Positions 1 through 64,000 of a stretch of DNA of 64,000 bases are shown here, piece after piece. The stretch lies in the NCBI RefSeq assembly GCF_002591915.1, contig NZ_NIHB01000001.1:225805-289804 (forward strand). Reading direction: 5' to 3'. The first letter of the stretch is position 1. The number at the start of each line of letters is the position of its first letter. Under the pieces are notes generated by a model. The model was given only the letters and a program-made list of their open reading frames with translations, searched no databases and was not told the DNA's origin. The translations under genes were made by a program, and so were the position numbers. Source of the stretch: Marinicella litoralis (lineage in GTDB: Bacteria > Pseudomonadota > Gammaproteobacteria > Xanthomonadales > Marinicellaceae).

Positions 1-713
1 CATTTGCGCCAAAACTTTTCATCAATGGTGTTTGAATGAGCCCCTCGCATGGCCAGTACTGGTAATTTGGAGTGCAATAACTGACCCCTGAAATACGTGG
101 CGGTGCCATAGATTTTAGCCTCCCATTCTCGCGGAAAAGCCAAGCGAAATTGGTCCCCATCTGCCACCATACCGGCATTCACATAATGCCACAGGTTTTC
201 ATCGGAAATCCGTTTGAACGCCCTGGGTTTGCGATGAAAATCAAAAGCCTCTTGTTTGCTGGCAAACCGATCTGGCCGTCCCAACGCTTTTTGAATGATG
301 GCGACTCTTTTTTTAACCATGCTTGGAAACGCTCGAGTCAGCCAGCAAAAAAACCAGGGCAATGTCACCGGCTCTATCATCACCAAAGCTTTGATTAAAT
401 CAGGTCTTTTCTGAGCCGCCATAAACGCCGTTACCGAACCCAAAGAATGGCCCACAGCCACCACATTTTTCATGTTGTTTTGCTCGAAAAAGGTGATCAC
501 ATCATCACTCAATTGATGCCAGCTTTTAAGCTCACTGGGTGCTGGTGTTGGAGACCACAGTGGTCTTTGTAAGTAAGACACCACTTGACGCTTTTGGGCC
601 AAAGCTTCAATAATCGGTAGGTAAGATCCGGGTGGGTAAGCGTTGGCATGGGCAAAATAGATTGCTGGCTGCTCCGTCGGCTTGCCCCAAGTCATTTTGG
701 GTAATTGTTTCAT
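1..713 (-). CDS. alpha/beta hydrolase, 3' end cut by window
   Basis: This is a serine hydrolase of the alpha/beta fold. The frame is open from an ATG at 713 to the window edge, giving 237 codons without a stop. The nucleophile elbow GHSLGS is seen with Ser90, and an HAN motif near residue 22 fits the oxyanion-hole loop that follows the first core strand. The C-terminal histidine region lies mostly outside the window. There is no signal peptide, so it should be cytoplasmic. The substrate cannot be told from the sequence. The DUF1801 gene lies upstream on the same strand, 46 bases away, so the two may be co-transcribed. Confidence 0.85.
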   Translation of the reverse strand, partial: MKQLPKMTWGKPTEQPAIYFAHANAYPPGSYLPIIEALAQKRQVVSYLQRPLWSPTPAPSELKSWHQLSDDVITFFEQNNMKNVVAVGHSLGSVTAFMAAQKRPDLIKALVMIEPVTLPWFFCWLTRAFPSMVKKRVAIIQKALGRPDRFASKQEAFDFHRKPRAFKRISDENLWHYVNAGMVADGDQFRLAFPREWEAKIYGTATYFRGQLLHSKLPVLAMRGAHSNTIDEKFWRK

Positions 714-759
714 CGCTTGTTTTTTGTTTCAGTCAAAAAACACCAATTAATGGCGTTGA

Positions 760-1185
760 TTAAACATCATCTGGGTATTTTTCGGCCATGTATTCCAATT
801 CTTTAACAATCAATTGTTCCAACACCTTGGGTTTGATGTCCCGCAAATGATTGATGTAAAGACAAGACTTTCCGGTTTTGTGCTTACCCAATTGATCCAA
901 TAAATCTTTGTGTTGCTCAAATCCAGCAATGATGTACAAAGAAATGTTGGCTTTGCGTGGTGAAAAGCCTATGCGCATGAAGTCACCTTCTCGACCTGAT
1001 GCATATTTATAGTGGTATTGTCCAAAACCAATGATGCTGGGGCCCCACATTTTTGCCGTATAGCCAGAAAGTCGTTCCATCATTTCCAAAAGTGCAAAAG
1101 CGTCCTGCCGTTTTTGATCGGGTGTCACAGCAGTGAGGAATTTAATCACACTGGCTTCGGTGGCTTGGGTTTTGTTCTCTGACAT
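760..1185 (-). CDS. DUF1801 domain protein
   Basis: A 141-residue soluble protein. The segment around residues 45-70 (MWGPSIIGFGQYHYKY) and the later R-x-G-F-S-P-R-K motif are typical of the DUF1801/YdhG-like family, whose biochemical role is not established. I start at the ATG at 1185 because the residues match the family from there. An upstream ATG at 1236 would add 17 residues not expected in the family. The ribosome site before 1185 is weak (GAGA). There is no signal peptide or membrane segment. Confidence 0.85.
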   Translation of the reverse strand: MSENKTQATEASVIKFLTAVTPDQKRQDAFALLEMMERLSGYTAKMWGPSIIGFGQYHYKYASGREGDFMRIGFSPRKANISLYIIAGFEQHKDLLDQLGKHKTGKSCLYINHLRDIKPKVLEQLIVKELEYMAEKYPDDV

Positions 1186-1533
1186 GACAGGTCTCTTCTT
1201 ATAATGACTTGGACCAGCCATTATGACATAAATCAATCAAGGAATCACCGTCCAAAGCCAATGGTTTGAATGGTTTGGTGCAAAATAGCTGAGTAAAAAA
1301 CCAGCCCTTAATGAGCCGGTAAACTTCTACCCATCGAGTGGATATTTTAATTACAATGGGTGTCACCAATGATTAATAAGCTTAATAAATCGCAAGCATG
1401 GTTTAATAACCCTTTGTACTCAAAGCACCGGTCAATCAGTGACCATGGGCACATAGATAAAAGATACCGCAGCCCCATAATTAAAGACTGATCCAATGAG
1501 GCTTTTGCTTATTTAAGCCGGAGACAAAATATT

Positions 1534-3351
1534 ATGGCAAAACAGCATGAGATGGACACCAAACAATTGAACGAAGATGCAGATAAAGTATCCGCACCAA
1601 ACAAGGCTTCGTTGAACCATTTGCGCTTGATTCTGCCTTTGGTTACACCCTATAAAAAACACATCTTACTGGCTTTGTTGCTGTTGTTTCTGGGAGCCGC
1701 AGCCAATTTGGCCATACCGGTGGCGTTTAAGCAAATGATAGACTTGGGTTTTGCCGCCGAAAACCAAGACAAACTGTCGTATTATTTCATCTTGGTGTTT
1801 GTGGTTTCATCATTGATGATTCTGTTTACCTCATTGCGTTACTTTTGGGTCTCTTGGATCGGCCAAAAAGTGGTTACAGACTTGCGAAAAAAAGTGTACG
1901 GCAAAGTCATGGGCCAGTCGCAGGAGTTCTTTGAAAAAACCAAAACCGGCGAAATCCTTTCTCGCATCAACACCGACACCACTTTGGTTGAAACTGTAGT
2001 TGGAAGCACCTTTTCCATTGCTTTGCGCTCGGCTGTGACTTTTTTCGGTGCGGCATTTATGATGATTTTCACCGCCCCCAAACTGGCCATGTACATCGCC
2101 TTTATCATTCCTTTGGTGGTTTTACCCATCGTCATTACGGGTCGAAAAATTCAAAAACTTTCCAAGGCTGAACAAGACCGCATTGCAGATTCCTCGGCAT
2201 TGGCCACCGAAACCATCAATGCCATGCACACGGTACAAGCCTATGCGCAGGAACAGGCTGAAAACAACAAATTCATTCATGCCATCAACAATGCATTCAA
2301 AGCCGCTGTGGCGTCAATTAGAATGACCACCATCATGTCAATGCTGGTGGGCTTTGTGATCTTTGGTGGTATTGTATTTGTTTTGTGGCTGGGTGCCAAA
2401 GACGTGATCACTGGCGACATGACTGCTGGGACATTGAGTCAATTTGTGATGTATGCCATTATGGCAGCCACTTCGGTGGGGGCGCTTTCTACGGTTTGGA
2501 GTGAACTCAAAAAAGCCGCTGGTGCTTTGGAGCGAATCATCGAATTGATGAACACCGAATCCACCATCAAAGACCCTGCCAAACCCAAAATCATGCACCA
2601 CACCGTATTGGGTAACATCAGTATCAAAGACTTGAGTTTTGCTTACCCCAGTCGCCACGACTTGAATGTATTGAACAACATTTCCATTGAGGTGGTGCCT
2701 GGTCAAACCGTGGCATTGGTTGGTCCTTCCGGTTCTGGCAAGTCCACCTTGTTCCAATTGTTGATGCGCTTCTATGAGGCACAAACAGGATCCATCAAAC
2801 TGGATGGCACTGCCATAGAAGATTTCCGTCTCAATGACCTGCGATCACAGTTTTCCTTGGTCGCACAAGACGTCACCATTTTTTCAACCACGGCACGAGA
2901 AAACATTGCTTATGGCCGGCCTGATGCCACCGACGAAGAAGTCAGAACAGCGGCTCAATTGGCTCATGCCGATGAATTCATTGAAAACCTGGAAAACGGC
3001 TATGACACCTACCTGGGTGAACGCGGAGTCAGGCTCTCTGGCGGCCAGGCACAACGGTTATCAATCGCGCGTGCAGTCATCACCAATCCGCCTGTGTTGC
3101 TGTTAGATGAAGCCACCAGCGCCCTCGATGCCAACAGTGAAAAATTGGTACAAGAAGCCTTAAACACCATCATGAAAGGACGCACCACACTGGTCATCGC
3201 TCACCGTTTGGCAACCATCCGTAAAGCCGATCAAATCATTGTGATGGATCAAGGAAAAGTGGTGGCCATAGGTAAACACGAACAATTAATCACCAGCAAT
3301 GCCCTGTATGCCGAGTTGGCCAAACTACAGTTTACAGATGAAAGTCACTGA
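1534..3351 (+). CDS. ABC exporter, fused permease-ATPase (MsbA-related)
   Basis: A 605-residue half-transporter: six membrane helices in residues about 35-320, then a nucleotide-binding domain. The Walker A GPSGSGKST begins at residue 397, the LSGGQ signature at residue 501, and the Walker B LLLDEATSALD follows, with an H-loop in IAHRLAT. It should act as a homodimer in the inner membrane exporting a lipid or drug. The substrate is unknown. The sequence resembles the proteobacterial MsbA-related family, not MsbA itself, because no lpxK is next to it. A GGAG ribosome site lies 11 bases before the ATG. It appears monocistronic. Confidence 0.93.
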   Translation: MAKQHEMDTKQLNEDADKVSAPNKASLNHLRLILPLVTPYKKHILLALLLLFLGAAANLAIPVAFKQMIDLGFAAENQDKLSYYFILVFVVSSLMILFTSLRYFWVSWIGQKVVTDLRKKVYGKVMGQSQEFFEKTKTGEILSRINTDTTLVETVVGSTFSIALRSAVTFFGAAFMMIFTAPKLAMYIAFIIPLVVLPIVITGRKIQKLSKAEQDRIADSSALATETINAMHTVQAYAQEQAENNKFIHAINNAFKAAVASIRMTTIMSMLVGFVIFGGIVFVLWLGAKDVITGDMTAGTLSQFVMYAIMAATSVGALSTVWSELKKAAGALERIIELMNTESTIKDPAKPKIMHHTVLGNISIKDLSFAYPSRHDLNVLNNISIEVVPGQTVALVGPSGSGKSTLFQLLMRFYEAQTGSIKLDGTAIEDFRLNDLRSQFSLVAQDVTIFSTTARENIAYGRPDATDEEVRTAAQLAHADEFIENLENGYDTYLGERGVRLSGGQAQRLSIARAVITNPPVLLLDEATSALDANSEKLVQEALNTIMKGRTTLVIAHRLATIRKADQIIVMDQGKVVAIGKHEQLITSNALYAELAKLQFTDESH

Positions 3352-3410
3352 CTGACTTGCAATGAATTCCATCCCTACGTAAAGTAAGTGTTTTAATTTT
3401 TGGAGTGGCA

Positions 3411-3917
3411 ATGAAAAATATGATCTTGCTATTGGTGATGTTGACCGGTTGTCACAAGAATGCCGTTAAAACCACACCAAAAAACCCTGTTTTGGGTGCT
3501 TGGCAAGTGGTTTCAATCGAATGGAAATCGAATGAACGCACCGCTGCTATAGAACAGGCCCAAGCTGGCATGTTTATTTTCAATGAACAACACTATGCTT
3601 TGATGTGGAGCCCGAAAAAAACACCAAGAACAGCTTTTGTTGATTTGTCTGATCCCACTGATGAAGAAATTTTGGCCGGTTTCAAATCCATTGTTTTCAA
3701 TGCGGGTAGCTACCAAATTAACAACCAACAACTGGTTGCTACAGCCAAAGTAGCCAAAGTACCGGGGTTTGAAGGTGGGCAACTGTTTTATCGTTTCCGT
3801 TTTGAAAACCAGCAATTGATCCTTACATTGTATGATGAGACATACCCTGATGGCAGTAAGCCAGACTGGTCCGGCAAGTGGCAAACCAAGTTCATTCTTG
3901 AACCCGCAACACTTTAA
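3411..3917 (+). CDS. small lipoprotein, lipocalin-like
   Basis: A 168-residue exported lipoprotein. The N-terminus is a short hydrophobic signal ending in the lipobox LTGC, so Cys14 should be lipidated. The mature part begins with an LGAWQVVSIEW motif like that of lipocalin-like (Lipocalin_4) domains, followed by alternating beta-type segments. I chose the ATG at 3411 because GGAG sits 5 bases upstream; a GTG at 3405 is possible but is badly placed. The function is unknown. It lies 59 bases after the ABC exporter gene on the same strand, which could hint at a shared process but does not prove it. Confidence 0.75.
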   Translation: MKNMILLLVMLTGCHKNAVKTTPKNPVLGAWQVVSIEWKSNERTAAIEQAQAGMFIFNEQHYALMWSPKKTPRTAFVDLSDPTDEEILAGFKSIVFNAGSYQINNQQLVATAKVAKVPGFEGGQLFYRFRFENQQLILTLYDETYPDGSKPDWSGKWQTKFILEPATL

Positions 3918-3926
3918 ACGACTTGG

Positions 3927-4358
3927 TCAGTCGGCTTGTTCTATCAATTGGTGACTGTGCGTGATGTTCACAGTGTCCTGTAACATGTGTGATACCGAAC
4001 AGTATTTTTCTGCTGAAAGTTTGATGGCTCGAGCCACTTGTTTCTCTGACAAATCTGTTCCCGTTACAACAAAATGTAAGTTGATGTCGGTATAAATTTT
4101 CGGAATTTCATCGCGCCTTTCAGCCGACACCTTGACTTGAATGTCGCTGAAATTTTGTTTGGCTTTGGTCAAAATCAATTTCACATCAATCCCTGCACAG
4201 CTGCTTAATCCCATTAACACCACTTCCATGGGTGAGGGACCTATTTTTTCACCGTCTTTCGAAGCGGGTGAATCCATCACAATGCTTTGATTGGTTTCGT
4301 TGGTACTGACGAAGGTATAGTCTTTAACCCATTGGGTGGTGACGATGTTTTTTTTCAT
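3927..4358 (-). CDS. OsmC family peroxiredoxin-like protein
   Basis: A 143-residue cytoplasmic protein of the OsmC/Ohr superfamily. The two redox cysteines are visible: Cys54 in LSSCAGIDV and Cys120 in EKYCSVSHML. The GPSPMEVVLMGLSSC segment is the family hallmark. These proteins reduce organic hydroperoxides. The sequence lacks the Ohr-type spacing cues, so it is best called OsmC-like (YhfA type). The gene starts 9 bases after the esterase gene on the same strand, so the two probably share a transcript. It is convergent with the lipoprotein gene. Confidence 0.92.
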   Translation of the reverse strand: MKKNIVTTQWVKDYTFVSTNETNQSIVMDSPASKDGEKIGPSPMEVVLMGLSSCAGIDVKLILTKAKQNFSDIQVKVSAERRDEIPKIYTDINLHFVVTGTDLSEKQVARAIKLSAEKYCSVSHMLQDTVNITHSHQLIEQAD

Positions 4359-4367
4359 GATTGACTC

Positions 4368-5180
4368 TTACTGTTTGGGTTGCTTGGTTTCAGCCAACAG
4401 CCACACCATGCCTTGGCGGAATGCTGCAGTGATGCTGCTCATGTGATTATGGCCTGCTGCCGTCATCACTTTCAGTTGCCAATGGTGCGGTTTTTGCTGC
4501 CAATAATCAAGCCATTTTTTCCTTGGTTTTTGGAACCGCACATCGTCATTGTCAGCTTGCATAATAAACAACTTGGGTTGGTGTTTGCTCGGTAAACCCT
4601 GTGCTAAAAACAAGTCAAGGTTGCGGTGTATCGCAGGGTTGCTGGCAATGACTGCACTGAATGTCTGGGGTTGAAACTGGGTGGTGTATAAAGCAAACTG
4701 ACCACCTAAGGAGTGACCAAAAAGCATGCTTTGCTTCGGATCTACGGGGTATTTTTGTTCAATCAAAGGCATCAACTCTGCACTTAAAAACCGATGGAAT
4801 TGTTCAGCACCACCATAATGTTCACGATCAGCCGCTGGTAAGGTAAAGTCGGTACTGCGGCGATTTCCTTGTTGCCAATCACTGCTGCCATAAGATATGC
4901 CCACCAATATGACCGGAGGAATCTCATTCAAAAAAGTCATGTATTTCGCATAGGGAACAAACATCGGAAAGGTGTTGCCGCCATCCAGTAAATACACCAC
5001 CGGCCACTTCTTGTCAGGGGTTACCTGTTGTGGAACATGGACATAAATATGGTAATCATGATCAACGGTTTTCGAATGAATCTTATGGTACTCACTGCCC
5101 TGCAAGCCAGTTAAGTGTTGTAAACCAGCTGCTTGGCTTGCACCGCAAAGCAACAGCAAAACCATCACTATTAATTTCAT
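4368..5180 (-). CDS. secreted alpha/beta hydrolase (COG2819-type esterase)
   Basis: A 270-residue exported hydrolase. A signal peptide ends near ASQAA (about residue 18). VVYLLDGG, GISYGSS and FGHSLGGQF are typical of the esterase-D/IroE/Fes-like group; Ser157 is the nucleophile, and AAGHNHMSS near the C-terminus holds the likely catalytic His. The ATG at 5180 is preceded by a strong GGAGGG site; a further 10 upstream codons in frame are not needed. It sits 48 bases after tolB on the same strand, where pal is normally found. The substrate is unknown. Confidence 0.88.
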   Translation of the reverse strand: MKLIVMVLLLLCGASQAAGLQHLTGLQGSEYHKIHSKTVDHDYHIYVHVPQQVTPDKKWPVVYLLDGGNTFPMFVPYAKYMTFLNEIPPVILVGISYGSSDWQQGNRRSTDFTLPAADREHYGGAEQFHRFLSAELMPLIEQKYPVDPKQSMLFGHSLGGQFALYTTQFQPQTFSAVIASNPAIHRNLDLFLAQGLPSKHQPKLFIMQADNDDVRFQKPRKKWLDYWQQKPHHWQLKVMTAAGHNHMSSITAAFRQGMVWLLAETKQPKQ

Positions 5181-5228
5181 GGGCCCTCCGTTCTGTACTC
5201 GTGCCATCACTCAGCTTCAAAGCAATGA

Positions 5229-6512
5229 TTATTTAATCAATGGCGACCAACTCGGCTCTCTGACATGTCCGCTGGACAACACCAGGTCGTTTGATGTTTG
5301 TCCATCGGTTGAAACCGCTTTCAACAAGCCCTTACCGGCCATTGTTTTGGTGGCATACAAGACCATTGCTCCATTGGGTGCAAAGCTTGGGGTCTCGTCT
5401 AAATTGCCATCACTGACGATTTGAAAAGTGTTCGAGGGCCGGTGGAACAAGGCAATTTTGTATTCATTGTTATTACCATGAACCATGGCGATGTATTTGC
5501 CGTCAGGAGATAAGCTGGCTCGGGCATTGTAATCACCTTCAAAGGTGACGCGTTTGGCCTTTTTATCAATCAAATTGGTTTGGTATATTTGTGGTTTACC
5601 GCCACGGTCTGAAGTAAAGAATATCGACGTGCCATCTGGTGACCATTCAGGTTCTGTGTCGATACCCCAGTGGTTGGTAATTTGGGTTAATGAGCGGTCG
5701 TATATGTTGATGGTATAGATTTCTGGGTTACCAGATTTTGACAGCGTCAAAGCCAGTTTTTGACCGTTGGGTGAAAATTTAGGTGCACCATTGATGCCTT
5801 CAAAGCTAGAGATTAAAGTCCTTGAACCGGTACTGAGGTCTTGGATATAAATGGCAGAATTTCCTTGTTCAAATGACACATAGGCCAATTTTTTACCATC
5901 AGGTGACCACGCCGGAGACAGCAAAGGCTCCTTTGATGTAACCAAAGATTGTGGGCCATAGCCATCTGAATCTGCGACAATCAATTGGTATTTAAAGTCA
6001 GCTGCATTTTTAACGGCTGTTACATAAGCAAGTTTGGTTGAAAACACCCCTGGAATACCCAATATTTCCTCATAAATTCGATCAGCAATGTAATGTGCAC
6101 CGGCCCTGGCTTGGGTTTTGTTCAATGGTAAGGTCAATGCCAACAGTTGTTTTTGTTCTGCCACTGAAGCCAATCGAAAACGAACCTCCATGCGGTTGTC
6201 ATCCAAGTGTGTGATGTCGCCATAAGACACATAATCTGATTTCAATAATCGCCATGTTCCGAAGTTAAGGTCAGCATCAGCGCTTGGCTTATCAATCAAC
6301 AAACTTTTATCCAAAGGTTTGAATTGGCCGGATCGAGCCAAATCATTGCGAATAATTTCCGCCATGTCTGTGGCCAAAGTACTACCTGGGTTTACAAAGT
6401 CCACCACTGCAATCGGTAATGCCGAAGCGTTACCACCATCAATGGTGATGTTTAATTGCGCTTGACCACTGAATGTCACTAATAGAGTTAGTAAATAGGC
6501 TAATCGTTTCAT
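5229..6512 (-). CDS. tolB: Tol-Pal system protein TolB
   Basis: Periplasmic beta-propeller protein of 427 residues that links TolA and the peptidoglycan-associated lipoprotein during outer-membrane constriction. It has a signal peptide (residues 1-19, ending GQA), an N-terminal TolB domain, and repeated propeller motifs such as SPDGKKLAYVS, SPNGQKLALTL and SPDGTSIFFTS. An AAGGAG site 8 bases before the ATG at 6512 decides the start; a TTG directly upstream is less likely. It follows tolA within 3 bases. No pal gene follows it here. Confidence 0.97.
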   Translation of the reverse strand: MKRLAYLLTLLVTFSGQAQLNITIDGGNASALPIAVVDFVNPGSTLATDMAEIIRNDLARSGQFKPLDKSLLIDKPSADADLNFGTWRLLKSDYVSYGDITHLDDNRMEVRFRLASVAEQKQLLALTLPLNKTQARAGAHYIADRIYEEILGIPGVFSTKLAYVTAVKNAADFKYQLIVADSDGYGPQSLVTSKEPLLSPAWSPDGKKLAYVSFEQGNSAIYIQDLSTGSRTLISSFEGINGAPKFSPNGQKLALTLSKSGNPEIYTINIYDRSLTQITNHWGIDTEPEWSPDGTSIFFTSDRGGKPQIYQTNLIDKKAKRVTFEGDYNARASLSPDGKYIAMVHGNNNEYKIALFHRPSNTFQIVSDGNLDETPSFAPNGAMVLYATKTMAGKGLLKAVSTDGQTSNDLVLSSGHVREPSWSPLIK

Positions 6513-6515
6513 CAA

Positions 6516-7328
6516 TCAATCTCCTTGATATTGAAATATAAAATTAAGTCGTCGGTCGAAAACCGACTCAAAACCGGTATACGGCAATGGGTCTGCTTTC
6601 TTGACCGCGTTGATAATAGAGTTTCGAACCACTGCGCTGGCGTTACAGGGTGTGCCGATGGACACATCAATCACACCACCACCTGGAATCTGGTTTACTT
6701 TGATTTGACACTGCAAACCAGCAGGGGTTCCATTGGGTCTGGCCCATTGTCGGGTGACGGCTGATTGGATGGCTCCAATGTATTGGGTTAACAGGGTTCT
6801 GCGGGCATTTTCCGCACCATTTTGCACACCTGCAACCGGTTTGACATCAGGTTCCTGAGTGGTGACCTCCGGTTCTTTGGTGTTTTCTGGTGGTTTGTTG
6901 GCTTGCGCTTCTGCTGCTTGTCTTTGTCGTCTGATTTCTTCTAATTTTTTTTGCCTTTCGGTTTTTTCTTCACGCTTGACTTCATCAACCTTGGGTTTGA
7001 TGACTGGTTTTTCTATTGGTTTAGGCTCGACTTTAGGCTCAGGTTTTACCGGATCCGGTTTAACAGGTTCAGGTTTGGGTGGTTCTGGCTTAGCTTGCTC
7101 TTTTGGTGGTGGTTTCTTGACTGGCTTGGGTTTGTTGTCAGTCGGCTTTTGTAAGGACTTCATGTATTCGTCCAAATCCATGATTTCAGCTTGAATGGCA
7201 ATTCCTTTGGGAGGTGTGATACTGGTTTGTTGCGTAGAAACCATCAACAACACGACAATAGCCACATGCAAGCCAAGCGAATAAAGCAGGCCTTGTCTTT
7301 GTTCTGGTTCAATGCTTAATACAGCCAT
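6516..7328 (-). CDS. tolA: cell envelope integrity protein TolA
   Basis: A 270-residue inner-membrane protein spanning the periplasm. One membrane helix lies near residues 14-33. A long charged linker follows (about residues 60-170), and then the C-terminal TolA domain III ending in FIFQYQGD with two cysteines (GLQCQ and GTPCNAS). The linker is unusual: its first half is a Pro-Glu-Pro-Lys repeat like that of TonB, and only a short stretch (KREEKTERQKKLEEIRRQRQ) is helical. Classical TolA has a long Ala/Lys/Glu helix. Position between tolR and tolB supports the identity. Confidence 0.93.
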   Translation of the reverse strand: MAVLSIEPEQRQGLLYSLGLHVAIVVLLMVSTQQTSITPPKGIAIQAEIMDLDEYMKSLQKPTDNKPKPVKKPPPKEQAKPEPPKPEPVKPDPVKPEPKVEPKPIEKPVIKPKVDEVKREEKTERQKKLEEIRRQRQAAEAQANKPPENTKEPEVTTQEPDVKPVAGVQNGAENARRTLLTQYIGAIQSAVTRQWARPNGTPAGLQCQIKVNQIPGGGVIDVSIGTPCNASAVVRNSIINAVKKADPLPYTGFESVFDRRLNFIFQYQGD

Positions 7329-7334
7329 ATCACA

Positions 7335-7751
7335 TCAATTTTCAGGTTTGATTGGGTCACTGATTAAACCTACTTTTTTGGCCCCGGCTTTCTGTACAAT
7401 CGCCATGGCCTGATACACTTGACCATAACTGACTGATTTGTCAGCGCCAATCATAATCGGCAGCTCATCATTGACTTTAATGAATGCGGTTAATTTTTGC
7501 GTTAAACTTTCCGCATCAATCAACTCATATTCACCACCAATACTTAAGTACAAATCACCATTGGCGGTGACGTTGACCACAGCGGGTTCCGTTTCAATGG
7601 TGATGGTATTGGCGTTAGACTCTGGTAAATTGACATCAACGCCCAAGTTCATTAATGGTGTGGTAATCATAAAAATAATCAACAACACCAGGGTCACATC
7701 AATGTATGGAACCACGTTGATTTCTGCTTTGACTTTACGAGGTCGCCTCAT
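7335..7751 (-). CDS. tolR: TolR, proton-channel subunit
   Basis: A 138-residue ExbD/TolR family protein with one membrane helix (about residues 14-34). Asp18 in PYIDVTLVLLIIFMIT is the conserved protonatable residue used by the TolQ-TolR motor. The rest is a periplasmic domain. The ATG at 7751 has an AGGGTGAAG site in front. It lies 4 bases after tolQ and 6 before tolA, so translation is probably coupled along the operon. Confidence 0.97.
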   Translation of the reverse strand: MRRPRKVKAEINVVPYIDVTLVLLIIFMITTPLMNLGVDVNLPESNANTITIETEPAVVNVTANGDLYLSIGGEYELIDAESLTQKLTAFIKVNDELPIMIGADKSVSYGQVYQAMAIVQKAGAKKVGLISDPIKPEN

Positions 7752-7755
7752 AGCT

Positions 7756-8421
7756 TCACCCTATTTGACGGTGCAATATGGCAGAAAACTCATCCTTGAA
7801 AGCATCATATTGGGCATAAATCCTTTCTACCTTATCACTGAATTTATTGTAAAAAATGACGGCTGGTATGGCAGCAAACAATCCCATAGCAGTGGCAATC
7901 AAAGCCTCTGAAATACCTGGCGCCACCAATGCAATGGTGGCTTGCGTAACGTCTGAAAGGGCATGAAAAGACAACATGATACCAATCACCGTTCCCAATA
8001 AACCGATATAGGGGCTGGTTGAACCAATGGTTGCCAAGGTTGGCAAACTGCTTTCAAGTTTTTCAATTTCCCGGCTTAAGGCCACACGCATGGCTCGGTC
8101 TGAACCTTCTATGGACTGTATGCCCCCTGATTTAACGGTTTGTTTTCGTTTAAATTCTTTGAAACCTGCTTCGAAAATCAGTGCCGATCCGGTGTTTTTT
8201 TGCGTTGAAATTTTTTCATACAGTTTATTTAAATCCACGCCGGACCAAAAATGCTCTTCAAACTTTTTGGCCTTGTTGTGTGCATTGGCCAGCACACGTC
8301 CTTTGGAAAATATAATTAACCACGACCACAATGAAGCCAAAATCAATATAATCATCACCACTTTGACTGGCATTGAAGCACTCATAATGATTTCGTAATA
8401 AAATTGTCCGCTGTCGTTCAA
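7756..8421 (-). CDS. tolQ: TolQ, proton-channel subunit
   Basis: A 221-residue MotA/TolQ/ExbB family membrane protein with three predicted helices (about residues 17-38, 130-155 and 165-190). The conserved segment GLLGTVIGIMLSF marks the channel helix. It uses the proton gradient with TolR to energise TolA. The start is a TTG at 8421 that overlaps the ybgC stop codon; a GAGGAG site 8 bases upstream supports it over the ATG at 8385. Confidence 0.97.
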   Translation of the reverse strand: MNDSGQFYYEIIMSASMPVKVVMIILILASLWSWLIIFSKGRVLANAHNKAKKFEEHFWSGVDLNKLYEKISTQKNTGSALIFEAGFKEFKRKQTVKSGGIQSIEGSDRAMRVALSREIEKLESSLPTLATIGSTSPYIGLLGTVIGIMLSFHALSDVTQATIALVAPGISEALIATAMGLFAAIPAVIFYNKFSDKVERIYAQYDAFKDEFSAILHRQIG

Positions 8422-8816
8422 AACAATAACTCCTCTAAATATTGGGTTGGAAAGCGCATCGGCTTGAATTTTTCTGCATTCAAACTGACTATTTGTACCT
8501 CTGCTGTGGCCAGCAAAACATCTTTTGCATACATTGTTTGTTTGACCTTCATTGCCACCTTGCTGTGGCTGATCACTTCGGTACTGACCGTTAATAAATC
8601 ATCCAGTCGTGCTGGCGATATATAATCTATTGTCAATTGACGAATGGCCAATAAAGTATTGGTTTGTTCACGCATCAAACTTTGTTGTAAACCTTTTGAA
8701 CGTAACCATTCAGTCCGCGTTCGTTCGAAAAAGTTCAAATAATTGGCATGATAAACCACACCACCGGCATCTGTGTCTTCATAGTAAACCCTGAATTGAT
8801 GGGTGTATTTACTCAT
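8418..8816 (-). CDS. ybgC: Tol-Pal-associated acyl-CoA thioesterase YbgC
   Basis: A 132-residue hot-dog fold thioesterase. The 4-hydroxybenzoyl-CoA thioesterase motif is seen as YEDTDAGGVVYHANYLNF, with the catalytic Asp in DTDAGG. It hydrolyses acyl-CoA in the cytoplasm, and its gene commonly heads the tol operon. An AGAGG site lies upstream of the ATG. It overlaps tolQ by 4 bases and follows ruvB by 26 bases. Confidence 0.96.
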   Translation of the reverse strand: MSKYTHQFRVYYEDTDAGGVVYHANYLNFFERTRTEWLRSKGLQQSLMREQTNTLLAIRQLTIDYISPARLDDLLTVSTEVISHSKVAMKVKQTMYAKDVLLATAEVQIVSLNAEKFKPMRFPTQYLEELLF

Positions 8817-8842
8817 ACCCTGTTAATCCTCTTGCTCATGAT

Positions 8843-9919
8843 TCACTCAAACAAATCTTGGTTGTGTTTATTTTTAGGTGGGCTGATACCCATGGTTTGC
8901 CAGGTTTTGGCCGTGGCGATTCGCCCCCTGGCGGTTCTGGCAATCAAACCTTGTTGAATCAAATAGGGTTCAATCACATCTTCCACGGTTCCGCGCTCTT
9001 CTGACAACGCAGCCGCCAATGAATTGACACCCACAGGTCCGCCTGCAAACTGTTGGGTAATGATTTCAAGTAATTTACGGTCCATTTCATCCAAACCTTT
9101 TTGATCCACCTGCAGCATGTTCATGGCAGCAGCAGCGATTTTTTCAGTAATCACCCCATCACCTTTGACTTCAGCAAAATCCCTCACTCGACGCAGCAGG
9201 CGATTGGCTATCCTTGGAGTTCCACGTGACCTTCTGGCCACTTCTATACAGCCGGGAAGATCGGCTTGGATATTCAATATTTTTGCCGAGCGTGACACAA
9301 TCTGTGTTAAATCTTCGGTGTTGTAAAACTTAAGGCGCTGCACAATGCCAAACCGGTCGCGCAATGGTGAAGTCAAAAGCCCTGCTCGGGTGGTTGCACC
9401 CACCAATGTAAACGGCGGTAAATCCAACTTGATGGATCTGGCTGCAGGCCCTTCTCCAATCATGATGTCAATTTGGAAATCTTCCATTGCAGGGTATAGA
9501 ATTTCTTCGACCACCGGCGATAATCGGTGAATTTCGTCGATAAACAGCACATCGTGCGGCTGTAAATTAGTTAACAACGCCGCCAAATCCCCTGCTTTTT
9601 CTAGCACCGGTCCTGAGGTGTGTCGCATTTGCACCCCCATTTCATTGGCTATCACATGTGCCATGGTGGTTTTTCCCAATCCTGGCGGACCAAAAATTAA
9701 CACGTGATCTAACGATTCTGTGCGATTTTTTGCTGCTTGAATAAACAGCTCCATTTGGTCTTTGACTTCTTTTTGACCCAGATAATCACGCAAAGTTTGA
9801 GGCCGAATGCTGGCCTCAATGGTTTTTTCTAATGAACTCTCTGGCAATCCGCCCATTAAACGGTCTTCGCCGATGAAATTCTCACCCATGTGGTTATCGC
9901 TAAAATCACCTTGCCCCAT
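8843..9919 (-). CDS. ruvB: Holliday junction helicase RuvB
   Basis: A 358-residue AAA+ motor that drives branch migration at Holliday junctions together with RuvA. The Walker [10 protein letters not shown], the Walker B DEIHRLS, the sensor-1 GATTRAG and a C-terminal winged helix ([18 protein letters not shown]) are all present. The ATG at 9919 overlaps the ruvA stop (TGATG) with AAGGAG 8 bases upstream, which argues for coupled translation and against an upstream in-frame start at 9946. Confidence 0.98.
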
Positions 9920-10518
9920 CAACCTGCTCCTTTGAGTTGTAAACAAATGCGAATGATGTCTTCTACAGCCATGTCATCCTTAGCCACTTGTTTCACCATC
10001 TGTGCCGCTTCCATCGGCTTAAACCCCAAACCTTGTAAGGCACTTTCCGCCTCCGACTGGATGCCAAATCGACTGGCTTGAGGCTTATTCGGGTCATCTC
10101 CATCCATTGTAGTGACATCCACTTTGTCCTTCATTTCAATGATCAATCGTTGTGCTGTTTTTTTACCAATCCCAGGCACTTTAACAATCGCAGTGACGTT
10201 TTGTTCCTGAATCACTTGTGCAAAATCAGCTGAACTCATGGTCGAAAGTATGGCCAATGCGGATTTCGCTCCTATACCATTGACCTTAAGCAAGGTTCGA
10301 AACAAGTCACGCTGAGCAAAGCTCCTGAATCCATACAAAATAGAGGCGTCTTCTCGCACCAAGTGATGAATCACCAAGGTGACTTGATGTTTTAACTCTG
10401 GTAAATCACAAAACACGCTGGTGGGCACTTCCACTTCATAGCCAACACCGCTGACATCCACAATCAGGTGCGAAGGTGGTTCTGTGTGTACCAAATGTCC
10501 TTGAAGTCTACCAATCAC
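9919..10518 (-). CDS. ruvA: Holliday junction DNA-binding protein RuvA
   Basis: A 199-residue protein with an N-terminal OB fold, two helix-hairpin-helix motifs ([13 protein letters not shown] and [15 protein letters not shown], about residues 70-120) and a C-terminal domain III that contacts RuvB. It binds the four-way junction as a tetramer. The gene lies 37 bases after ruvC and overlaps ruvB by one base. Length is normal for the family. Confidence 0.98.
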
Positions 10519-10555
10519 TTTCTCTTCCTCAAAAATCCTGCTTTAATTATACAAC

Positions 10556-11071
10556 TCAAAATTTTCGCCAATTGCTGGTATTATTGGCCACCAAACGTTG
10601 TTGGGCCCAGCGGTTATTGGCATGACAAATCGCCACTGCCAAGCCATCTGCTGCGTCATTTTGCACAACTTCGGTCATGTTTAATAACAGTTTGACCATG
10701 TATTGTACCTGTGCTTTATCCGCACCGCCTTTTCCCACCACGGCTTGTTTGATTGCTTTGGGTGCATATTCATGTACCATGATGTCATTGACCACCGTGG
10801 CGCAAATGGCTGCGCCACGGGCTTGACCTAATTTCAATGCGGCATTGGCATTTTTCGCCATAAATACCGTTTCTATCGCCATTTCATTGGGTTGGTATTG
10901 TTTGATTAATTCATTGACCGCAACAAAAATGGTTTTCAATCGATCAGGAAAATCACCATCTCCACACTTAACCGTCTCATGATGGACATGCTGAATTTTC
11001 TGATTGTGTGTATCGATGACCCCAACCCCTGTAAATCTTGAGCCTGGGTCAATGCCTATGATGCGCAGCAT
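10556..11071 (-). CDS. ruvC: crossover junction endodeoxyribonuclease RuvC
   Basis: A 171-residue Holliday junction resolvase. The first acidic catalytic residue is in RIIGIDPGS (Asp8), the second in AIETVFM (Glu), and the last in NDAADGLAVAICH. The ATG at 11071 is chosen because the family starts directly before LRIIGIDPG; a TTG 12 bases upstream is possible. No strong ribosome site is seen. It is the first gene of the ruvCAB-ybgC-tol block. yebC, often found upstream of ruvC, is absent here. Confidence 0.97.
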   Translation of the reverse strand: MLRIIGIDPGSRFTGVGVIDTHNQKIQHVHHETVKCGDGDFPDRLKTIFVAVNELIKQYQPNEMAIETVFMAKNANAALKLGQARGAAICATVVNDIMVHEYAPKAIKQAVVGKGGADKAQVQYMVKLLLNMTEVVQNDAADGLAVAICHANNRWAQQRLVANNTSNWRKF

Positions 11072-11202
11072 GGTTTTTTTCAATAATTGATTTGCTGTTA
11101 TTTTATGTTATTGGTTATGTGGTTTGTTGTGTTTTATTAATCTTTAGGAAACTGTATGCGCTATAGTTTGTTACAATTTATTCTTTTAAAACATTACTCA
11201 TC

Positions 11203-11970
11203 ATGAAAATAGCCTCATGGAATGTCAATTCTTTGAAAGTTCGCCTGGAACATGTTTTACAGTGGTTGGAATCAGCACAGCCTGATGTTTTGGCTTTGCA
11301 AGAAACCAAAATGACTGATGATGTATTTCCAAAAGCTGCCATAGAAGCCGCTGGATACCATGTGGTGTATGCGGGGCAAAAAACTTACAACGGCGTGGCC
11401 ATCATTGCCAAAGAACCGCCACAGGATGTGATCACTGACATACCTGATTTGATCGACCCTCAGCGTCGAATCTTGGCAGCCACTGTCAATGATGTACGCA
11501 TCATTGATTTGTATGTGGTCAATGGTTCTGCACCTGGTACAGAAAAATTCAGCTACAAACTCAATTGGTTAGACAAAGTCACTCAATTCATTGAACAACA
11601 GATGTCAGAATACGATGATGTGGTGGTTTTGGGCGATTTTAACATTGCGCCAGATGACCGAGATGTGCATGATCCTGACAAATGGTATGAAAAAATTCTG
11701 TGTACCACAGAAGAACGGAATGCCCTGAACAAAATATTGGACTTAGGCTTTCAGGACAGTTTTAGGTTATTGCATGAAGATGCAGGTTTTTTCAGTTGGT
11801 GGGATTATCGCATGAATGGCTTCGTTCGTGGTTTGGGGTTACGAATCGATTTAATCTTGTGTTCTGAAGAGATGTCAGAAGCAGTAACAGCGTCTTACAT
11901 TGATATTGAACCACGCCAATGGGAACGGCCCTCTGACCACACACCCGTAGTTACAGAGTTCGATTGGTGA
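11203..11970 (+). CDS. xth: exodeoxyribonuclease III
   Basis: A 255-residue Mg-dependent AP endonuclease and 3'-5' exonuclease for base-excision repair. Motifs in order: SWNVNSLK, LQETKM with the metal-binding Glu, GDFNIAP, and the C-terminal SDHTPV with the catalytic Asp-His. The length fits ExoIII. It is divergent from ruvC, with 131 bases between the starts. Only 3 bases separate its stop from the cytochrome b561 gene. Confidence 0.95.
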   Translation: MKIASWNVNSLKVRLEHVLQWLESAQPDVLALQETKMTDDVFPKAAIEAAGYHVVYAGQKTYNGVAIIAKEPPQDVITDIPDLIDPQRRILAATVNDVRIIDLYVVNGSAPGTEKFSYKLNWLDKVTQFIEQQMSEYDDVVVLGDFNIAPDDRDVHDPDKWYEKILCTTEERNALNKILDLGFQDSFRLLHEDAGFFSWWDYRMNGFVRGLGLRIDLILCSEEMSEAVTASYIDIEPRQWERPSDHTPVVTEFDW

Positions 11971-11973
11971 TGT

Positions 11974-12513
11974 ATGAATAAACCCTTATTTTCACAAAAG
12001 CACTCTTTAACCACCCGCCTGTTGCATTGGATTTGTGCCTTGTTGGTGGTCTCTCTATTTATTTCTGGGTGGTTCATGGTTGAGCTCGATTATTACAGCA
12101 GCTGGTACCAAACACTGCCTGAACTTCATATCTTTGGTGGCACCCTTCTGCTGATGTTATGGGCCTGGGTAATCCTCAGGTTGTTCTTGGTCAAAAACAC
12201 CTTACCAGAATTACTTCACCGCCGATCAGAGGCTTTTTTGGCTCGTTGGATAAAAAGGAGTTTCTATTTGTTGATCATTACCATACTGATTTGTGGTTAT
12301 TTAATGGCCACCGCAGATGGTCTGCCAAGAAATTTGTTCGGAACAATCAATTTACCGCCACTTTATCAGTTTTCTGCAGTCCAAATTGATACCATGGGTT
12401 GGATACACCAAAACTTTTCTTATGTATTGATGGTTTTTGTGTGCTTACATATGCTGGGCGCGCTTAAGCATCATTATATTGACCAAGACCCTACTTTAAA
12501 ACGCATGTTATAG
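11974..12513 (+). CDS. cytochrome b561 family protein (YceJ-like)
   Basis: A 179-residue membrane protein with four helices and histidines placed for two b-type hemes: LLHW near residue 18, ELHIFGG, GWIHQNF and CLHML. It belongs to the prokaryotic cytochrome b561 family, which passes electrons from quinol or superoxide. The downstream yceI-like gene starts 12 bases later; the yceJ-yceI pair is well known in Escherichia coli, and the same arrangement here suggests a joint role. Confidence 0.92.
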   Translation: MNKPLFSQKHSLTTRLLHWICALLVVSLFISGWFMVELDYYSSWYQTLPELHIFGGTLLLMLWAWVILRLFLVKNTLPELLHRRSEAFLARWIKRSFYLLIITILICGYLMATADGLPRNLFGTINLPPLYQFSAVQIDTMGWIHQNFSYVLMVFVCLHMLGALKHHYIDQDPTLKRML

Positions 12514-12525
12514 GAAACACCAAAA

Positions 12526-13092
12526 ATGAAAAAATTACTTATATTGTTATTAATCTCATCCATCTCTGGAGTGGCTGTTGCTGATAAATACAAAATAGAC
12601 ACCAAAGGCGCTCACGCTTTTGTGCAGTTTAAGATCAAACACCTGGGATACAGCTGGCTTTATGGCCGTTTTGATTCTTTTGACGGGGAGTTTGAATACG
12701 ATGAATCTGACCCGAGCAAGGCCAATATACAAATGACAGTCGATACCAACAGTGTCAACTCAAACCATGCGGCCAGAGACAAGCATTTACGCAGCGACGA
12801 TTTTTTAAATGTGGCAAGTTTCCCTGCTGCCAGTTTTTCCAGTACTTCTTTCAGTGAAGGCGAAAATGGCAACGGAACCATGAAAGGCAACCTCACGTTA
12901 AATGGTGTGACCAAAGAAGTGGATTTGGATGTTACTTTTGTCGGTGGTGGCAAGGATCCTTGGGGTGGTACAAGAAGGGGTTATGAAGCTGTGGCAGAAT
13001 TAAAACTTTCTGAGTTTAATATTAAAAAAAGTGTCGGTGGTGCTTATGAAGAATTAACCTTGATTGTTTCGGTTGAAGGAATTAAACAATAA
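12526..13092 (+). CDS. YceI family periplasmic lipid-binding protein
   Basis: A 188-residue exported protein. A signal peptide ends near GVAVA (about residue 19). The mature part is a YceI-type lipocalin-like barrel, recognised by FKIKHLGYSWLYGRFDSFDG, HAARDKHLRSDDFLNV and GNLTLNGVTKEV. The family binds polyisoprenoid chains in its cavity. It is the last gene of the xth-b561-yceI run and is followed 16 bases later by a strong terminator. Confidence 0.94.
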   Translation: MKKLLILLLISSISGVAVADKYKIDTKGAHAFVQFKIKHLGYSWLYGRFDSFDGEFEYDESDPSKANIQMTVDTNSVNSNHAARDKHLRSDDFLNVASFPAASFSSTSFSEGENGNGTMKGNLTLNGVTKEVDLDVTFVGGGKDPWGGTRRGYEAVAELKLSEFNIKKSVGGAYEELTLIVSVEGIKQ

Positions 13093-13108
13093 TTTCCCAG
13101 ATGTTTCT

Positions 13109-13147
13109 AAAGCGCCATTTTCAAATTTGAAATTGGCGCTTTTTTTT
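13109..13147 (+). terminator. intrinsic terminator after yceI
   Basis: An AAAGCGCCA arm and a TGGCGCTTT arm enclose a 16-base loop and are followed by an uninterrupted run of T. It closes the xth-b561-yceI transcript. Confidence 0.88.
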
Positions 13148-13392
13148 GGCTCTGAGCTTGTTTGGTTTGGGTCTTTTCTGGGTGATTACCCTGAATATTT
13201 TCATAAAAACACGGTGTTTTATCTACATAAACTTATCTAAGTAATTGATATATATATCTTTTTTCTGTTGTTTAACAACTTTTTTTGCCTTATTGATTTT
13301 GGTTAATATTTAACCACAGTTGGGTATAACAAAATCATTGTTAATTTAAAATCGGGTTTTGGAAGTTTGCTTTGAATCTTGTCGCTTTTCAA
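13148..13392. other. AT-rich intergenic stretch without a gene
   Basis: No convincing reading frame. It holds a small GTTG-TTTAA-CAAC stem followed by seven T residues on the plus strand near 13268-13288 and an AAAACAC/GTGTTTT stem near 13205-13220 that could end the tRNA-Lys transcript on the minus strand. Both are weak. Confidence 0.4.
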
Positions 13393-13468
13393 TGGTGGGC
13401 CGTATAGGATTTGAACCTATGACCAATGGATTAAAAGTCCACTGCTCTACCAGCTGAGCTAACGGCCC
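13393..13468 (-). tRNA. tRNA-Lys (anticodon TTT)
   Basis: A complete 76-base cloverleaf on the minus strand. The acceptor arms GGGCCGT and ACGGCCC pair perfectly. The D-loop AGCTCAGCTGGTAGAG, the anticodon loop CTTTTAA and the T-loop GGTTCAAATCC are standard. The 3' CCA is encoded in the DNA. It lies 85 bases downstream of the DUF3465 gene on the same strand. Confidence 0.98.
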
Positions 13469-13553
13469 ATTTGAAAAAATAGGATTGAAACTGAATGTTT
13501 CGAGGTGCGCAATCATAAAATAAATCAAATAATTAGGCAAGTTTTTTTACTGC

Positions 13554-13985
13554 TTATTTAAACTTTTTTCCATTCAGTTCAATCCAACCGTTTTCATGCC
13601 TATTTCTGGGGTCATCATGAGTCCAGTGAACCACCCCACCTTTGTTGTTCCATTCATATTCACCACGGATTCTAACCATATCTCCTTTTTGAATAGGAAC
13701 CCTGGGTGCCAAATCAATGTTGTGTGCCACCAAAATTGTGTACGCGCCTGATTTAACAATAAATTTTTGATGTCTCGAACCTTCGTTGTCATCTCTCAAC
13801 AGTCTATCAACCATGGCATCAAACTCCACCATCACATCACTGCGCTGTTGTTCTATGACTTGTTCAAGTTCGTTGGATGCCGCGGGTTGATTTTGTGACC
13901 ACCAAGAAAAAACCAAAGCCACCAACAAAAAAGCGCCTTGAATCAGGCGCTTTTTTTTGGCTTTTATTGTTGCTGGTTTATTCAT
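13554..13985 (-). CDS. DUF3465 family protein with signal anchor
   Basis: A 143-residue protein. The N-terminus is basic (KAKKKR) and followed by one hydrophobic segment (about residues 16-30), a signal anchor or signal peptide. The C-terminal half (HQKFIVKSGAYTILVAHNIDLAPRVP, then WTHDDPRNRHENGWIELNGKKF) matches the DUF3465 family, which resembles OB-like nucleic-acid-binding folds but has no proven function. The ATG at 13985 overlaps the end of the glutaredoxin gene by 8 bases. A perfect terminator-type hairpin lies inside its first codons (13927-13956). Confidence 0.8.
   Translation of the reverse strand: MNKPATIKAKKKRLIQGAFLLVALVFSWWSQNQPAASNELEQVIEQQRSDVMVEFDAMVDRLLRDDNEGSRHQKFIVKSGAYTILVAHNIDLAPRVPIQKGDMVRIRGEYEWNNKGGVVHWTHDDPRNRHENGWIELNGKKFK
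13927..13956 (-). terminator. 12-bp hairpin with T-run inside the DUF3465 coding start
   Basis: AAAAAAGCGCCT and AGGCGCTTTTTT are perfect complements around a 6-base loop. Read on the minus strand it begins 22 bases after the glutaredoxin-fusion stop codon and ends in a T-run, the form of an intrinsic terminator. It lies within codons about 10-20 of the next gene, so it could limit transcription of DUF3465 and tRNA-Lys. It is symmetric, so it could also act on the plus strand. Confidence 0.7.
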
Positions 13986-14877
13986 TCCAAGCGTTGTAAC
14001 CACCGGTTAAATTAAACACCTTGGTATACCCTTTTTTACGGAAAAACTCAGCTGCAGACATTGATGACTGGCCCACTTGACAAACAAACACCAAGGGCGT
14101 TTCTTTGTCCATGGCTTCGATGGATTCAATCGCTGCTTTGTCTAATCTGACCGCATGATCAACGGTACCTTCAGCCACTTTATCTGCTGATCTGACGTCA
14201 AAAATGTGCGGGTTTTCAATGTCTGTGTTGAACCAGTCCTGTAATTCAGCGACCGATAAACTTTGCACAGCAGGGGGTTCGTTGGGGTTTTTGATCCTTA
14301 AACCTGAACCTTGTAACTCATCAACCCAACTGATCTCTACGCCGTTTGATCTTTTGGCAGTGCCTATATCCATATAAACTTTTAAGTCACCAACATCCGC
14401 TATAATTTCATACCCTTTAGGCATTTCTAAACTGAATCTGGTGTTGAATTCATCATCAACAGACAAAAACAATTGATGGTCACCCATCTCTTTCAGTCCC
14501 TCTTTGATGTGATTCAAAGCGTCATCCGTAATGCTGATATTGGGTGGTGTTCGATCAGGTTGAGTTAAATTCAATAGCTCATGAAGTTCACCGGTATTAA
14601 ACATTTCAGAAATGATGTCATTACCACCAATTAATTCTTTGTTTACGTACAGTTGGGGTATGGTTGGCCACTGGCCATAAGCTTTGATGCCTTCGCGAAT
14701 TTCAGGATCTTCCAGCACATTGAATGACCCAAAATCATCGCCAATCATGTCCTTCAATATTTTTACTGTGTTACTCGAAAAGCCACACATGGGTGTTTGT
14801 GGGTTGCCTTTCATAAATAAAAACACTGGATGTTCATCCAACATTTTTTCAATTCTTTCTGTTACTTGGTCGGTCAT
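13978..14877 (-). CDS. monothiol glutaredoxin-rhodanese fusion with a middle A-type-like domain
   Basis: A 299-residue cytoplasmic protein of three parts. Residues 1-105 are a Grx4-type glutaredoxin with the CGFS active site (Cys31) and WPTIPQLYVN and GGNDI glutathione-binding motifs, a family that carries 2Fe-2S clusters. Residues about 113-197 (ISITDDALNHIKEGL to GSGLRIKNPN) look like an IscA/HesB-type domain but hold no cysteine. Residues about 203-299 form a rhodanese domain with Cys266 in VFVCQVGQSS. Between Cys31 and Cys266 there is no cysteine, so the middle domain cannot bind a cluster in the usual way. The gene lies 15 bases after gyrB. Confidence 0.9.
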   Translation of the reverse strand: MTDQVTERIEKMLDEHPVFLFMKGNPQTPMCGFSSNTVKILKDMIGDDFGSFNVLEDPEIREGIKAYGQWPTIPQLYVNKELIGGNDIISEMFNTGELHELLNLTQPDRTPPNISITDDALNHIKEGLKEMGDHQLFLSVDDEFNTRFSLEMPKGYEIIADVGDLKVYMDIGTAKRSNGVEISWVDELQGSGLRIKNPNEPPAVQSLSVAELQDWFNTDIENPHIFDVRSADKVAEGTVDHAVRLDKAAIESIEAMDKETPLVFVCQVGQSSMSAAEFFRKKGYTKVFNLTGGYNAWNE

Positions 14878-14892
14878 AATAAATTACTCTTG

Positions 14893-17283
<2,391 letters not shown>

Positions 17284-17364
17284 TCATTCCAAAATTAAAC
17301 AACACATTATAACAGTTTTATGGCAGTAAAAAAACGCTATTAATGACAGTCTGCTGAGTTTAAA

Positions 17365-18456
17365 TCAATCTGAAATTGATTCAATATTCCCATCATGTTT
17401 CACGTGAAACACACCCACATCATCAAACAATGACGATATTTTGTGTTGGTCGACTGTAGTAATGAATATTTGGTTATTGGTGGTATTGATAAACTCACAC
17501 AACAAACTGGTTTTATTGACATCCAGTTCTGCATCAAAATCATCCAAGCAAACCACAGGGTCTATGCCAGTGGCCTCGGTCAGTAACTCAATAAAACTTA
17601 AATAGAACATAATAGAAATCATTTTCTTTTGCCCACGCGAAAGTATATCTTGAGCCGCTGTAGAATTAACTTTACATTTTATATCCATTTTGTGAACACC
17701 AGAAAACAGGTTTCCATAGCTTATGTTCTTGTCTTTTTCTTTGATCAATAATTCACTGAGGCTCAGGTCTTTATTCCAACCTTGGTGGTAATCCAAAGTA
17801 AATCCATCCAGTTCAGGAATGAATTGATTAATTTTCTGTTCTACTTTTAGCTTTAATTTTTCAAAAACTTCAAAACGTGAGGTGTTTAAACGTGTGGCAA
17901 AATTTACATATTGTTCTTGCCACTGATCAATCTGAGTAAATTGTTTGGTTTTAAACAAGGCATTCAACTGTCGGTGGCAACGTGTGGTTTGGGTCCAAAC
18001 ATTTAAATAGGATGGTTTCACGTGAAACACCAACCAATCCAAAAAAGAACGTCGGAAGTTGGGTGTTTGGTCAATCAGTAGGTAAGAGTCTGGATCAATA
18101 GATACCACAGGGATTAAATGTGCTATTTCTGATTGATTGCTCACGTTGTTGTGATTGAGTCTGATTGATTTTTTTTGGTTTGTTTTATTAAAACCAGCAC
18201 CCAGATTTTGTATGCCTGTATCAGAACCTTTGTGAAAGGTGGAAAATAGAATAAACTCTGTTTGATTGTGTTTGATTAAAACTTTGTTTTTTTTACTTCT
18301 GAATGATTTACCAGTGGAAAGCCAATAAATGGCTTCCAACACTGAGGTTTTACCTGAACCATTGTTACCATAAAACACATTGATTTGTTTATTAAAAACT
18401 AAATCTACAGATTCGAAACAACGAAATCCGTTGATTTTAAGTTGTTTGATAAACAT
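17365..18456 (-). CDS. recF: DNA replication/repair protein RecF
   Basis: A 363-residue SMC-like ATPase that loads RecA at gaps. The Walker A is FYGNNGSGKTS (residues about 30-40), the signature ILSRGQKKMISIMFYLS is near residue 270, and the Walker B is VVCLDDFDAELD. The ATG at 18456 is used; a TTG immediately upstream is possible. It lies 13 bases after dnaN. Length is normal for the family. Confidence 0.97.
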   Translation of the reverse strand: MFIKQLKINGFRCFESVDLVFNKQINVFYGNNGSGKTSVLEAIYWLSTGKSFRSKKNKVLIKHNQTEFILFSTFHKGSDTGIQNLGAGFNKTNQKKSIRLNHNNVSNQSEIAHLIPVVSIDPDSYLLIDQTPNFRRSFLDWLVFHVKPSYLNVWTQTTRCHRQLNALFKTKQFTQIDQWQEQYVNFATRLNTSRFEVFEKLKLKVEQKINQFIPELDGFTLDYHQGWNKDLSLSELLIKEKDKNISYGNLFSGVHKMDIKCKVNSTAAQDILSRGQKKMISIMFYLSFIELLTEATGIDPVVCLDDFDAELDVNKTSLLCEFINTTNNQIFITTVDQHKISSLFDDVGVFHVKHDGNIESISD

Positions 18457-18469
18457 CAACCAAGTCTGA

Positions 18470-19570
18470 CTATATTCTTAATGGCATAACAACCAAGCGA
18501 CAATCGAGGCGTTCAGGATGTTTAATTAAGCAACTGGACAGTGCTTCTTTGAAACTGAACTGGATTTCTTTTTCAGTGATGGCTTGAGTGGCATCAAGGA
18601 TGTAGTTGACATTGAATGCCGTTTCAATGTCTTCTATTTCAGTTTGTACTGTGATGACATCTTCAGCTTGTTCTTGATCTGGGTTGTGACCAATGATTTC
18701 TAATTTATTTTTGGTTATTTTAAATTTAACCCCTTTGTATTGCTCATTGGACAAAATGGCAACACGATGTAATGCATTTCTGAGTTCCTCACGATCTGCA
18801 ATGAAATTGTTTTCCATATTTAATGGAATCACAGATTCATAGTCTGGGAATTTCCCATCAATCAATTTTGAAGTCATACTGATGCCTTCTATTTCAATTT
18901 TAATGTGGTTACGACCCATGTTGATGGTGATTTCTTGATCCAAGTCCCTGATCATTTTTTGTAACTCCAAAACACCTTTTCTTGGAATCAACACCTGTTT
19001 GTTCAGACCACTGTTGTTGACATAATCACACTCGGACAAAGCCAACCTGTGTCCGTCGGCAGAAACACAGCGCAGTTTATTATTCAAAACTTCGAACAAC
19101 AAACCATTTAAAAAGTACCGCACATCTTGAACTGCCATACAAAAAATGGTTTGTTTCAACATGCGTTGTAAATCCAATGAACTGATTGAAACAGGTTGGT
19201 AGCTTTCCATGTCATCAATCAATGGGAACTCTTGAGCTGACAGAGTACTTAAACTGAATCGACTGTCACCAGAAGTGATTAAACATTGTCCTGAATCAAA
19301 TGAAAATTTTAAAATGGATCCATCAGGCAGTGCTTTACATATATCTAAGAATTTATGAGCAGGTACGGTGACTTCACCAGGTGATTGTGCATCGACCACA
19401 CATTCTGAGCGCATTTCTACATCCAGATCACTGGTGGTTAACAACAAAGTATCCCCATCTAATTTAAGCAACACATTGCTTAATACAGGTAATGTTCCCT
19501 TCTTTTCGACCACACCACAAATTTGATTCAACGGTGCTAAAAGTGTTTCTCTCTGGATATTAAATAACAT
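18470..19570 (-). CDS. dnaN: DNA polymerase III sliding clamp (beta subunit)
   Basis: A 366-residue protein with the three repeated clamp domains. The N-terminus (LLAPLNQICGVVEKKGTLPVLSN) and the C-terminus (CRLVVMPLRI, carrying the family M-P-x-R end) are diagnostic. It encircles DNA as a dimer and tethers the polymerase. It starts 172 bases after dnaA, and that gap carries the candidate origin. Confidence 0.98.
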   Translation of the reverse strand: MLFNIQRETLLAPLNQICGVVEKKGTLPVLSNVLLKLDGDTLLLTTSDLDVEMRSECVVDAQSPGEVTVPAHKFLDICKALPDGSILKFSFDSGQCLITSGDSRFSLSTLSAQEFPLIDDMESYQPVSISSLDLQRMLKQTIFCMAVQDVRYFLNGLLFEVLNNKLRCVSADGHRLALSECDYVNNSGLNKQVLIPRKGVLELQKMIRDLDQEITINMGRNHIKIEIEGISMTSKLIDGKFPDYESVIPLNMENNFIADREELRNALHRVAILSNEQYKGVKFKITKNKLEIIGHNPDQEQAEDVITVQTEIEDIETAFNVNYILDATQAITEKEIQFSFKEALSSCLIKHPERLDCRLVVMPLRI

Positions 19571-19764
19571 AGTATATATATATAAATAGTAATTATAGTG
19601 TTTAATAAAACACTGAATATGTGTGCAAGTGTTTGAATTTAAATGCTTTTATTTTTATTTACTGTACATTTAACCTGTGGATAACCTGTGGGTGAAAAAA
19701 ACGATTTTAGTTTTAAACAACTTATCCACAGCTTATTAACAGCTATTCAGTTAACTTATTCACA
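19571..19764. other. candidate chromosomal replication origin (oriC)
   Basis: This is the dnaA-dnaN gap plus the last codons of dnaA. It holds a perfect DnaA box TTATCCACA at 19722-19730, a perfect inverse copy TGTGGATAA at 19676-19684, and a one-mismatch box TTATTCACA at 19756-19764. A degenerate TGTGGGTGA copy follows at 19688. Next to the dnaN start lies an alternating AT stretch (about 19570-19592) suited to unwinding. Gene orientation changes near here, with leftward genes to the left and rightward genes to the right. The rpmH-dnaA gap carries no clear DnaA box. Confidence 0.7.
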
Positions 19765-21041
19765 ATCTTTTGTTTGTCTTCATTTAAGTCATTGTTTTCA
19801 GACAACAATTCATCCATTTTTTTATAAGCATGAAGAACGGTTGTGTGATCACGACCGCCAAAACTTTCCCCTATTTCAGGGTAACTTTTGTCAGTTAAAT
19901 CTTTGGCCAAATACATCGCCAGTTGTCTGGGCCTAACGATTGAACGTTTTCTGCTTTTGCCCAATAATTCAGATAACTTCACATTGTAGTATTGTGCGGT
20001 GGTTTTTTGTATATTTTCTACAGAAACTATCTGATGATTGACCTTAAATAATTCTTTCAGTATTTGTTTGGTGTAAGTCAGGTCTATTTTCTTGCCAGTG
20101 AAAAAGGCATTGGCCTTGAGTGTACTTAAGGCACCTTCTAATTCTCGAATATTGGAATTAAGTTGTTTGGCTATATAAAAGGCCACATCATCATCAAGGG
20201 TAAATCCCAAGTGTTTTGCTTTTTCTTTCAAGATAACCACCCGTGTTTCATAATCAGGCGGGTCGATTGGAACGACAATCCCCCACCCGAGTCTTGATTT
20301 TAACCTAGACTCAAGACCATTGACTTCTTTGGGATAACGGTCACAGGTGATGATGACTCGTTTTTGACCTTCTAGCAGATAATTGAAGGTGTGAAAAAAT
20401 TCTTCCTGGGTCCTTTCTTTGCGCGCGAAGAACTGAATATCATCAATTAACAAGGTGGTCACAGAGCGGTACTTTTGTTTAAATAACTCCATCGACTTTT
20501 GTTGAATGGCTTTAACCATTTCATTAACATAAATTTCAGAATGGAGGTAACAAACCACTTCATCAGGATTGTTTTTCAGAATTTCATTACCAATGGAATG
20601 CAATAAATGGGTTTTTCCCAAACCAGTACTTCCATACAACAACAAGGGATTGAATTCAGGGTTGGGTGTTTGAGCCGTTTGTAAGGCTGCAGCCAAAGCA
20701 ATGGTGTTGGAGCGACCTTCAATAAAATTATCAAAAACAAATCGGTGGTCTATGTTAGATGGGATGTTGTTTTTGGGTGTAGATTGGGCTTGTTCAGTGA
20801 TTTCCGGAACATACGGTTTATGAATTTTTATTGATGATGAGTACCCTTGGCCAAAAATTTCCTTGATGGCTGCGGAGATGGATTTGAAATACAAAGATTC
20901 AATTTTATCCAAAACCACATCATTGGAAGCCAACAAAGAAATGTGGTTACTTTCAATGGAAACTTCTAATGGCCTGATCCATAAAAGTATTTCATTTTTT
21001 GGAATTTCAGCTTCTAGTCTTTTAAGACAATGTTCCCACAT
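19743..21041 (-). CDS. dnaA: chromosomal replication initiator DnaA
   Basis: A 432-residue AAA+ initiator. Order of parts: an N-terminal helicase-interacting domain (CLKRLEAEIPKNEILLWIRPL), a short linker (about residues 80-105), the ATPase with Walker A YGSTGLGKTHL and Walker B LLIDDIQFFA, and the C-terminal DNA-binding domain with the signature GGRDHTTVLHAYKK. It binds the 9-mer boxes in the following gap. The linker is short compared with enterobacterial DnaA, which makes the whole protein short. Confidence 0.98.
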   Translation of the reverse strand: MWEHCLKRLEAEIPKNEILLWIRPLEVSIESNHISLLASNDVVLDKIESLYFKSISAAIKEIFGQGYSSSIKIHKPYVPEITEQAQSTPKNNIPSNIDHRFVFDNFIEGRSNTIALAAALQTAQTPNPEFNPLLLYGSTGLGKTHLLHSIGNEILKNNPDEVVCYLHSEIYVNEMVKAIQQKSMELFKQKYRSVTTLLIDDIQFFARKERTQEEFFHTFNYLLEGQKRVIITCDRYPKEVNGLESRLKSRLGWGIVVPIDPPDYETRVVILKEKAKHLGFTLDDDVAFYIAKQLNSNIRELEGALSTLKANAFFTGKKIDLTYTKQILKELFKVNHQIVSVENIQKTTAQYYNVKLSELLGKSRKRSIVRPRQLAMYLAKDLTDKSYPEIGESFGGRDHTTVLHAYKKMDELLSENNDLNEDKQKIVNKLTE

Positions 21042-21222
21042 AGATTAAATAGTATACCTGATCAAAAAAGCGTTAAAGTATAGCAATAAAACAGCTTAAA
21101 TCATATATATTCAACGGTGTTTAGTGAGAGAAAATATCAGCGAATGGGATTGAAAAAGGATCAATGTACACCACATCTTATGAATGAATTACTGAGATCA
21201 AGCACAACTATTAAAAAACCAC

Positions 21223-21251
21223 TTGAAAAAAACATAAAAAAACAGTATGAT
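21223..21251 (+). promoter_or_regulatory. sigma-70 type promoter of rpmH
   Basis: TTGAAA (21223-21228) and TATGAT (21246-21251) are separated by exactly 17 bases, a near-consensus housekeeping promoter 64 bases before the rpmH start. Right after the -10 box the leader contains a GCACG(G)CCT / AGGCGTGC stem (21252-21274). Confidence 0.8.
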
Positions 21252-21315
21252 GCACGGCCTTTTTAGAGGCGTGCGTTAAGCAAGTCCAAAGCATTAAAAG
21301 AACAGGTATAGAATC

Positions 21316-21450
21316 ATGAAAAGAACATTTCAACCAAGTAACTTAAAAAGAGCCAGAACCCACGGTTTCAGAGCACGCATGAAAACAGCCGGTGGACGTG
21401 CTGTCATTAATGCCAGACGTGCCAAGGGCAGAAAAAGATTGGCTGCATAA
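21316..21450 (+). CDS. rpmH: 50S ribosomal protein bL34
   Basis: A 44-residue highly basic protein: starts [20 protein letters not shown] and ends in [10 protein letters not shown], which matches L34 throughout. It is a structural protein of the large ribosomal subunit near the exit tunnel. It is followed within 23 bases by rnpA, as in most bacteria, and its promoter faces away from dnaA. Confidence 0.98.
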
Positions 21451-21473
21451 GTAAGTTACCTATTAGGTGTGCC

Positions 21474-21818
21474 TTGGAACAATTCCCAAAAGGCAAAAGA
21501 TTATTAACCCGACTCGATTTCAGTCGGGTTTTTAGTAAGTCAAAAAGAATTCAGAACAAGCACTTCACCGTATTGGTGCACTTCATTGAATCTGATAAAC
21601 CCACTCGCATGGGTTTTGTGGTTTCAAAGAAAGTTGATAAGTCAGCTGTCAAAAGAAATCGCATTAAACGTTTGATCAGAGAAAGTTTTCGCACCAGAAA
21701 AAACTTAAAATCAGCAGACTATGTCATCATGGCAAAACCGAGTGTAACAAAACTCAACAATCAACAAATCACCGAAAGTCTCAACCAACTTTGGCAACAA
21801 ACTGAGAAAAGTAAATGA
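21474..21818 (+). CDS. rnpA: ribonuclease P protein component
   Basis: A 114-residue basic protein that helps the RNase P RNA remove 5' leaders from tRNA. The family motif KSAVKRNRIKRLIRESFR is at about residues 56-75, preceded by GFVVSKKV. The start is a TTG at 21474, since no ATG is available before FPKGKRLLTRLDF; an AGGTG site lies just upstream. Its stop overlaps the yidC start (ATGA), so yidD, usually found between them, is missing here. Confidence 0.96.
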   Translation: MEQFPKGKRLLTRLDFSRVFSKSKRIQNKHFTVLVHFIESDKPTRMGFVVSKKVDKSAVKRNRIKRLIRESFRTRKNLKSADYVIMAKPSVTKLNNQQITESLNQLWQQTEKSK

Positions 21819-23500
21819 ATAATAAAAACGTATATCTAATCACCCTGATGTTTTTAGGCTTTATGCTCTATATCCAATGGCAGAAAGATTATAACCAACC
21901 TGTCATCACTGAAACGACTGCCGTTGAAAACAATGCGTTTGTGGATACCTCGGTTGTTGATGACGTTCCAGCCACAACCACGGTCGTTGATGATGTGCCA
22001 CAGCCTTTAAATAACAACATCAACAACAGCGATGTTCCTGGGATGATTGAGAAAACCGCTGATACCCAAGTAATTGCCAAAGTTGAGACCCCCTTATTGA
22101 AACTGGAGTTTTCAGCCAAAGGAGCGGCCTTGGTCTATGCGGAGCTCAAAGCCTACCCTCTGAAAAAGAAAGAAGCACAACATGTTGTGTTGATGGATTA
22201 CCGAGACAATCATTTTAAAATTGATGCTGGTTTGGTCACGCAAGACATCAAATTCACTCACAATGACATTTACCAAACAGCCACACCTTCAGTTAAAGTT
22301 GAAAACGAAGTGACTGAAATCAAGTTTATCCACAGAAAAGCAGCAGGTACTGTGGTGAAAACATATGTGATTGATCCACAAAGTTATGCCATAAAAGTTA
22401 CGCAAACATTGACCAATCAATCTTCAGAGAACTGGAATGTTTCTGAATACCAACAATTAATGAGAAATGACCCTTGGGCAGGCGTAGACCCTTCTTTTAC
22501 TGATGCCGGCAGATATTCATTCAAAGGAGTGGGTTATTTTGATGCTGAAAATGGCTATGAAACACAGGACTTCGATGACCTGCAAGATGAAATCACCAAG
22601 AAAAACCTGGGTCCAGACAGTTGGGTGGCCATGGTTCAACATTATTTTTTCGCAGCCGTCATTCCGACCACAGACCAGTCACAAATGATTGCTAAGTACA
22701 GAGCAGGTTCTGTACACCCTTATTTGGCACAAATCATCACCAACAACAAACAAGTATCGGCCGGTGCCACGGAAAATTTTGAATCGACTTGGTATGTAGG
22801 TCCAAAACTTCAGAAGCAATTGCCAGCCATAGCCAAAGGCTTGGATTTAACGGTTGATTACGGTATTTTTACCGCCATTTCAAAACCTTTGTTTTGGGTG
22901 TTGGAAAAAATCCACGGTTATGTCGGTAACTGGGGTTGGTCAATTGTGTTGTTGACGGTTTTGATTAAATTGTTGTTTTTCAAATTATCAGAAGCCCAAT
23001 ACAAATCGATGGCCCGCATGCGAAAATTGCAGCCCAGAATCACAGTTTTGAAAGAACGTTATAAAGACGACAAACAGAAATTCAACCAAGAAATGATGGG
23101 CTTGTACCAAAAAGAAAAGGTCAATCCTTTGGGTGGTTGTTTACCCATTTTGATTCAGATTCCAGTGTTCATTGCCCTGTATTGGGTGTTGTTAGAATCG
23201 GTAGAACTGCGTCAAGCACCGTTTATATTGTGGTTACAGGATTTGTCTACACCTGATCCATACTATATTTTACCAGCGATCAATGCAGCCGCCATGATCA
23301 TGACACAACGCTTGTCTCCAACGCCTGGTATGGATCCAATGCAAGCCAAAATCATGAAGTTCATGCCGGTGGCTTTCTCGGTGATGTTTGCTTTCTTCCA
23401 ATCTGGTTTGGTGTTGTATTGGGCGGTCAACTCGGTATTGTCGTTGGCCCAACAATATGTGATTACCAAACGCATTGAAGCACAAGACACACCCAGTTAA
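21815..23500 (+). CDS. yidC: membrane protein insertase YidC
   Basis: A 561-residue insertase. It begins with one membrane helix, then has a large periplasmic domain (about residues 70-340), followed by the conserved five-helix core. The core motifs are WGWSIVLLTVLIK, RMRKLQPRI, NPLGGCLPILIQIPVFIALYWVL and VFAFFQSGLVLYWAVN-like segments. It inserts proteins on its own or with SecYEG. Length and layout are those of Gram-negative YidC. The start overlaps rnpA by 4 bases. Confidence 0.97.
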   Translation: MNNKNVYLITLMFLGFMLYIQWQKDYNQPVITETTAVENNAFVDTSVVDDVPATTTVVDDVPQPLNNNINNSDVPGMIEKTADTQVIAKVETPLLKLEFSAKGAALVYAELKAYPLKKKEAQHVVLMDYRDNHFKIDAGLVTQDIKFTHNDIYQTATPSVKVENEVTEIKFIHRKAAGTVVKTYVIDPQSYAIKVTQTLTNQSSENWNVSEYQQLMRNDPWAGVDPSFTDAGRYSFKGVGYFDAENGYETQDFDDLQDEITKKNLGPDSWVAMVQHYFFAAVIPTTDQSQMIAKYRAGSVHPYLAQIITNNKQVSAGATENFESTWYVGPKLQKQLPAIAKGLDLTVDYGIFTAISKPLFWVLEKIHGYVGNWGWSIVLLTVLIKLLFFKLSEAQYKSMARMRKLQPRITVLKERYKDDKQKFNQEMMGLYQKEKVNPLGGCLPILIQIPVFIALYWVLLESVELRQAPFILWLQDLSTPDPYYILPAINAAAMIMTQRLSPTPGMDPMQAKIMKFMPVAFSVMFAFFQSGLVLYWAVNSVLSLAQQYVITKRIEAQDTPS

Positions 23501-23516
23501 ACGCATCGGATAAAAA

Positions 23517-24836
23517 ATGATTCACAACACCGACACCATCGCTGCCATTGCCACACCGGCGGGCACCGGTGGTGTTGGGATCATCCGCATATCTGGCCCC
23601 AAAGCCAAACCCATTGCACAGAAGCTCAGTCAATTGACTGCATTGAAAGTTCGCCATGCACATTTCGCACAGTTTAAAAACCAACAACAACAAACCATCG
23701 ATTCTGGTTTAATCCTTTATTTTCAACAGCCCGCTTCGTTCACTGGTGAAGACGTGGTTGAAATACAAGGACATGGTGGGCATGTTGTGATGAACATGCT
23801 ACTCAAAGAAGTGATCGCGTTGGGGGCTCGAATGGCCAGACCCGGTGAGTTTTCGGAACGGGCTTTCCACAACGAAAAAATTGATTTGGTGCAAGCCGAA
23901 GCGATTGCTGATGTCATCTCAAGTGGTTCAGAACAAGCTGTACTGGCGTCTCAACGATCACTACAAGGGGCTTTTTCAAAACACATCAATCAGATTTTGG
24001 ACTTGTTGATTGAAACCAGAGTTTGGGTGGAATCCGCCATTGATTTTCCGGAAGAGGAAATTGATTTTCTGTCTGATAAGCACCTGCGACAACAACTGTC
24101 AAAACTCAACCAAAGCATGAAGGAAACCTTGCAAAAAACACAAACGGGTGTGGTTTTGGCTCAAGGGATCAGCATTGCCATTATTGGCCAACCGAATGTC
24201 GGAAAATCCTCGCTGTTGAATTGTTTAACGGAAGAAGACACGGCGATTATTTCTGAAGTGGCTGGCACCACTCGAGATGTGGTTAAAGAAGATGTGGTGA
24301 TTGCTGGTATTCCGGTACGGCTTATAGACACGGCCGGCATTCATGCCACCGATAACCCGATTGAGCAACAAGGGATTGATCGCGCATTAAAAATGAAACA
24401 ACAGGCCGATGTGGTGTTGTATGTGATGGATGGACAACAACCAGTCAGAGATTGGCTGTCTGCGGAAAAAAACCACATCAACATCATCAATAAATGTGAT
24501 GTTTTACATGAGGAAAACGCTGAACTAAAGGGTGTATTGAAAGTATCAGCCAAAACAGGGGTGGGCATTGATGCCATCAGTGCAGCGATTGTTGCACAGG
24601 TAAATTTGGGGGCCTTGAATGAAAACACATTCAGTGCACGACAACGCCACATTGAACAATTGAAACTCACACAACAGCACATTGATGCTGCAGAACAACA
24701 ACTACAATCCAACCAAGGAGAGCTTTCGGCGGAAGAATTGAGGTTGGCACAGCAAGCCTTGAATGAAATCACCGGAGACTTCAGTTCTGATGATTTGTTG
24801 GGTGAAATATTTTCTAATTTTTGCATCGGTAAATAA
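23517..24836 (+). CDS. mnmE: tRNA modification GTPase MnmE
   Basis: A 439-residue protein that, with MnmG, modifies U34 of several tRNAs. It has an N-terminal formyl-THF binding domain (IAAIATPAGTGGVGIIRISG), a helical domain, an inserted GTPase with P-loop GQPNVGKSS, switch motif AGTTRD and NINKCD-like base motif, and the C-terminal CIGK end whose cysteine is catalytic. It lies 16 bases after yidC. mnmG does not follow; the next gene is a sensor kinase. Confidence 0.98.
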   Translation: MIHNTDTIAAIATPAGTGGVGIIRISGPKAKPIAQKLSQLTALKVRHAHFAQFKNQQQQTIDSGLILYFQQPASFTGEDVVEIQGHGGHVVMNMLLKEVIALGARMARPGEFSERAFHNEKIDLVQAEAIADVISSGSEQAVLASQRSLQGAFSKHINQILDLLIETRVWVESAIDFPEEEIDFLSDKHLRQQLSKLNQSMKETLQKTQTGVVLAQGISIAIIGQPNVGKSSLLNCLTEEDTAIISEVAGTTRDVVKEDVVIAGIPVRLIDTAGIHATDNPIEQQGIDRALKMKQQADVVLYVMDGQQPVRDWLSAEKNHINIINKCDVLHEENAELKGVLKVSAKTGVGIDAISAAIVAQVNLGALNENTFSARQRHIEQLKLTQQHIDAAEQQLQSNQGELSAEELRLAQQALNEITGDFSSDDLLGEIFSNFCIGK

Positions 24837-24895
24837 GCCAAACCGAAACCCTCGCCTTTCCTTTTTTCTTGCATATTTTTGTGTATGATTGAAGC

Positions 24896-26386
24896 ATGAA
24901 ATTAACTTCAATTAAAAGCAAAGTGGTGTTGTTGTTCTTAACCATTACCGTGGTGGTGGTTTTGAGCATGTCAATGCTGATGAAGTTTGGTTTTAATCAA
25001 GAGTTCACCAAATACAAAAAATCATTGGCCAAAGAGTTGAACGATCGCATGGTTAACTCCTTAGAAGCCTATTATGAGGATCAACAATCCTGGTCTGACT
25101 TGGTTGATGACCCCAGAAAATGGCATGAATTGGTGTATAACAGTGTAACGGACGGCTTACTTAAGGAACGGGCCGCTCGTCATCCATCAAAAAGGAAAGA
25201 AAAAGACCCAAGCCACCGCCGTCAAGAACCACACCAAGGCCCACCACCCAGAAGGCCTGAAGACTCAGGCAAAAACCATAAAATAAAATCAGAATTTAGA
25301 CAGGTTTTGCCGTCATATTCCTTGTTTGATGTACAACAAGAAAAAATCATAGGTCCGGCGAAGTGGCATCAGCCATCCGCCGAAAAAATCAAGATCAAAA
25401 ACCAAGGCCAAACAGTTGGGTATTTGGTTTATGAAAAATCTTCTTTGGCGGGTCACAAACAAGACAAAAAATTCAACCAAACCATTTGGATGGTTTTATT
25501 GATGGTCACAGGGGTCATGCTTCTGGTGGCGTTGTTGTTTACCATCCCAGTGTCCAATTATTTGATCCACCCCATCCGTTTGTTGAACCAAGCCACGCAA
25601 AAAGCGGCTGCGGGTGACTATTCGGCCAGGACCTCGATAGCTCGAAATGATGAGCTGGGTCAGTTGGGTCAAAACTTCAATGTGTTAACGGATACTTTGC
25701 GTTCTAATGCCGAGGTGCACCAAAAAATGATGGCAGACATCTCACATGAACTGCGAACACCGGTGGCTGTTTTGTTGGCTGAAATAGAAGCGATACAAGA
25801 CGGTATTCACCATGCCGATGCAAAAAATTTGAATTTATTACACCATCAAACCAGCGCCCTGAAACACCTGATCAATGACCTTCACCAACTGAGCTTAACT
25901 GAATTAGGTAGCATGCAATATAAAATGCAGTCGATAGACATCAATGCCCTGCTCCAAGGCGTGGTTCAGGCCATGAGTCTGGCCGCTGAAAAAAAGCAAC
26001 TTAACATCAAGTCACAATGGTCTGCTGCTGCCCCGAAAGTTATGGGCGACACAAATAGATTAGAACAAATGTTCACCAACCTAATGACCAATTCAATCAG
26101 TTATACCGATGCGGGTGGCGACATTGAAATTACCACCGAAGCCGTCCCCGGTGGGACCTTGATCCAAATTCAAGACAGTGCTCCGGGTTTGTTGGCTCAT
26201 GAGATGGGTCAAATGTTTGATCGCTTGTACCGCAAAGAATCTTCCAGAAATAAAAAACTGGGCGGCTCTGGTTTGGGTTTGGCCATAACCAAAAACATTG
26301 TTGAAGCACACCATGGCGAAATGACAGCAGAACCGAGTGAGCTTGGCGGCGTTAAGATTACTGTGAAGTTGCCTGAATATGTCTAA
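24896..26386 (+). CDS. baeS: BaeS-like sensor histidine kinase
   Basis: A 496-residue inner-membrane kinase. Membrane helices lie near residues 8-29 and 198-220, with a periplasmic part between them. A HAMP linker follows, then HisKA with phosphorylated His284 (DISHELRTP) and an ATPase domain (NLMTNSISYTDAGG, GGSGLGLAI). The stretch ADISHELRTP-AVLL-EIEAIQDG is very close to Escherichia coli BaeS. The periplasmic part contains an odd basic Pro/His/Arg-rich segment (about residues 96-130). It overlaps the regulator gene by 8 bases. A Spy-like protein follows. Confidence 0.88.
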   Translation: MKLTSIKSKVVLLFLTITVVVVLSMSMLMKFGFNQEFTKYKKSLAKELNDRMVNSLEAYYEDQQSWSDLVDDPRKWHELVYNSVTDGLLKERAARHPSKRKEKDPSHRRQEPHQGPPPRRPEDSGKNHKIKSEFRQVLPSYSLFDVQQEKIIGPAKWHQPSAEKIKIKNQGQTVGYLVYEKSSLAGHKQDKKFNQTIWMVLLMVTGVMLLVALLFTIPVSNYLIHPIRLLNQATQKAAAGDYSARTSIARNDELGQLGQNFNVLTDTLRSNAEVHQKMMADISHELRTPVAVLLAEIEAIQDGIHHADAKNLNLLHHQTSALKHLINDLHQLSLTELGSMQYKMQSIDINALLQGVVQAMSLAAEKKQLNIKSQWSAAAPKVMGDTNRLEQMFTNLMTNSISYTDAGGDIEITTEAVPGGTLIQIQDSAPGLLAHEMGQMFDRLYRKESSRNKKLGGSGLGLAITKNIVEAHHGEMTAEPSELGGVKITVKLPEYV

Positions 26387-27050
26387 TCACCACATTTTAA
26401 TCGTTGAAGACGAAGAAAATTTAGCCGAATTGATGCGGGATTATTTGCACCAAGAGTCTTATCAGGTCAGTGTGTTGTTTTCGGGTGAAGGTGTTGAGTC
26501 ATTCATCCAACAAAACAAGGTTGATGTGGTGTTGTTGGATTTGATGCTACCAGAAAAAAATGGCATTGAGATTTGTCGAGACGTCAGAAAGTTCAGCGAT
26601 GTTCCGATCATTATGACCACCGCAAGGGTTGAGGAAATAGATCGCATATTGGGTCTGGAAATTGGCGCCAATGATTATGTGTGTAAACCATACAGCCCAA
26701 GAGAGTTGGTTGCCAGGGTTAAGGTACAACTGCGCAGTCAAGCGCTCAGGGTTTCATCAAATCAGCTGCTGGAATTGGATGCCAATCAATTGTTGGTCAA
26801 AACGGGTTCATCGCAAGCAGAATTGACTGCGGTGGAGTTTAAGCTATTAGAAAAACTGCATTCACAACCAGGGCGCGTGTTCAACCGAGATCAATTGATG
26901 GATGCGGTGTATTCAGATGGCAGGATTGTTTCAGATCGAACCATTGACAGTCACATCAAAAAAACCAGGCAGAAGTTAAAAAAAATGGATCAACATGATT
27001 TTGTACAAGCCGTTTACGGCTGTGGTTATAAGTTCGTTCCAAAGCCTTAA
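26379..27050 (+). CDS. baeR: BaeR-like response regulator (OmpR/PhoB family)
   Basis: A 223-residue regulator: receiver domain with phospho-acceptor Asp54 (VVLLDLMLP) and Lys in CKPYSPREL, then a winged-helix output domain (LTAVEFKLLEKLHSQPGRVFNRDQLMDAVY). It should be activated by the overlapping BaeS-like kinase. In enterobacteria BaeR controls spy and drug exporters; here a spy-like gene and a MATE exporter lie directly downstream, which fits the same logic but is inference. Confidence 0.88.
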   Translation: MSNHHILIVEDEENLAELMRDYLHQESYQVSVLFSGEGVESFIQQNKVDVVLLDLMLPEKNGIEICRDVRKFSDVPIIMTTARVEEIDRILGLEIGANDYVCKPYSPRELVARVKVQLRSQALRVSSNQLLELDANQLLVKTGSSQAELTAVEFKLLEKLHSQPGRVFNRDQLMDAVYSDGRIVSDRTIDSHIKKTRQKLKKMDQHDFVQAVYGCGYKFVPKP

Positions 27051-27116
27051 TTTTTTCATAATGTTTGCAACATTGCTGCATATACTGAAACCCTTCTTAA
27101 ACAAAAAGGCAAACAC

Positions 27117-27443
27117 ATGAAAACAACCGCATTAATTTTAATGATTGCATTGGCCAGTCAAGTGGCAGCAGGACCGCACAAAGAAAGAACCAATGATTTG
27201 AATTTAACCGAAGAGCAAAAAACCCAAATGCATGCGGTTAAACAACAACAGTTTGAAAAACTCAGTGCTGCTAGAGAAGCGATCAGAGCAGAAAGCAAAG
27301 CAGCCATGGCGGAATTTTTAACCGAAGAACAAATGGCTAAAATAGAACAAAAAGAACAACACCGTCAAGCACACAAAGAAAAAGGAAAAGAACACAGAAA
27401 AATGAAAAGAAAAGGACACAGAAAAAATAAAGACAGCGAATAA
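27117..27443 (+). CDS. Spy/CpxP-like periplasmic protein
   Basis: A 108-residue exported protein. The signal peptide ends at VAAG (about residue 19). The mature part is all helical and charged, with two LTXXQ-type motifs, LTEEQKTQM and LTEEQMAKI, the hallmark of Spy/CpxP proteins. The last 30 residues are almost entirely Lys, Glu, His and Arg. Spy is an ATP-independent chaperone in the periplasm. It lies 66 bases after baeR and is followed by a terminator, so it is probably a target or the last gene of this stress operon. Confidence 0.8.
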   Translation: MKTTALILMIALASQVAAGPHKERTNDLNLTEEQKTQMHAVKQQQFEKLSAAREAIRAESKAAMAEFLTEEQMAKIEQKEQHRQAHKEKGKEHRKMKRKGHRKNKDSE

Positions 27444-27467
27444 TTTATCAATTAAGCACGCTAAAAG

Positions 27468-27490
27468 ACGCCATTGAATTGGCGTTTTTT
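27468..27490 (+). terminator. intrinsic terminator after the Spy-like gene
   Basis: ACGCCA and TGGCGT arms with a 6-base loop, followed by T6. Confidence 0.85.
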
Positions 27491-27544
27491 ATGCCCGGAG
27501 AAAAAAGACTGCTATCTTGATTTGAGATGTAATACCATATCCGG

Positions 27545-28870
27545 ATGTTAGATAAGCGTCGTTCAAAAGCCATATTGGCACTTTCCTTGCCCATCATTGG
27601 GGGCATGATGTCACAAAACATCCTCAACTTGGTTGATACAGCCATGGTCGGACGGCTCGGTGCCCCCGCATTAGCGGCTGTTGGCTTAGGTGGCTTTTTA
27701 AACTACATGTGCGTGGCCTTTCTTTTGGGCTTGAGTGCTGGCGTCCAAGCCATGGTGTCGCGGCGTATGGGCGAAAACAAACAAGCAGAGGCGGCCTACC
27801 CGCTGAATGCGGCCTTGATTTTAATCCTGATCGCCGCGGTTCCAATGACCTTGTTGCTTTACTTTTTATCACCCCATTTGATTCAATGGTTCAACCCAGA
27901 CCCTTTGGTGGTTGAACAAGGCACGCCTTATTTACAAGCCAGATTCCTGGGTTTGATATCATTGGCTGTGCATTTCAGCTTCCGTGGGTATTGGAGTGCG
28001 ATTAACATGACCAAGGTTTACCTGAAAGCTTTGTTATTCGCTCACTCCAGCAACATTATCATCAGCTATGTACTTATATTCGGCAAACTGGGCATGCCCG
28101 CATTGGGCACATATGGTGCTGGATTAGGCACCAGTATTTCTATCACACTGGCTGTTTTTTATTATTTTTATTGCGCGCTTAAGCACACCCGAGGTTACGG
28201 GTTTTTAGAAAGCTTACCTTCCAAAGCCACGGTCAAACAAATGATCAAAACATCAGTGCCTTCATCAATCCAACAATTCTTTTTTGCTGCTGGTTTTGCC
28301 GCTTTGTATTGGATCATTGGCCAAGTGGGCACCGAAGAATTGGCCGGTGCCAATGTCATCATTAATTTAATGTTGGTTGGATTGTTACCGGCCATGGGTT
28401 TTGGTTTGGGCGGCGCCACTTTGGTGGGCCAGTCCCTGGGCAAGAAAAATATCAATGCAGCCCATCAATGGGGTTGGGACACCGTAAAACTGGCCTGTAT
28501 CACCGCGGCTTTGTTGATGCTGCCTGTGATGTTGTTTCCAGATTTTGTCTTGCGTCTGTTTCTGACAGATCAGACGGTGATTGATTTAACGCGCCTACCC
28601 CTGCAGTTGGCAGCGGTGTCTTTGGGTGTTGAGTGTATTGGTATCGTGTTGTTCAACACCATCAATGGTGCGGGTGACACCACCAGCACCATGAAAATTT
28701 CTTTTGCTTTACAATGGATCGTATTTTTACCAATGGCCTGGTTGGTTGGCCCTTATTTGGGCATGGGTTTAACCGCTATTTGGATTGGTCAAATCCTATA
28801 CCGCTTGGTTTTTACTTGGGCTATGATCCATATGTGGCAAGCCAGAAAATGGTCAACAATTGAGGTTTAA
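27545..28870 (+). CDS. MATE family multidrug/cation antiporter
   Basis: A 441-residue protein with about twelve membrane helices in two homologous bundles. LSLPIIGGMMSQNILNLVDTAMVGRLG at the start is the MATE signature (shown here in part), and the second bundle has a matching SVPSSIQQFFFAAGF segment. Such exporters use Na+ or H+ gradients to remove cationic drugs. It sits downstream of the BaeSR-like system, after a terminator, so it has its own promoter. The tag gene follows 2 bases after its stop. Confidence 0.93.
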   Translation: MLDKRRSKAILALSLPIIGGMMSQNILNLVDTAMVGRLGAPALAAVGLGGFLNYMCVAFLLGLSAGVQAMVSRRMGENKQAEAAYPLNAALILILIAAVPMTLLLYFLSPHLIQWFNPDPLVVEQGTPYLQARFLGLISLAVHFSFRGYWSAINMTKVYLKALLFAHSSNIIISYVLIFGKLGMPALGTYGAGLGTSISITLAVFYYFYCALKHTRGYGFLESLPSKATVKQMIKTSVPSSIQQFFFAAGFAALYWIIGQVGTEELAGANVIINLMLVGLLPAMGFGLGGATLVGQSLGKKNINAAHQWGWDTVKLACITAALLMLPVMLFPDFVLRLFLTDQTVIDLTRLPLQLAAVSLGVECIGIVLFNTINGAGDTTSTMKISFALQWIVFLPMAWLVGPYLGMGLTAIWIGQILYRLVFTWAMIHMWQARKWSTIEV

Positions 28871-28872
28871 TT

Positions 28873-29442
28873 TTGCACAATAAAAAAAGATGTGGCTGGG
28901 CAGAAGGCGCCAGTGAGCTAGACCAAAAATACCATGACGAAGAATGGGGTGTGCCGGTTCATGATGACCGGACTTGGTTCGAATTCATCACTTTAGAAGG
29001 CGCGCAAGCTGGATTAAGTTGGACCACCATACTACATAAACGCGAAGGTTATCGGAAAGCCTTTGCGGATTTCGATTGTGTCAAAGTGGCAAAATTCACC
29101 GAAGCCAAGCAGCTGGCATTGAAGGAAAATCCGCAAATTATTCGCAACACCCTCAAAATCAAATCAACCGTGACCAATGCCCAAGCCTTTATCAAGGTCC
29201 AACAAGAATTTGGTAGCTTCAATGATTATATCTGGCAATTTGTTGGCAACAAACCGCTGGTCAATCAATGGCAAAACTCAGCAGATGTTCCGGTGAGTAC
29301 AGCCATGTCTGATGCACTAAGTAAAGACTTAAAAAAGCGAGGCTTCAAGTTTATTGGTACCACCATCTGTTATGCTTTGATGCAAGCCACCGGTTTGGTC
29401 AATGACCACACCACCGATTGTTTTTGTTATAAAAAGGATTAA
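28873..29442 (+). CDS. tag: DNA-3-methyladenine glycosylase I
   Basis: A 189-residue base-excision repair glycosylase that removes 3-methyladenine. The start motif RCGWAEGASELDQKYHDEEWGVPVHDD and the zinc ligands near the C-terminus (NDHTTDCFC) are clear. No ATG precedes the family motif, so a TTG at 28873 is the start; it is placed directly after the MATE stop, suggesting coupling. Length is normal. Confidence 0.94.
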   Translation: MHNKKRCGWAEGASELDQKYHDEEWGVPVHDDRTWFEFITLEGAQAGLSWTTILHKREGYRKAFADFDCVKVAKFTEAKQLALKENPQIIRNTLKIKSTVTNAQAFIKVQQEFGSFNDYIWQFVGNKPLVNQWQNSADVPVSTAMSDALSKDLKKRGFKFIGTTICYALMQATGLVNDHTTDCFCYKKD

Positions 29443-29445
29443 ACC

Positions 29446-29979
29446 ATGAAAAAATTAATGATTATTATGCTGTTTGTTTTATTGAGTGCTTGTGTCAAGA
29501 AAGTCGCTCCTAACAATCAGCAAGCTTTTTTCAGTCACCTGAAATCTTTGTGTGGGCAAGTTTTTGAAGGAGCCAGCACCTATCCAGATGACCCTGAACA
29601 TGACTTCGCGGGTCAGTTACTGGTGGCCGATTTTGCCCATTGTTCCGAGCAGGAAATCCGCATTAAATTTGCAGTGGGTGAAGACCACTCCAGAACCTGG
29701 GTGGTGACCCAATCAGCAAAAGGCCTGTTATTAAAACACGATCACCGTCATGCCGATGGCACCCCGGATGAAATCACCAACTATGGTGGTTGGGCCAATG
29801 ATCAAGGCAACGACTGGCGCCAACATTTTGCCGCCGATCAAACAACAGCCGATTTGATTCCTGCAGCGGCCACCAATGTTTGGATGTTGCAATACGACCC
29901 GAACAGCCAAATTTTGACCTACGATTTAAAGCGTCATAATTTACCCCGTTATCAAGCGCAATTACAGCCGAGAAAATGA
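29446..29979 (+). CDS. putative lipoprotein of unknown function
   Basis: A 177-residue exported protein. The signal ends in LLSAC, so Cys16 should carry lipid. The mature part has conserved-looking HFAGQ-like, RTWVVT, LKHDHRHADGTPDEITNYGGWA and DLKRHNLPRYQAQ segments and is rich in His and Asp near the middle. I do not recognise a named domain. It lies 3 bases after tag and overlaps the next gene by 4 bases (ATGA), so it belongs to a four-gene run with MATE, tag and the acetyltransferase. Confidence 0.75.
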   Translation: MKKLMIIMLFVLLSACVKKVAPNNQQAFFSHLKSLCGQVFEGASTYPDDPEHDFAGQLLVADFAHCSEQEIRIKFAVGEDHSRTWVVTQSAKGLLLKHDHRHADGTPDEITNYGGWANDQGNDWRQHFAADQTTADLIPAAATNVWMLQYDPNSQILTYDLKRHNLPRYQAQLQPRK

Positions 29980-30491
29980 GCTTTGTTTTAACCACAGACC
30001 GGCTGAGTTTAACGGAACTTGACAGCAAGGATGCAGCGTTTATTTTTGACCTTTTTAACGATGAAGATTGCATTCGTTTTATTGGTGACCGTGGCATCAA
30101 AACCGGTTCAGACGCCAGTGAATATCTACAAACGCGGTTGATTGACTCCTACCAAAAAAATGGCTTTGGCTTGTATAAAGCCACATTGAAAACGGACGAT
30201 GAGCCGATGGGTATTTGTGGTTTGGTCAAACGCGATGAACACAATCCACCTGATATTGGCTTTGCTTTCCTGCCACAGTTTCGCTCAGGTGGTTATTGTA
30301 CCGAAGCCGCCCAAGCCATTTTAAATTGGGCACGGGATCAGCGCATCAGTGATGAAATTTTGGCTTACACGAACCCAGACAATTTCGCCTCCATTCGGGT
30401 GCTGGAAAAAATCGGTTTGCTTAAACAAACCATCACCAAACTGCCAGGTCAAGACTTTGAGAGTTTGATTTTATCCATTCGATTTAAATAA
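29976..30491 (+). CDS. GNAT family N-acetyltransferase (RimJ/RimL type)
   Basis: A 171-residue acetyltransferase. It starts with TDRLSLTELDSKDAAFIFDL, typical of the RimJ/RimL-like branch, and has the acetyl-CoA segment FLPQFRSGGYCTEAAQAIL where the Q/R-x-x-G-x-G/A loop is slightly altered to RSGGYC. It then has the NPDNFASIRVLEKIGL motif. The acceptor is unknown. It is the last gene of the MATE-tag-lipoprotein run. Confidence 0.9.
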   Translation: MSFVLTTDRLSLTELDSKDAAFIFDLFNDEDCIRFIGDRGIKTGSDASEYLQTRLIDSYQKNGFGLYKATLKTDDEPMGICGLVKRDEHNPPDIGFAFLPQFRSGGYCTEAAQAILNWARDQRISDEILAYTNPDNFASIRVLEKIGLLKQTITKLPGQDFESLILSIRFK

Positions 30492-30562
30492 ACTCTTGGA
30501 AAATGCTTTTTGCCATAACTGGTCATAATTTCTGCCGAAAAACGACAGATTGAAATATTAAG

Positions 30563-30579
30563 CTGTGTTTTTTACACAG
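30563..30579. repeat. inverted repeat upstream of a small ORF
   Basis: CTGTGT and ACACAG arms separated by five T residues. No T-run follows, so it is more like an operator or a weak stem than a terminator. Confidence 0.5.
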
Positions 30580-30590
30580 AGAATAATCGC

Positions 30591-30803
30591 ATGAAAGAGT
30601 TTTGTTTTTGGGACGAAGATGACCTCAGTAATTTACCACTAGACTTTAAATTGGTGCCTTTTAATGTCGAGTACATTGACCCAAGCATGGAGCGAAGTGT
30701 TAACGAAACACCCAAAATTTTGACATCAAAAAAGTGGCCCCCGGAACAGAAACCATCAACAGCGGTAAGGCTTGGGTTGAGTAATCAAGGTGAAAGTAAC
30801 TGA
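30591..30803 (+). CDS. possible small protein, 70 residues, doubtful
   Basis: An open frame with ATG, acidic N-terminus (KEFCFWDEDDLSNLPLDF), and no recognised domain. Its last 34 codons overlap the end of the GtrA gene on the other strand, so at most the first half could be unconstrained sequence. The ribosome site is weak (AGAGAA). It may be spurious or a remnant. Confidence 0.3.
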   Translation: MKEFCFWDEDDLSNLPLDFKLVPFNVEYIDPSMERSVNETPKILTSKKWPPEQKPSTAVRLGLSNQGESN

Positions 30804-31110
30804 CCAATAACAACACACCACCTTGGTGCAAGGCAAATCCTGTTAAGGCCGTTACCAAAAACTTAGGAAAGCGAGACTTGTGATCACCGTCGTCTTTGAA
30901 TGAATAGTGGTAGTGGCCAAAATAAGCGGTAAAAAGCCCACCAAAAAAACCACAAGCATGGGCCATAAATGGCGTCAGGCCAAACCATTTGTGGAGCACC
31001 AAACTGATGCTGGCATGAACCAAACTGGCAACCACCCCAACCAAACCATAGCGGATCATCAGCCCCAACAGGTCTTTATATGATTTCAACGAATACGTCC
31101 TGTTGGTCAA
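30700..31110 (-). CDS. GtrA family membrane protein
   Basis: A 136-residue protein with four membrane helices; the first carries RYGLVGVVASLVH and the third and fourth are TALTGFALHQGGVLLL and ALPLLMVSVPGATFLMSKFWVF, all typical of GtrA-like flippase components for polyprenyl-linked sugars. The start is uncertain: the TTG at 31110 overlaps the Rieske gene by 35 bases, while internal starts would give less overlap. It seems to be the last gene of hemE-Rieske-GtrA. Confidence 0.85.
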   Translation of the reverse strand: MTNRTYSLKSYKDLLGLMIRYGLVGVVASLVHASISLVLHKWFGLTPFMAHACGFFGGLFTAYFGHYHYSFKDDGDHKSRFPKFLVTALTGFALHQGGVLLLVSYFHLDYSTQALPLLMVSVPGATFLMSKFWVFR

Positions 31111-31411
31111 ATGACACTTGTAGCTGAGTCAGTGATTGTCCGACACAAGGACCGTTGGTGCAGAACCCTGTGCTGGCATCAAAAGTGGCACCATGTGCTG
31201 GACAGACCAATTGATGGTCTGGTGTTTCAAGAAAAGCATTTTCAGCATAATCCATTCGCCTGCCTTGGTGTGGGCACTCATTGACAAAGGCCACCCATTC
31301 GGCATGGCCGCGTTTAATCATCACCGAGGTCAAACCATTTTCAGTTTGTAATGTGTGCTCGGACCATTTATCGATTGGCACATCAATTAATTTGGCCAGT
31401 TTATGCTTCAT
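31076..31411 (-). CDS. Rieske 2Fe-2S ferredoxin-like protein
   Basis: A 111-residue soluble protein. The cluster ligands are visible: Cys46-x-His48 in NECPHQG and Cys70-x-x-His73 in VCPAHGATF. Two more cysteines (84 and 89) follow. Without an oxygenase domain, it should act as an electron carrier. Its start overlaps the hemE stop by 11 bases, so it is translated from the hemE transcript. Confidence 0.92.
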   Translation of the reverse strand: MKHKLAKLIDVPIDKWSEHTLQTENGLTSVMIKRGHAEWVAFVNECPHQGRRMDYAENAFLETPDHQLVCPAHGATFDASTGFCTNGPCVGQSLTQLQVSFDQQDVFVEII

Positions 31412-32459
31412 GTTTTCTTGTTGAGTGCTTTCTTACGGCATCAACCAACACAGCCACTTTTTCCGGCTGCATGTCAGGTTGCATACCATGACCCAAATTA
31501 AACACATGCCCAGGCTGGTCACCGAATTCATCAATCACTTTTTTAACCGCGGTATCGATAAAAGCATCTGGTGCATATAAAGTGGCCGGATCTAAATTGC
31601 CCTGTAAAGCCACTCGATTACCCGTGAGTTCCTGTGCTTTGCCAATGTCTATGGTCCAATCCACTCCCAGTGCATGGCAGCCAGTTTGCGACAAAGCCGT
31701 TAAACTTTGGTTGGCACCTTTGCTGAACAAAATGATGGGCGTGTCGCCAAAACCGGCCGCTTTCAACCCAGTCACTATCTGTTGCATGTATTGTAATGAA
31801 AACTGTTGAAAATCTGTTGGGCTTAACACCCCGCCCCAGCTGTCAAATACTTGTACTGCTGATGCACCACTTTGAATCTGACCGATTAAATATTTGATGA
31901 TGGACTGGGTCAGCTTATCCAACAACTGATGAGCCAACTCTGGTGTTTTGTACAACAAGGCTTTGGATTTGGCGTAAGTCTTGCTGCCACCGTTTTCAAT
32001 CATATAAGTCAATAAGGTCCAAGGACTGCCAGAAAAACCAATCAATGGCACCCGGCCATTTAAGGTCTTTGTGGTCAATGCTATGGCATCCATCACATAC
32101 TGCAAATCATCGGCTTCAGGAACCGGCAAGTCAGCAATTTGTTTGGCATTGCTGATTGGGTTTTTAAACTTGGGACCTTCTCCAGTTTCAAAATACAAGC
32201 CCAATCCCATGGCATCAGGAATGGTTAATATGTCTGAAAAGATAATGGCCGCATCTAGCGGAAATCGTTCCAGCGGTTGAATGGTGACTTCGCAAGCCAT
32301 TTCTGGGGTGCTGGCCAAGGTCATGAAATCGCCAGCTTGGGCGCGGACTTTTCGATATTCAGGCAAATACCGACCAGCCTGTCTCATCAGCCACACCGGT
32401 GTGCGTTCGGTTTTTTCTCTGCGCAATGCACGTAAATACAAATCGTTTTGTAGTTCCAT
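31401..32459 (-). CDS. hemE: uroporphyrinogen decarboxylase
   Basis: A 352-residue cytoplasmic enzyme of heme synthesis that decarboxylates uroporphyrinogen III to coproporphyrinogen III. Diagnostic segments: TPVWLMRQAGRYLPEYR near the N-terminus, the catalytic Asp in ATIFSDIL-like AAIIFSDIL, and GFSGSPWTLLTYMIEN. The ATG at 32459 gives the family N-terminus; an upstream frame extension to 32525 adds 22 unsupported residues. Rieske and GtrA genes follow in overlap. Confidence 0.97.
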   Translation of the reverse strand: MELQNDLYLRALRREKTERTPVWLMRQAGRYLPEYRKVRAQAGDFMTLASTPEMACEVTIQPLERFPLDAAIIFSDILTIPDAMGLGLYFETGEGPKFKNPISNAKQIADLPVPEADDLQYVMDAIALTTKTLNGRVPLIGFSGSPWTLLTYMIENGGSKTYAKSKALLYKTPELAHQLLDKLTQSIIKYLIGQIQSGASAVQVFDSWGGVLSPTDFQQFSLQYMQQIVTGLKAAGFGDTPIILFSKGANQSLTALSQTGCHALGVDWTIDIGKAQELTGNRVALQGNLDPATLYAPDAFIDTAVKKVIDEFGDQPGHVFNLGHGMQPDMQPEKVAVLVDAVRKHSTRKHEA

Positions 32460-32684
32460 CAACTCAAACCATTCAAAAAGCGCTATTTTATCAGTTATAT
32501 ACCGCAGAAACAGCCTGAAAACCACTATTTAACCGTTGATATCACAGGCAGATGGAGAAAAAATAAGGCTTGATTGGGGGTAAAAAAGATGACTGGCTTG
32601 ATTTCTGATAAAATGCTGCGCTTTGCATTGAACCTCATTAAGTCGCTGAGGTCTTATAGAAACTATTTTAATACGATATAAACC

Positions 32685-34079
32685 ATGAAAAAAACTTTAT
32701 TAATAACCCTGTTGTTGATCCAAACAACCGTTTTTGCTCAAGTCCTGGCACCGGTTAAAGACTATGCCAAAGAAGTGAACAAGTTAACCGACATCTCTAC
32801 CCTGTTACAGATGTCAGACGACACGTTAAACCGCAAGAGTTATGCCAACCACGAAGTGGTTGCCAAAAGGTTGGTTGAACTGAGGCCGTTCAATCCAGAA
32901 TTCAGATTCATATTGGTTAAAGCCTATGCTTTACAAGATAAAAAATCTGAAGCATACAACGAGCTTATTGGCCTACAAAAAGCAGGCTTAAGTTATCCCG
33001 TTGGCGACCAAGAAGGTTTTGATTTGATCAAAGACACAGGCGCCTTTAAATACATTGAAGAAAATATGGTTAAAAACGCCAACCCTTACGGTAATGGCGA
33101 AGCGGTTTTTTCCGTCAGTAAGAATTATTCAGGCATGCTGTTTGAAAACCTGGCTTTTGATAAACAAGAAAATCGCTTTTTATTGAGCAGCATCCGCTCA
33201 GGTGCTATTTATCAATACACAGATGCTGGTGGATTTGAAGAATTTATTAAACCGGGTGACCCAGCCACTGGGCCTTGGGGTGCCATTGATTTGGTGGTAG
33301 ATAACGACTCCGACACCTTGTGGGTTGCTTCAGCGGCATTGCCACATTACATCGGTGCCACACAGGCTAATTTTGGTCAAGCCATGATTTCAAAGTACAA
33401 ACTAAGCACCGGGGAATTGGTCAATAGTTTCGCGATGCAAAATGCCAATCAACCCATGCTGTTTTCTGCCTTGCACTTAACAGAAGGCAAGAACTTGTAC
33501 TTTATCAATGCCTTCACCAGCGACCTGTTTAAAATCACCAAGGATGGAGACCAGGTTGAAGCCGTGGTTTCGATTCCGAGCTTATCCAGTATCAAAGCCT
33601 TAACCAGCAACAAAGATGAAACATTGTTGTATATTTCAGATTATGACTTGGGCTTGTTTGTGGTTAATTTTGAGACCAATCAAGTGGTGCCATTAATCCG
33701 GTCTAAAGATGGGTTTTTTGCTGGCATCAATGACCTGTTTTATGACCAAGGCGATTTGATCGTTATTCAAGGCGGTGTTTATCCAGCACGCTTAATGCGT
33801 TATGTGATGAAAGACGATGTGTTTTTCCAAACCATGTTTCCGCTAGAGGCTTCACATGAAAACTTCAAAGCCTTGGGCAGTGGTGTGGTGGTTGATGGTC
33901 ATGTTTATTATGCAGCCAATTCACAGTGGGAGAAAACAGGACCATTGGGTCGATTGGCAGATAATGAAGCCTGGGAAGATTTGGTGATCATTAAAACCGA
34001 CAGCAAATACAAAATGGAAGCTTTCATGCAACAACAACGTGAAATAGAAGAAACCAAAAGAAAACGCGGCATCAAATAA
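32685..34079 (+). CDS. exported TPR and beta-propeller protein, function unknown
   Basis: A 464-residue protein with a signal peptide (cleavage near VFAQ, residue 19). Residues about 50-110 look like TPR-type helices (NHEVVAKRLVELRPFNPEFRFILVKAYALQ). The rest is made of repeated beta blades of the SMP-30/gluconolactonase or quinoprotein style (FENLAFDKQENRFLLSSIRSGAIYQY, LLYISDYDLGLFVVNF). The C-terminus is a basic helical tail (QQQREIEETKRKRGIK). It stands alone and is closed by a terminator. I cannot assign a substrate. Confidence 0.75.
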   Translation: MKKTLLITLLLIQTTVFAQVLAPVKDYAKEVNKLTDISTLLQMSDDTLNRKSYANHEVVAKRLVELRPFNPEFRFILVKAYALQDKKSEAYNELIGLQKAGLSYPVGDQEGFDLIKDTGAFKYIEENMVKNANPYGNGEAVFSVSKNYSGMLFENLAFDKQENRFLLSSIRSGAIYQYTDAGGFEEFIKPGDPATGPWGAIDLVVDNDSDTLWVASAALPHYIGATQANFGQAMISKYKLSTGELVNSFAMQNANQPMLFSALHLTEGKNLYFINAFTSDLFKITKDGDQVEAVVSIPSLSSIKALTSNKDETLLYISDYDLGLFVVNFETNQVVPLIRSKDGFFAGINDLFYDQGDLIVIQGGVYPARLMRYVMKDDVFFQTMFPLEASHENFKALGSGVVVDGHVYYAANSQWEKTGPLGRLADNEAWEDLVIIKTDSKYKMEAFMQQQREIEETKRKRGIK

Positions 34080-34110
34080 GCCGCGTCATCAAGCAAGTCA
34101 CCTTGTAATA

Positions 34111-34145
34111 AAAGCCAGTCATTTAAATCATGACTGGCTTTTTTT
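34111..34145 (+). terminator. intrinsic terminator, TPR/propeller gene
   Basis: AAAGCCAGTCA and TGACTGGCTTT are perfect 11-base arms with a T-run, placed between convergent genes. Confidence 0.9.
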
Positions 34146-34154
34146 ATGGTAACT

Positions 34155-35969
34155 TCAGGCCTGTTTTTCTTTGATGTATTGATCGACCAATTGTTCCAAA
34201 ATATTCAGAGGAACAGAACCGTTGTTCAAGACAGCCCGGTGAAAATCCCTGACGTCATATTTTGCACCCAGTGCTGTTTGTGCTTTTTCACGCAGTTCAA
34301 GGATTTTAGTCATTCCCACTTTATAAGCGGTGGCTTGTCCAGGCAACACAAAATACCGTTCAATTTCAGACACCACATCGGATTCTGCCATACCGGTATT
34401 GGCCAACATATAATCAATGGCTTTTTCACGTGACCAACGTTTCGCATGGATACCAGTGTCCACCACCAAACGCACACCTCGGAACAACTCAGCTTGTAAA
34501 CGCCCAATGTTGTCATAGGAATCAGGCAACATGCCCATTTCATACGCCACCCGTTCAGCATACAGGGCCCATCCTTCTGCATAGGCAGTAAAAGGCACCA
34601 TTTTTCTGAAAAACGGCATGTCTTGCAATTCTTGTTGAATGGACAGTTGGTAATGGTGCCCAGGTGTCCCTTCATGGTAGGCCAGGGTCTTCATGCCATA
34701 CTTGGGCGTGGCTTTGATGTCATACAGATTGGCGTAAAACACCCCGGGTCTGGAACCATCCATGGCTGGGCTTTGGTAGTAAGCGCCTGGAGCGGTTTTT
34801 TCTTTGAACTCAGGAATCCTTTGAACATCCAGCTTGGCTTCAGGGAGGTCGTAAAAGTGACTGGACATTTTTCGTTCGACATCGACCAACATGGTTTTAT
34901 AGTCATCCAATATTTGTTCCCGACCTTCGCTGGAATCAGAATAATAAAACCGCGAATTGATCGACATGTTTTCAATGCTTTGGGTGAAACCACCAGAAAC
35001 GTCCCAACCTTCATCTGCTAAGATATCAAGAATTTCAGCTTGGATGCGGTCCACTTCCGCCACACCAAAATCATGAATATAAGCTGGGGTGTAATCGGTG
35101 GTGGTAAAAAACTTCAATGCCAAAGCATAAAAAGCATCGCCATCTGGCAAGCTCCAAACCCCGTTGTTTTCATGGACTTTGTTGTCCAGTTTTTCAAAAT
35201 AGTTAATCAAAGATTGGTAGGCTGGATAGACGGTTTGTTCGATGGTGGTTTTGGCCTGTTGAGCCACTTCGTTTTGTTCGCTTTGCGGCAAATCCGCTTC
35301 CTTCATTTTTTTCGCCAAAGCCACAAATAAAATATTTTCTTCAGCCGGTGTGGTCACAAAACCATTCATTTCCGCCAAGACTTTGGTGACCACAAATTGA
35401 GGCGGTAAAATGCCTAAATTTTCACGGTGCTTGAGGCCCTCAAGTACTTGGTCAAATTTAATACCAACCTTCGACAGGCGACTGATGTAGTCTTCGGCAT
35501 CGCCCACGTTGTCAACTTGATGGGTGCTTTCCATGAAAGATGGAAATCCATTTTGTACGCCAAACAATTGATTCACTGGGTAGTTATGAAAACGGAAACG
35601 TTCACCTTCAACCACAATATCAAGCAATGACAACATCACATCTTTGGACATTTTGTCAGCGGGGCTGAGGTCTTCATCAGCATAAGAGCGCAGGGTTTTG
35701 TGCGCAGCCAACACCGACTCAAAGGTTTTGTCGCCGGCAGCCATGCTGGCATCATCCAATTCAGCGTTGTGTCCGTCAATACCAAAACCTTCTAACACCC
35801 TGACAGAACTCAACATTTCTGGGCTCTCCAAAGCAAACTGCAGCGCAGTCCGTCCAAAAAACAGGTTGATGTCATAAGGTTTAAAGTACCAAACGTGGAC
35901 GAAAAAAGCGGAAGCCAGTAAAACCACCAGCAACATCAAGGCACCTAAATACTTAAATAATTTTTTCAT
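34155..35969 (-). CDS. DUF885 family metallopeptidase-like protein
   Basis: A 604-residue exported or membrane-anchored protein. An N-terminal hydrophobic helix (about residues 6-28) is followed by the DUF885 body. The core motif AYHEGTPGHHYQ resembles an HExxH-type zinc site in an altered form, and YAEGWALYAERVAYEMG is a second family hallmark. Members are thought to be peptidases. The ATG at 35969 has GAAGGAATT in front, which decides it over the upstream start at 36008. The VOC gene ends 17 bases upstream, so the two are probably one unit. Confidence 0.9.
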   Translation of the reverse strand: MKKLFKYLGALMLLVVLLASAFFVHVWYFKPYDINLFFGRTALQFALESPEMLSSVRVLEGFGIDGHNAELDDASMAAGDKTFESVLAAHKTLRSYADEDLSPADKMSKDVMLSLLDIVVEGERFRFHNYPVNQLFGVQNGFPSFMESTHQVDNVGDAEDYISRLSKVGIKFDQVLEGLKHRENLGILPPQFVVTKVLAEMNGFVTTPAEENILFVALAKKMKEADLPQSEQNEVAQQAKTTIEQTVYPAYQSLINYFEKLDNKVHENNGVWSLPDGDAFYALALKFFTTTDYTPAYIHDFGVAEVDRIQAEILDILADEGWDVSGGFTQSIENMSINSRFYYSDSSEGREQILDDYKTMLVDVERKMSSHFYDLPEAKLDVQRIPEFKEKTAPGAYYQSPAMDGSRPGVFYANLYDIKATPKYGMKTLAYHEGTPGHHYQLSIQQELQDMPFFRKMVPFTAYAEGWALYAERVAYEMGMLPDSYDNIGRLQAELFRGVRLVVDTGIHAKRWSREKAIDYMLANTGMAESDVVSEIERYFVLPGQATAYKVGMTKILELREKAQTALGAKYDVRDFHRAVLNNGSVPLNILEQLVDQYIKEKQA

Positions 35970-35986
35970 GGGTAGAATTCCTTCGG

Positions 35987-36373
35987 TTATTTTGATTCGA
36001 TCATGCAATAGGCATTGAGTTTGTTGCCATCAAGGTCGCGGAAATAGGCTGCATAAAAGCCATTGCCTCGATCACCTGGCTGGCCTTCACAGGTGCCGCC
36101 AAGTTCCAGTGCTTTGTTGTACAAGGCTTTGACCTTTTCTGGACTGTCTGCAGACAGGGCTGCCATGTTGCCGTTGCCGGGTTGTGCGGGTTCACCATTG
36201 AATGGTTTGAGAATAGAAAAGCCAGTTGATTCCTGGTCTTTGGCCCAAACCACATAACCATGTTCTTCAGAGCCATGCATGATGCGTTCAACATTGATTT
36301 CAGCAAACAGACTGTCGTAAAATCTTGATGACGCATCCAAATCATTGGTGCCTAGTGTAATATAACCTAACAT
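35987..36373 (-). CDS. VOC (glyoxalase/bleomycin resistance) family protein
   Basis: A 128-residue protein with two beta-alpha-beta-beta-beta modules. It begins MLGYITLGTNDLDASSRFYDSLF and ends with AAYFRDLDGNKLNAYCM, both family hallmarks. Metal ligands could be the glutamate/histidine positions in GSEEHGYVVWAK, but they are not certain. An AGAGGG site decides the ATG at 36373. Substrate unknown. Confidence 0.92.
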   Translation of the reverse strand: MLGYITLGTNDLDASSRFYDSLFAEINVERIMHGSEEHGYVVWAKDQESTGFSILKPFNGEPAQPGNGNMAALSADSPEKVKALYNKALELGGTCEGQPGDRGNGFYAAYFRDLDGNKLNAYCMIESK

Positions 36374-36452
36374 GGTGACCCTCTTGCAAACCAATTATTG
36401 TGTGTTCTGAGCGTCACAAAGTCCAGTTTAATAAACAAACGAGATTAAATAT

Positions 36453-36872
36453 ATGAAGAAAGTCATGGCCAATCAGGCACCAGATCCAGTGGGTTTATAC
36501 CCACACGCCAGACAAGTGGGAAACTTGTTGTTTTTATCGGGTGTCGGGCCGCGCAAAAAAGGCAGCACTGAAATTCCGGGCGTTACCTTGGACGAAGGTG
36601 GTAATGTTACCTCCTATTGTATTGAAACCCAGTGCAGAAGTGTGTTCGACAATGTTCGTTATGTGCTTGAAGCGTCGGGAACTGATTGGGATGCTTTGGT
36701 TGACGTTACGGTTTTTCTGACCAATATGGACGACGACTTTGCCATTTATAACAAGGTGTATGCCGAATATTTTGCCAGCAACCAACCGTGTAGAACCACG
36801 GTAGAAATCAACAAACTGCCAACACCGATTGCGATTGAGTTAAAATGTATGGCTGTGATTGAATCTGATTAA
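36453..36872 (+). CDS. 2-aminomuconate deaminase (RidA/YjgF family)
   Basis: A 139-residue RidA-fold protein. The sequence APDPVGLYPHARQVGNLLFLSG, the VFDNVRYVLEASGTDWDALVDVTVFL segment (given here in part) and the end LPTPIAIELKCMAV match the 2-aminomuconate deaminase branch and not generic RidA. The enzyme converts 2-aminomuconate to 4-oxalocrotonate in the oxidative kynurenine route. It heads an operon with dioxygenase, decarboxylase and formamidase-like genes, and that context is the strongest support. Confidence 0.88.
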   Translation: MKKVMANQAPDPVGLYPHARQVGNLLFLSGVGPRKKGSTEIPGVTLDEGGNVTSYCIETQCRSVFDNVRYVLEASGTDWDALVDVTVFLTNMDDDFAIYNKVYAEYFASNQPCRTTVEINKLPTPIAIELKCMAVIESD

Positions 36873-36899
36873 TGCACCAAACCAAAACAGAGAATACTT

Positions 36900-37442
36900 A
36901 TGAGTGAAGTGATACCCAAGCCAATGCCACCCTTTAATTTCAAACAATGGATCGATGATCACAGAGATCAATTGAAGCCGCCGGTTTGTAATAAACAAGT
37001 GTTCGAGGAAGATGATTTTATTGTGATGGTGGTGGGCGGTCCGAATGGCCGACGCGACTATCATTACGATGAAGGCCCTGAGTTTTTTTATCAACTTGAA
37101 GGTGAGATGTTGTTAAAAACCCAACAAAATGGACAGGTGGTTGATTACCCAATCAAACAAGGCGAAGTGTTTTTGTTGCCACCCAGAATGCCGCATTCGC
37201 CGATACGTTATGCCAACTCCATAGGTTTGGTGGTCGAGCGCAAACGATTGGTGCACGAAAAGGACGGTTTGATGTGGTATTGTGAAAATTGTAACCACAA
37301 GCTGTTTGAAGCCTACTTTACATTGCTTGATATAGAAAAAGATTTCTTCCCCATATTCGACCGGTTTTTTAATGACGAAGCAGCGCGGACTTGTGACGAG
37401 TGCGGCACAGTCATGCCCAACAACAACAAACTGGATTTGTGA
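36900..37442 (+). CDS. nbaC: 3-hydroxyanthranilate 3,4-dioxygenase
   Basis: A 180-residue cupin that opens the ring of 3-hydroxyanthranilate to 2-amino-3-carboxymuconate semialdehyde. The iron ligands are His55 and Glu61 ([16 protein letters not shown]) and His99 (MPHSP). The bacterial form has a second rubredoxin-like iron site at the C-terminus, seen here as Cys128, Cys131, Cys165 and Cys168 (YCENC and CDECG). The stop overlaps the next gene by one base (TGATG). Confidence 0.96.
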
Positions 37443-38464
37443 TGTTTAATGACACCCTGACCATAGACATTCACACGCATATATTACCTGAAAATTGGCC
37501 TAACTTACGCGAAAAGTATGGATATGGTGGCTTTGTGCAACTGGAACACACCGGTTGTGGTTGTGCCAAAATGATGCTTGATGGTCGGCATTTCCGTGAC
37601 ATTGAGGCCAATTGCTGGGACCCACAAACTCGATTAACCGAATGTGACCAACACGGCGTCCATGTGCAAGTGCTGTCAACCGTGCCGGTGATGTTTTGTT
37701 ATTGGGCCAAACCCAAGGACAATCATGATTTGGCCCGTTTTTTGAATGACGACATGGCACAAAAAGTGGCCAGTAACCCCAAAAGATTGGTTGGTTTGGG
37801 TACCTTGCCCATGCAAGCACCAGACTTGGCGATCAAAGAATTGGAGCGGTGTGTCAAAGGGCTTGGCTTGGCCGGTGTGCAAATTGGTTCACATGTGAAC
37901 GATTGGAATTTAAGTGCGCCTGAATTGTTTGATGTGTTTGCTGCGGCTGAAGAATTGGGCGCAGCGGTTTTTGTCCACCCTTGGGATATGATGGGTAAAG
38001 ACCAAATGAAAGATTATTGGCTGCCTTGGTTGGTGGGCATGCCAGCTGAAACTTCTTTGGCCATTTGTTCGATGATTTTTGGCGGGGTGTTGGAGCGCTT
38101 ACCGAAGCTGCGCATTGCCTTTGCCCATGGCGGTGGTGGCTTTCCAGCCAGTATTGGTCGAATTGAACATGGTTTTGAGGTTCGTCCGGATTTGGTTGCG
38201 GTAGACAATCCGCACAATCCCAGAAAATACCTGAAACAGATTTATTTAGATACCTTGGTACATGAACCTGCGGTACTGGATTACATTGTGAACTTAATGG
38301 GCGCAGACAGGCTGGCCTTGGGAACCGATTATCCCTTTCCATTGGGCGAGTTACAACCAGGACAGTTGATCAAGTCCATGCCCTATTCTGAGGACGTTAA
38401 AAATCGAATGTTGTCAGGCACTGCTCTGGAATGGCTTAATTTGAATCGTTCACAATTTGTCTGA
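37442..38464 (+). CDS. nbaD: 2-amino-3-carboxymuconate-6-semialdehyde decarboxylase (amidohydrolase)
   Basis: A 340-residue TIM-barrel amidohydrolase. Zinc ligands: His11 and His13 (DIHTHILP), His in VFVHPWDMMG, and an Asp in LGTDYPFP near residue 300. The substrate-linked Arg and Trp segment LDYWLPWLVGMPAETS-like is present. It removes the carboxylate from the ring-opened product of the previous enzyme. Start overlaps the dioxygenase stop and its own stop overlaps the next start, both as TGATG, so translation is coupled. Confidence 0.94.
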   Translation: MFNDTLTIDIHTHILPENWPNLREKYGYGGFVQLEHTGCGCAKMMLDGRHFRDIEANCWDPQTRLTECDQHGVHVQVLSTVPVMFCYWAKPKDNHDLARFLNDDMAQKVASNPKRLVGLGTLPMQAPDLAIKELERCVKGLGLAGVQIGSHVNDWNLSAPELFDVFAAAEELGAAVFVHPWDMMGKDQMKDYWLPWLVGMPAETSLAICSMIFGGVLERLPKLRIAFAHGGGGFPASIGRIEHGFEVRPDLVAVDNPHNPRKYLKQIYLDTLVHEPAVLDYIVNLMGADRLALGTDYPFPLGELQPGQLIKSMPYSEDVKNRMLSGTALEWLNLNRSQFV

Positions 38465-39264
38465 TGACCAATAAAGTCAACTTAAACAAACCCCCGGTTT
38501 CAATTGCCATTGCCTTGGATTTTGATGGGCCTCAACCCAATCATTTTGGGGCTAAACAGGCCACTGCCCAACCGATGCAATCAGGCAGCTTCATTGGCGA
38601 CACCACCCAAGGGGGTTCGTGCAATGCCCAAGATATTAAGTTCAATCCGCACTGTAATGGCACCCACACCGAAAGCATCTCTCATGTCATTGATGAATTG
38701 GTGGCACCACATGAGGTGGTTGAACAACCACTGATGTTGGCACAGTTGATCACCCTAGAACCGGCATCACACGTCTCGATGGATACCTATCAGCCGCCTA
38801 TAGAGCCGGGTGATAAATTGATTTGCAAATACCAGTTGACAGCTGTAAAGAATCATTTACACAAGGGTGTAAAAGCTTTGATTATCAGAACTTTACCCAA
38901 CACCGCATCGAAAACAACACACCGTTATGGGCAAGACATACACCCGGCTTTTTTCAGCAATGAAGCGATGCAATGGCTGGTTGATGAAACCCATATTGAA
39001 CATTTGTTGGTTGATTTGCCCTCGGTCGATCGATTGCACGATGAGGGTTTACTCAGTAACCACCGCTTGTTCTGGAACATTGCACCTGGGTCGCACCAAT
39101 CGACAGATGAGCAGCATCGACACAAAACCATCACCGAGATGGTCTATGTGCCCAATCAGATAAAAGACGGTGCCTATGTGCTCAATTTACAGCTGCCGCG
39201 TTTAAACCTCAATGCCGTACCGAGCAATCCCGTTTTGTATGCCATGTTGGGCAAGGATCAGTAA
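38464..39264 (+). CDS. cyclase-family hydrolase, probable kynurenine formamidase
   Basis: A 266-residue metal-dependent hydrolase of the cyclase (KynB-like) fold. The metal motif is HCNGTHTESISH (His63, His68, Glu70, His74) and the LLVDLPSVDRLHDEG segment is the second hallmark. Kynurenine formamidases of this fold hydrolyse N-formylkynurenine. The operon context makes that likely, but the sequence is longer than classical KynB and related lactonases share the fold, so the substrate is inference. Confidence 0.8.
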   Translation: MTNKVNLNKPPVSIAIALDFDGPQPNHFGAKQATAQPMQSGSFIGDTTQGGSCNAQDIKFNPHCNGTHTESISHVIDELVAPHEVVEQPLMLAQLITLEPASHVSMDTYQPPIEPGDKLICKYQLTAVKNHLHKGVKALIIRTLPNTASKTTHRYGQDIHPAFFSNEAMQWLVDETHIEHLLVDLPSVDRLHDEGLLSNHRLFWNIAPGSHQSTDEQHRHKTITEMVYVPNQIKDGAYVLNLQLPRLNLNAVPSNPVLYAMLGKDQ

Positions 39265-39295
39265 CCGCGCCAAAGTCAACAATGACCAACTCACC

Positions 39296-40177
39296 ATGCA
39301 AACTTTGAAAACCTTGGTATTCATATCACTTGCGCTGATGGCCTTCGCTGGTAATTCAGTGTTGTGTCGATTGGCTTTGGGTGGTGGTTTGATGGATGCG
39401 GCAGGGTTCACGGTTTTCCGACTGCTGTCCGGTGCCCTCACCTTGATGATAATCTGTTTGTTTTTAAGCCACCAGACCGCTGACGGGATCACATCATTTT
39501 TCAAACCGACCGGACGACAAATCAAAGGTGCGTTGATGTTGTTCAGCTACGCGCTTTGTTTTTCATATGCCTATGTGTTGTTAGACACCGGCACCGGCGC
39601 TTTGATTTTATTTGCAGCGGTTCAATTGACATTATTGTTGGCTAATTTTTTGGCCGGCAAGCGGTTTGTGTTCATCGAGTGGCTGGGCGTGTTGTTGTCT
39701 TTTTCTGGACTGATTTATTTGTTGCTTCCCGCTTGGGGAACCCCTTCTTTGATGGGCTTTGTGTTGATGACTTGCAGCGGAGTGGCATGGGGTTTATATA
39801 CCTTGGCTGGCAAGGGTTCCGAGAAGCCATTGCTTGAAACCACTAAAAACTTCATCTGGTGTGTGCCATTGGCCTTTTTGTTGAGTTTGCTGTCGTTTCA
39901 ACCGAATGTATGGACCAGCCACGGATTGATTTTGGCGGTGATCTCGGGGGCTTTGACTTCAGGAGTGGGTTATGCCATTTGGTATGCGGTGTTACCTAAA
40001 CTAAGCCTCTCTCAAGCGGGTGTGTTGCAATTGTTGGTGCCGGTTTTGGCGGCACTGGGCGGCGTGGTGTTTGCGGCAGAACTGCTCACCATTCGATTGA
40101 TGTTATCCGCTGCATTGGTGTTGGGAGGTATTTATTTGGTCCTTGTTTCAACAAAATCAGCCAGTCCCTCGGAATAA
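39296..40177 (+). CDS. EamA/DMT family transporter
   Basis: A 293-residue membrane protein with ten helices in two EamA repeats; the first starts with ISLALMAFAGNSVLCRLALGGG and the second ends in LMLSAALVLGGIYLVLV. Members move amino acids and other metabolites. The ATG at 39296 is used; the frame extends upstream through the previous gene but has no reason to. It follows the formamidase-like gene by 31 bases and may import or export an amino-acid or kynurenine-type compound. Confidence 0.88.
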   Translation: MQTLKTLVFISLALMAFAGNSVLCRLALGGGLMDAAGFTVFRLLSGALTLMIICLFLSHQTADGITSFFKPTGRQIKGALMLFSYALCFSYAYVLLDTGTGALILFAAVQLTLLLANFLAGKRFVFIEWLGVLLSFSGLIYLLLPAWGTPSLMGFVLMTCSGVAWGLYTLAGKGSEKPLLETTKNFIWCVPLAFLLSLLSFQPNVWTSHGLILAVISGALTSGVGYAIWYAVLPKLSLSQAGVLQLLVPVLAALGGVVFAAELLTIRLMLSAALVLGGIYLVLVSTKSASPSE

Positions 40178-40257
40178 ACAAAGACATCAGAACTTTTATC
40201 GCTTGAAAATGAGGCCTGGAAAGATAACAATAATTGCTTTCAATCCTGAGGTCGACA

Positions 40258-41046
40258 ATGGAAGGCTTATTTACTCTAGAAAATTTATTCACATTAGGCA
40301 TGTTGGTCATGTTACAGGCGGTTTTGGGTTTTGATAACCTGCTGTACATCATCATTGAATCACAGCGTGTCGAAAAGTCACAACAGTCTAAACTAAGAAA
40401 AACCGGTATTTGGATGGCGGTGTTGTTCCGTTTGATCTTGTTATTTACCTTGCTCAAATTATTGTCATACTTTACCGAACCGTTTTTTGTGTTGGCGTGG
40501 ACCGGCGTGGTTGAAGGTTCGTTCAATTTAAGGGCCGTGGTGGTACTGTTGGGTGGTGGCTTTATTATCTATACGGCGATGAAAGAAATTTGGCACATGC
40601 TCTCACTGGAAGACCAAATGGCCGAAGAAAAAGAGAAGAAATCTTCATTCACCACAGCACTGGTGTTGATCGTGACGATGAATGTGGTGTTTTCTTTTGA
40701 CTCCATATTGAGCGCCATGGCATTGACCGATAATTACATCGTGATGGCAACCGCCATATTAATTGGTGCCTTGATGATGGTTTGGTTGGCGGATTCAATC
40801 GCAGCCTTTTTACAAAAAAACCGCATGTATGAGGTGTTGGGTTTATTCGTCTTGTTTATTGTCGGTGTGATGTTGTTGTCGGAAGGTGGTCACATTGCCC
40901 ACTTGAAATTCTTTGGGCATGAAATCACACAAATGAGCAAAGCCACCTTTTATTTTGTGATTGCTGTTTTGGTGGTTACAGAATTGGTGCAATCGCGGTA
41001 CTCGAAAAAACTGTCTCGTCTTAAAACCAAAAATGCTCAGGATTAA
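40258..41046 (+). CDS. TerC family membrane protein
   Basis: A 262-residue protein with seven to eight helices. The diagnostic acidic motif LQAVLGFDNLLYI in the first helix pair and MNVVFSFDSILSAMALTDN in the second are those of TerC, a family linked to metal (manganese, calcium) export and tellurite resistance. A GAGGTC site decides the ATG at 40258. It lies 3 bases before the antiporter gene, so both are probably transcribed together. Confidence 0.9.
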   Translation: MEGLFTLENLFTLGMLVMLQAVLGFDNLLYIIIESQRVEKSQQSKLRKTGIWMAVLFRLILLFTLLKLLSYFTEPFFVLAWTGVVEGSFNLRAVVVLLGGGFIIYTAMKEIWHMLSLEDQMAEEKEKKSSFTTALVLIVTMNVVFSFDSILSAMALTDNYIVMATAILIGALMMVWLADSIAAFLQKNRMYEVLGLFVLFIVGVMLLSEGGHIAHLKFFGHEITQMSKATFYFVIAVLVVTELVQSRYSKKLSRLKTKNAQD

Positions 41047-41049
41047 TTT

Positions 41050-42867
41050 ATGATGACTGAAAACCTCATGCTGGCCATTGCCGTAATTGGTATATTGGGT
41101 TCCTTGGCACAATGGTTGGCGTGGTGGTTGAAGCTGCCGTCTATTTTACTGTTGTTGTTGCTGGGGATCGTTCTAGGTAAACCAGTGACCGGAATCATTG
41201 ACCCTGATTTGTTGTTTGGTGACTTACTGTTTCCAATGGTTTCTCTGGCCGTTTCAGTGATTCTGTTTGAAGGTGCCCTGACCCTCAATTTCAGCCAGAT
41301 ACGTGGTTTGGAGTCGGTGGTTCGACGCATGGTCACAGTGGGCATGCTGGTTACTTGGTTGACCATTGCTTTGGCCACCCATTGGTTATTGGATTTGCCG
41401 TGGTTGTTGTCTTTGCTGTTTGGCTCTTTGGTGGTGGTCACCGGACCAACAGTGATTGTACCCATGCTGCGCATATTAAAATTGAATAAAAAAGTCTCCA
41501 ATGTGTTGCGCTGGGAAGGCATCGTCATTGATCCATTGGGTGCCTTGTTGGCGGTGTTGGTATTTAACTTCATTGTCTCATCGCAAGATGGCGCTGCCGG
41601 TTTACTTGATGTGGCCATGGATTTTGGTTGGATTATGTTGGTCGGTGGTTTGTTGGGTGCCGTGGCAGGGGCCTTTATGGGTTTGGTGCTGCGACGTCAT
41701 TGGTTGCCTGAATACCTACACAATGTATTTACCCTGACCTTGGTCTTTGCGGTTTTTGCCGTTTCTGATTTGTTGGCTCATGAATCAGGATTGTTGGCAG
41801 TAACGGTCATGGGCATGTGGTTGGCCAACAGCAAAAACACCCCGATTGAAGACATTTTAAACTTCAAAGAATCACTGACTGTACTGTTGATTTCTGGCTT
41901 GTTCATCATCTTAGCGGCACGCCTAGACTTGGAACAGTTCTTACAAATTGGTTGGTTATCCATTGTTTTGTTTTTGGTGATTCAGTTTGTTGCTCGGCCT
42001 TTGAAAATTTTCGTTTCCACATGGGGTTCAGACCTGACCTTAAAAGAAAAAGTGATCCTCTCATGGATTGCCCCCAGAGGTATTGTGGCTGCGGCTGTAT
42101 CTGCTTTGTTTGCATTGAAATTGGAACAGCAGGGCTATGCCGAAGCCAGCCTGATGGTGTCACTGACCTTTATGGTGATCATTGGCACGGTGGTCTTTCA
42201 ATCAGCCACCGCCGGATTTTTAGCGAAGAAGTTAGGTGTCTCTAGTGCAGAATCAAAAGGTATATTGATGGTGGGCAGTAATCCAGTGGCTGTGGCCATT
42301 GCAGAAGTGCTCAACAAACATGGTTTCGATTGCTTGCTGACAGATTCCCACTGGCGTTATATCAAAGATGCGCGCATGAAGGACATCAAAACATATTATG
42401 GCAATGTGGTTTCAGAACATGCAGACCATCATCTGGACTTAATTGGTATTGGTAAATTGATGGCTGTTTCCATGAATACAGACCTGAATCTGTTGGCTGC
42501 AGCCAGATACAAAAATGAGTTTGGTGTGGCCCATATGTTTTTGTTGAGTAATGATGAGAAACCAAAAGAAGACAACAAGCACGCCATATCGCTGGAAGGA
42601 AAAGCCAGGCATTTGTTTTCTAAAGAAGTCACGTATGCCAAGTTGGCCAGCGCATTGGCCCAAGGCGGACAAATCAAAACCACCTTGTTAACCGAAGAGT
42701 TTGGTCATGAGGCTTATTTGGCTAAACACGGGAAAAACGTCATACCGATGTTTGGCATTTCACCGGACGGCAAAACACTGCGGGTGTTTACCCGGGCTGA
42801 AAGCATTGAAAAACTATCGACAGACTGGAAAATAATTGGTTTGATCAGACAACAAGAAGAGGAATGA
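41050..42867 (+). CDS. Na+/H+ antiporter (CPA1) with C-terminal nucleotide-binding domain
   Basis: A 605-residue inner-membrane antiporter. Residues 1-390 hold about twelve helices with the CPA motifs SVILFEGALTLNF, VVTGPTVIVPML and WIAPRGIVAAAVSALFAL. Residues about 400-540 form a TrkA-N-like fold (ILMVGSNPVAVAIAEVL) that could bind NAD or another nucleotide and gate transport, and the last part resembles a TrkA-C end. The pairing with TerC suggests a joint role in ion balance. Confidence 0.9.
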   Translation: MMTENLMLAIAVIGILGSLAQWLAWWLKLPSILLLLLLGIVLGKPVTGIIDPDLLFGDLLFPMVSLAVSVILFEGALTLNFSQIRGLESVVRRMVTVGMLVTWLTIALATHWLLDLPWLLSLLFGSLVVVTGPTVIVPMLRILKLNKKVSNVLRWEGIVIDPLGALLAVLVFNFIVSSQDGAAGLLDVAMDFGWIMLVGGLLGAVAGAFMGLVLRRHWLPEYLHNVFTLTLVFAVFAVSDLLAHESGLLAVTVMGMWLANSKNTPIEDILNFKESLTVLLISGLFIILAARLDLEQFLQIGWLSIVLFLVIQFVARPLKIFVSTWGSDLTLKEKVILSWIAPRGIVAAAVSALFALKLEQQGYAEASLMVSLTFMVIIGTVVFQSATAGFLAKKLGVSSAESKGILMVGSNPVAVAIAEVLNKHGFDCLLTDSHWRYIKDARMKDIKTYYGNVVSEHADHHLDLIGIGKLMAVSMNTDLNLLAAARYKNEFGVAHMFLLSNDEKPKEDNKHAISLEGKARHLFSKEVTYAKLASALAQGGQIKTTLLTEEFGHEAYLAKHGKNVIPMFGISPDGKTLRVFTRAESIEKLSTDWKIIGLIRQQEEE

Positions 42868-42875
42868 ATCCACAT

Positions 42876-42902
42876 GGAGGGTTGTTGATCAGCCCTCCTT
42901 TT
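42876..42902 (+). terminator. intrinsic terminator after the antiporter gene
   Basis: GGAGGG and CCCTCC arms with an 11-base loop, followed by TTTT. Confidence 0.75.
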
Positions 42903-43046
42903 ATGTTTTTCACCCTGAGGTCATTGGCAGTCATTTGATAGAAAACTTAAAGTGGCCACACTAAACTTTAAATGATTGAGTTACCGACAGTTAATGGTGG
43001 TCAATGATGAAAATAAACCTCGATTTTAGAACTTATGTTTCAGGCA

Positions 43047-43073
43047 CAAAAAAACCCCACTGATGTGAGGTTT
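43047..43073 (-). terminator. terminator for the DUF1328 transcript
   Basis: On the minus strand ACCTCAC and GTGGGGT pair (one G-U) around a short loop and are followed by T7, 28 bases after the DUF1328 stop codon. Confidence 0.75.
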
Positions 43074-43100
43074 CGGGGGTAATCAATGTAGGCGCTGTCT

Positions 43101-43259
43101 CTAACTCATTATATGCCCAAAAAAGGACAATACCATGAGGACCAAGAAAATAAAAAACAGGACTTTGGCAATGCTGGCAGCAGTTCCGGCCACTCCGCCA
43201 AATCCAAATACAGCAGCAATCAAAGCGATAACTAAAAATATAAGTGCATAATTTAACAT
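43101..43259 (-). CDS. DUF1328 small membrane protein
   Basis: A 52-residue protein with two membrane helices: [22 protein letters not shown] and then [20 protein letters not shown] with the conserved [11 protein letters not shown] loop between (quoted here only in parts). This matches DUF1328 (YtjA), often stress-induced and found next to BON genes. An AGAGGT site lies before the ATG. It is on the same strand 88 bases after the BON gene, with a GC-rich stem between, so it may be a second product of that transcript. Confidence 0.9.
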
Positions 43260-43305
43260 GTGATACCTCTTGTTTAGTTGTGCCTATTCAGGCAAAGATT
43301 TAAAG

Positions 43306-43326
43306 AGCGGGGCCCTGGAGCCCCGC
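43306..43326. repeat. GC-rich hairpin between BON and DUF1328 genes
   Basis: GCGGGGC and GCCCCGC arms around a 6-7 base loop. The minus-strand sequence after it (TCTTTAAATCTTT) is only moderately T-rich, so it may be a leaky terminator or an RNA-stabilising stem setting the ratio of the two proteins. Confidence 0.6.
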
Positions 43327-43347
43327 ACCGATCATGAACGTAACTGC

Positions 43348-43971
43348 TTATGAGTTGCTGTCGACTTCGATTTCACTGTTCACTGTTTTCACGCCTGGCG
43401 TGTTTTGAGCAATCTGTTCAATCAAATCTTTTTCAGCTGCAGTTTCTACTACACCGTTTAAGGTAACTACCCCAAAAGCAGTGTCTACATTCACATCTAA
43501 ACCTGAAGTCTCAGAATTCCACAACAACTCAGATTTAATCGAGGCAGTGGTGGTTGCATCATCGTACCAAGTACCAAAGTTTCTGGTTTTATCTGGTTGA
43601 TGCTCATGTGTTACATGCAACTTATCCGACATTTCCTCGGCTTTTTTAACGATGATTTTATTGTCAACTGAAGACACACCTTCAATACTTTTGGCAATTT
43701 TTGCTGCCAAATCCCTGTCAATTTCAGAATTAACAGTGCCTGATAAAATGGCTTTGCCTTTTTTCACATCGGTATCGATGGTGAAATTGTTTAAATGTCT
43801 GTTGACCAATAAAGCGGTTTCAACTTTGCCATCTAACCAAGCATCTTTCAATTTTTCATCAGTGCTGTACTGTGCGTTGCCATCGGCCATTGCCAATGAT
43901 GTGACAGCAAGAGAAGCAGCGAATAAAGTAGATTTAATGGCAGTTTTCAACTTGTCTGTACTTGTTTTCAT
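43348..43971 (-). CDS. BON-domain periplasmic protein (OsmY-like)
   Basis: A 207-residue exported protein. The signal peptide ends near SLAMA (about residue 29). Two BON domains follow: about residues 42-110 (KVETALLVNRHLNNFTIDTDV to GVSSVDNKIIV) and 138-205 (ASIKSELLWNSETSGLDVNV to GVKTVNSEIEV), each with the typical glycine turn (ILSGTV and TLNGVV). The fold binds phospholipid surfaces and is tied to osmotic or envelope stress. A 16-base palindrome lies 30 bases upstream of the start. Confidence 0.92.
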   Translation of the reverse strand: MKTSTDKLKTAIKSTLFAASLAVTSLAMADGNAQYSTDEKLKDAWLDGKVETALLVNRHLNNFTIDTDVKKGKAILSGTVNSEIDRDLAAKIAKSIEGVSSVDNKIIVKKAEEMSDKLHVTHEHQPDKTRNFGTWYDDATTTASIKSELLWNSETSGLDVNVDTAFGVVTLNGVVETAAEKDLIEQIAQNTPGVKTVNSEIEVDSNS

Positions 43972-44000
43972 AATGTCTCCGTAAGTTAATTAGTAATAAA

Positions 44001-44016
44001 CATATCAATTGATATG
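44001..44016. promoter_or_regulatory. perfect 16-bp palindrome, likely operator
   Basis: CATATCAATTGATATG reads the same on both strands. It lies 30 bases upstream of the BON start codon, in the leader or promoter region, where a dimeric repressor or activator would be expected to bind. Confidence 0.65.
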
Positions 44017-44290
44017 ATGGCCTCCATTTTACAAACGAAGAGAATGTAGCACGTGAATCAAATGTTAAAAACTTGTTAAAATATAAATATATATATTTTA
44101 AGTGTCTGATTTTATTAGAAAAATTTGAACCATGATGAAAGCGCTTGCTTGGGTTGTCGGAGTTCATACAGCAGCCAAGTTGTGGTTAACAGTGCTTTGG
44201 CTGTTGGCTTGTTAGCACCATTTTTCACGTTGCTTTTGAATTGATTCAAGTTAAAAGGCATGCCACAAATAAGGTCACCATGGAAAACCA

Positions 44291-44310
44291 GGGGGCTTGT
44301 TTAAGCCCCC
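44291..44310. repeat. stem GGGGGCTT / AAGCCCCC
   Basis: Perfect 8-base arms around a 4-base loop. It lies about 205 bases beyond the stop of the PepSY gene on the minus strand and could end that transcript, though only TGG then TTTT follows. Confidence 0.5.
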
Positions 44311-44514
44311 GGATTCCAGGGTCAATATTTTATTGAGAACATGAAGTCCTCAATACCGCCAAACGTGCACGGCTTGTGGTGAGTAAGATAAATAAGTTGA
44401 CCAAGTACTGTGAATGTCTGTGCAATCAATTCAGTGCCTGGTTTATAGTAGAGCGGAAAGGGTGCTTATATATGACAAATAAAAATCAACTAATAACTCA
44501 AGCACTGAAAAACA

Positions 44515-45207
44515 CTACTTGTTTGTCCTTCTGCGCAATCGAAAATACAACAGCACAAAACCAGTGAGGGTAAATAACAAAGCAGAAAGCGCCGTCAGGT
44601 ACAGCAAGGGATGGTTAAAATCATCGCGGGTGTCGTAATCCATGATGTGTAGCATCCACATAAAATCAAACAACCGCCACCGATCGGTTCTTTTCGCGAC
44701 AATTTCACCGTTACTTTCAGAGACATAGATGCGGGCGTTTTCATCGCCCAATAATTGAACCTGCCACATGGGGGCTTGACGCCCTCTGACTTCACTGGGA
44801 ACTTCGGTTATTCTTGTGATCGTATCAATGGTTAAGCCTGGGGCTAAGTGAGCTGCCAGCACGGCTCGGACCATCGGCTCTGATATGGGCGTGATTGGTT
44901 TTAAGTCGGGTGTATCAAACAACATAAACTGTTGGTCTGTGCTGGCTTCAACCACGGTTTTACCTAACCAAGACTTGATCACAATGCGCTGGATGGGTTG
45001 GTCAAACTGATTGGCTATCTGGGAAAAATCCAACGGATCCAAGGATACAGCCGCAGTCTGTTGTGGTTTCAGTAAATGGTCACCATGAATTTCTTCAATC
45101 GGCATAAAGCTCATTAAAAAACCACTTAAGAACCAAAACAAGATTTGAATACCCAGTACCAATCCCATCCATTTATGAATTTTTCCAAACAACAATTGTG
45201 GCCGCAT
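44515..45207 (-). CDS. PepSY-associated membrane protein
   Basis: A 230-residue protein with a helix near each end: IHKWMGLVLGIQILFWFLSGFLMSF (N-terminal, quoted in part) and LLYLTALSALLFTLTGFVLLYF (C-terminal). Between them lies a periplasmic PepSY-like region ending ARIYVSESNGEIVAKRTDRWRLFDFMWMLH. The histidine near residue 11 and in LHIMDYD could hold heme as in related PepSY/ferric-reductase-like proteins, but this is uncertain. It stands alone; the RidA gene is divergent. Confidence 0.85.
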   Translation of the reverse strand: MRPQLLFGKIHKWMGLVLGIQILFWFLSGFLMSFMPIEEIHGDHLLKPQQTAAVSLDPLDFSQIANQFDQPIQRIVIKSWLGKTVVEASTDQQFMLFDTPDLKPITPISEPMVRAVLAAHLAPGLTIDTITRITEVPSEVRGRQAPMWQVQLLGDENARIYVSESNGEIVAKRTDRWRLFDFMWMLHIMDYDTRDDFNHPLLYLTALSALLFTLTGFVLLYFRLRRRTNK

Positions 45208-45345
45208 ACTTGTTAATTAAATTTAAAAAAGCATTGTAGGACACAGCAAAGTCAGTTGACAATTGAATTCAGTGAACAAAAGGTTCAGAATAACTGCCAC
45301 CAGAAACAAACAACGGCTGTTCAACATGGCCACAGGAGCCCAACC

Positions 45346-45726
45346 ATGAAAAAATTGATATCAAGCGGATCTGCGTTTGAACAGACATTTGCCTATTCAA
45401 GGGCTGTGGTTGATGGTGATTATGTATTTGTTTCAGGCACGACCGGTTATGATTATTCAACCATGGAGATTGATGCAGGCTTAGTTGAACAGACTGAACA
45501 GTGTTTTAAGAACATTGCCCAAGTTTTGGCAGAAGCCGGCAGCAGTTTAAATCAAGTGGTGCGGATCCACTACATTTTGCCCGATAAAAGAGACTTCGCC
45601 TTGTGCGCGCCCGTGATGCAGAAATATTTGTCAGAATCCAGGCCAGCGGCCACCATGATTGAAGCCGGCTTGTTGGACGATGCGATGAAAATTGAAATTG
45701 AAGTGACCGCCAGAACAAAAATATGA
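45346..45726 (+). CDS. RidA family protein
   Basis: A 126-residue Rid-fold protein: SGSAFEQTFAYSRAVVDGDYVFVSGTTG, then HYILPDKRDF and the end MKIEIEVTAR. The position that is arginine in true RidA enzymes of imine hydrolysis appears as SRPAATMIEAGLL with Arg near residue 102, so activity is possible. AGGAGC decides the ATG at 45346. It is a second Rid protein in this window and differs from the deaminase in the kynurenine operon. Confidence 0.9.
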   Translation: MKKLISSGSAFEQTFAYSRAVVDGDYVFVSGTTGYDYSTMEIDAGLVEQTEQCFKNIAQVLAEAGSSLNQVVRIHYILPDKRDFALCAPVMQKYLSESRPAATMIEAGLLDDAMKIEIEVTARTKI

Positions 45727-45734
45727 TGAATAAA

Positions 45735-45762
45735 AAAAGCCCCAAGTCAACTTGAGGCTTTT
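45735..45762. terminator. bidirectional terminator
   Basis: AAAAGCC-CAAGT and ACTTG-GGCTTTT arms between convergent RidA and M3 peptidase genes. The minus-strand side has T7, so it mainly serves the peptidase. Confidence 0.85.
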
Positions 45763-45782
45763 AAAGGTCTTATTTGCTGCGT

Positions 45783-47927
45783 TTATTTCTTTTCTGGAAC
45801 CGGAAAGCCTCTGGCACGCATCAAAGCATCAATCGATGCATCGCGTCCGCGGAATTTGCGGTAGGCTTCTGCTGGATCCATTGAGTTGCGTGGCGCAAAC
45901 AGGTATTTAACCAGCTTGGCCGCTACCTCTTTGTCGTAGTAACCACCTGGTGCTTGTTCAAAAGCTTCAGCGGCATCAGCCGTCAACACATCAGCCCACA
46001 TATAGCCATAATAGGCCGTGGCATAACCTTCACCGGAAAACACATGACCAAAATGTGGTGTGCGATGACGCATCACCAATTCTTTTGGCATGTTCAGCGC
46101 AGCCAAAGTTTCTCTTTCAAACTTGTCTGGATCAATGCCTTCTGGATCGGCCAGGTGAAATTTCATGTCCATCAAAGCCGAAGCCAAGTATTCAGTGGTG
46201 CCGAAGCCTTGGTTGAAAGTGGCTGCATTTTTGATTTTAGCAATCAACTCTTTAGGAATGACTTCGCCGGTTTTTTGGTGTTTCATGTAGTTGTTGATGA
46301 CTTCATCGGTGGATAACCAACGTTCTAACAACTGTGATTGGAATTCAGTGTAATCACGAACACCACCGTTTGAACTGGGGTATTTTACGTTGGATGACAA
46401 GGCGTGTAAGGCATGACCGAACTCATGAAAGAAGGTTTCTGCATCACTCCAAGAGACCAACACAGGTTCACCAGGCGCCGGCTTGATGAAGTTAGAATTG
46501 TTGGATGAAAGCACCGTGACTTTGCCATCATACGTTTCATGTGAGCGGTAGGCATTGGCCCAAGCTCCAGAGCGTTTACCGGGTCTGGCGAATGGATCCA
46601 AGTACCACAAACCAATGTGAGCACCGGATGTTTTGTCGGTGACTTCCCACACTTTGACGTCTTCATGGTAGACCGGAACTTTGCCATCAGGCAGTGCGGT
46701 GAATTTAAAGTTGAACAATTCGCCAGCCACATAAAACATCGCTTCACGCAAATTATCTAACTGTAAATATTGTTTCACTTCATTGGAATCCAGGTCGTAT
46801 TTTTTCTTCCTGACCTTCTCGGCATAATAACGATAATCCCAAGGCTCGATGGTGATGTCGTGGCCCAGTTCATCGGCCACGGTTTGCATGTCAGCCACTT
46901 CTTCTTTGACCCGAGCAATGGCAGCAGGCCAGACAGCCTCCATCAAATTCATGGCATTTTCTGGGGTTTTTGCCATGCGGTTTTGTAAGCGCCATTCAGG
47001 GTAGTTTTTATGACCCAATAATTCCACACGTTCACGACGCAGCTTGAGAATTTTGGCAATGTTCTCATTGTTGTCATATTCATCACCGTTGTCGCCACGT
47101 GAGTAGTAATTGGTCCATACCTTTTTGCGTAATTCACGCTCATCTGAATAGGTTAAAAAAGGGTCCATCGATGAACGGGTGTTGGTGATGGCATAGTGCC
47201 CTTCCATGCCTTTGTCTTTGGCTGCTTGTGCGGCTGACTTAACCAATGATTCAGGTAAACCGCTGAGCTGGTGTTTATGGATATAAGTCACATAACCTTC
47301 TTCATCGTGTAACACGTTGTTGGCGAAGGTGGTATAGATGCTTGAGAGTTCTTTGTTTATCGCTGCATAACGTTTTTTAGAAAACGCGTCCAAGTTGGCA
47401 CCATTCATCGCAAAACCTTCATAGGCTCCCAAAACCAAACGTTGTGCTTCAGGCTCCAAAGGGTTTTCCAATGAGGCTTCATAGACGGTTTTGACCCGTT
47501 CAAATAATTTTTTGTTTTGAGAAATTTTAGAACCCATTTCGGAAAACTTGGGTGAATATTCCATTTGTAATTTTCGCACTTCGGGACTGGATAAATTGCT
47601 GCCCCAAATACCGAAATAGGTGAAAGCTCGACCCAGTTTTTCACCGGCTTTTTCCATCGCAACGACGGTGTTCTCAAAAGTAGCGGGTTCCGGGTTGTTG
47701 GCAATTCTTTCATAATCAGCCAAGTTTTCAGCGATGGCGACATCGAAGGCTTCGGGTACATCTTTTAAGTCCATTTGGTCAAAAGCTGGGACACCACTGT
47801 ATGGACCTGTCCATGCTGCCAATAGGGGGTTTTCTTGTTTGGCTGGTTCTTGTGCGTAAGCACCGAAGGTCATGGTTATGCCCAGTGATATACTGGTTAA
47901 CCAGCGGCTGTTTTTGGATAATTTCAT
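45783..47927 (-). CDS. M3 family metallopeptidase (peptidyl-dipeptidase Dcp-like)
   Basis: A 714-residue exported zinc peptidase. The signal peptide ends near FGAYAQ (about residue 26). The zinc site is His501-Glu502-x-x-His505 (FFHEFGHALH), with the downstream Glu in the NGGVRDYTEFQSQLLERW segment. The other family motif is YLDPFARPGKRSGAWAN. M3 enzymes cut short peptides; Dcp removes C-terminal dipeptides. The exported form suggests a periplasmic role. Confidence 0.94.
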   Translation of the reverse strand: MKLSKNSRWLTSISLGITMTFGAYAQEPAKQENPLLAAWTGPYSGVPAFDQMDLKDVPEAFDVAIAENLADYERIANNPEPATFENTVVAMEKAGEKLGRAFTYFGIWGSNLSSPEVRKLQMEYSPKFSEMGSKISQNKKLFERVKTVYEASLENPLEPEAQRLVLGAYEGFAMNGANLDAFSKKRYAAINKELSSIYTTFANNVLHDEEGYVTYIHKHQLSGLPESLVKSAAQAAKDKGMEGHYAITNTRSSMDPFLTYSDERELRKKVWTNYYSRGDNGDEYDNNENIAKILKLRRERVELLGHKNYPEWRLQNRMAKTPENAMNLMEAVWPAAIARVKEEVADMQTVADELGHDITIEPWDYRYYAEKVRKKKYDLDSNEVKQYLQLDNLREAMFYVAGELFNFKFTALPDGKVPVYHEDVKVWEVTDKTSGAHIGLWYLDPFARPGKRSGAWANAYRSHETYDGKVTVLSSNNSNFIKPAPGEPVLVSWSDAETFFHEFGHALHALSSNVKYPSSNGGVRDYTEFQSQLLERWLSTDEVINNYMKHQKTGEVIPKELIAKIKNAATFNQGFGTTEYLASALMDMKFHLADPEGIDPDKFERETLAALNMPKELVMRHRTPHFGHVFSGEGYATAYYGYMWADVLTADAAEAFEQAPGGYYDKEVAAKLVKYLFAPRNSMDPAEAYRKFRGRDASIDALMRARGFPVPEKK

Positions 47928-48165
47928 CGTGTCCTCAACTGTTTGAATTAATTGGGGAAATATCTTGAGGGTTTGTCCGGCGACTAAACAGTGCCAAAAG
48001 TCCCATTAGGCTTGGTTCAGTGCAGGCTATTTAAAGTTTTTTTGCAGATTGACACTCAATTCACTGACCATTGTTTAACATGCAATCGTCCGGTGTCAGT
48101 ATGAATGGTGACTTCTTGCCCACACCTGAAGGAGCGATTTTACTTTCACCGGACTTTATAATGGG

Positions 48166-49869
48166 TTAAAACTCGAATCGTGCTCCTAAGCTCACGGTGT
48201 ATTGATCGAAGTTGTCTAAGCCGAAAATTTGTTGGTACCTCAAATAAAACATTTTGCCATTCGACGTGATCCAGGTCAGGCCTAAACTGGCTTGGCTGAA
48301 ACTGGTTTCAGTGAAGTTGGTTTCAACATTAAACAATTCATCCACTGGCATCCCAACCAAACGCATTTCCATGATGCCATTGTCTTGATCTTCATAATTA
48401 TGCTGTAAACTGAACTGTGGTGATAACACGCCATGTTGGGTGCTGATGGCTCTGGAAACCGTCAAGCCCACATTGTATTTAAGGGATTCAAAATCTTGCG
48501 CCGCATAAAACAAATTGAATGAATCAGCGCCTTCTTCTTGGTATTGATCTAATTGATTGTCAACATATTCAACACCCAGAAAAGGCGTCCAATTCCAAGC
48601 GCCTTGATTGAAACTGTATCCGGAACTGATGGCAGCGGTTGATTGTTTGGATTGGGTTTTACCCACGGCAGTGATATCAACCACCGCATCGATCAAGTTA
48701 AACACCTCCACCCGCGTTTGTCTGATGTCAGGGGTGGCATAACTGAAACGGGTGTCCAGATAGAAATTTTCGAAGGGTGTGAATAAGCCATAGAGGTTCA
48801 GGCTCATGCCTTCTGATTGCATGCTGACGCCGGCTCCTGTGTTGGATTCCAGTTGGTTGTATCCCAAGGCAGCGCCCAGCACGAATCGATTTGAAAAACG
48901 GTAATCAACCCCAGCACTTAAACTGTCAGAATCAAAACCAAAACCATCATTTATTTCATCGGCATAATCATAATCACCAGAGGATAAACTGCCGTTGATG
49001 AAAAATCCCCAAGGAGAAACAAAGCTTTCTGCACCATCGCCTTGATAGGCCAACATCGACATCGGGAGTGATTCACGGCTGTTCCTGAGCTCCAAATCCG
49101 CCACTGAAAAGCCACTGACGCCAGCTCGCAATTGCGCCATCCTCTGACCGATGTTTGAGAGTTGTGAAGCCACCAATTGGGTTGAGTTCCTGGCTTGGTG
49201 TACCACATTTCTGGGTCGCATCCAACTGAGGACTCGGGTCAAGGTTTCAACATCACCCAGTTCGGCCTGTTGTAAAAGGTCATCACACAAACCACCCAAA
49301 CCGTTGTGTAAATTGTCACCAGAACAATACGCAGCCAGCACTTGAGCCGCCCGCAAAAACCGCGCTCGGCGATTTTCTGGCATGTTGTTTAACATGGATG
49401 AAGCATAGTCATCTACACCCGGCAATGGACTCACTTGAAAAACAATCATTCTGCCGTTGTTGGATGGGTTTGCATCAGGGGTGTTTGATGTCACTTCAGC
49501 GGCCAAAATCAAATCGTCTGGCTCTGCTTGTTGTTCCAGTTGGACCCGCACCAAAATGACTTTCTCAGCACCGGCAGCAAAATCGCCCACGTTTTGGCAC
49601 CTGATTTGACCGTTTTCGACCGAGATTTGACAAGGCCCCGGCGCGGTGGTGGTGATGCCGCTGAAAGCCCCTTGGGTCACATCGACATCAAGCCGAATCC
49701 CGGCGGCGGTATCAGGTCCTTGGTTGCGAACGGTGATCTCCATCTTGGCCAAATCACCAGTAATGATTCTGGATTGGAATAACCTGACATCGACACTGAT
49801 GTCGGCCTCACGGGCCATCACTTGAACGGAAAGCGCCGATAATATCAGCAAAATAATTGTTTTCATCAT
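48166..49869 (-). CDS. autotransporter beta-barrel protein with DUF11-like domain
   Basis: A 567-residue outer-membrane protein. A signal peptide (ending VMA, about residue 20) is followed by a DUF11/CARDB-like beta domain (about residues 20-150: VTVRNQGPDTAAGIRLDVDV). Then comes a helical hinge with CSGDN and GLCDDLL, and a C-terminal autotransporter barrel (about residues 285-567) ending in the typical aromatic residue (SLGARFEF). The ATGATG at 49869 with CAGGGATT in front decides the start over 49917. It is divergent from ppc. Confidence 0.9.
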   Translation of the reverse strand: MMKTIILLILSALSVQVMAREADISVDVRLFQSRIITGDLAKMEITVRNQGPDTAAGIRLDVDVTQGAFSGITTTAPGPCQISVENGQIRCQNVGDFAAGAEKVILVRVQLEQQAEPDDLILAAEVTSNTPDANPSNNGRMIVFQVSPLPGVDDYASSMLNNMPENRRARFLRAAQVLAAYCSGDNLHNGLGGLCDDLLQQAELGDVETLTRVLSWMRPRNVVHQARNSTQLVASQLSNIGQRMAQLRAGVSGFSVADLELRNSRESLPMSMLAYQGDGAESFVSPWGFFINGSLSSGDYDYADEINDGFGFDSDSLSAGVDYRFSNRFVLGAALGYNQLESNTGAGVSMQSEGMSLNLYGLFTPFENFYLDTRFSYATPDIRQTRVEVFNLIDAVVDITAVGKTQSKQSTAAISSGYSFNQGAWNWTPFLGVEYVDNQLDQYQEEGADSFNLFYAAQDFESLKYNVGLTVSRAISTQHGVLSPQFSLQHNYEDQDNGIMEMRLVGMPVDELFNVETNFTETSFSQASLGLTWITSNGKMFYLRYQQIFGLDNFDQYTVSLGARFEF

Positions 49870-49950
49870 AATCCCTGCTTTTCTTATTATTCTTTCGTTA
49901 ATCGCCAGAATTGTCAAATGTTGGATTAAAAATCTTAAACTAAGGCCAAG

Positions 49951-52593
49951 GTGGCATTGCAGCCATGCGTCACAGCGCTTAATATGAGGGCTTTAAAAGC
50001 CAACTTAATATCAGCGATGAAAGATAAAAGCCAACTGGTGCAATACCGCAACTCGGTGCTGAATAAATACCAAATTTACAACAGTTTGTTTTTGAATTTA
50101 CCGTTCGATGCGGTGTATAAAACCGGTGTGTTGTTACCGTTGTTAACCCATGCTTGTGTTCAGGGTTATCAAGAACAACAAAGCCCGTATGCAATCATCA
50201 GTGGATTTTTTGCCAAACAAGAAAGTCTGGACACCGAAGAGAAACAAATCAGCGCCTTGTTCAAGTTCATCCAATACATCGAAAGACAAATTGTGCTGTT
50301 TGATTCAATCGAAGAAGCGGGCTATGAAATCAACCATGACTTGAATGGCAAGGGCAGCGTTCCTTATTTAGCCAACCAAGCTGAACACCTGAACCAAACG
50401 GCTGCGTTGCGCCAGGTGTTACAAAGTTATCGAGTCAGGGTGGTATTAACCGCCCATCCCACGCAGTTTTATCCAGGGCCGGTGTTGGGCATCATGACCG
50501 ATTTGAGCGAAGCGATCAAAACCAATGACCTGGTGATGATTGAACAGTTGTTACAACAACTCGGCAAAACGCCGTTGTTCAGTAAAAGTAAACCCACGCC
50601 ATTTGATGAAGCGGTGAGTTTGATTTGGTATTTGGAAAATGTGTTTTACAACACGGTTAAGCACACCTTGCGACGCATCCAATCACAGGTGTTTGCTGAC
50701 CAAGCGATGCCCGATAACACCTTCATCGAATTGGGTTTTTGGCCAGGCGGTGATCGAGATGGTAACCCCTTTGTTGATTCAGCCACCACCATCAAAGTGG
50801 CAGACCGCTTACATCGCAGCATCCTCAAATGTTACTACCGAGATGTCAGGGCGTTAAAAAAGCGGCTGACTTTTGAGGGTGTGGATGAAATGATTGAACG
50901 CCTAGAACAACAACTGTATCAAGCGGCGTACATGACCCATGAAAAAAACCAGCTAAGCCAAAAGCGATTGTTGGAGGCTTTGACTGAAATTCATCAAGAG
51001 GTTAAAAATAAGCACCACAGTTTGTTTATTGACTTGGTACAGGATTTGATCAATCAGGTGAAGTGTTTTGGCTTGTACTTTGCCACCTTAGACATTCGTC
51101 AGGACTCAAGGGTTCACCACCAAGTGATGATTGAAATGGCCACTGAAACCGCGATGTTAGATGTTCATTATGCCGATTTAACCGCCGCACAACAAATGGC
51201 CGCATTGAACCACATCAAAGGGCCGGTGGAAGCATCTGACTTGTCGTCAACGCTGGCCCAAGATACATTGAACAGTGTACTGGCGATCGAAAAAATTCAA
51301 AAAACCAATGGTGAGTTTGGCGCCAATCGCTACATCATCAGCAACTGTCAATCGGCCTTGAACGTGATGGAAGTGTTGGCCTTTTTTCAACTGGCAGGTT
51401 GGTCAGCGCCGACGGTGACCGTTGATATCGTGCCTTTGTTTGAAACCATCGATGATTTGATGGCGGCACCTGAAATCATGGCATCCCTGTATCAAAACCC
51501 CAAATACCAGCAGCATTTATCGCTGCGCAAGCAACAACAAACCATCATGCTGGGATTTTCCGATGGCACCAAAGACGGTGGTTATTTGGCGGCCAATTGG
51601 TCCATTTTAACCGCCAAAGAAAAGCTGACCGCAGTGTCCCGAAAACACGGTGTTGCTGTGGTCTTTTTCGATGGTCGGGGCGGACCACCAGCCAGGGGCG
51701 GTGGAGAAACCCATAAATTTTATGCATCACAAAGTCCTGACATCGCCAACCACGCGACCCAATTAACGGTCCAAGGCCAAACCATTTCATCTAATTTTGG
51801 CAACACCCAGTCAGCCCAATACAACCTCGAACAATTATTGAGTGCCGGCTTGTCCAGTGCCATTTTTCCACAAGGAAAGGGTTGGGATGACGACAGCAAG
51901 CAGCTGCTAGGACGGCTGTCTGAACTGAGTTTGGAAAAATACAGTGGCTTCAAACAACACCCTAAATTCATTCCCTATTTAGAAAAAATCAGTACTTTAA
52001 AATACTATGGCATGACCAACATCGGCAGCCGACCCAGCAAAAGATCAGCCGGCAAAGGCCTGGTGTTCGAAGACCTGAGGGCGATTCCTTTTGTCGGTGC
52101 TTGGAGCCAGTTGAAACAAAATGTCTTGGGTTATTATGGCGTAGGAACGGCCTGTGAAACCCTCAGCCAAGACGGATTACAACAGCCGTTACAAACCCTG
52201 TACCAACAATCCGGGTATTTCAAAGCATTGATCGATAACAGCATGATGTCCATTTGTAAGTCATTCATGCCATTAACCGCCTATTTACAACAAGACCCAG
52301 AATTCGGCGGATTTTGGGACAACATCAACGACGAATTCAAACTGGCCAACAAGCACCTCAAGTCAATCGCAGAAGTAGACACCCTGCTGCTGGACCAACC
52401 CCTGCGAAAAGAATCGATTCGAGTGCGTGAATCCATCGTCTTACCCTTGTTAACCATTCAACAATATTGTTTACAAAAAATGGGTCAGTTAGCGCGTCAA
52501 GAACAGCCAGATAAAGCCTTAATGGCCACCTATGAAAAGTTGGTCACCCGCTCCTTGTACGGCAACATCAATGCAGCAAGAAATGCGGTGTAA
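49951..52593 (+). CDS. ppc: phosphoenolpyruvate carboxylase
   Basis: An enzyme of up to 880 residues that adds bicarbonate to PEP to form oxaloacetate, refilling the citric acid cycle. Active-site segments: VVLTAHPTQ, FWPGGDRDGNP, GFSDGTKDGG (altered from the usual SxxxKDAG), RGGPPARGGG, and the C-terminal NAARNAV where the family ends in NTG. It is the shorter branch of the family. Start uncertain: GTG at 49951 has AAGG in front; ATGs at 49984 and 50017 also fit. A cassette insertion follows downstream. Confidence 0.93.
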   Translation: MALQPCVTALNMRALKANLISAMKDKSQLVQYRNSVLNKYQIYNSLFLNLPFDAVYKTGVLLPLLTHACVQGYQEQQSPYAIISGFFAKQESLDTEEKQISALFKFIQYIERQIVLFDSIEEAGYEINHDLNGKGSVPYLANQAEHLNQTAALRQVLQSYRVRVVLTAHPTQFYPGPVLGIMTDLSEAIKTNDLVMIEQLLQQLGKTPLFSKSKPTPFDEAVSLIWYLENVFYNTVKHTLRRIQSQVFADQAMPDNTFIELGFWPGGDRDGNPFVDSATTIKVADRLHRSILKCYYRDVRALKKRLTFEGVDEMIERLEQQLYQAAYMTHEKNQLSQKRLLEALTEIHQEVKNKHHSLFIDLVQDLINQVKCFGLYFATLDIRQDSRVHHQVMIEMATETAMLDVHYADLTAAQQMAALNHIKGPVEASDLSSTLAQDTLNSVLAIEKIQKTNGEFGANRYIISNCQSALNVMEVLAFFQLAGWSAPTVTVDIVPLFETIDDLMAAPEIMASLYQNPKYQQHLSLRKQQQTIMLGFSDGTKDGGYLAANWSILTAKEKLTAVSRKHGVAVVFFDGRGGPPARGGGETHKFYASQSPDIANHATQLTVQGQTISSNFGNTQSAQYNLEQLLSAGLSSAIFPQGKGWDDDSKQLLGRLSELSLEKYSGFKQHPKFIPYLEKISTLKYYGMTNIGSRPSKRSAGKGLVFEDLRAIPFVGAWSQLKQNVLGYYGVGTACETLSQDGLQQPLQTLYQQSGYFKALIDNSMMSICKSFMPLTAYLQQDPEFGGFWDNINDEFKLANKHLKSIAEVDTLLLDQPLRKESIRVRESIVLPLLTIQQYCLQKMGQLARQEQPDKALMATYEKLVTRSLYGNINAARNAV

Positions 52594-52844
52594 TGAATAG
52601 GCGTTGTTGAGTTATTTACGGGGACAGCCAGAGTGATAATCAGGAAAATGTGCACGTTTACCCTGTAATAGACGTCAATCAACGCATTGATGCACAACTA
52701 TCCGCCCATTTCCTGATAATCATGCAGTCGAAAAATCCCTTCAAAGTAAGAAATCAATGACTTACAATGAAATCTTTAAAAAAAGCGTGCACGTATTTAA
52801 GCCAATACCTTGTTAGATGGCACTGATGCACTATTAATAAATTG
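52594..52844. other. intergenic stretch with inverted repeat, ppc to cassette
   Basis: No gene seen. It has TGATAATCAGGAAAATG at 52634-52650 and a near-perfect inverse copy at 52707-52722, plus two copies of GTGCACGT at 52650-52657 and 52787-52794. A second integron-core-like GTTAGAT is at 52812-52818. Confidence 0.5.
52634..52722. repeat. 17-bp imperfect inverted repeat
   Basis: The left arm TGATAATCAGGAAAATG and the inverse of the right arm TGATTATCAGGAAATG differ at one base and one gap, with a 56-base loop. The loop contains more short stems. It looks like a REP-type or transposon-end remnant. Confidence 0.6.
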
Positions 52845-53496
52845 TTAGCTTTCAAAGAAGATATCGGAGAAATATGAATAATTTAAAATATATATTGCTT
52901 GTATTGACTTTATCTATCTCAGGCCAAGCCGCTTCAGGCAATGAAATAACCAATCATGAAGCTGCAGGAAATCTGGAATCCCCAAAGCCATCTGGCTGCG
53001 TTCAAATCAGCAACCTTACTAGTCAACAAAATCCAGTCGATATTTTTACTGGATTAAATCGTTGCTTAGCCCATGACGATTACCAAAAAGCAGCAAGCTT
53101 ATATTTGGTTGGCATGAGTTACGGATATTACGACACCAAGCGAGTTTCTGATAGAACTGCACATCAAGCTATTAGCGTTCTTCGAATGAACGCTTTTAGT
53201 TCAGTATCTGGTGAGCATTTAACCTTGTTGCAGGCCGAAGTAACCAAGCTAACATCGAACAATAGTGAAATATGCGAAAGCATCAATAAGCTAGGTGTGC
53301 CAGCTTACAAGCCAACTTATATGATCCAGCATGGCATGGGAGCATTTACAGGTCAAAGTACTAAAGACGGATTAGTTGAAAACTTCGATTCACAACAAGC
53401 ATGGAAAGATACCTTATCAAAAATCGTAAAGTGTGTTTAAAGCTAACAAAAAAAGGCATCGGACGTCTGCTGCGCAGCCGCTCAATGCTTTAGACG
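52845..53496 (+). mobile_element. solitary integron-type gene cassette
   Basis: One gene with a short leader is bounded on the left by GTTAGCT (52844-52850) and on the right by an attC-like site starting with AGCTAAC, the exact complement of that core. The gene stop is immediately followed by the attC site and the gene reads toward it, the standard cassette layout. No integrase is visible in the window, so this is either a cluster remnant lacking an integrase or an insertion at a secondary GTT site. An alternative left border is GTTAGAT at 52812. Confidence 0.7.
52874..53440 (+). CDS. cassette-encoded exported protein, unknown function
   Basis: A 188-residue protein with a signal peptide (cleavage near GQAAS, about residue 20). 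The mature part has four spaced cysteines (SGCVQ, NRCLA, EICES and the C-terminal KCV), which may form disulfides in the periplasm. It has helical segments such as DDYQKAASLYLVGMSYGYYD that resemble a TPR/Sel1-like helix pair. CGGAGAAAT lies directly before the ATG. I do not recognise the family. Its codon use looks more AT-rich than ppc and thrC, as is common for cassettes. Confidence 0.8.
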   Translation: MNNLKYILLVLTLSISGQAASGNEITNHEAAGNLESPKPSGCVQISNLTSQQNPVDIFTGLNRCLAHDDYQKAASLYLVGMSYGYYDTKRVSDRTAHQAISVLRMNAFSSVSGEHLTLLQAEVTKLTSNNSEICESINKLGVPAYKPTYMIQHGMGAFTGQSTKDGLVENFDSQQAWKDTLSKIVKCV

Positions 53497-53503
53497 TTAT
53501 AGG
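53441..53503 (+). other. attC-like recombination site
   Basis: Core AGCTAAC at the left and GACGTTATAGG at the right enclose an imperfect palindrome: AAAG-G-CAT pairs with ATGCTTT leaving one unpaired G, and a GCTG-CG-CAGC tip closes the stem. A single extrahelical base and a small terminal stem are how attC sites fold on the bottom strand. The right core (GTTATAG) deviates from GTTRRRY, which suggests that it is host flank. Confidence 0.7.
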
Positions 53504-53599
53504 CACCCCATAAAAGCCATAGCAATGGCATCACGTCTTCTTTGTTCCAAACTGGCAAAAGCCAATTTAAATGAATGGTACAGTCAGGAAACTATCGAA

Positions 53600-54826
53600 T
53601 CAGAGCAAATGCCGCACTTCAGGTAAATACTTCTCAAATGAGCCGGTGTTGAACACCACCACTTGGTCTTTGGGCTTGATCATGTTCATGTCAATCAGCG
53701 GTTTGAGTGCAGCCAAACACGCGGCGCCTTCGGGACAAACCCACCAGTGTTTGTCTTGCCAAATTTCTGACAGGTGCTTGGCAATGTCCGCTTCGCTGAT
53801 CGCAATTGAGGTGCCGCCACTTTGCCGCACGATGTCCACCACTTTAAAATGCCCCACCCCGCCAGCGACATTCAAACCAACGGCCAAGGTTTCACCGGCC
53901 GGTGTAGGTTCTGGCTCAAACAAGTCCTTATCAATGGCGTTTTTAACCGGTGGGGTGGCGGCCGATTGAACCGCGATGATTTTCGGTCTTTGGCTGTCGA
54001 TCATTCCCATGGCTTCCAATTCATCAAAGGCTTTCCACATGCCTAAAATCCCAGTTCCGCCGCCGGTTGGGTACAAAATCACATTGGGTAAAGCCCATTG
54101 TTCAGACAGCCGATTGGGTTCGGCCAGTTCCAGCCCCATGGTTTTTTTGCCTTCGATGCGCCAGCCCGGTTCTTGGAAGGTGGCGACATTGAAATACCCT
54201 TGGGGCAGGTATTTTTCTTTCATCAATAGGCCGGCTTCTTTGATGGTGCCTTTGATCATTTCAAGTTTGATGTCTGGGTTGTGAAAGGCCAAAGCAGCCA
54301 CATTACCCTGAATCGGTGCAGGCGTGTCATCGGGCATGATCACCACCGCGCCAATGCCCATTTCATTGGCATAAAAAGCCAGTGAATCACCGGCGTTTCC
54401 TTGGGTGGGGACGGCCAGTTTTGCTACACCAAAATGCTTGGCCATGTTGATGACTACCGCCATGCCACGGTCTTTGAAGCTCAATGTGGGGTTTTGTCCA
54501 AAGTCTTTGTGGCCTTTGCCTTCATCTTTGATGAACAACTGAAAACCGTGCTTTTTGGCCAGTGCATGGGATGAATGATCTAACAAGGGTGTGTAGCCTT
54601 CGCCATGGGAGGTAAAGCCCGAGGCCATCGGTAACAAACCGGCAAAACGCCACAGGTCTTTTCTTTCAGGGTGGTACCACTGTGTGGCTTGGATGCCAGT
54701 GGTGTCATAGACTGCCTGCACTGGCCTTTGGTCATGCGGACACAGGTTTATCAGGTGGTCTTTGGGGTATTGGGCACCACAAAAGGTACAAGCCAAGTGG
54801 GAAAAATGCGGGTTCAATTCAGTCAT
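53600..54826 (-). CDS. thrC: threonine synthase
   Basis: A 408-residue PLP enzyme that converts O-phosphohomoserine to threonine. Lys118 in NPTLSFKDRG carries PLP. TQGNAGDSLAFYANEMG and YPTGGGTGILGMWKAF are the substrate- and phosphate-binding loops. The N-terminus has a zinc-ribbon-like CTFC and NLCPHD. This is the thrC branch with the short N-terminal domain seen in archaea and some bacteria. It stands apart from homoserine genes. Its 3' end faces the integron cassette. Confidence 0.92.
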   Translation of the reverse strand: MTELNPHFSHLACTFCGAQYPKDHLINLCPHDQRPVQAVYDTTGIQATQWYHPERKDLWRFAGLLPMASGFTSHGEGYTPLLDHSSHALAKKHGFQLFIKDEGKGHKDFGQNPTLSFKDRGMAVVINMAKHFGVAKLAVPTQGNAGDSLAFYANEMGIGAVVIMPDDTPAPIQGNVAALAFHNPDIKLEMIKGTIKEAGLLMKEKYLPQGYFNVATFQEPGWRIEGKKTMGLELAEPNRLSEQWALPNVILYPTGGGTGILGMWKAFDELEAMGMIDSQRPKIIAVQSAATPPVKNAIDKDLFEPEPTPAGETLAVGLNVAGGVGHFKVVDIVRQSGGTSIAISEADIAKHLSEIWQDKHWWVCPEGAACLAALKPLIDMNMIKPKDQVVVFNTGSFEKYLPEVRHLL

Positions 54827-54844
54827 GGTTAAAGTTCAATTCCA

Positions 54845-54875
54845 AGGGTTATTCAAGGGTTATTCAAGGGTTAAA
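54845..54875. repeat. 11-bp tandem repeat, nearly three copies
   Basis: AGGGTTATTCA is repeated twice exactly and once in part (AGGGTTAAATC). The last part overlaps the end of the kinase gene, encoding its C-terminal residues; the rest lies between kinase and thrC. Confidence 0.8.
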
Positions 54876-57850
54876 TCCAGGCCAATGGCAGCCGCCATTT
54901 GTTGTACCTCGTTATGGGTATGGTGGAAGCTGGCTTGTTGTTCATCAAGCAACAAGGCTTGGGTTATTTTTGCATGGGCCAATTGAATGGCGGCCTGTTG
55001 TTGTGTGGCAGTTTGGCTGTTTTGCGCTTGGATGATTAAGCCATTGGCCCAAGCTTGCAGGCTGTACGGGTTGTTTGGATTGGCTTCGATGGCCTGTTGG
55101 AAGCTTGCATTGGCTTTGGAGTAATCTTGGTCAGTGTCATAGGCTTGGAGCGTCAACAGACTGGCCTGGCTGAGCATGATGTGGTAATCAGTGGTGTTGA
55201 TGGCCAGCGCTTGGGCGATATAATCGGCGGCCAGTTCCAGGTGGTTATGGGTTGTTTGTTGGTTACGGCGCTGGTATTCAGCCATCAATAAGTGGGTGTT
55301 GGCTAAGTTGATGATTTGATTGGGGTCGTTGTTCAGTCGGTTTTCAGCCGGGTTTAAAAAAGCCAATAATTTTTCAGCCATTGGCATGATATTGTGCCCT
55401 TGTTCGAACTGATGTCGCAGTTGGACCCAATACACTTGTGCCATGTTATTGACCAAACCCCATTGTTCACTGACCATCAACCCAGGCAGCAACATGGTTT
55501 GATCGAACAGGGTTTGGGCCTGTTGGATGGTGTCTGATGGGTCGGTGTTTTGTCGGGTTTTTTCGTGCGCGTATTGGGCCAAAACATACAGCATGTCACT
55601 GACCACATAGGGTTGGTATTCGGTGTCCAGTTTCAGCAAGTTGTTGAACAGCTCCAATGATTGTTCAATCACTGGCTGGGCAGGTGCTCCGGTGAGTATC
55701 AATTGTTTGGCTTGCATGGCCAAAATCAAAGCCTGGGTCCAAGAACCACTGAATAAGTTTTCCAAAGTGCTGGCTTGTTGGTTCCAATGTTTGGCTCGTG
55801 CCAATGACGGGTTGGCATCGATGCCATAATCAACTTCCCACTGGGCTTTCATCAGGTATATTCTGGACAAAAGTTGTTTGGGGTAGTTGTTATTGGGCTG
55901 CACCTTCAAGGCATTTTCGCAGGCCATTATGCTTTGTGCTGCAAAGTCTTCAACCTGGGTGCCACTGCGATGGATGCCATCGGTCATCAGGTCTAAACTG
56001 ACGCGACACAAATCGGCATAGGTCGGTGGAAAACTGCGGGCCATTTGGTTAGACAATTGATAGGTTGCTGCAGTCATTAAGGCATATTGTTTGGCCAGTT
56101 CCCATTCGCCATTTTCCCTGGCTCGAGTCATCAAGGCCGATAATATCAAAGCTTTGAGGTTGACTGCTTTTTTATTCCAACTGGCCGTGGAGAGTAGTTG
56201 ATTGACCGCGGTTAAACCTGCTTCCAGGGATTCGGTTTGTGACAACACAAAAGCCTGGAACAGAGGGTCTGCTTGCCCTGCTTCCAGCTGGCTTTTTTCG
56301 ATGTATGCCAAGGCAGGGTTTAAGTACTGGGCTTTGAAATCGGCGTCATTCATGGTTTGTTCTAAGCCATGTTGTTCTGAGTATTCGGTGGCTTTTTCAA
56401 TGAACAACATGGTCCAAGCATCGGCCAAAAGTGGGCTTTCTGCCTGTCCGGCGATTAACATCGGTATGGCGTCTTGGTAATACTCGCCACGCAGCAAGAT
56501 GATTCCCAGCAGCCGGCTCTTTTCTGTTTCAGTCAGCAGTTGGTCTTGTAAAACGGTTTTGTACAACTGGTCCCCTTGTTGGACCACGCTGTTGATTTCC
56601 TCGTCCACGGGGTGGATGGGTAACACATAGATTTGTTCGGCTTGTTTGACCAATTCATTGATTTGGTTTTCATATTTTTTGACTGTTTCATTGCGCTGGG
56701 CTTGCTCATCCATGTGCATCCATTGCCACCACAACAAGCACAACAACACCAGTGCTGCCAATAAGGTGGCGGTAATCAGGGTCTTTTTGCGCTTCAGCTT
56801 GGGTGCATTGATGATGGCATTGAATTTTTCAGCCGTGGCTGCCGCGGTCGGTCGTTGTTGCGGATTCAGTTGAGTCAGTTCATCGATCAGTTGGGTCAGC
56901 GGTTCAGCCAATCCACTGGGCGCCACGCGCTTACCTTGTTGTACATCCGTCAACAGTTGGTCGGTTTCCATGACTTGATAAGCGGCCTGGTGGCTGAATA
57001 CTTCTTGGGCAATGATTCCCAAGGCATACAGGTCACTGGCGGTATCAATGTTTTTTCCTTGGGCTTGTTCTGGACTCATGTATCGTATGGTGCCGACCAA
57101 TGAACCTTGTTGGGTCAGGCCGCTGCTGACCTCGGTTGCCGCTTCTTTTTGGCTGGTGCTGGGTTGGGACAATGACTGGGCAATGCCAAAATCCAAAACC
57201 TTTAACTGGCCTGCTGCGGAGATCATGATGTTGTCGGGTTTTAAATCACGGTGTACGATGCCATGTTCATGCGCCACTGCCAGTGCAGCGGCCAAATCTC
57301 CCATGGCCAGCAGTTTTTGTTGTTCTGTTAAAGGCGTCTGATACAACGGTTTTCCTTTGATGTATTCCAGCACCAGAAAATCACCTTCCGGTGTTTCTAA
57401 GTAATCGTACAATTGACAAATCGAAGGGTGGTTAATCTTCGACAGGATTTGTGCTTCACGAACAAAGCGTTGTTGTGTCGAGGGGTTCTTAAGGTGTTCT
57501 GGTCGAATGGATTTAACCGCCACCTGGCGTTCCAGTTTCTCATCAAAGCCCAAATAAACCGACCCCATGCCACCCTGCCCCAGTAATTTGATGATGCGAA
57601 TGCGATTGATCAGCGCACCGGGGCTTATGGCCTCGGCTTGGTCGGTGCCTACTGTTGTGCTTGTTTGCTGTTGTTTTAAAAAGGCCTCGCATTGGGCTTC
57701 ATCAGCCAACAAAGTTTCCACCTGGCTCTTGAGCTCGCGGTCATTGATTTGTTCAAGCAACACCGTTCGTTCCTGGGTGTTAAGCCCCAGGGCTTGGTTT
57801 AACAATGTTTTGGTTTCTTCTGGTTTCTTCAACGCCCTGACCGGTTGCAA
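54860..57850 (-). CDS. membrane Ser/Thr protein kinase with large exported C-terminal region
   Basis: A 996-residue Hanks-type kinase. Residues about 85-345 are the kinase domain: GQGGMGSVYLG, catalytic Lys113 (VAVKS), HRDLKPDN (Asp202) and DFG (Asp220), with the usual APE replaced by SPE. One membrane helix lies at residues 357-376, and about 600 residues of helical TPR-like repeats follow, probably in the periplasm. The N-terminus (LLNQALGLNTQERTVLLEQI) is the short helical segment common to such kinases. The start is a TTG at 57850 and is uncertain. Neither partner nor ligand is known. Confidence 0.9.
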   Translation of the reverse strand: MQPVRALKKPEETKTLLNQALGLNTQERTVLLEQINDRELKSQVETLLADEAQCEAFLKQQQTSTTVGTDQAEAISPGALINRIRIIKLLGQGGMGSVYLGFDEKLERQVAVKSIRPEHLKNPSTQQRFVREAQILSKINHPSICQLYDYLETPEGDFLVLEYIKGKPLYQTPLTEQQKLLAMGDLAAALAVAHEHGIVHRDLKPDNIMISAAGQLKVLDFGIAQSLSQPSTSQKEAATEVSSGLTQQGSLVGTIRYMSPEQAQGKNIDTASDLYALGIIAQEVFSHQAAYQVMETDQLLTDVQQGKRVAPSGLAEPLTQLIDELTQLNPQQRPTAAATAEKFNAIINAPKLKRKKTLITATLLAALVLLCLLWWQWMHMDEQAQRNETVKKYENQINELVKQAEQIYVLPIHPVDEEINSVVQQGDQLYKTVLQDQLLTETEKSRLLGIILLRGEYYQDAIPMLIAGQAESPLLADAWTMLFIEKATEYSEQHGLEQTMNDADFKAQYLNPALAYIEKSQLEAGQADPLFQAFVLSQTESLEAGLTAVNQLLSTASWNKKAVNLKALILSALMTRARENGEWELAKQYALMTAATYQLSNQMARSFPPTYADLCRVSLDLMTDGIHRSGTQVEDFAAQSIMACENALKVQPNNNYPKQLLSRIYLMKAQWEVDYGIDANPSLARAKHWNQQASTLENLFSGSWTQALILAMQAKQLILTGAPAQPVIEQSLELFNNLLKLDTEYQPYVVSDMLYVLAQYAHEKTRQNTDPSDTIQQAQTLFDQTMLLPGLMVSEQWGLVNNMAQVYWVQLRHQFEQGHNIMPMAEKLLAFLNPAENRLNNDPNQIINLANTHLLMAEYQRRNQQTTHNHLELAADYIAQALAINTTDYHIMLSQASLLTLQAYDTDQDYSKANASFQQAIEANPNNPYSLQAWANGLIIQAQNSQTATQQQAAIQLAHAKITQALLLDEQQASFHHTHNEVQQMAAAIGLDLTLE

Positions 57851-57908
57851 CAGGTTTGGATATGTGATTTATTATACCCAACACCGGTGGCGTTTAACCA
57901 GCCACAAA

Positions 57909-57934
57909 AAAAGCCCCACCGAAGTGAGGCTTTT
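57909..57934 (-). terminator. intrinsic terminator of aceA
   Basis: On the minus strand GCCTCAC-TTCG-GTGGGGC with a TTCG tetraloop (one G-U pair) and T7, 25 bases after the aceA stop codon. Confidence 0.92.
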
Positions 57935-57958
57935 GGGATCGTTGGTTTGCAAGGGTGA

Positions 57959-59554
57959 TCAATCGAATTGATTCATCGTGTTGTCCTCACCTGAAGCTTT
58001 TAAAGCGGCATCGCCAGAAAAGTATTCCTTGTGGTCATCGCCGATGTTGGATCCGGCCATGTCTTGGTGTTTTACACAGGCCAGGCCTTCACGAATTTCT
58101 TTTCTTTGTACGCCGGTCACATAAGCCAACATGCCTTGTTCACCAAAATAACCTTTGGCCAACTGGTCGGTGGCAAGCGCGGTGGTGTGATAAGTCGGTA
58201 AGGTAATTAAGTGATGGAAAATACCGGCTTGTTGAGCGCCATCTTGCTGGAATGATTGAATCATTTGATCGGCTTTTTTCCCCAGTTCAGTGTCATCGTA
58301 TTTAACATTCATCAGGGCAGGTCGGTCATAAGCAGAAACGTCGACACCGTCGGCTTTCATTAAGTCGTAGGCTTGTTGTCTGAAGTTCAGCGTCCAGTTG
58401 AATGATGGGGAGTTGTTGTAGACCAGTTTGGCATTGGGGATGGTTTGACGAATGCGTTTGACCATGCCACCAATTTGGCCCACATGAGGCGTTGCGGTTT
58501 CAATCCACAACAAATCAGCGCCATTTTGTAAACTGGTGATGCTGTCTAACACGCAGCGGTCTTCGCCAGTGCCTGGTTTGAATTGGAACAAACCACTGGC
58601 CAACCTTTTCGGTTTGACCAACTTGCCATTTTGTTTGATCACCACATCACCATTGTTTAAATCATCAAGGGCAATTTCATCACAGTCTAAGTACGCATTG
58701 TATTGGTCGCCCAAGTCCCCTGGTTGGGTGGTAACGGCAATTTGTTTGGTTAAGCCAGCGCCCAATGAATCGGTTCTGGCAACAATCACGCCATCATCCA
58801 CACCCAACTCAAGGAAGGCATACCGAACGGCACGGATCTTGGCCAAAAAGTCAGCATGAGGTACGGTGACTTTACCGTCTTGGTGGCCACATTGTTTTTC
58901 ATCGGAAACTTGGTTTTCAATTTGAATCGCACAAGCACCGGCTTCAATCATTTTTTTCGCCAACAAATAAGTGGCTTCTTCGTTACCAAATCCGGCATCG
59001 ATGTCGGCAATGATTGGCACCACATGGGTTTGGTAGTTATCAATGCTGTCTTGTAAGCGTTGGGTGTTGACTTCATCGCCGGCGGCTTTGGCTGCATCCA
59101 ACTCTTTGAACAAGCTGCGTAATTCACGGGCGTCGGCCTGCTTCAAAAAATCATACAGTTCTTTGATTAAGGCAGGAACACTGGTTTTTTCATGCATCGA
59201 TTGATCGGGCAAAGGACCAAACTCAGAGCGCAAAGCAGCAATCATCCAACCTGAAAGGTAGAGGTATCTTTTGGCTGTGGTACCGTGGTGTTTTTTCACT
59301 GCAATCATTTTTTGCTGGCCAATGAAACCATGCCAACATCCCAGGGATTGGGTGTAGTTGGATGAGTCAAGGTCATAGTCCTTCATGTCTTGGCGCATGA
59401 TGGCTGCGGTATATTTGGCGATGTCTAAACCGGTTTTAAACCGATTTTGTAACTTCATTCGAGCCACAAATTCAGGGTTAATGGCAGCCCAAGGTGTTTG
59501 GTTTTCTTTGATGAGGCCATCTGCTGATTTCACTTCTGTTTGGTAGTTTGACAT
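57959..59554 (-). CDS. aceA: isocitrate lyase
   Basis: A 531-residue enzyme that splits isocitrate to glyoxylate and succinate. The catalytic motif KQCGHQ has Cys222; most family members read KKCGH. Other hallmarks are IADIDAGFGNEEATYLLAKKMIEAGA (quoted in part) and SPSFNW. It is the long form typical of Pseudomonas-type isocitrate lyase. The ribosome site AGGAC precedes the ATG, and a palindromic operator lies 71 bases upstream. With the divergent malate synthase it forms the glyoxylate shunt. Confidence 0.96.
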   Translation of the reverse strand: MSNYQTEVKSADGLIKENQTPWAAINPEFVARMKLQNRFKTGLDIAKYTAAIMRQDMKDYDLDSSNYTQSLGCWHGFIGQQKMIAVKKHHGTTAKRYLYLSGWMIAALRSEFGPLPDQSMHEKTSVPALIKELYDFLKQADARELRSLFKELDAAKAAGDEVNTQRLQDSIDNYQTHVVPIIADIDAGFGNEEATYLLAKKMIEAGACAIQIENQVSDEKQCGHQDGKVTVPHADFLAKIRAVRYAFLELGVDDGVIVARTDSLGAGLTKQIAVTTQPGDLGDQYNAYLDCDEIALDDLNNGDVVIKQNGKLVKPKRLASGLFQFKPGTGEDRCVLDSITSLQNGADLLWIETATPHVGQIGGMVKRIRQTIPNAKLVYNNSPSFNWTLNFRQQAYDLMKADGVDVSAYDRPALMNVKYDDTELGKKADQMIQSFQQDGAQQAGIFHHLITLPTYHTTALATDQLAKGYFGEQGMLAYVTGVQRKEIREGLACVKHQDMAGSNIGDDHKEYFSGDAALKASGEDNTMNQFD

Positions 59555-59824
59555 ATAAAAAGTCCTGATTGTTGTTAGTCGGATTGACAGCTAAAATAAT
59601 TAAAGTCATTGGTTACGGCTAAAATCAAACAAACGTTTGAATAACACGTTCCTGCATAATAGAAGCATTTTTGTTACTTTTAAACACTTTTTTGCCACTT
59701 TTAACTGACTTAATTTATTTTGTTGTATTTGGACAGAAAATCCAAGAATTAGAGTTTTTATTCTAAAAAGCTGTTATAAGATAAAAAGGTTTCGTCTCAA
59801 TACTTTCTTCAAACAGGACCCAAA
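59555..59824. promoter_or_regulatory. divergent control region between aceA and glcB
   Basis: Besides the operator at 59625-59640, the minus strand offers a TTGATT / TTTAAT pair with 18-base spacing (about 59600-59630) as the aceA promoter, with its -35 part next to the operator. On the plus strand a TTAGA...TCTAA inverted repeat lies near 59751-59766 and TATAAG near 59775, close to the glcB leader. Confidence 0.5.
59625..59640. promoter_or_regulatory. palindromic operator, PsrA/FadR-like
   Basis: TCAAAC-AAAC-GTTTGA has perfect 6-base arms around 4 bases. It fits the CAAAC-N4-GTTTG pattern described for PsrA, a TetR-type repressor of fatty-acid oxidation genes. It lies next to the -35 element of aceA. 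Confidence 0.65.
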
Positions 59825-62002
59825 ATGATTCATTACGCCGAAAAAGCAAACCTTAAAGTTGACCCCATTTTGGCTGCGTTCATCGACCAAGAAGTTTTGC
59901 CTGAAACAGGTATCAGCAGTGAACAGTTTTGGCAATCAATGGCTGACATCATCGATGAATTGGCTCCGGTAAATAAACAACTACTGGAAAAAAGAGTCAG
60001 TCTACAAAACAACATTGACCAATGGCTGGTTAAGCATCGAAATAATTTCAATCACCCAGCCTATGTGAAACACCTCAAAGACATTGGGTATTTGGTAGAA
60101 GTTGGTGACGACTTTAAAATCAACACCAAAAATGTGGATGCTGAAATTGCGCTTCAAGCGGGCCCACAATTGGTGGTGCCTACCTCAAATGCACGGTTTG
60201 CGTTGAATGCCACCAATGCCCGTTGGGGCAGTTTGTATGATGCGCTGTATGGCACCGATGTGATTGCAGAAGAAGGTGGCGCAGAAAAAACGGCAGGCTA
60301 TAACCCAATCAGGGGACAGGCAGTGATTGCTTATGCCCGTGATTTTCTGGACCAACATTTTGCCCTAAAACAGGGCAGTCACCATCAGGCCACAGCCTAT
60401 ACAATCCAACAAGGTCAATTGTCGGTGGCCTTGGAAAATGGTGTAACAACGACATTGAAAAAACCAGCTCAATGCCGAGCTTACAATGGCAGCAGTGCGC
60501 AGCCCTCGCAGGTTCTGCTTAACAACAATGACCTGCATGTCATCATTGAAATAGATGCCAACTCGCCAGTGGGCCAAACCGATAAAGCGGGCGTTAAAGA
60601 CTTGACCATGGAAGCGGCGGTTACCACCATTCAAGATTTCGAAGATTCTGTGGCCGCTGTGGATGGCGAGGACAAAGTCACTGTATACCGCAACTGGCTG
60701 GGTCTAATGCGTGGTGACTTGAGCGATACTTTTACTAAATCCGGACGCCAAGTGACCCGTGTGGCCGCCGCAGACAAAGTGTTTAAATCCTTAGATGGCG
60801 GTGCGCTTAAACTGCATGGTCGCAGCTTGTTGTTTTGTCGCAATGTGGGCCATTTGATGACCAACCCAGCGATCATAGACTCACGGGGTGAGGAAATTCC
60901 AGAAGGCATCATGGATGCGATGGTCAGTGTGCTGATCGCGATGCATGATTTACAAGGTTTGGGGCCGTTGCGCAATTCAAGAACCGGCAGCGTTTATATT
61001 GTGAAGCCGAAAATGCATGGGCCTGAAGAAGCGGCTTTTGCCAATACATTGTTTGATCGGGTTGAAGATGAATTGGGCCTGGATCGCCACACCATCAAAA
61101 TTGGCGTGATGGATGAAGAACGCCGCACCACAGTCAATTTAAAAGCCTGTATCAGACAAGTGAAAGACCGCATCGTGTTCATCAACACCGGGTTTTTGGA
61201 TCGCACCGGTGATGAAATCCACACCAGCATGTTGTTGGGTCCGATGGCCCCCAAAGCTGAAATCAAAACCATGCCATGGATCAAAGCCTATGAAGATTGG
61301 AATGTGGATACTGGTTTGGCTTGTGGCTTCACCGGACAGGCACAAATCGGTAAAGGCATGTGGGCGATGCCAGATGAGATGGCCAAAATGATGCAAACTA
61401 AAACAGAACACCCAAAAGCGGGGGCCAACTGTGCTTGGGTGCCATCGCCCAATGGTGCCACCTTACATGCCATGCATTACCACCAAATCAATGTGTTTGA
61501 GGTACAACAACAATTGTTATCCAGACCAAAGGCAGACATCAATGACATCCTGAGCATTCCCTTGTGCGCCGACCCTGCAGCCCTAACGGCCGAACAAATT
61601 CAACATGAGCTGGACAACAATGCCCAAGGAATCCTTGGCTATGTGGTGCGCTGGATTGACCAGGGTGTCGGTTGTTCCAAGGTGCCGGACATCAACCACA
61701 TCGGCTTGATGGAAGACCGAGCCACTTTACGCATTTCCAGTCAGCACATTTGTAATTGGCTGGCGCACGGTTTGTGTAGCGAACCACAAGTCAACGACAC
61801 CTTCGCCCGCATGGCCAAAGTGGTCGATCAACAAAATGCCCATGACAGCAGCTATCAAAACATGGCAGATGATTTGACCAACAACACCGCCTACCAAGCG
61901 GCTTTGGATCTGGTGTTTATGGGTAAAGAACAACCTTCCGGATACACCGAACCCTTGTTGCATGCGTATCGAATGCGATTAAAAAATGGTCCTGCTGAGT
62001 GA
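59825..62002 (+). CDS. glcB: malate synthase G
   Basis: A 725-residue enzyme that condenses acetyl-CoA with glyoxylate to form malate. The long single-chain G type is recognised by NATNARWGSLYDALYGTDVI, NYVG-like AYNGSSAQPSQVLLNNN, catalytic Asp and Arg in GRSLLFCRNVGHLMTNPAI, MGPEEAAFANTLFDRVED and RDLAG-like terminal segment SSQHICNWLAHGL. It lies divergent from aceA, a compact glyoxylate shunt. Some extra residues occur compared with enterobacterial GlcB, within normal range. Confidence 0.97.
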   Translation: MIHYAEKANLKVDPILAAFIDQEVLPETGISSEQFWQSMADIIDELAPVNKQLLEKRVSLQNNIDQWLVKHRNNFNHPAYVKHLKDIGYLVEVGDDFKINTKNVDAEIALQAGPQLVVPTSNARFALNATNARWGSLYDALYGTDVIAEEGGAEKTAGYNPIRGQAVIAYARDFLDQHFALKQGSHHQATAYTIQQGQLSVALENGVTTTLKKPAQCRAYNGSSAQPSQVLLNNNDLHVIIEIDANSPVGQTDKAGVKDLTMEAAVTTIQDFEDSVAAVDGEDKVTVYRNWLGLMRGDLSDTFTKSGRQVTRVAAADKVFKSLDGGALKLHGRSLLFCRNVGHLMTNPAIIDSRGEEIPEGIMDAMVSVLIAMHDLQGLGPLRNSRTGSVYIVKPKMHGPEEAAFANTLFDRVEDELGLDRHTIKIGVMDEERRTTVNLKACIRQVKDRIVFINTGFLDRTGDEIHTSMLLGPMAPKAEIKTMPWIKAYEDWNVDTGLACGFTGQAQIGKGMWAMPDEMAKMMQTKTEHPKAGANCAWVPSPNGATLHAMHYHQINVFEVQQQLLSRPKADINDILSIPLCADPAALTAEQIQHELDNNAQGILGYVVRWIDQGVGCSKVPDINHIGLMEDRATLRISSQHICNWLAHGLCSEPQVNDTFARMAKVVDQQNAHDSSYQNMADDLTNNTAYQAALDLVFMGKEQPSGYTEPLLHAYRMRLKNGPAE

Positions 62003-62459
62003 GAGCTAGAACCGAGGCAGAACAGCGATTCACGGGCTTCATGATTTAGCGCCGCTATTTCCAAACAAACCACCATCGGATTAAAATGGAATAAAAAACA
62101 CAGGCTTTAAATTAATTTGCAGTGTTGCAATACTGAAGACCAAATCCATTTTCTCTTGATTTACGAATACAGAAAATGTCTTTTTATATGGTTCATTAAG
62201 TACAAATGTTGGCAAGCCTATGGTTTTGGGCTTACAATTATCTAATACTTCATTCAACAATTGGGGCGTTGTCACCAAGACAGTATTTAGAGTACCTCCA
62301 AAAAATTAGTGTGTTGAATTCATGATAAATGGAAGGATGACATTGATTTTGTTGGCGTTTGACAAGCTTATTGTTATTTCTAGGCAACGCAAAGAACTGA
62401 TTTTAAGCTGAAGTTATGGTTATTAATAGTAGCTTGTTTGATATGACAATTCACCAAAA
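62003..62459. other. AT-rich intergenic stretch, possible gene remnant
   Basis: No clear gene. A 65-codon minus-strand frame (62081-62278) is the only sizeable one, and an in-frame stop separates it from an upstream ATG. The rest shows no repeat or RNA I can name. Confidence 0.5.
62081..62278 (-). pseudogene. possible decayed ORF, unknown
   Basis: Sixty-five residues from a TTG (VTTPQLLNEVLDNCKPKTIG onward) with no family match. A GGAGG and an ATG lie upstream in the same frame, but a TAA codon lies between them (about 62308), which suggests a broken gene or a spurious frame. Confidence 0.25.
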
Positions 62460-64000
62460 ATGAAAAAGTTCAAGTCATTACATTCACTGTGTCTGGTTTT
62501 GATATTGAGTGTTGCCGCATCATCGGACTTCGATGAAGTGGGATTACCGCTCATCACGCATTTCAATCAAGAAGACTATAAAGCACATCATGCCAATTGG
62601 GACATCCACCAAGCAAACAATGGCTTGATCTATATTGCCAACGGCAATGGAATATTGGTGTTTGATGGAGAGGAGTTTACACACCACTACTCACCAAATA
62701 AAACCGGAGTCCGTGACATCGACTTAGTGGGTGATAAGGTCTATCTGGGAACCTTAAACAACATCGGATTTTTCCAACCTGCTGCCAACGGAGTGTTGGT
62801 TTACCAGTCATTAAACCCATACTTGGCCCCAGAAAATCTGCCATTTGGGGAAATCTATTCTGTGGTTGCCTTTGCCGACAAGGTGGTGTTCAAAGCCATG
62901 GCTTATTATTTCATTTGGGATGGTGAGACCTTAACCACCGTACCAGATGACTCCAACAGTTATACCAAAACCATCCCTGTTAATGACCGCCTTTATACCA
63001 AACTGTTGAACGATGAACATGTGTATGAACTGGACTTTAATTCAGAGAAACTGTTAAAAGACACACCCTGGAGGTTACCTCTAAAGTCTCAAGTCAAAGG
63101 TATTGAGTTAAATGCTGAAAATGAACTTATATTTTTCACAGCACACCATGGTATTTATAAACAACATGGCGATGAATTGCTCAAGGTACAAGACCAGCTG
63201 AATGAGCCGGTTTTTATTTATGATGTCACCAAGTCAAAAAAAGGCCTGTTTTATGTTGCTACCATCAATGGTGGGTTGTTTATCTTATCCAATGACTTAG
63301 AAGTTTTAAAAAATTATAAAGACATCCATGGACTTAAAATCAGTCAAGTAAGCGGTGTCTTGCAGGATCAACAAAATAACATTTGGACCGTTGGTTACAA
63401 TGGACTAAACGTAATGCGCCCACCAGATGAAATCAGCACTTTTGCCAAGGCGAATAACATGTATGCATTCGGGTTTGCTGATATACAAGGTGAGCCAAGC
63501 TTCTTGGGTAAGAGGGTGTTGCAGTTACATGCAGATGAAGAAAACCCTTTATACCCACCCTCTTTTCAGCCCATTGGCGAGATTGAGGGGGTGCGTGACA
63601 GTTTGGACTTTCAAGACCGGACTTTTCTTTGCACCAACAATGGGCTGTACCTGATTAAAGTTGAAAACCACAGAATCACCGAAAAGCAGTTGGTTTTCGA
63701 TGAAAGTAAATATATTTTTGACATCGCTATATCGGATGACTCAAAGCATGTGTTTGTTTCTACCAATTTGGGGGTTTATCAAATTCAAGAAATAAGCAAT
63801 GAATGGCACAGTGAAGCGATTCAAGGATTGGCATTTGAATTGAATAACATTGAAGTTGAAAACAACAAGGCTTTGTGGGTAGGCAGTCGAACAGGAGAGC
63901 TATTCAGGCTGGCTTTAGATGGAATCAACACCCCCACCCAATCGCTGATGAAGTTTACAGAAAAAGACGGCTTAAGCACTGACCTGGTGATACCCTTTAA
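62460..64000 (+). CDS. exported beta-propeller sensor, 3' end cut by window
   Basis: Open for 513 codons to the window edge. The signal peptide runs to about residue 21 (SVAASS). The body is a series of propeller blades in the style of two-component regulator propellers: WDIHQANNGLIYIANGNGILVFDG, IYSVVAFADKVVFK, GVLQDQQNNIWTVGYNGLNV and ALWVGSRTGELFRL. In such proteins the propeller is followed by a Y_Y_Y domain, a membrane helix and an output domain (histidine kinase, GGDEF or LuxR), which would lie outside the window. The ligand is unknown. Confidence 0.85.
   Translation, partial: MKKFKSLHSLCLVLILSVAASSDFDEVGLPLITHFNQEDYKAHHANWDIHQANNGLIYIANGNGILVFDGEEFTHHYSPNKTGVRDIDLVGDKVYLGTLNNIGFFQPAANGVLVYQSLNPYLAPENLPFGEIYSVVAFADKVVFKAMAYYFIWDGETLTTVPDDSNSYTKTIPVNDRLYTKLLNDEHVYELDFNSEKLLKDTPWRLPLKSQVKGIELNAENELIFFTAHHGIYKQHGDELLKVQDQLNEPVFIYDVTKSKKGLFYVATINGGLFILSNDLEVLKNYKDIHGLKISQVSGVLQDQQNNIWTVGYNGLNVMRPPDEISTFAKANNMYAFGFADIQGEPSFLGKRVLQLHADEENPLYPPSFQPIGEIEGVRDSLDFQDRTFLCTNNGLYLIKVENHRITEKQLVFDESKYIFDIAISDDSKHVFVSTNLGVYQIQEISNEWHSEAIQGLAFELNNIEVENNKALWVGSRTGELFRLALDGINTPTQSLMKFTEKDGLSTDLVIPF

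What the first reader, a model, noticed from the sequence alone, without database searches (positions are those of the whole stretch)
52845..53503. A lone integron gene cassette between ppc and thrC
The exported-protein gene is followed at once by an attC-like palindrome. The left border GTTAGCT is the exact complement of the attC left core AGCTAAC, and the attC folds with one extrahelical G. No integrase lies in the window. The degenerate right core (GTTATAG) suggests insertion at a secondary GTT site, and the gene is an orphan with four cysteines.
Basis: partly seen in the sequence, partly recalled or inferred. Interest (0 to 1): 0.72.

Follow-up and report, generated by a model that had tools for sequence, protein, structure and literature searches.

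The report
Integrase-less attI site with one cassette
A single captured gene sits in a ready-made docking site and promoter that has no integrase gene beside it, and this genome and its relatives carry many such scattered docking sites while encoding usually only one or two integrases elsewhere, so one recombinase may load genes at many chromosomal places.

Summary
The lone cassette is real, but it is not in a random secondary GTT site. It is a 652-bp integron cassette (52845-53496). Its left border is the exact complement of its attC R'' box. An attC covariance model trained without it finds only this site in 64 kb (34.3 bits). Homologues elsewhere are cassettes with the same borders. It sits at the crossover of a full attI module (52651-52844) that resembles the intI-attI intergenic region of the genome's own integrons and of its relatives. 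The module has a promoter-like site facing the cassette and no intI. The genome has two complete intI genes about 0.8-0.9 Mb away and at least four more intI-less attI modules. Across the genus I found 42 intI-less attI cores. Of these, 24 carry a first cassette with a 7/7 matched border, against 1.6-2.6% by chance. One intI-less attI locus is orthologous in three species, with different cassettes switching exactly at the crossover and at attC ends. This supports loading in trans. Standard detection misses such units, because IntegronFinder 2 needs two attC sites for a CALIN and models attI only for class 1. I rate it a new variant of a known kind. How the roughly 195-bp module spreads is unexplained.

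The parts
49951..52593 (+). ppc (phosphoenolpyruvate carboxylase-like), left host neighbour
52634..52722 (.). inverted repeat (arms 52634-52647 and 52709-52722, 93%) straddling the left edge of the module; unexplained
52651..52844 (+). attI module: the intI-attI intergenic region without intI; crossover after G52844
   Evidence: 95% over 198 bp to C12:342690, 92% over 322 bp to C1:1183058, 86% to C1:79108; homologous to the intI-linked regions of G017, G016 and G003
52740..52768 (+). cassette-promoter-like site TTCAAA-17-TACAAT inside the module
   Evidence: number of matches in the region near the shuffle mean; the two hexamers fall in conserved columns of A1; activity not tested
52845..53496 (+). 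gene cassette (652 bp), TTAGCT...G
   Evidence: border/R'' 7/7 complement; same borders in homologous cassettes of Pseudidiomarina, Paraglaciecola, Pseudoalteromonas and Shewanella
52874..53440 (+). cassette gene, 188 aa, exported-looking, four conserved Cys; function unknown
53441..53502 (-). attC (R'' 53441-53447, R' 53496-53502; bottom strand folds)
53497..53599 (.). host side of the site up to the thrC-like gene; no second attC found
53600..54826 (-). thrC (threonine synthase-like), right host neighbour
   Evidence: congeners with ppc-thrC adjacency and no insert: L017 (G017) and L020 (G004)

Best explanation
The feature is an intI-less integron platform with one cassette. Its ~194-bp module is the whole intI-attI intergenic region: a promoter-like site plus attI, from beside the intI start codon to the G^TT crossover. 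It is one of a dispersed family of attI modules in this genus. A cassette was inserted at its crossover by an integron integrase encoded elsewhere, acting in trans (attI as double strand, attC as folded bottom strand). The module's promoter would then express the cassette gene. Shown by sequence: the module, its homology to intI-linked attI, the cassette borders, the attC, absence from congeners, and multiplicity of modules. Inferred: that a trans-acting integrase did the loading, that the promoter works, and that the site is still active. Unknown: how the module itself was copied to new loci.
For: attC: covariance hit and exact border match. Cassette nature: homologous cassettes with the same borders in other marine bacteria. 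attI identity: the module aligns with intI-linked leaders and ends in the same AATAAATTG^TTA core. Multiplicity: R1 model hits, 7 in G000, 10 in G003, 8 in G017; core pattern 89 hits versus 25 for the reversed control. Loading: 24 of 42 intI-less cores have a first cassette whose R'' is the 7/7 complement of its border; null 1.6% (border swap) or 2.6% (random GTTA sites). Exchange without intI in cis: the orthologous locus in G001, G002 and G012 is 91-93% identical up to +4/+7 of the crossover, then carries different cassettes, then is similar again; window and C1:1183058 share ppc tail plus module but not the cassette; G007 C7 and C14 likewise. Two intI genes above the family cut-off in G000.
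Against: No recombination was observed. Neither IntI A nor IntI B of G000 has been shown to recognise this attI, and the cognate-looking integrase of this attI subtype (G017 C5) has only a 253-aa open frame. Two solitary modules retain an intI 5' fragment (G017 C42, G003 C1:582), so some are plain integron remnants and their cassettes could date from when intI was present. G001 has attI sites but no intI was detected.
Confidence: 0.78

Rival explanations
1. Remnant of a complete integron: intI and attI were once here, captured the cassette in cis, and intI was later deleted, leaving a passive fossil.
For: intI 5' fragments remain at G017 C42 (about 75 codons) and G003 C1:582 (about 47 codons). 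G017's intI is short. CALINs are usually read this way (PMC9024848).
Against: In three attI families the shared block ends sharply beside the intI start codon in near-identical copies (-186 to -197 of the crossover), which random deletions would not give. Duplicates and orthologues that already lack intI carry different cassettes.
Confidence: 0.3
2. Insertion of a cassette at a secondary (attG-type) GTT site by an integrase.
For: IntI can use attG sites (cited in PMC12901181 and PMC12444791). The right junction is not a consensus core.
Against: The left side is a ~194-bp conserved attI module, not unique sequence. Without the cassette the site reads AATAAATTG^TTATAG, an attI core.
Confidence: 0.03
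3. The attI module plus cassette was moved as one unit by a transposon or MITE-type element (like an integron mobilization unit).
For: One G003 copy lies between two direct copies of a palindromic ~150-bp repeat (L087), and similar repeats abut several other copies.
Against: No such repeat, terminal inverted repeats or target duplication were found at the window copy. Right flanks of copies are not shared.
Confidence: 0.2
4. Convergence: the gene and a chance palindrome, with no integron relation.
For: The single-strand fold is only average in energy (z -0.64).
Against: Covariance score, 7/7 border match, homologous cassettes and attI homology.
Confidence: 0.01

Closest known systems
[quoted passage not shown]
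   Same: Cassette(s) with attC and no neighbouring intI; can be mobilised in trans
   Different: Here a complete attI module with a promoter-like site is present, only one attC (below IntegronFinder 2's default of two), and the unit is one of a repeated family
CALINs at conserved loci in Xanthomonas, PMC12444791
   Same: Integrase-less cassette sites at several fixed chromosomal loci, separate from the intI locus
   Different: In the passages read, the conserved positions are read as ancestral integron activity, without reporting attI at these loci; here a homologous attI is shown at each tested locus
attI with ΔattI-type gene cassettes in class 1 and 2 integrons (PMC12901181)
   Same: Partial attI sequence found away from its intI, up to ΔattI2-238, which nearly spans the intI2-attI2 interval
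   Different: There the attI piece replaces attC downstream of the gene inside an array; here it lies upstream, the attC is normal, and the unit sits alone in the chromosome
attG insertions of cassettes
   Same: Single cassette at a chromosomal GTT, away from intI
   Different: The target is a conserved attI module, not a minimal GTT
Integron mobilization units and MITE-flanked integrons (e.g. PMC3934969)
   Same: Integron parts lacking some components and moved as a unit; palindromic repeats near some copies
   Different: No flanking pair at the window copy; what repeats is the intI-attI intergenic module

Membership tests
Integron gene cassette | attC with R''/R' and L''/L' boxes on a folded bottom strand | tested here: met
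Integron gene cassette | left border complementary to its own R'' (circular form has a perfect R box) | tested here: met
   GTTAGCT/AGCTAAC
Integron gene cassette | same unit found as a cassette in other integrons | tested here: met
Integron gene cassette | excision or insertion by IntI | not testable with these tools
   needs recombination assays
Integron attI site | homology to an intI-linked attI and crossover G^TT loaded with a cassette | tested here: met
Integron attI site | cassette promoter (Pc) facing the cassettes | tested here: inconclusive
   conserved -35/-10-like pair; activity untested
Complete integron | intI adjacent to attI | tested here: not met
   no intI in the window; the intI genes lie about 0.8 and 0.9 Mb away on the same contig
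CALIN (IntegronFinder 2 default) | at least two attC sites without intI | tested here: not met
   one attC in 64 kb; rule from PMC9024848
In0 | intI without attC | tested here: not met
   no intI here, attC present
attG insertion | target that is neither attI nor attC | tested here: not met
   target is an attI module
MITE-flanked mobile unit | inverted or direct flanking repeats at both ends and target duplication | tested here: not met
   none seen at the window copy; one G003 copy has flanking repeats

The most novel reading that the evidence does not exclude
A distributed integron: in this bacterial family one integrase serves in trans many scattered intI-less attI modules, each a promoter plus docking site (up to 13 per genome in G013). 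Cassettes are thus placed in first, expressed position at many loci at once, and the attI-promoter module is itself a dispersing element with a fixed left edge at the intI start codon.
Probability: 0.5. Interest if true: 0.85.

Novelty: new variant of a known kind. Interest (0 to 1): 0.7.

Why it matters
Integrons are normally described as one intI, one attI and one array in which only the first cassettes are expressed. A genome with many intI-less attI-promoter modules has many first positions. That would explain lone cassettes and fixed-position CALINs that are now called fossils or secondary-site insertions. It would also mean standard tools miss part of integron activity, because attI outside class 1 is not modelled and single-attC units are filtered out. 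It makes the origin of CALINs directly testable: look for attI to their left.

Tried and rejected
- Rfam search at 52500-53700 and over the whole window: no attC family hit, only a tRNA.
- Minimum free energy of the attC: not above shuffles on either strand, so energy alone was not used as evidence.
- A strict folding scanner missed the window attC; replaced by border matching with two nulls and by a covariance model.
- RNAalifold found no consensus pair on the attC alignment. I wrote the R/L-box structure by hand from the known attC layout and checked it: 82% of cells paired, covariation above all 500 shuffles and above slid controls.
- Common right end of the dispersed units: no shared sequence right of attC.
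- IntI-style left border at a GTT: rejected, because shared sequence continues left of the only GTT in several copies.
- Marinicella-integron literature: no paper; the genus is unnamed in these tools and I did not identify it.
- Literature searches for dispersed, orphan or multiple attI found nothing describing this; the library is open-access only.

Full report
What is there. The window (G000:C1:225805-289804) holds, between a ppc-like and a thrC-like gene, a 188-aa ORF (52874-53440) followed at once by an attC-like palindrome. The cassette runs from 52845 to 53496. Its left border GTTAGCT is the exact complement of R'' AGCTAAC (53441-53447), so the circular form would have a perfect R box. 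Folding energy is not special (z -0.64). A covariance model built from 15 other attC sites of the genus, with a hand-written R/L-box structure supported by covariation, finds one site in the 64 kb: 53441-53502 (-), 34.3 bits, E 4.7e-6.

The gene. No Pfam family passes its cut-off. Relatives at up to 68% identity occur in Pseudidiomarina, Paraglaciecola, Pseudoalteromonas, Shewanella, Microbulbifer and others. In several of them the gene is an integron cassette with the same borders, GTTAGCTTT...AAAGCTAACAA...GCGTTA. Four cysteines are invariant in the alignment. Most relatives have a lipobox-like LSAC that the window copy lacks (lipobox reading is inference). Function is unknown; an exported disulphide-bonded protein is likely from sequence.

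Where it sits. The gene is absent from the 17 other genomes of the genus that were searched. ppc and thrC are adjacent without any insert in G017 and G004. The 194 bp left of the cassette is not host spacer. It matches, up to the crossover G, four kinds of place: C12:342690 (95% over 198 bp), C1:79108 (86%), C1:1183058 (92% over 322 bp, including the last 62 bp of ppc), and the intI-attI intergenic regions of relatives. Everything ends in the same core, ATGCAC(n)AATAAATTG^TTA. This is an attI with its leader, and the intI that should precede it is missing. A promoter-like pair TTCAAA-17-TACAAT faces the cassette and its two hexamers fall in conserved columns of the alignment.

The genome is not integrase-free. 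Two full intI genes score far above the family cut-off, at C1:1040766 and C1:1180685, each with its own attI and cassettes.

How many such sites. A sequence profile of the module (R1) finds 7 copies in G000, 10 in G003, 8 in G017 and hits in 13 of 18 genus genomes. These are lower bounds because only 150 candidates per genome were scored. The core pattern WTAATAARTTGTTR gives 89 hits versus 25 for the reversed pattern, and the stricter WTAATAARTTGTTA gives 73 versus 8 in the genus. I examined 58 cores. 9 have intI next to them and 49 do not; 42 of the latter also have the ATGY box. 24 of these have a downstream attC whose R'' is the 7/7 complement of the border. Swapping borders between sites gives 1.6%, and random GTTA sites in the window give 2.6%. 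G013 has 13 intI-less cores for one intI. G001 has 9 intI-less cores, of which at least two lack the ATGY box, and no detected intI. A second genus of the family, G045, shows at least five more. Some cores lie near contig ends, so an intI beyond the contig cannot be excluded for those.

Exchange without a local integrase. Three comparisons matter. (1) One attI locus behind a gene that looks like a GFA-family gene is orthologous in G001, G002 and G012. The flank and module are 91-93% identical up to position +4 to +7, no intI is present in any of the three, the next 490-1735 bp hold different cassettes, and similarity resumes about where an attC ends (for G002 at +742; its attC R' begins at about +744). 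(2) The window and C1:1183058 share ppc tail and module without intI but carry different cassettes. (3) G007 C7:79398 and C14:89370 share repeat and module but not the cassette. Since intI was already gone in the shared ancestor of each set, by parsimony, a recombinase encoded elsewhere changed the cassettes.

How the module spreads. In near-identical pairs from three attI families the shared block is -186 to -197 up to +4 to +7 of the crossover, that is, from beside the intI start codon to the crossover. Two other loci keep intI 5' fragments (G017 C42, G003 C1:582), so intI loss also occurs. I found no terminal repeats or target duplication at the window copy. A 14-nt inverted repeat straddles its left edge, and palindromic repeats abut several other copies. 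The mechanism is open.

Orientation. GC skew of the flanks, read in the attI-to-cassette direction, is positive at 36 of 44 solitary and 9 of 9 intI-linked sites (two-sided p 2.5e-5 for the solitary set), and all six sites on the 1.4-Mb contig of G013 share one strand. This is what is expected if cassettes run with the replication fork, as described for sedentary chromosomal integrons (PMC11023631). Gene orientation can also bias local skew, and the solitary set includes a few chance cores, so this is suggestive only.

Literature. CALINs are defined by attC alone, by default at least two, and attI outside class 1 is not modelled (PMC9024848). Xanthomonas has CALINs at seven fixed loci away from intI (PMC12444791). 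ΔattI-type cassettes carry partial attI in place of attC (PMC12901181). No paper found describes many intI-less attI modules in one genome; the library is open-access only.

Verdict. The cassette call is correct, but the 'secondary GTT site' reading is wrong. The site is an intI-less attI module in a dispersed family, most likely loaded in trans. I classify it as a new variant of a known kind. Shown: anatomy, multiplicity, border statistics, cassette differences at shared intI-less sites. Inferred: trans-acting integrase, promoter activity, present-day activity. Unknown: the copying mechanism and the gene's function.

Noticed in passing
G000:C1:1182875-1183196 (L024 1875-2196, L135): A copy of the last 62 bp of ppc plus the attI module lies about 1.2 kb downstream of intI B, beyond that integron's own first cassette, with another cassette behind it.
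   Followed up: partly
L087 (G003:C20:127000-137000), about 3690-4600: A decayed solitary attI plus gene lies between two direct copies of a ~150-bp palindromic MITE-like repeat (GTAGGATGGGC...GCCCATCCTAC).
   Followed up: no
L184 (G001:C7), L192 (G002:C1), L196 (G012:C23): Orthologous intI-less attI locus downstream of a gene that looks like a GFA-family gene, with different cassettes in three species.
   Followed up: yes
L186 2605-2691 (G007 intI leader): The type-1 intI-attI leader is built of large inverted repeats (e.g. CATAAATGCGTTATTATCA...TGATAATAACGCAATTATG), possibly integrase or regulator binding sites; solitary copies start at the outer arm.
   Followed up: no
window 52634-52722: A 14-nt inverted repeat (93%) straddles the left edge of the attI module; in the alignment it is shared with the C1:1183058 copy but not with C12:342690.
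   Followed up: no
G017:C5:32840-33535 (L050): The intI of the same attI subtype as the window has only a 253-aa open frame and may be a pseudogene.
   Followed up: no
window 52874-53440: The cassette protein's homologues look like lipoproteins (LSAC lipobox) while the window copy has lost that cysteine; four other cysteines are invariant.
   Followed up: partly
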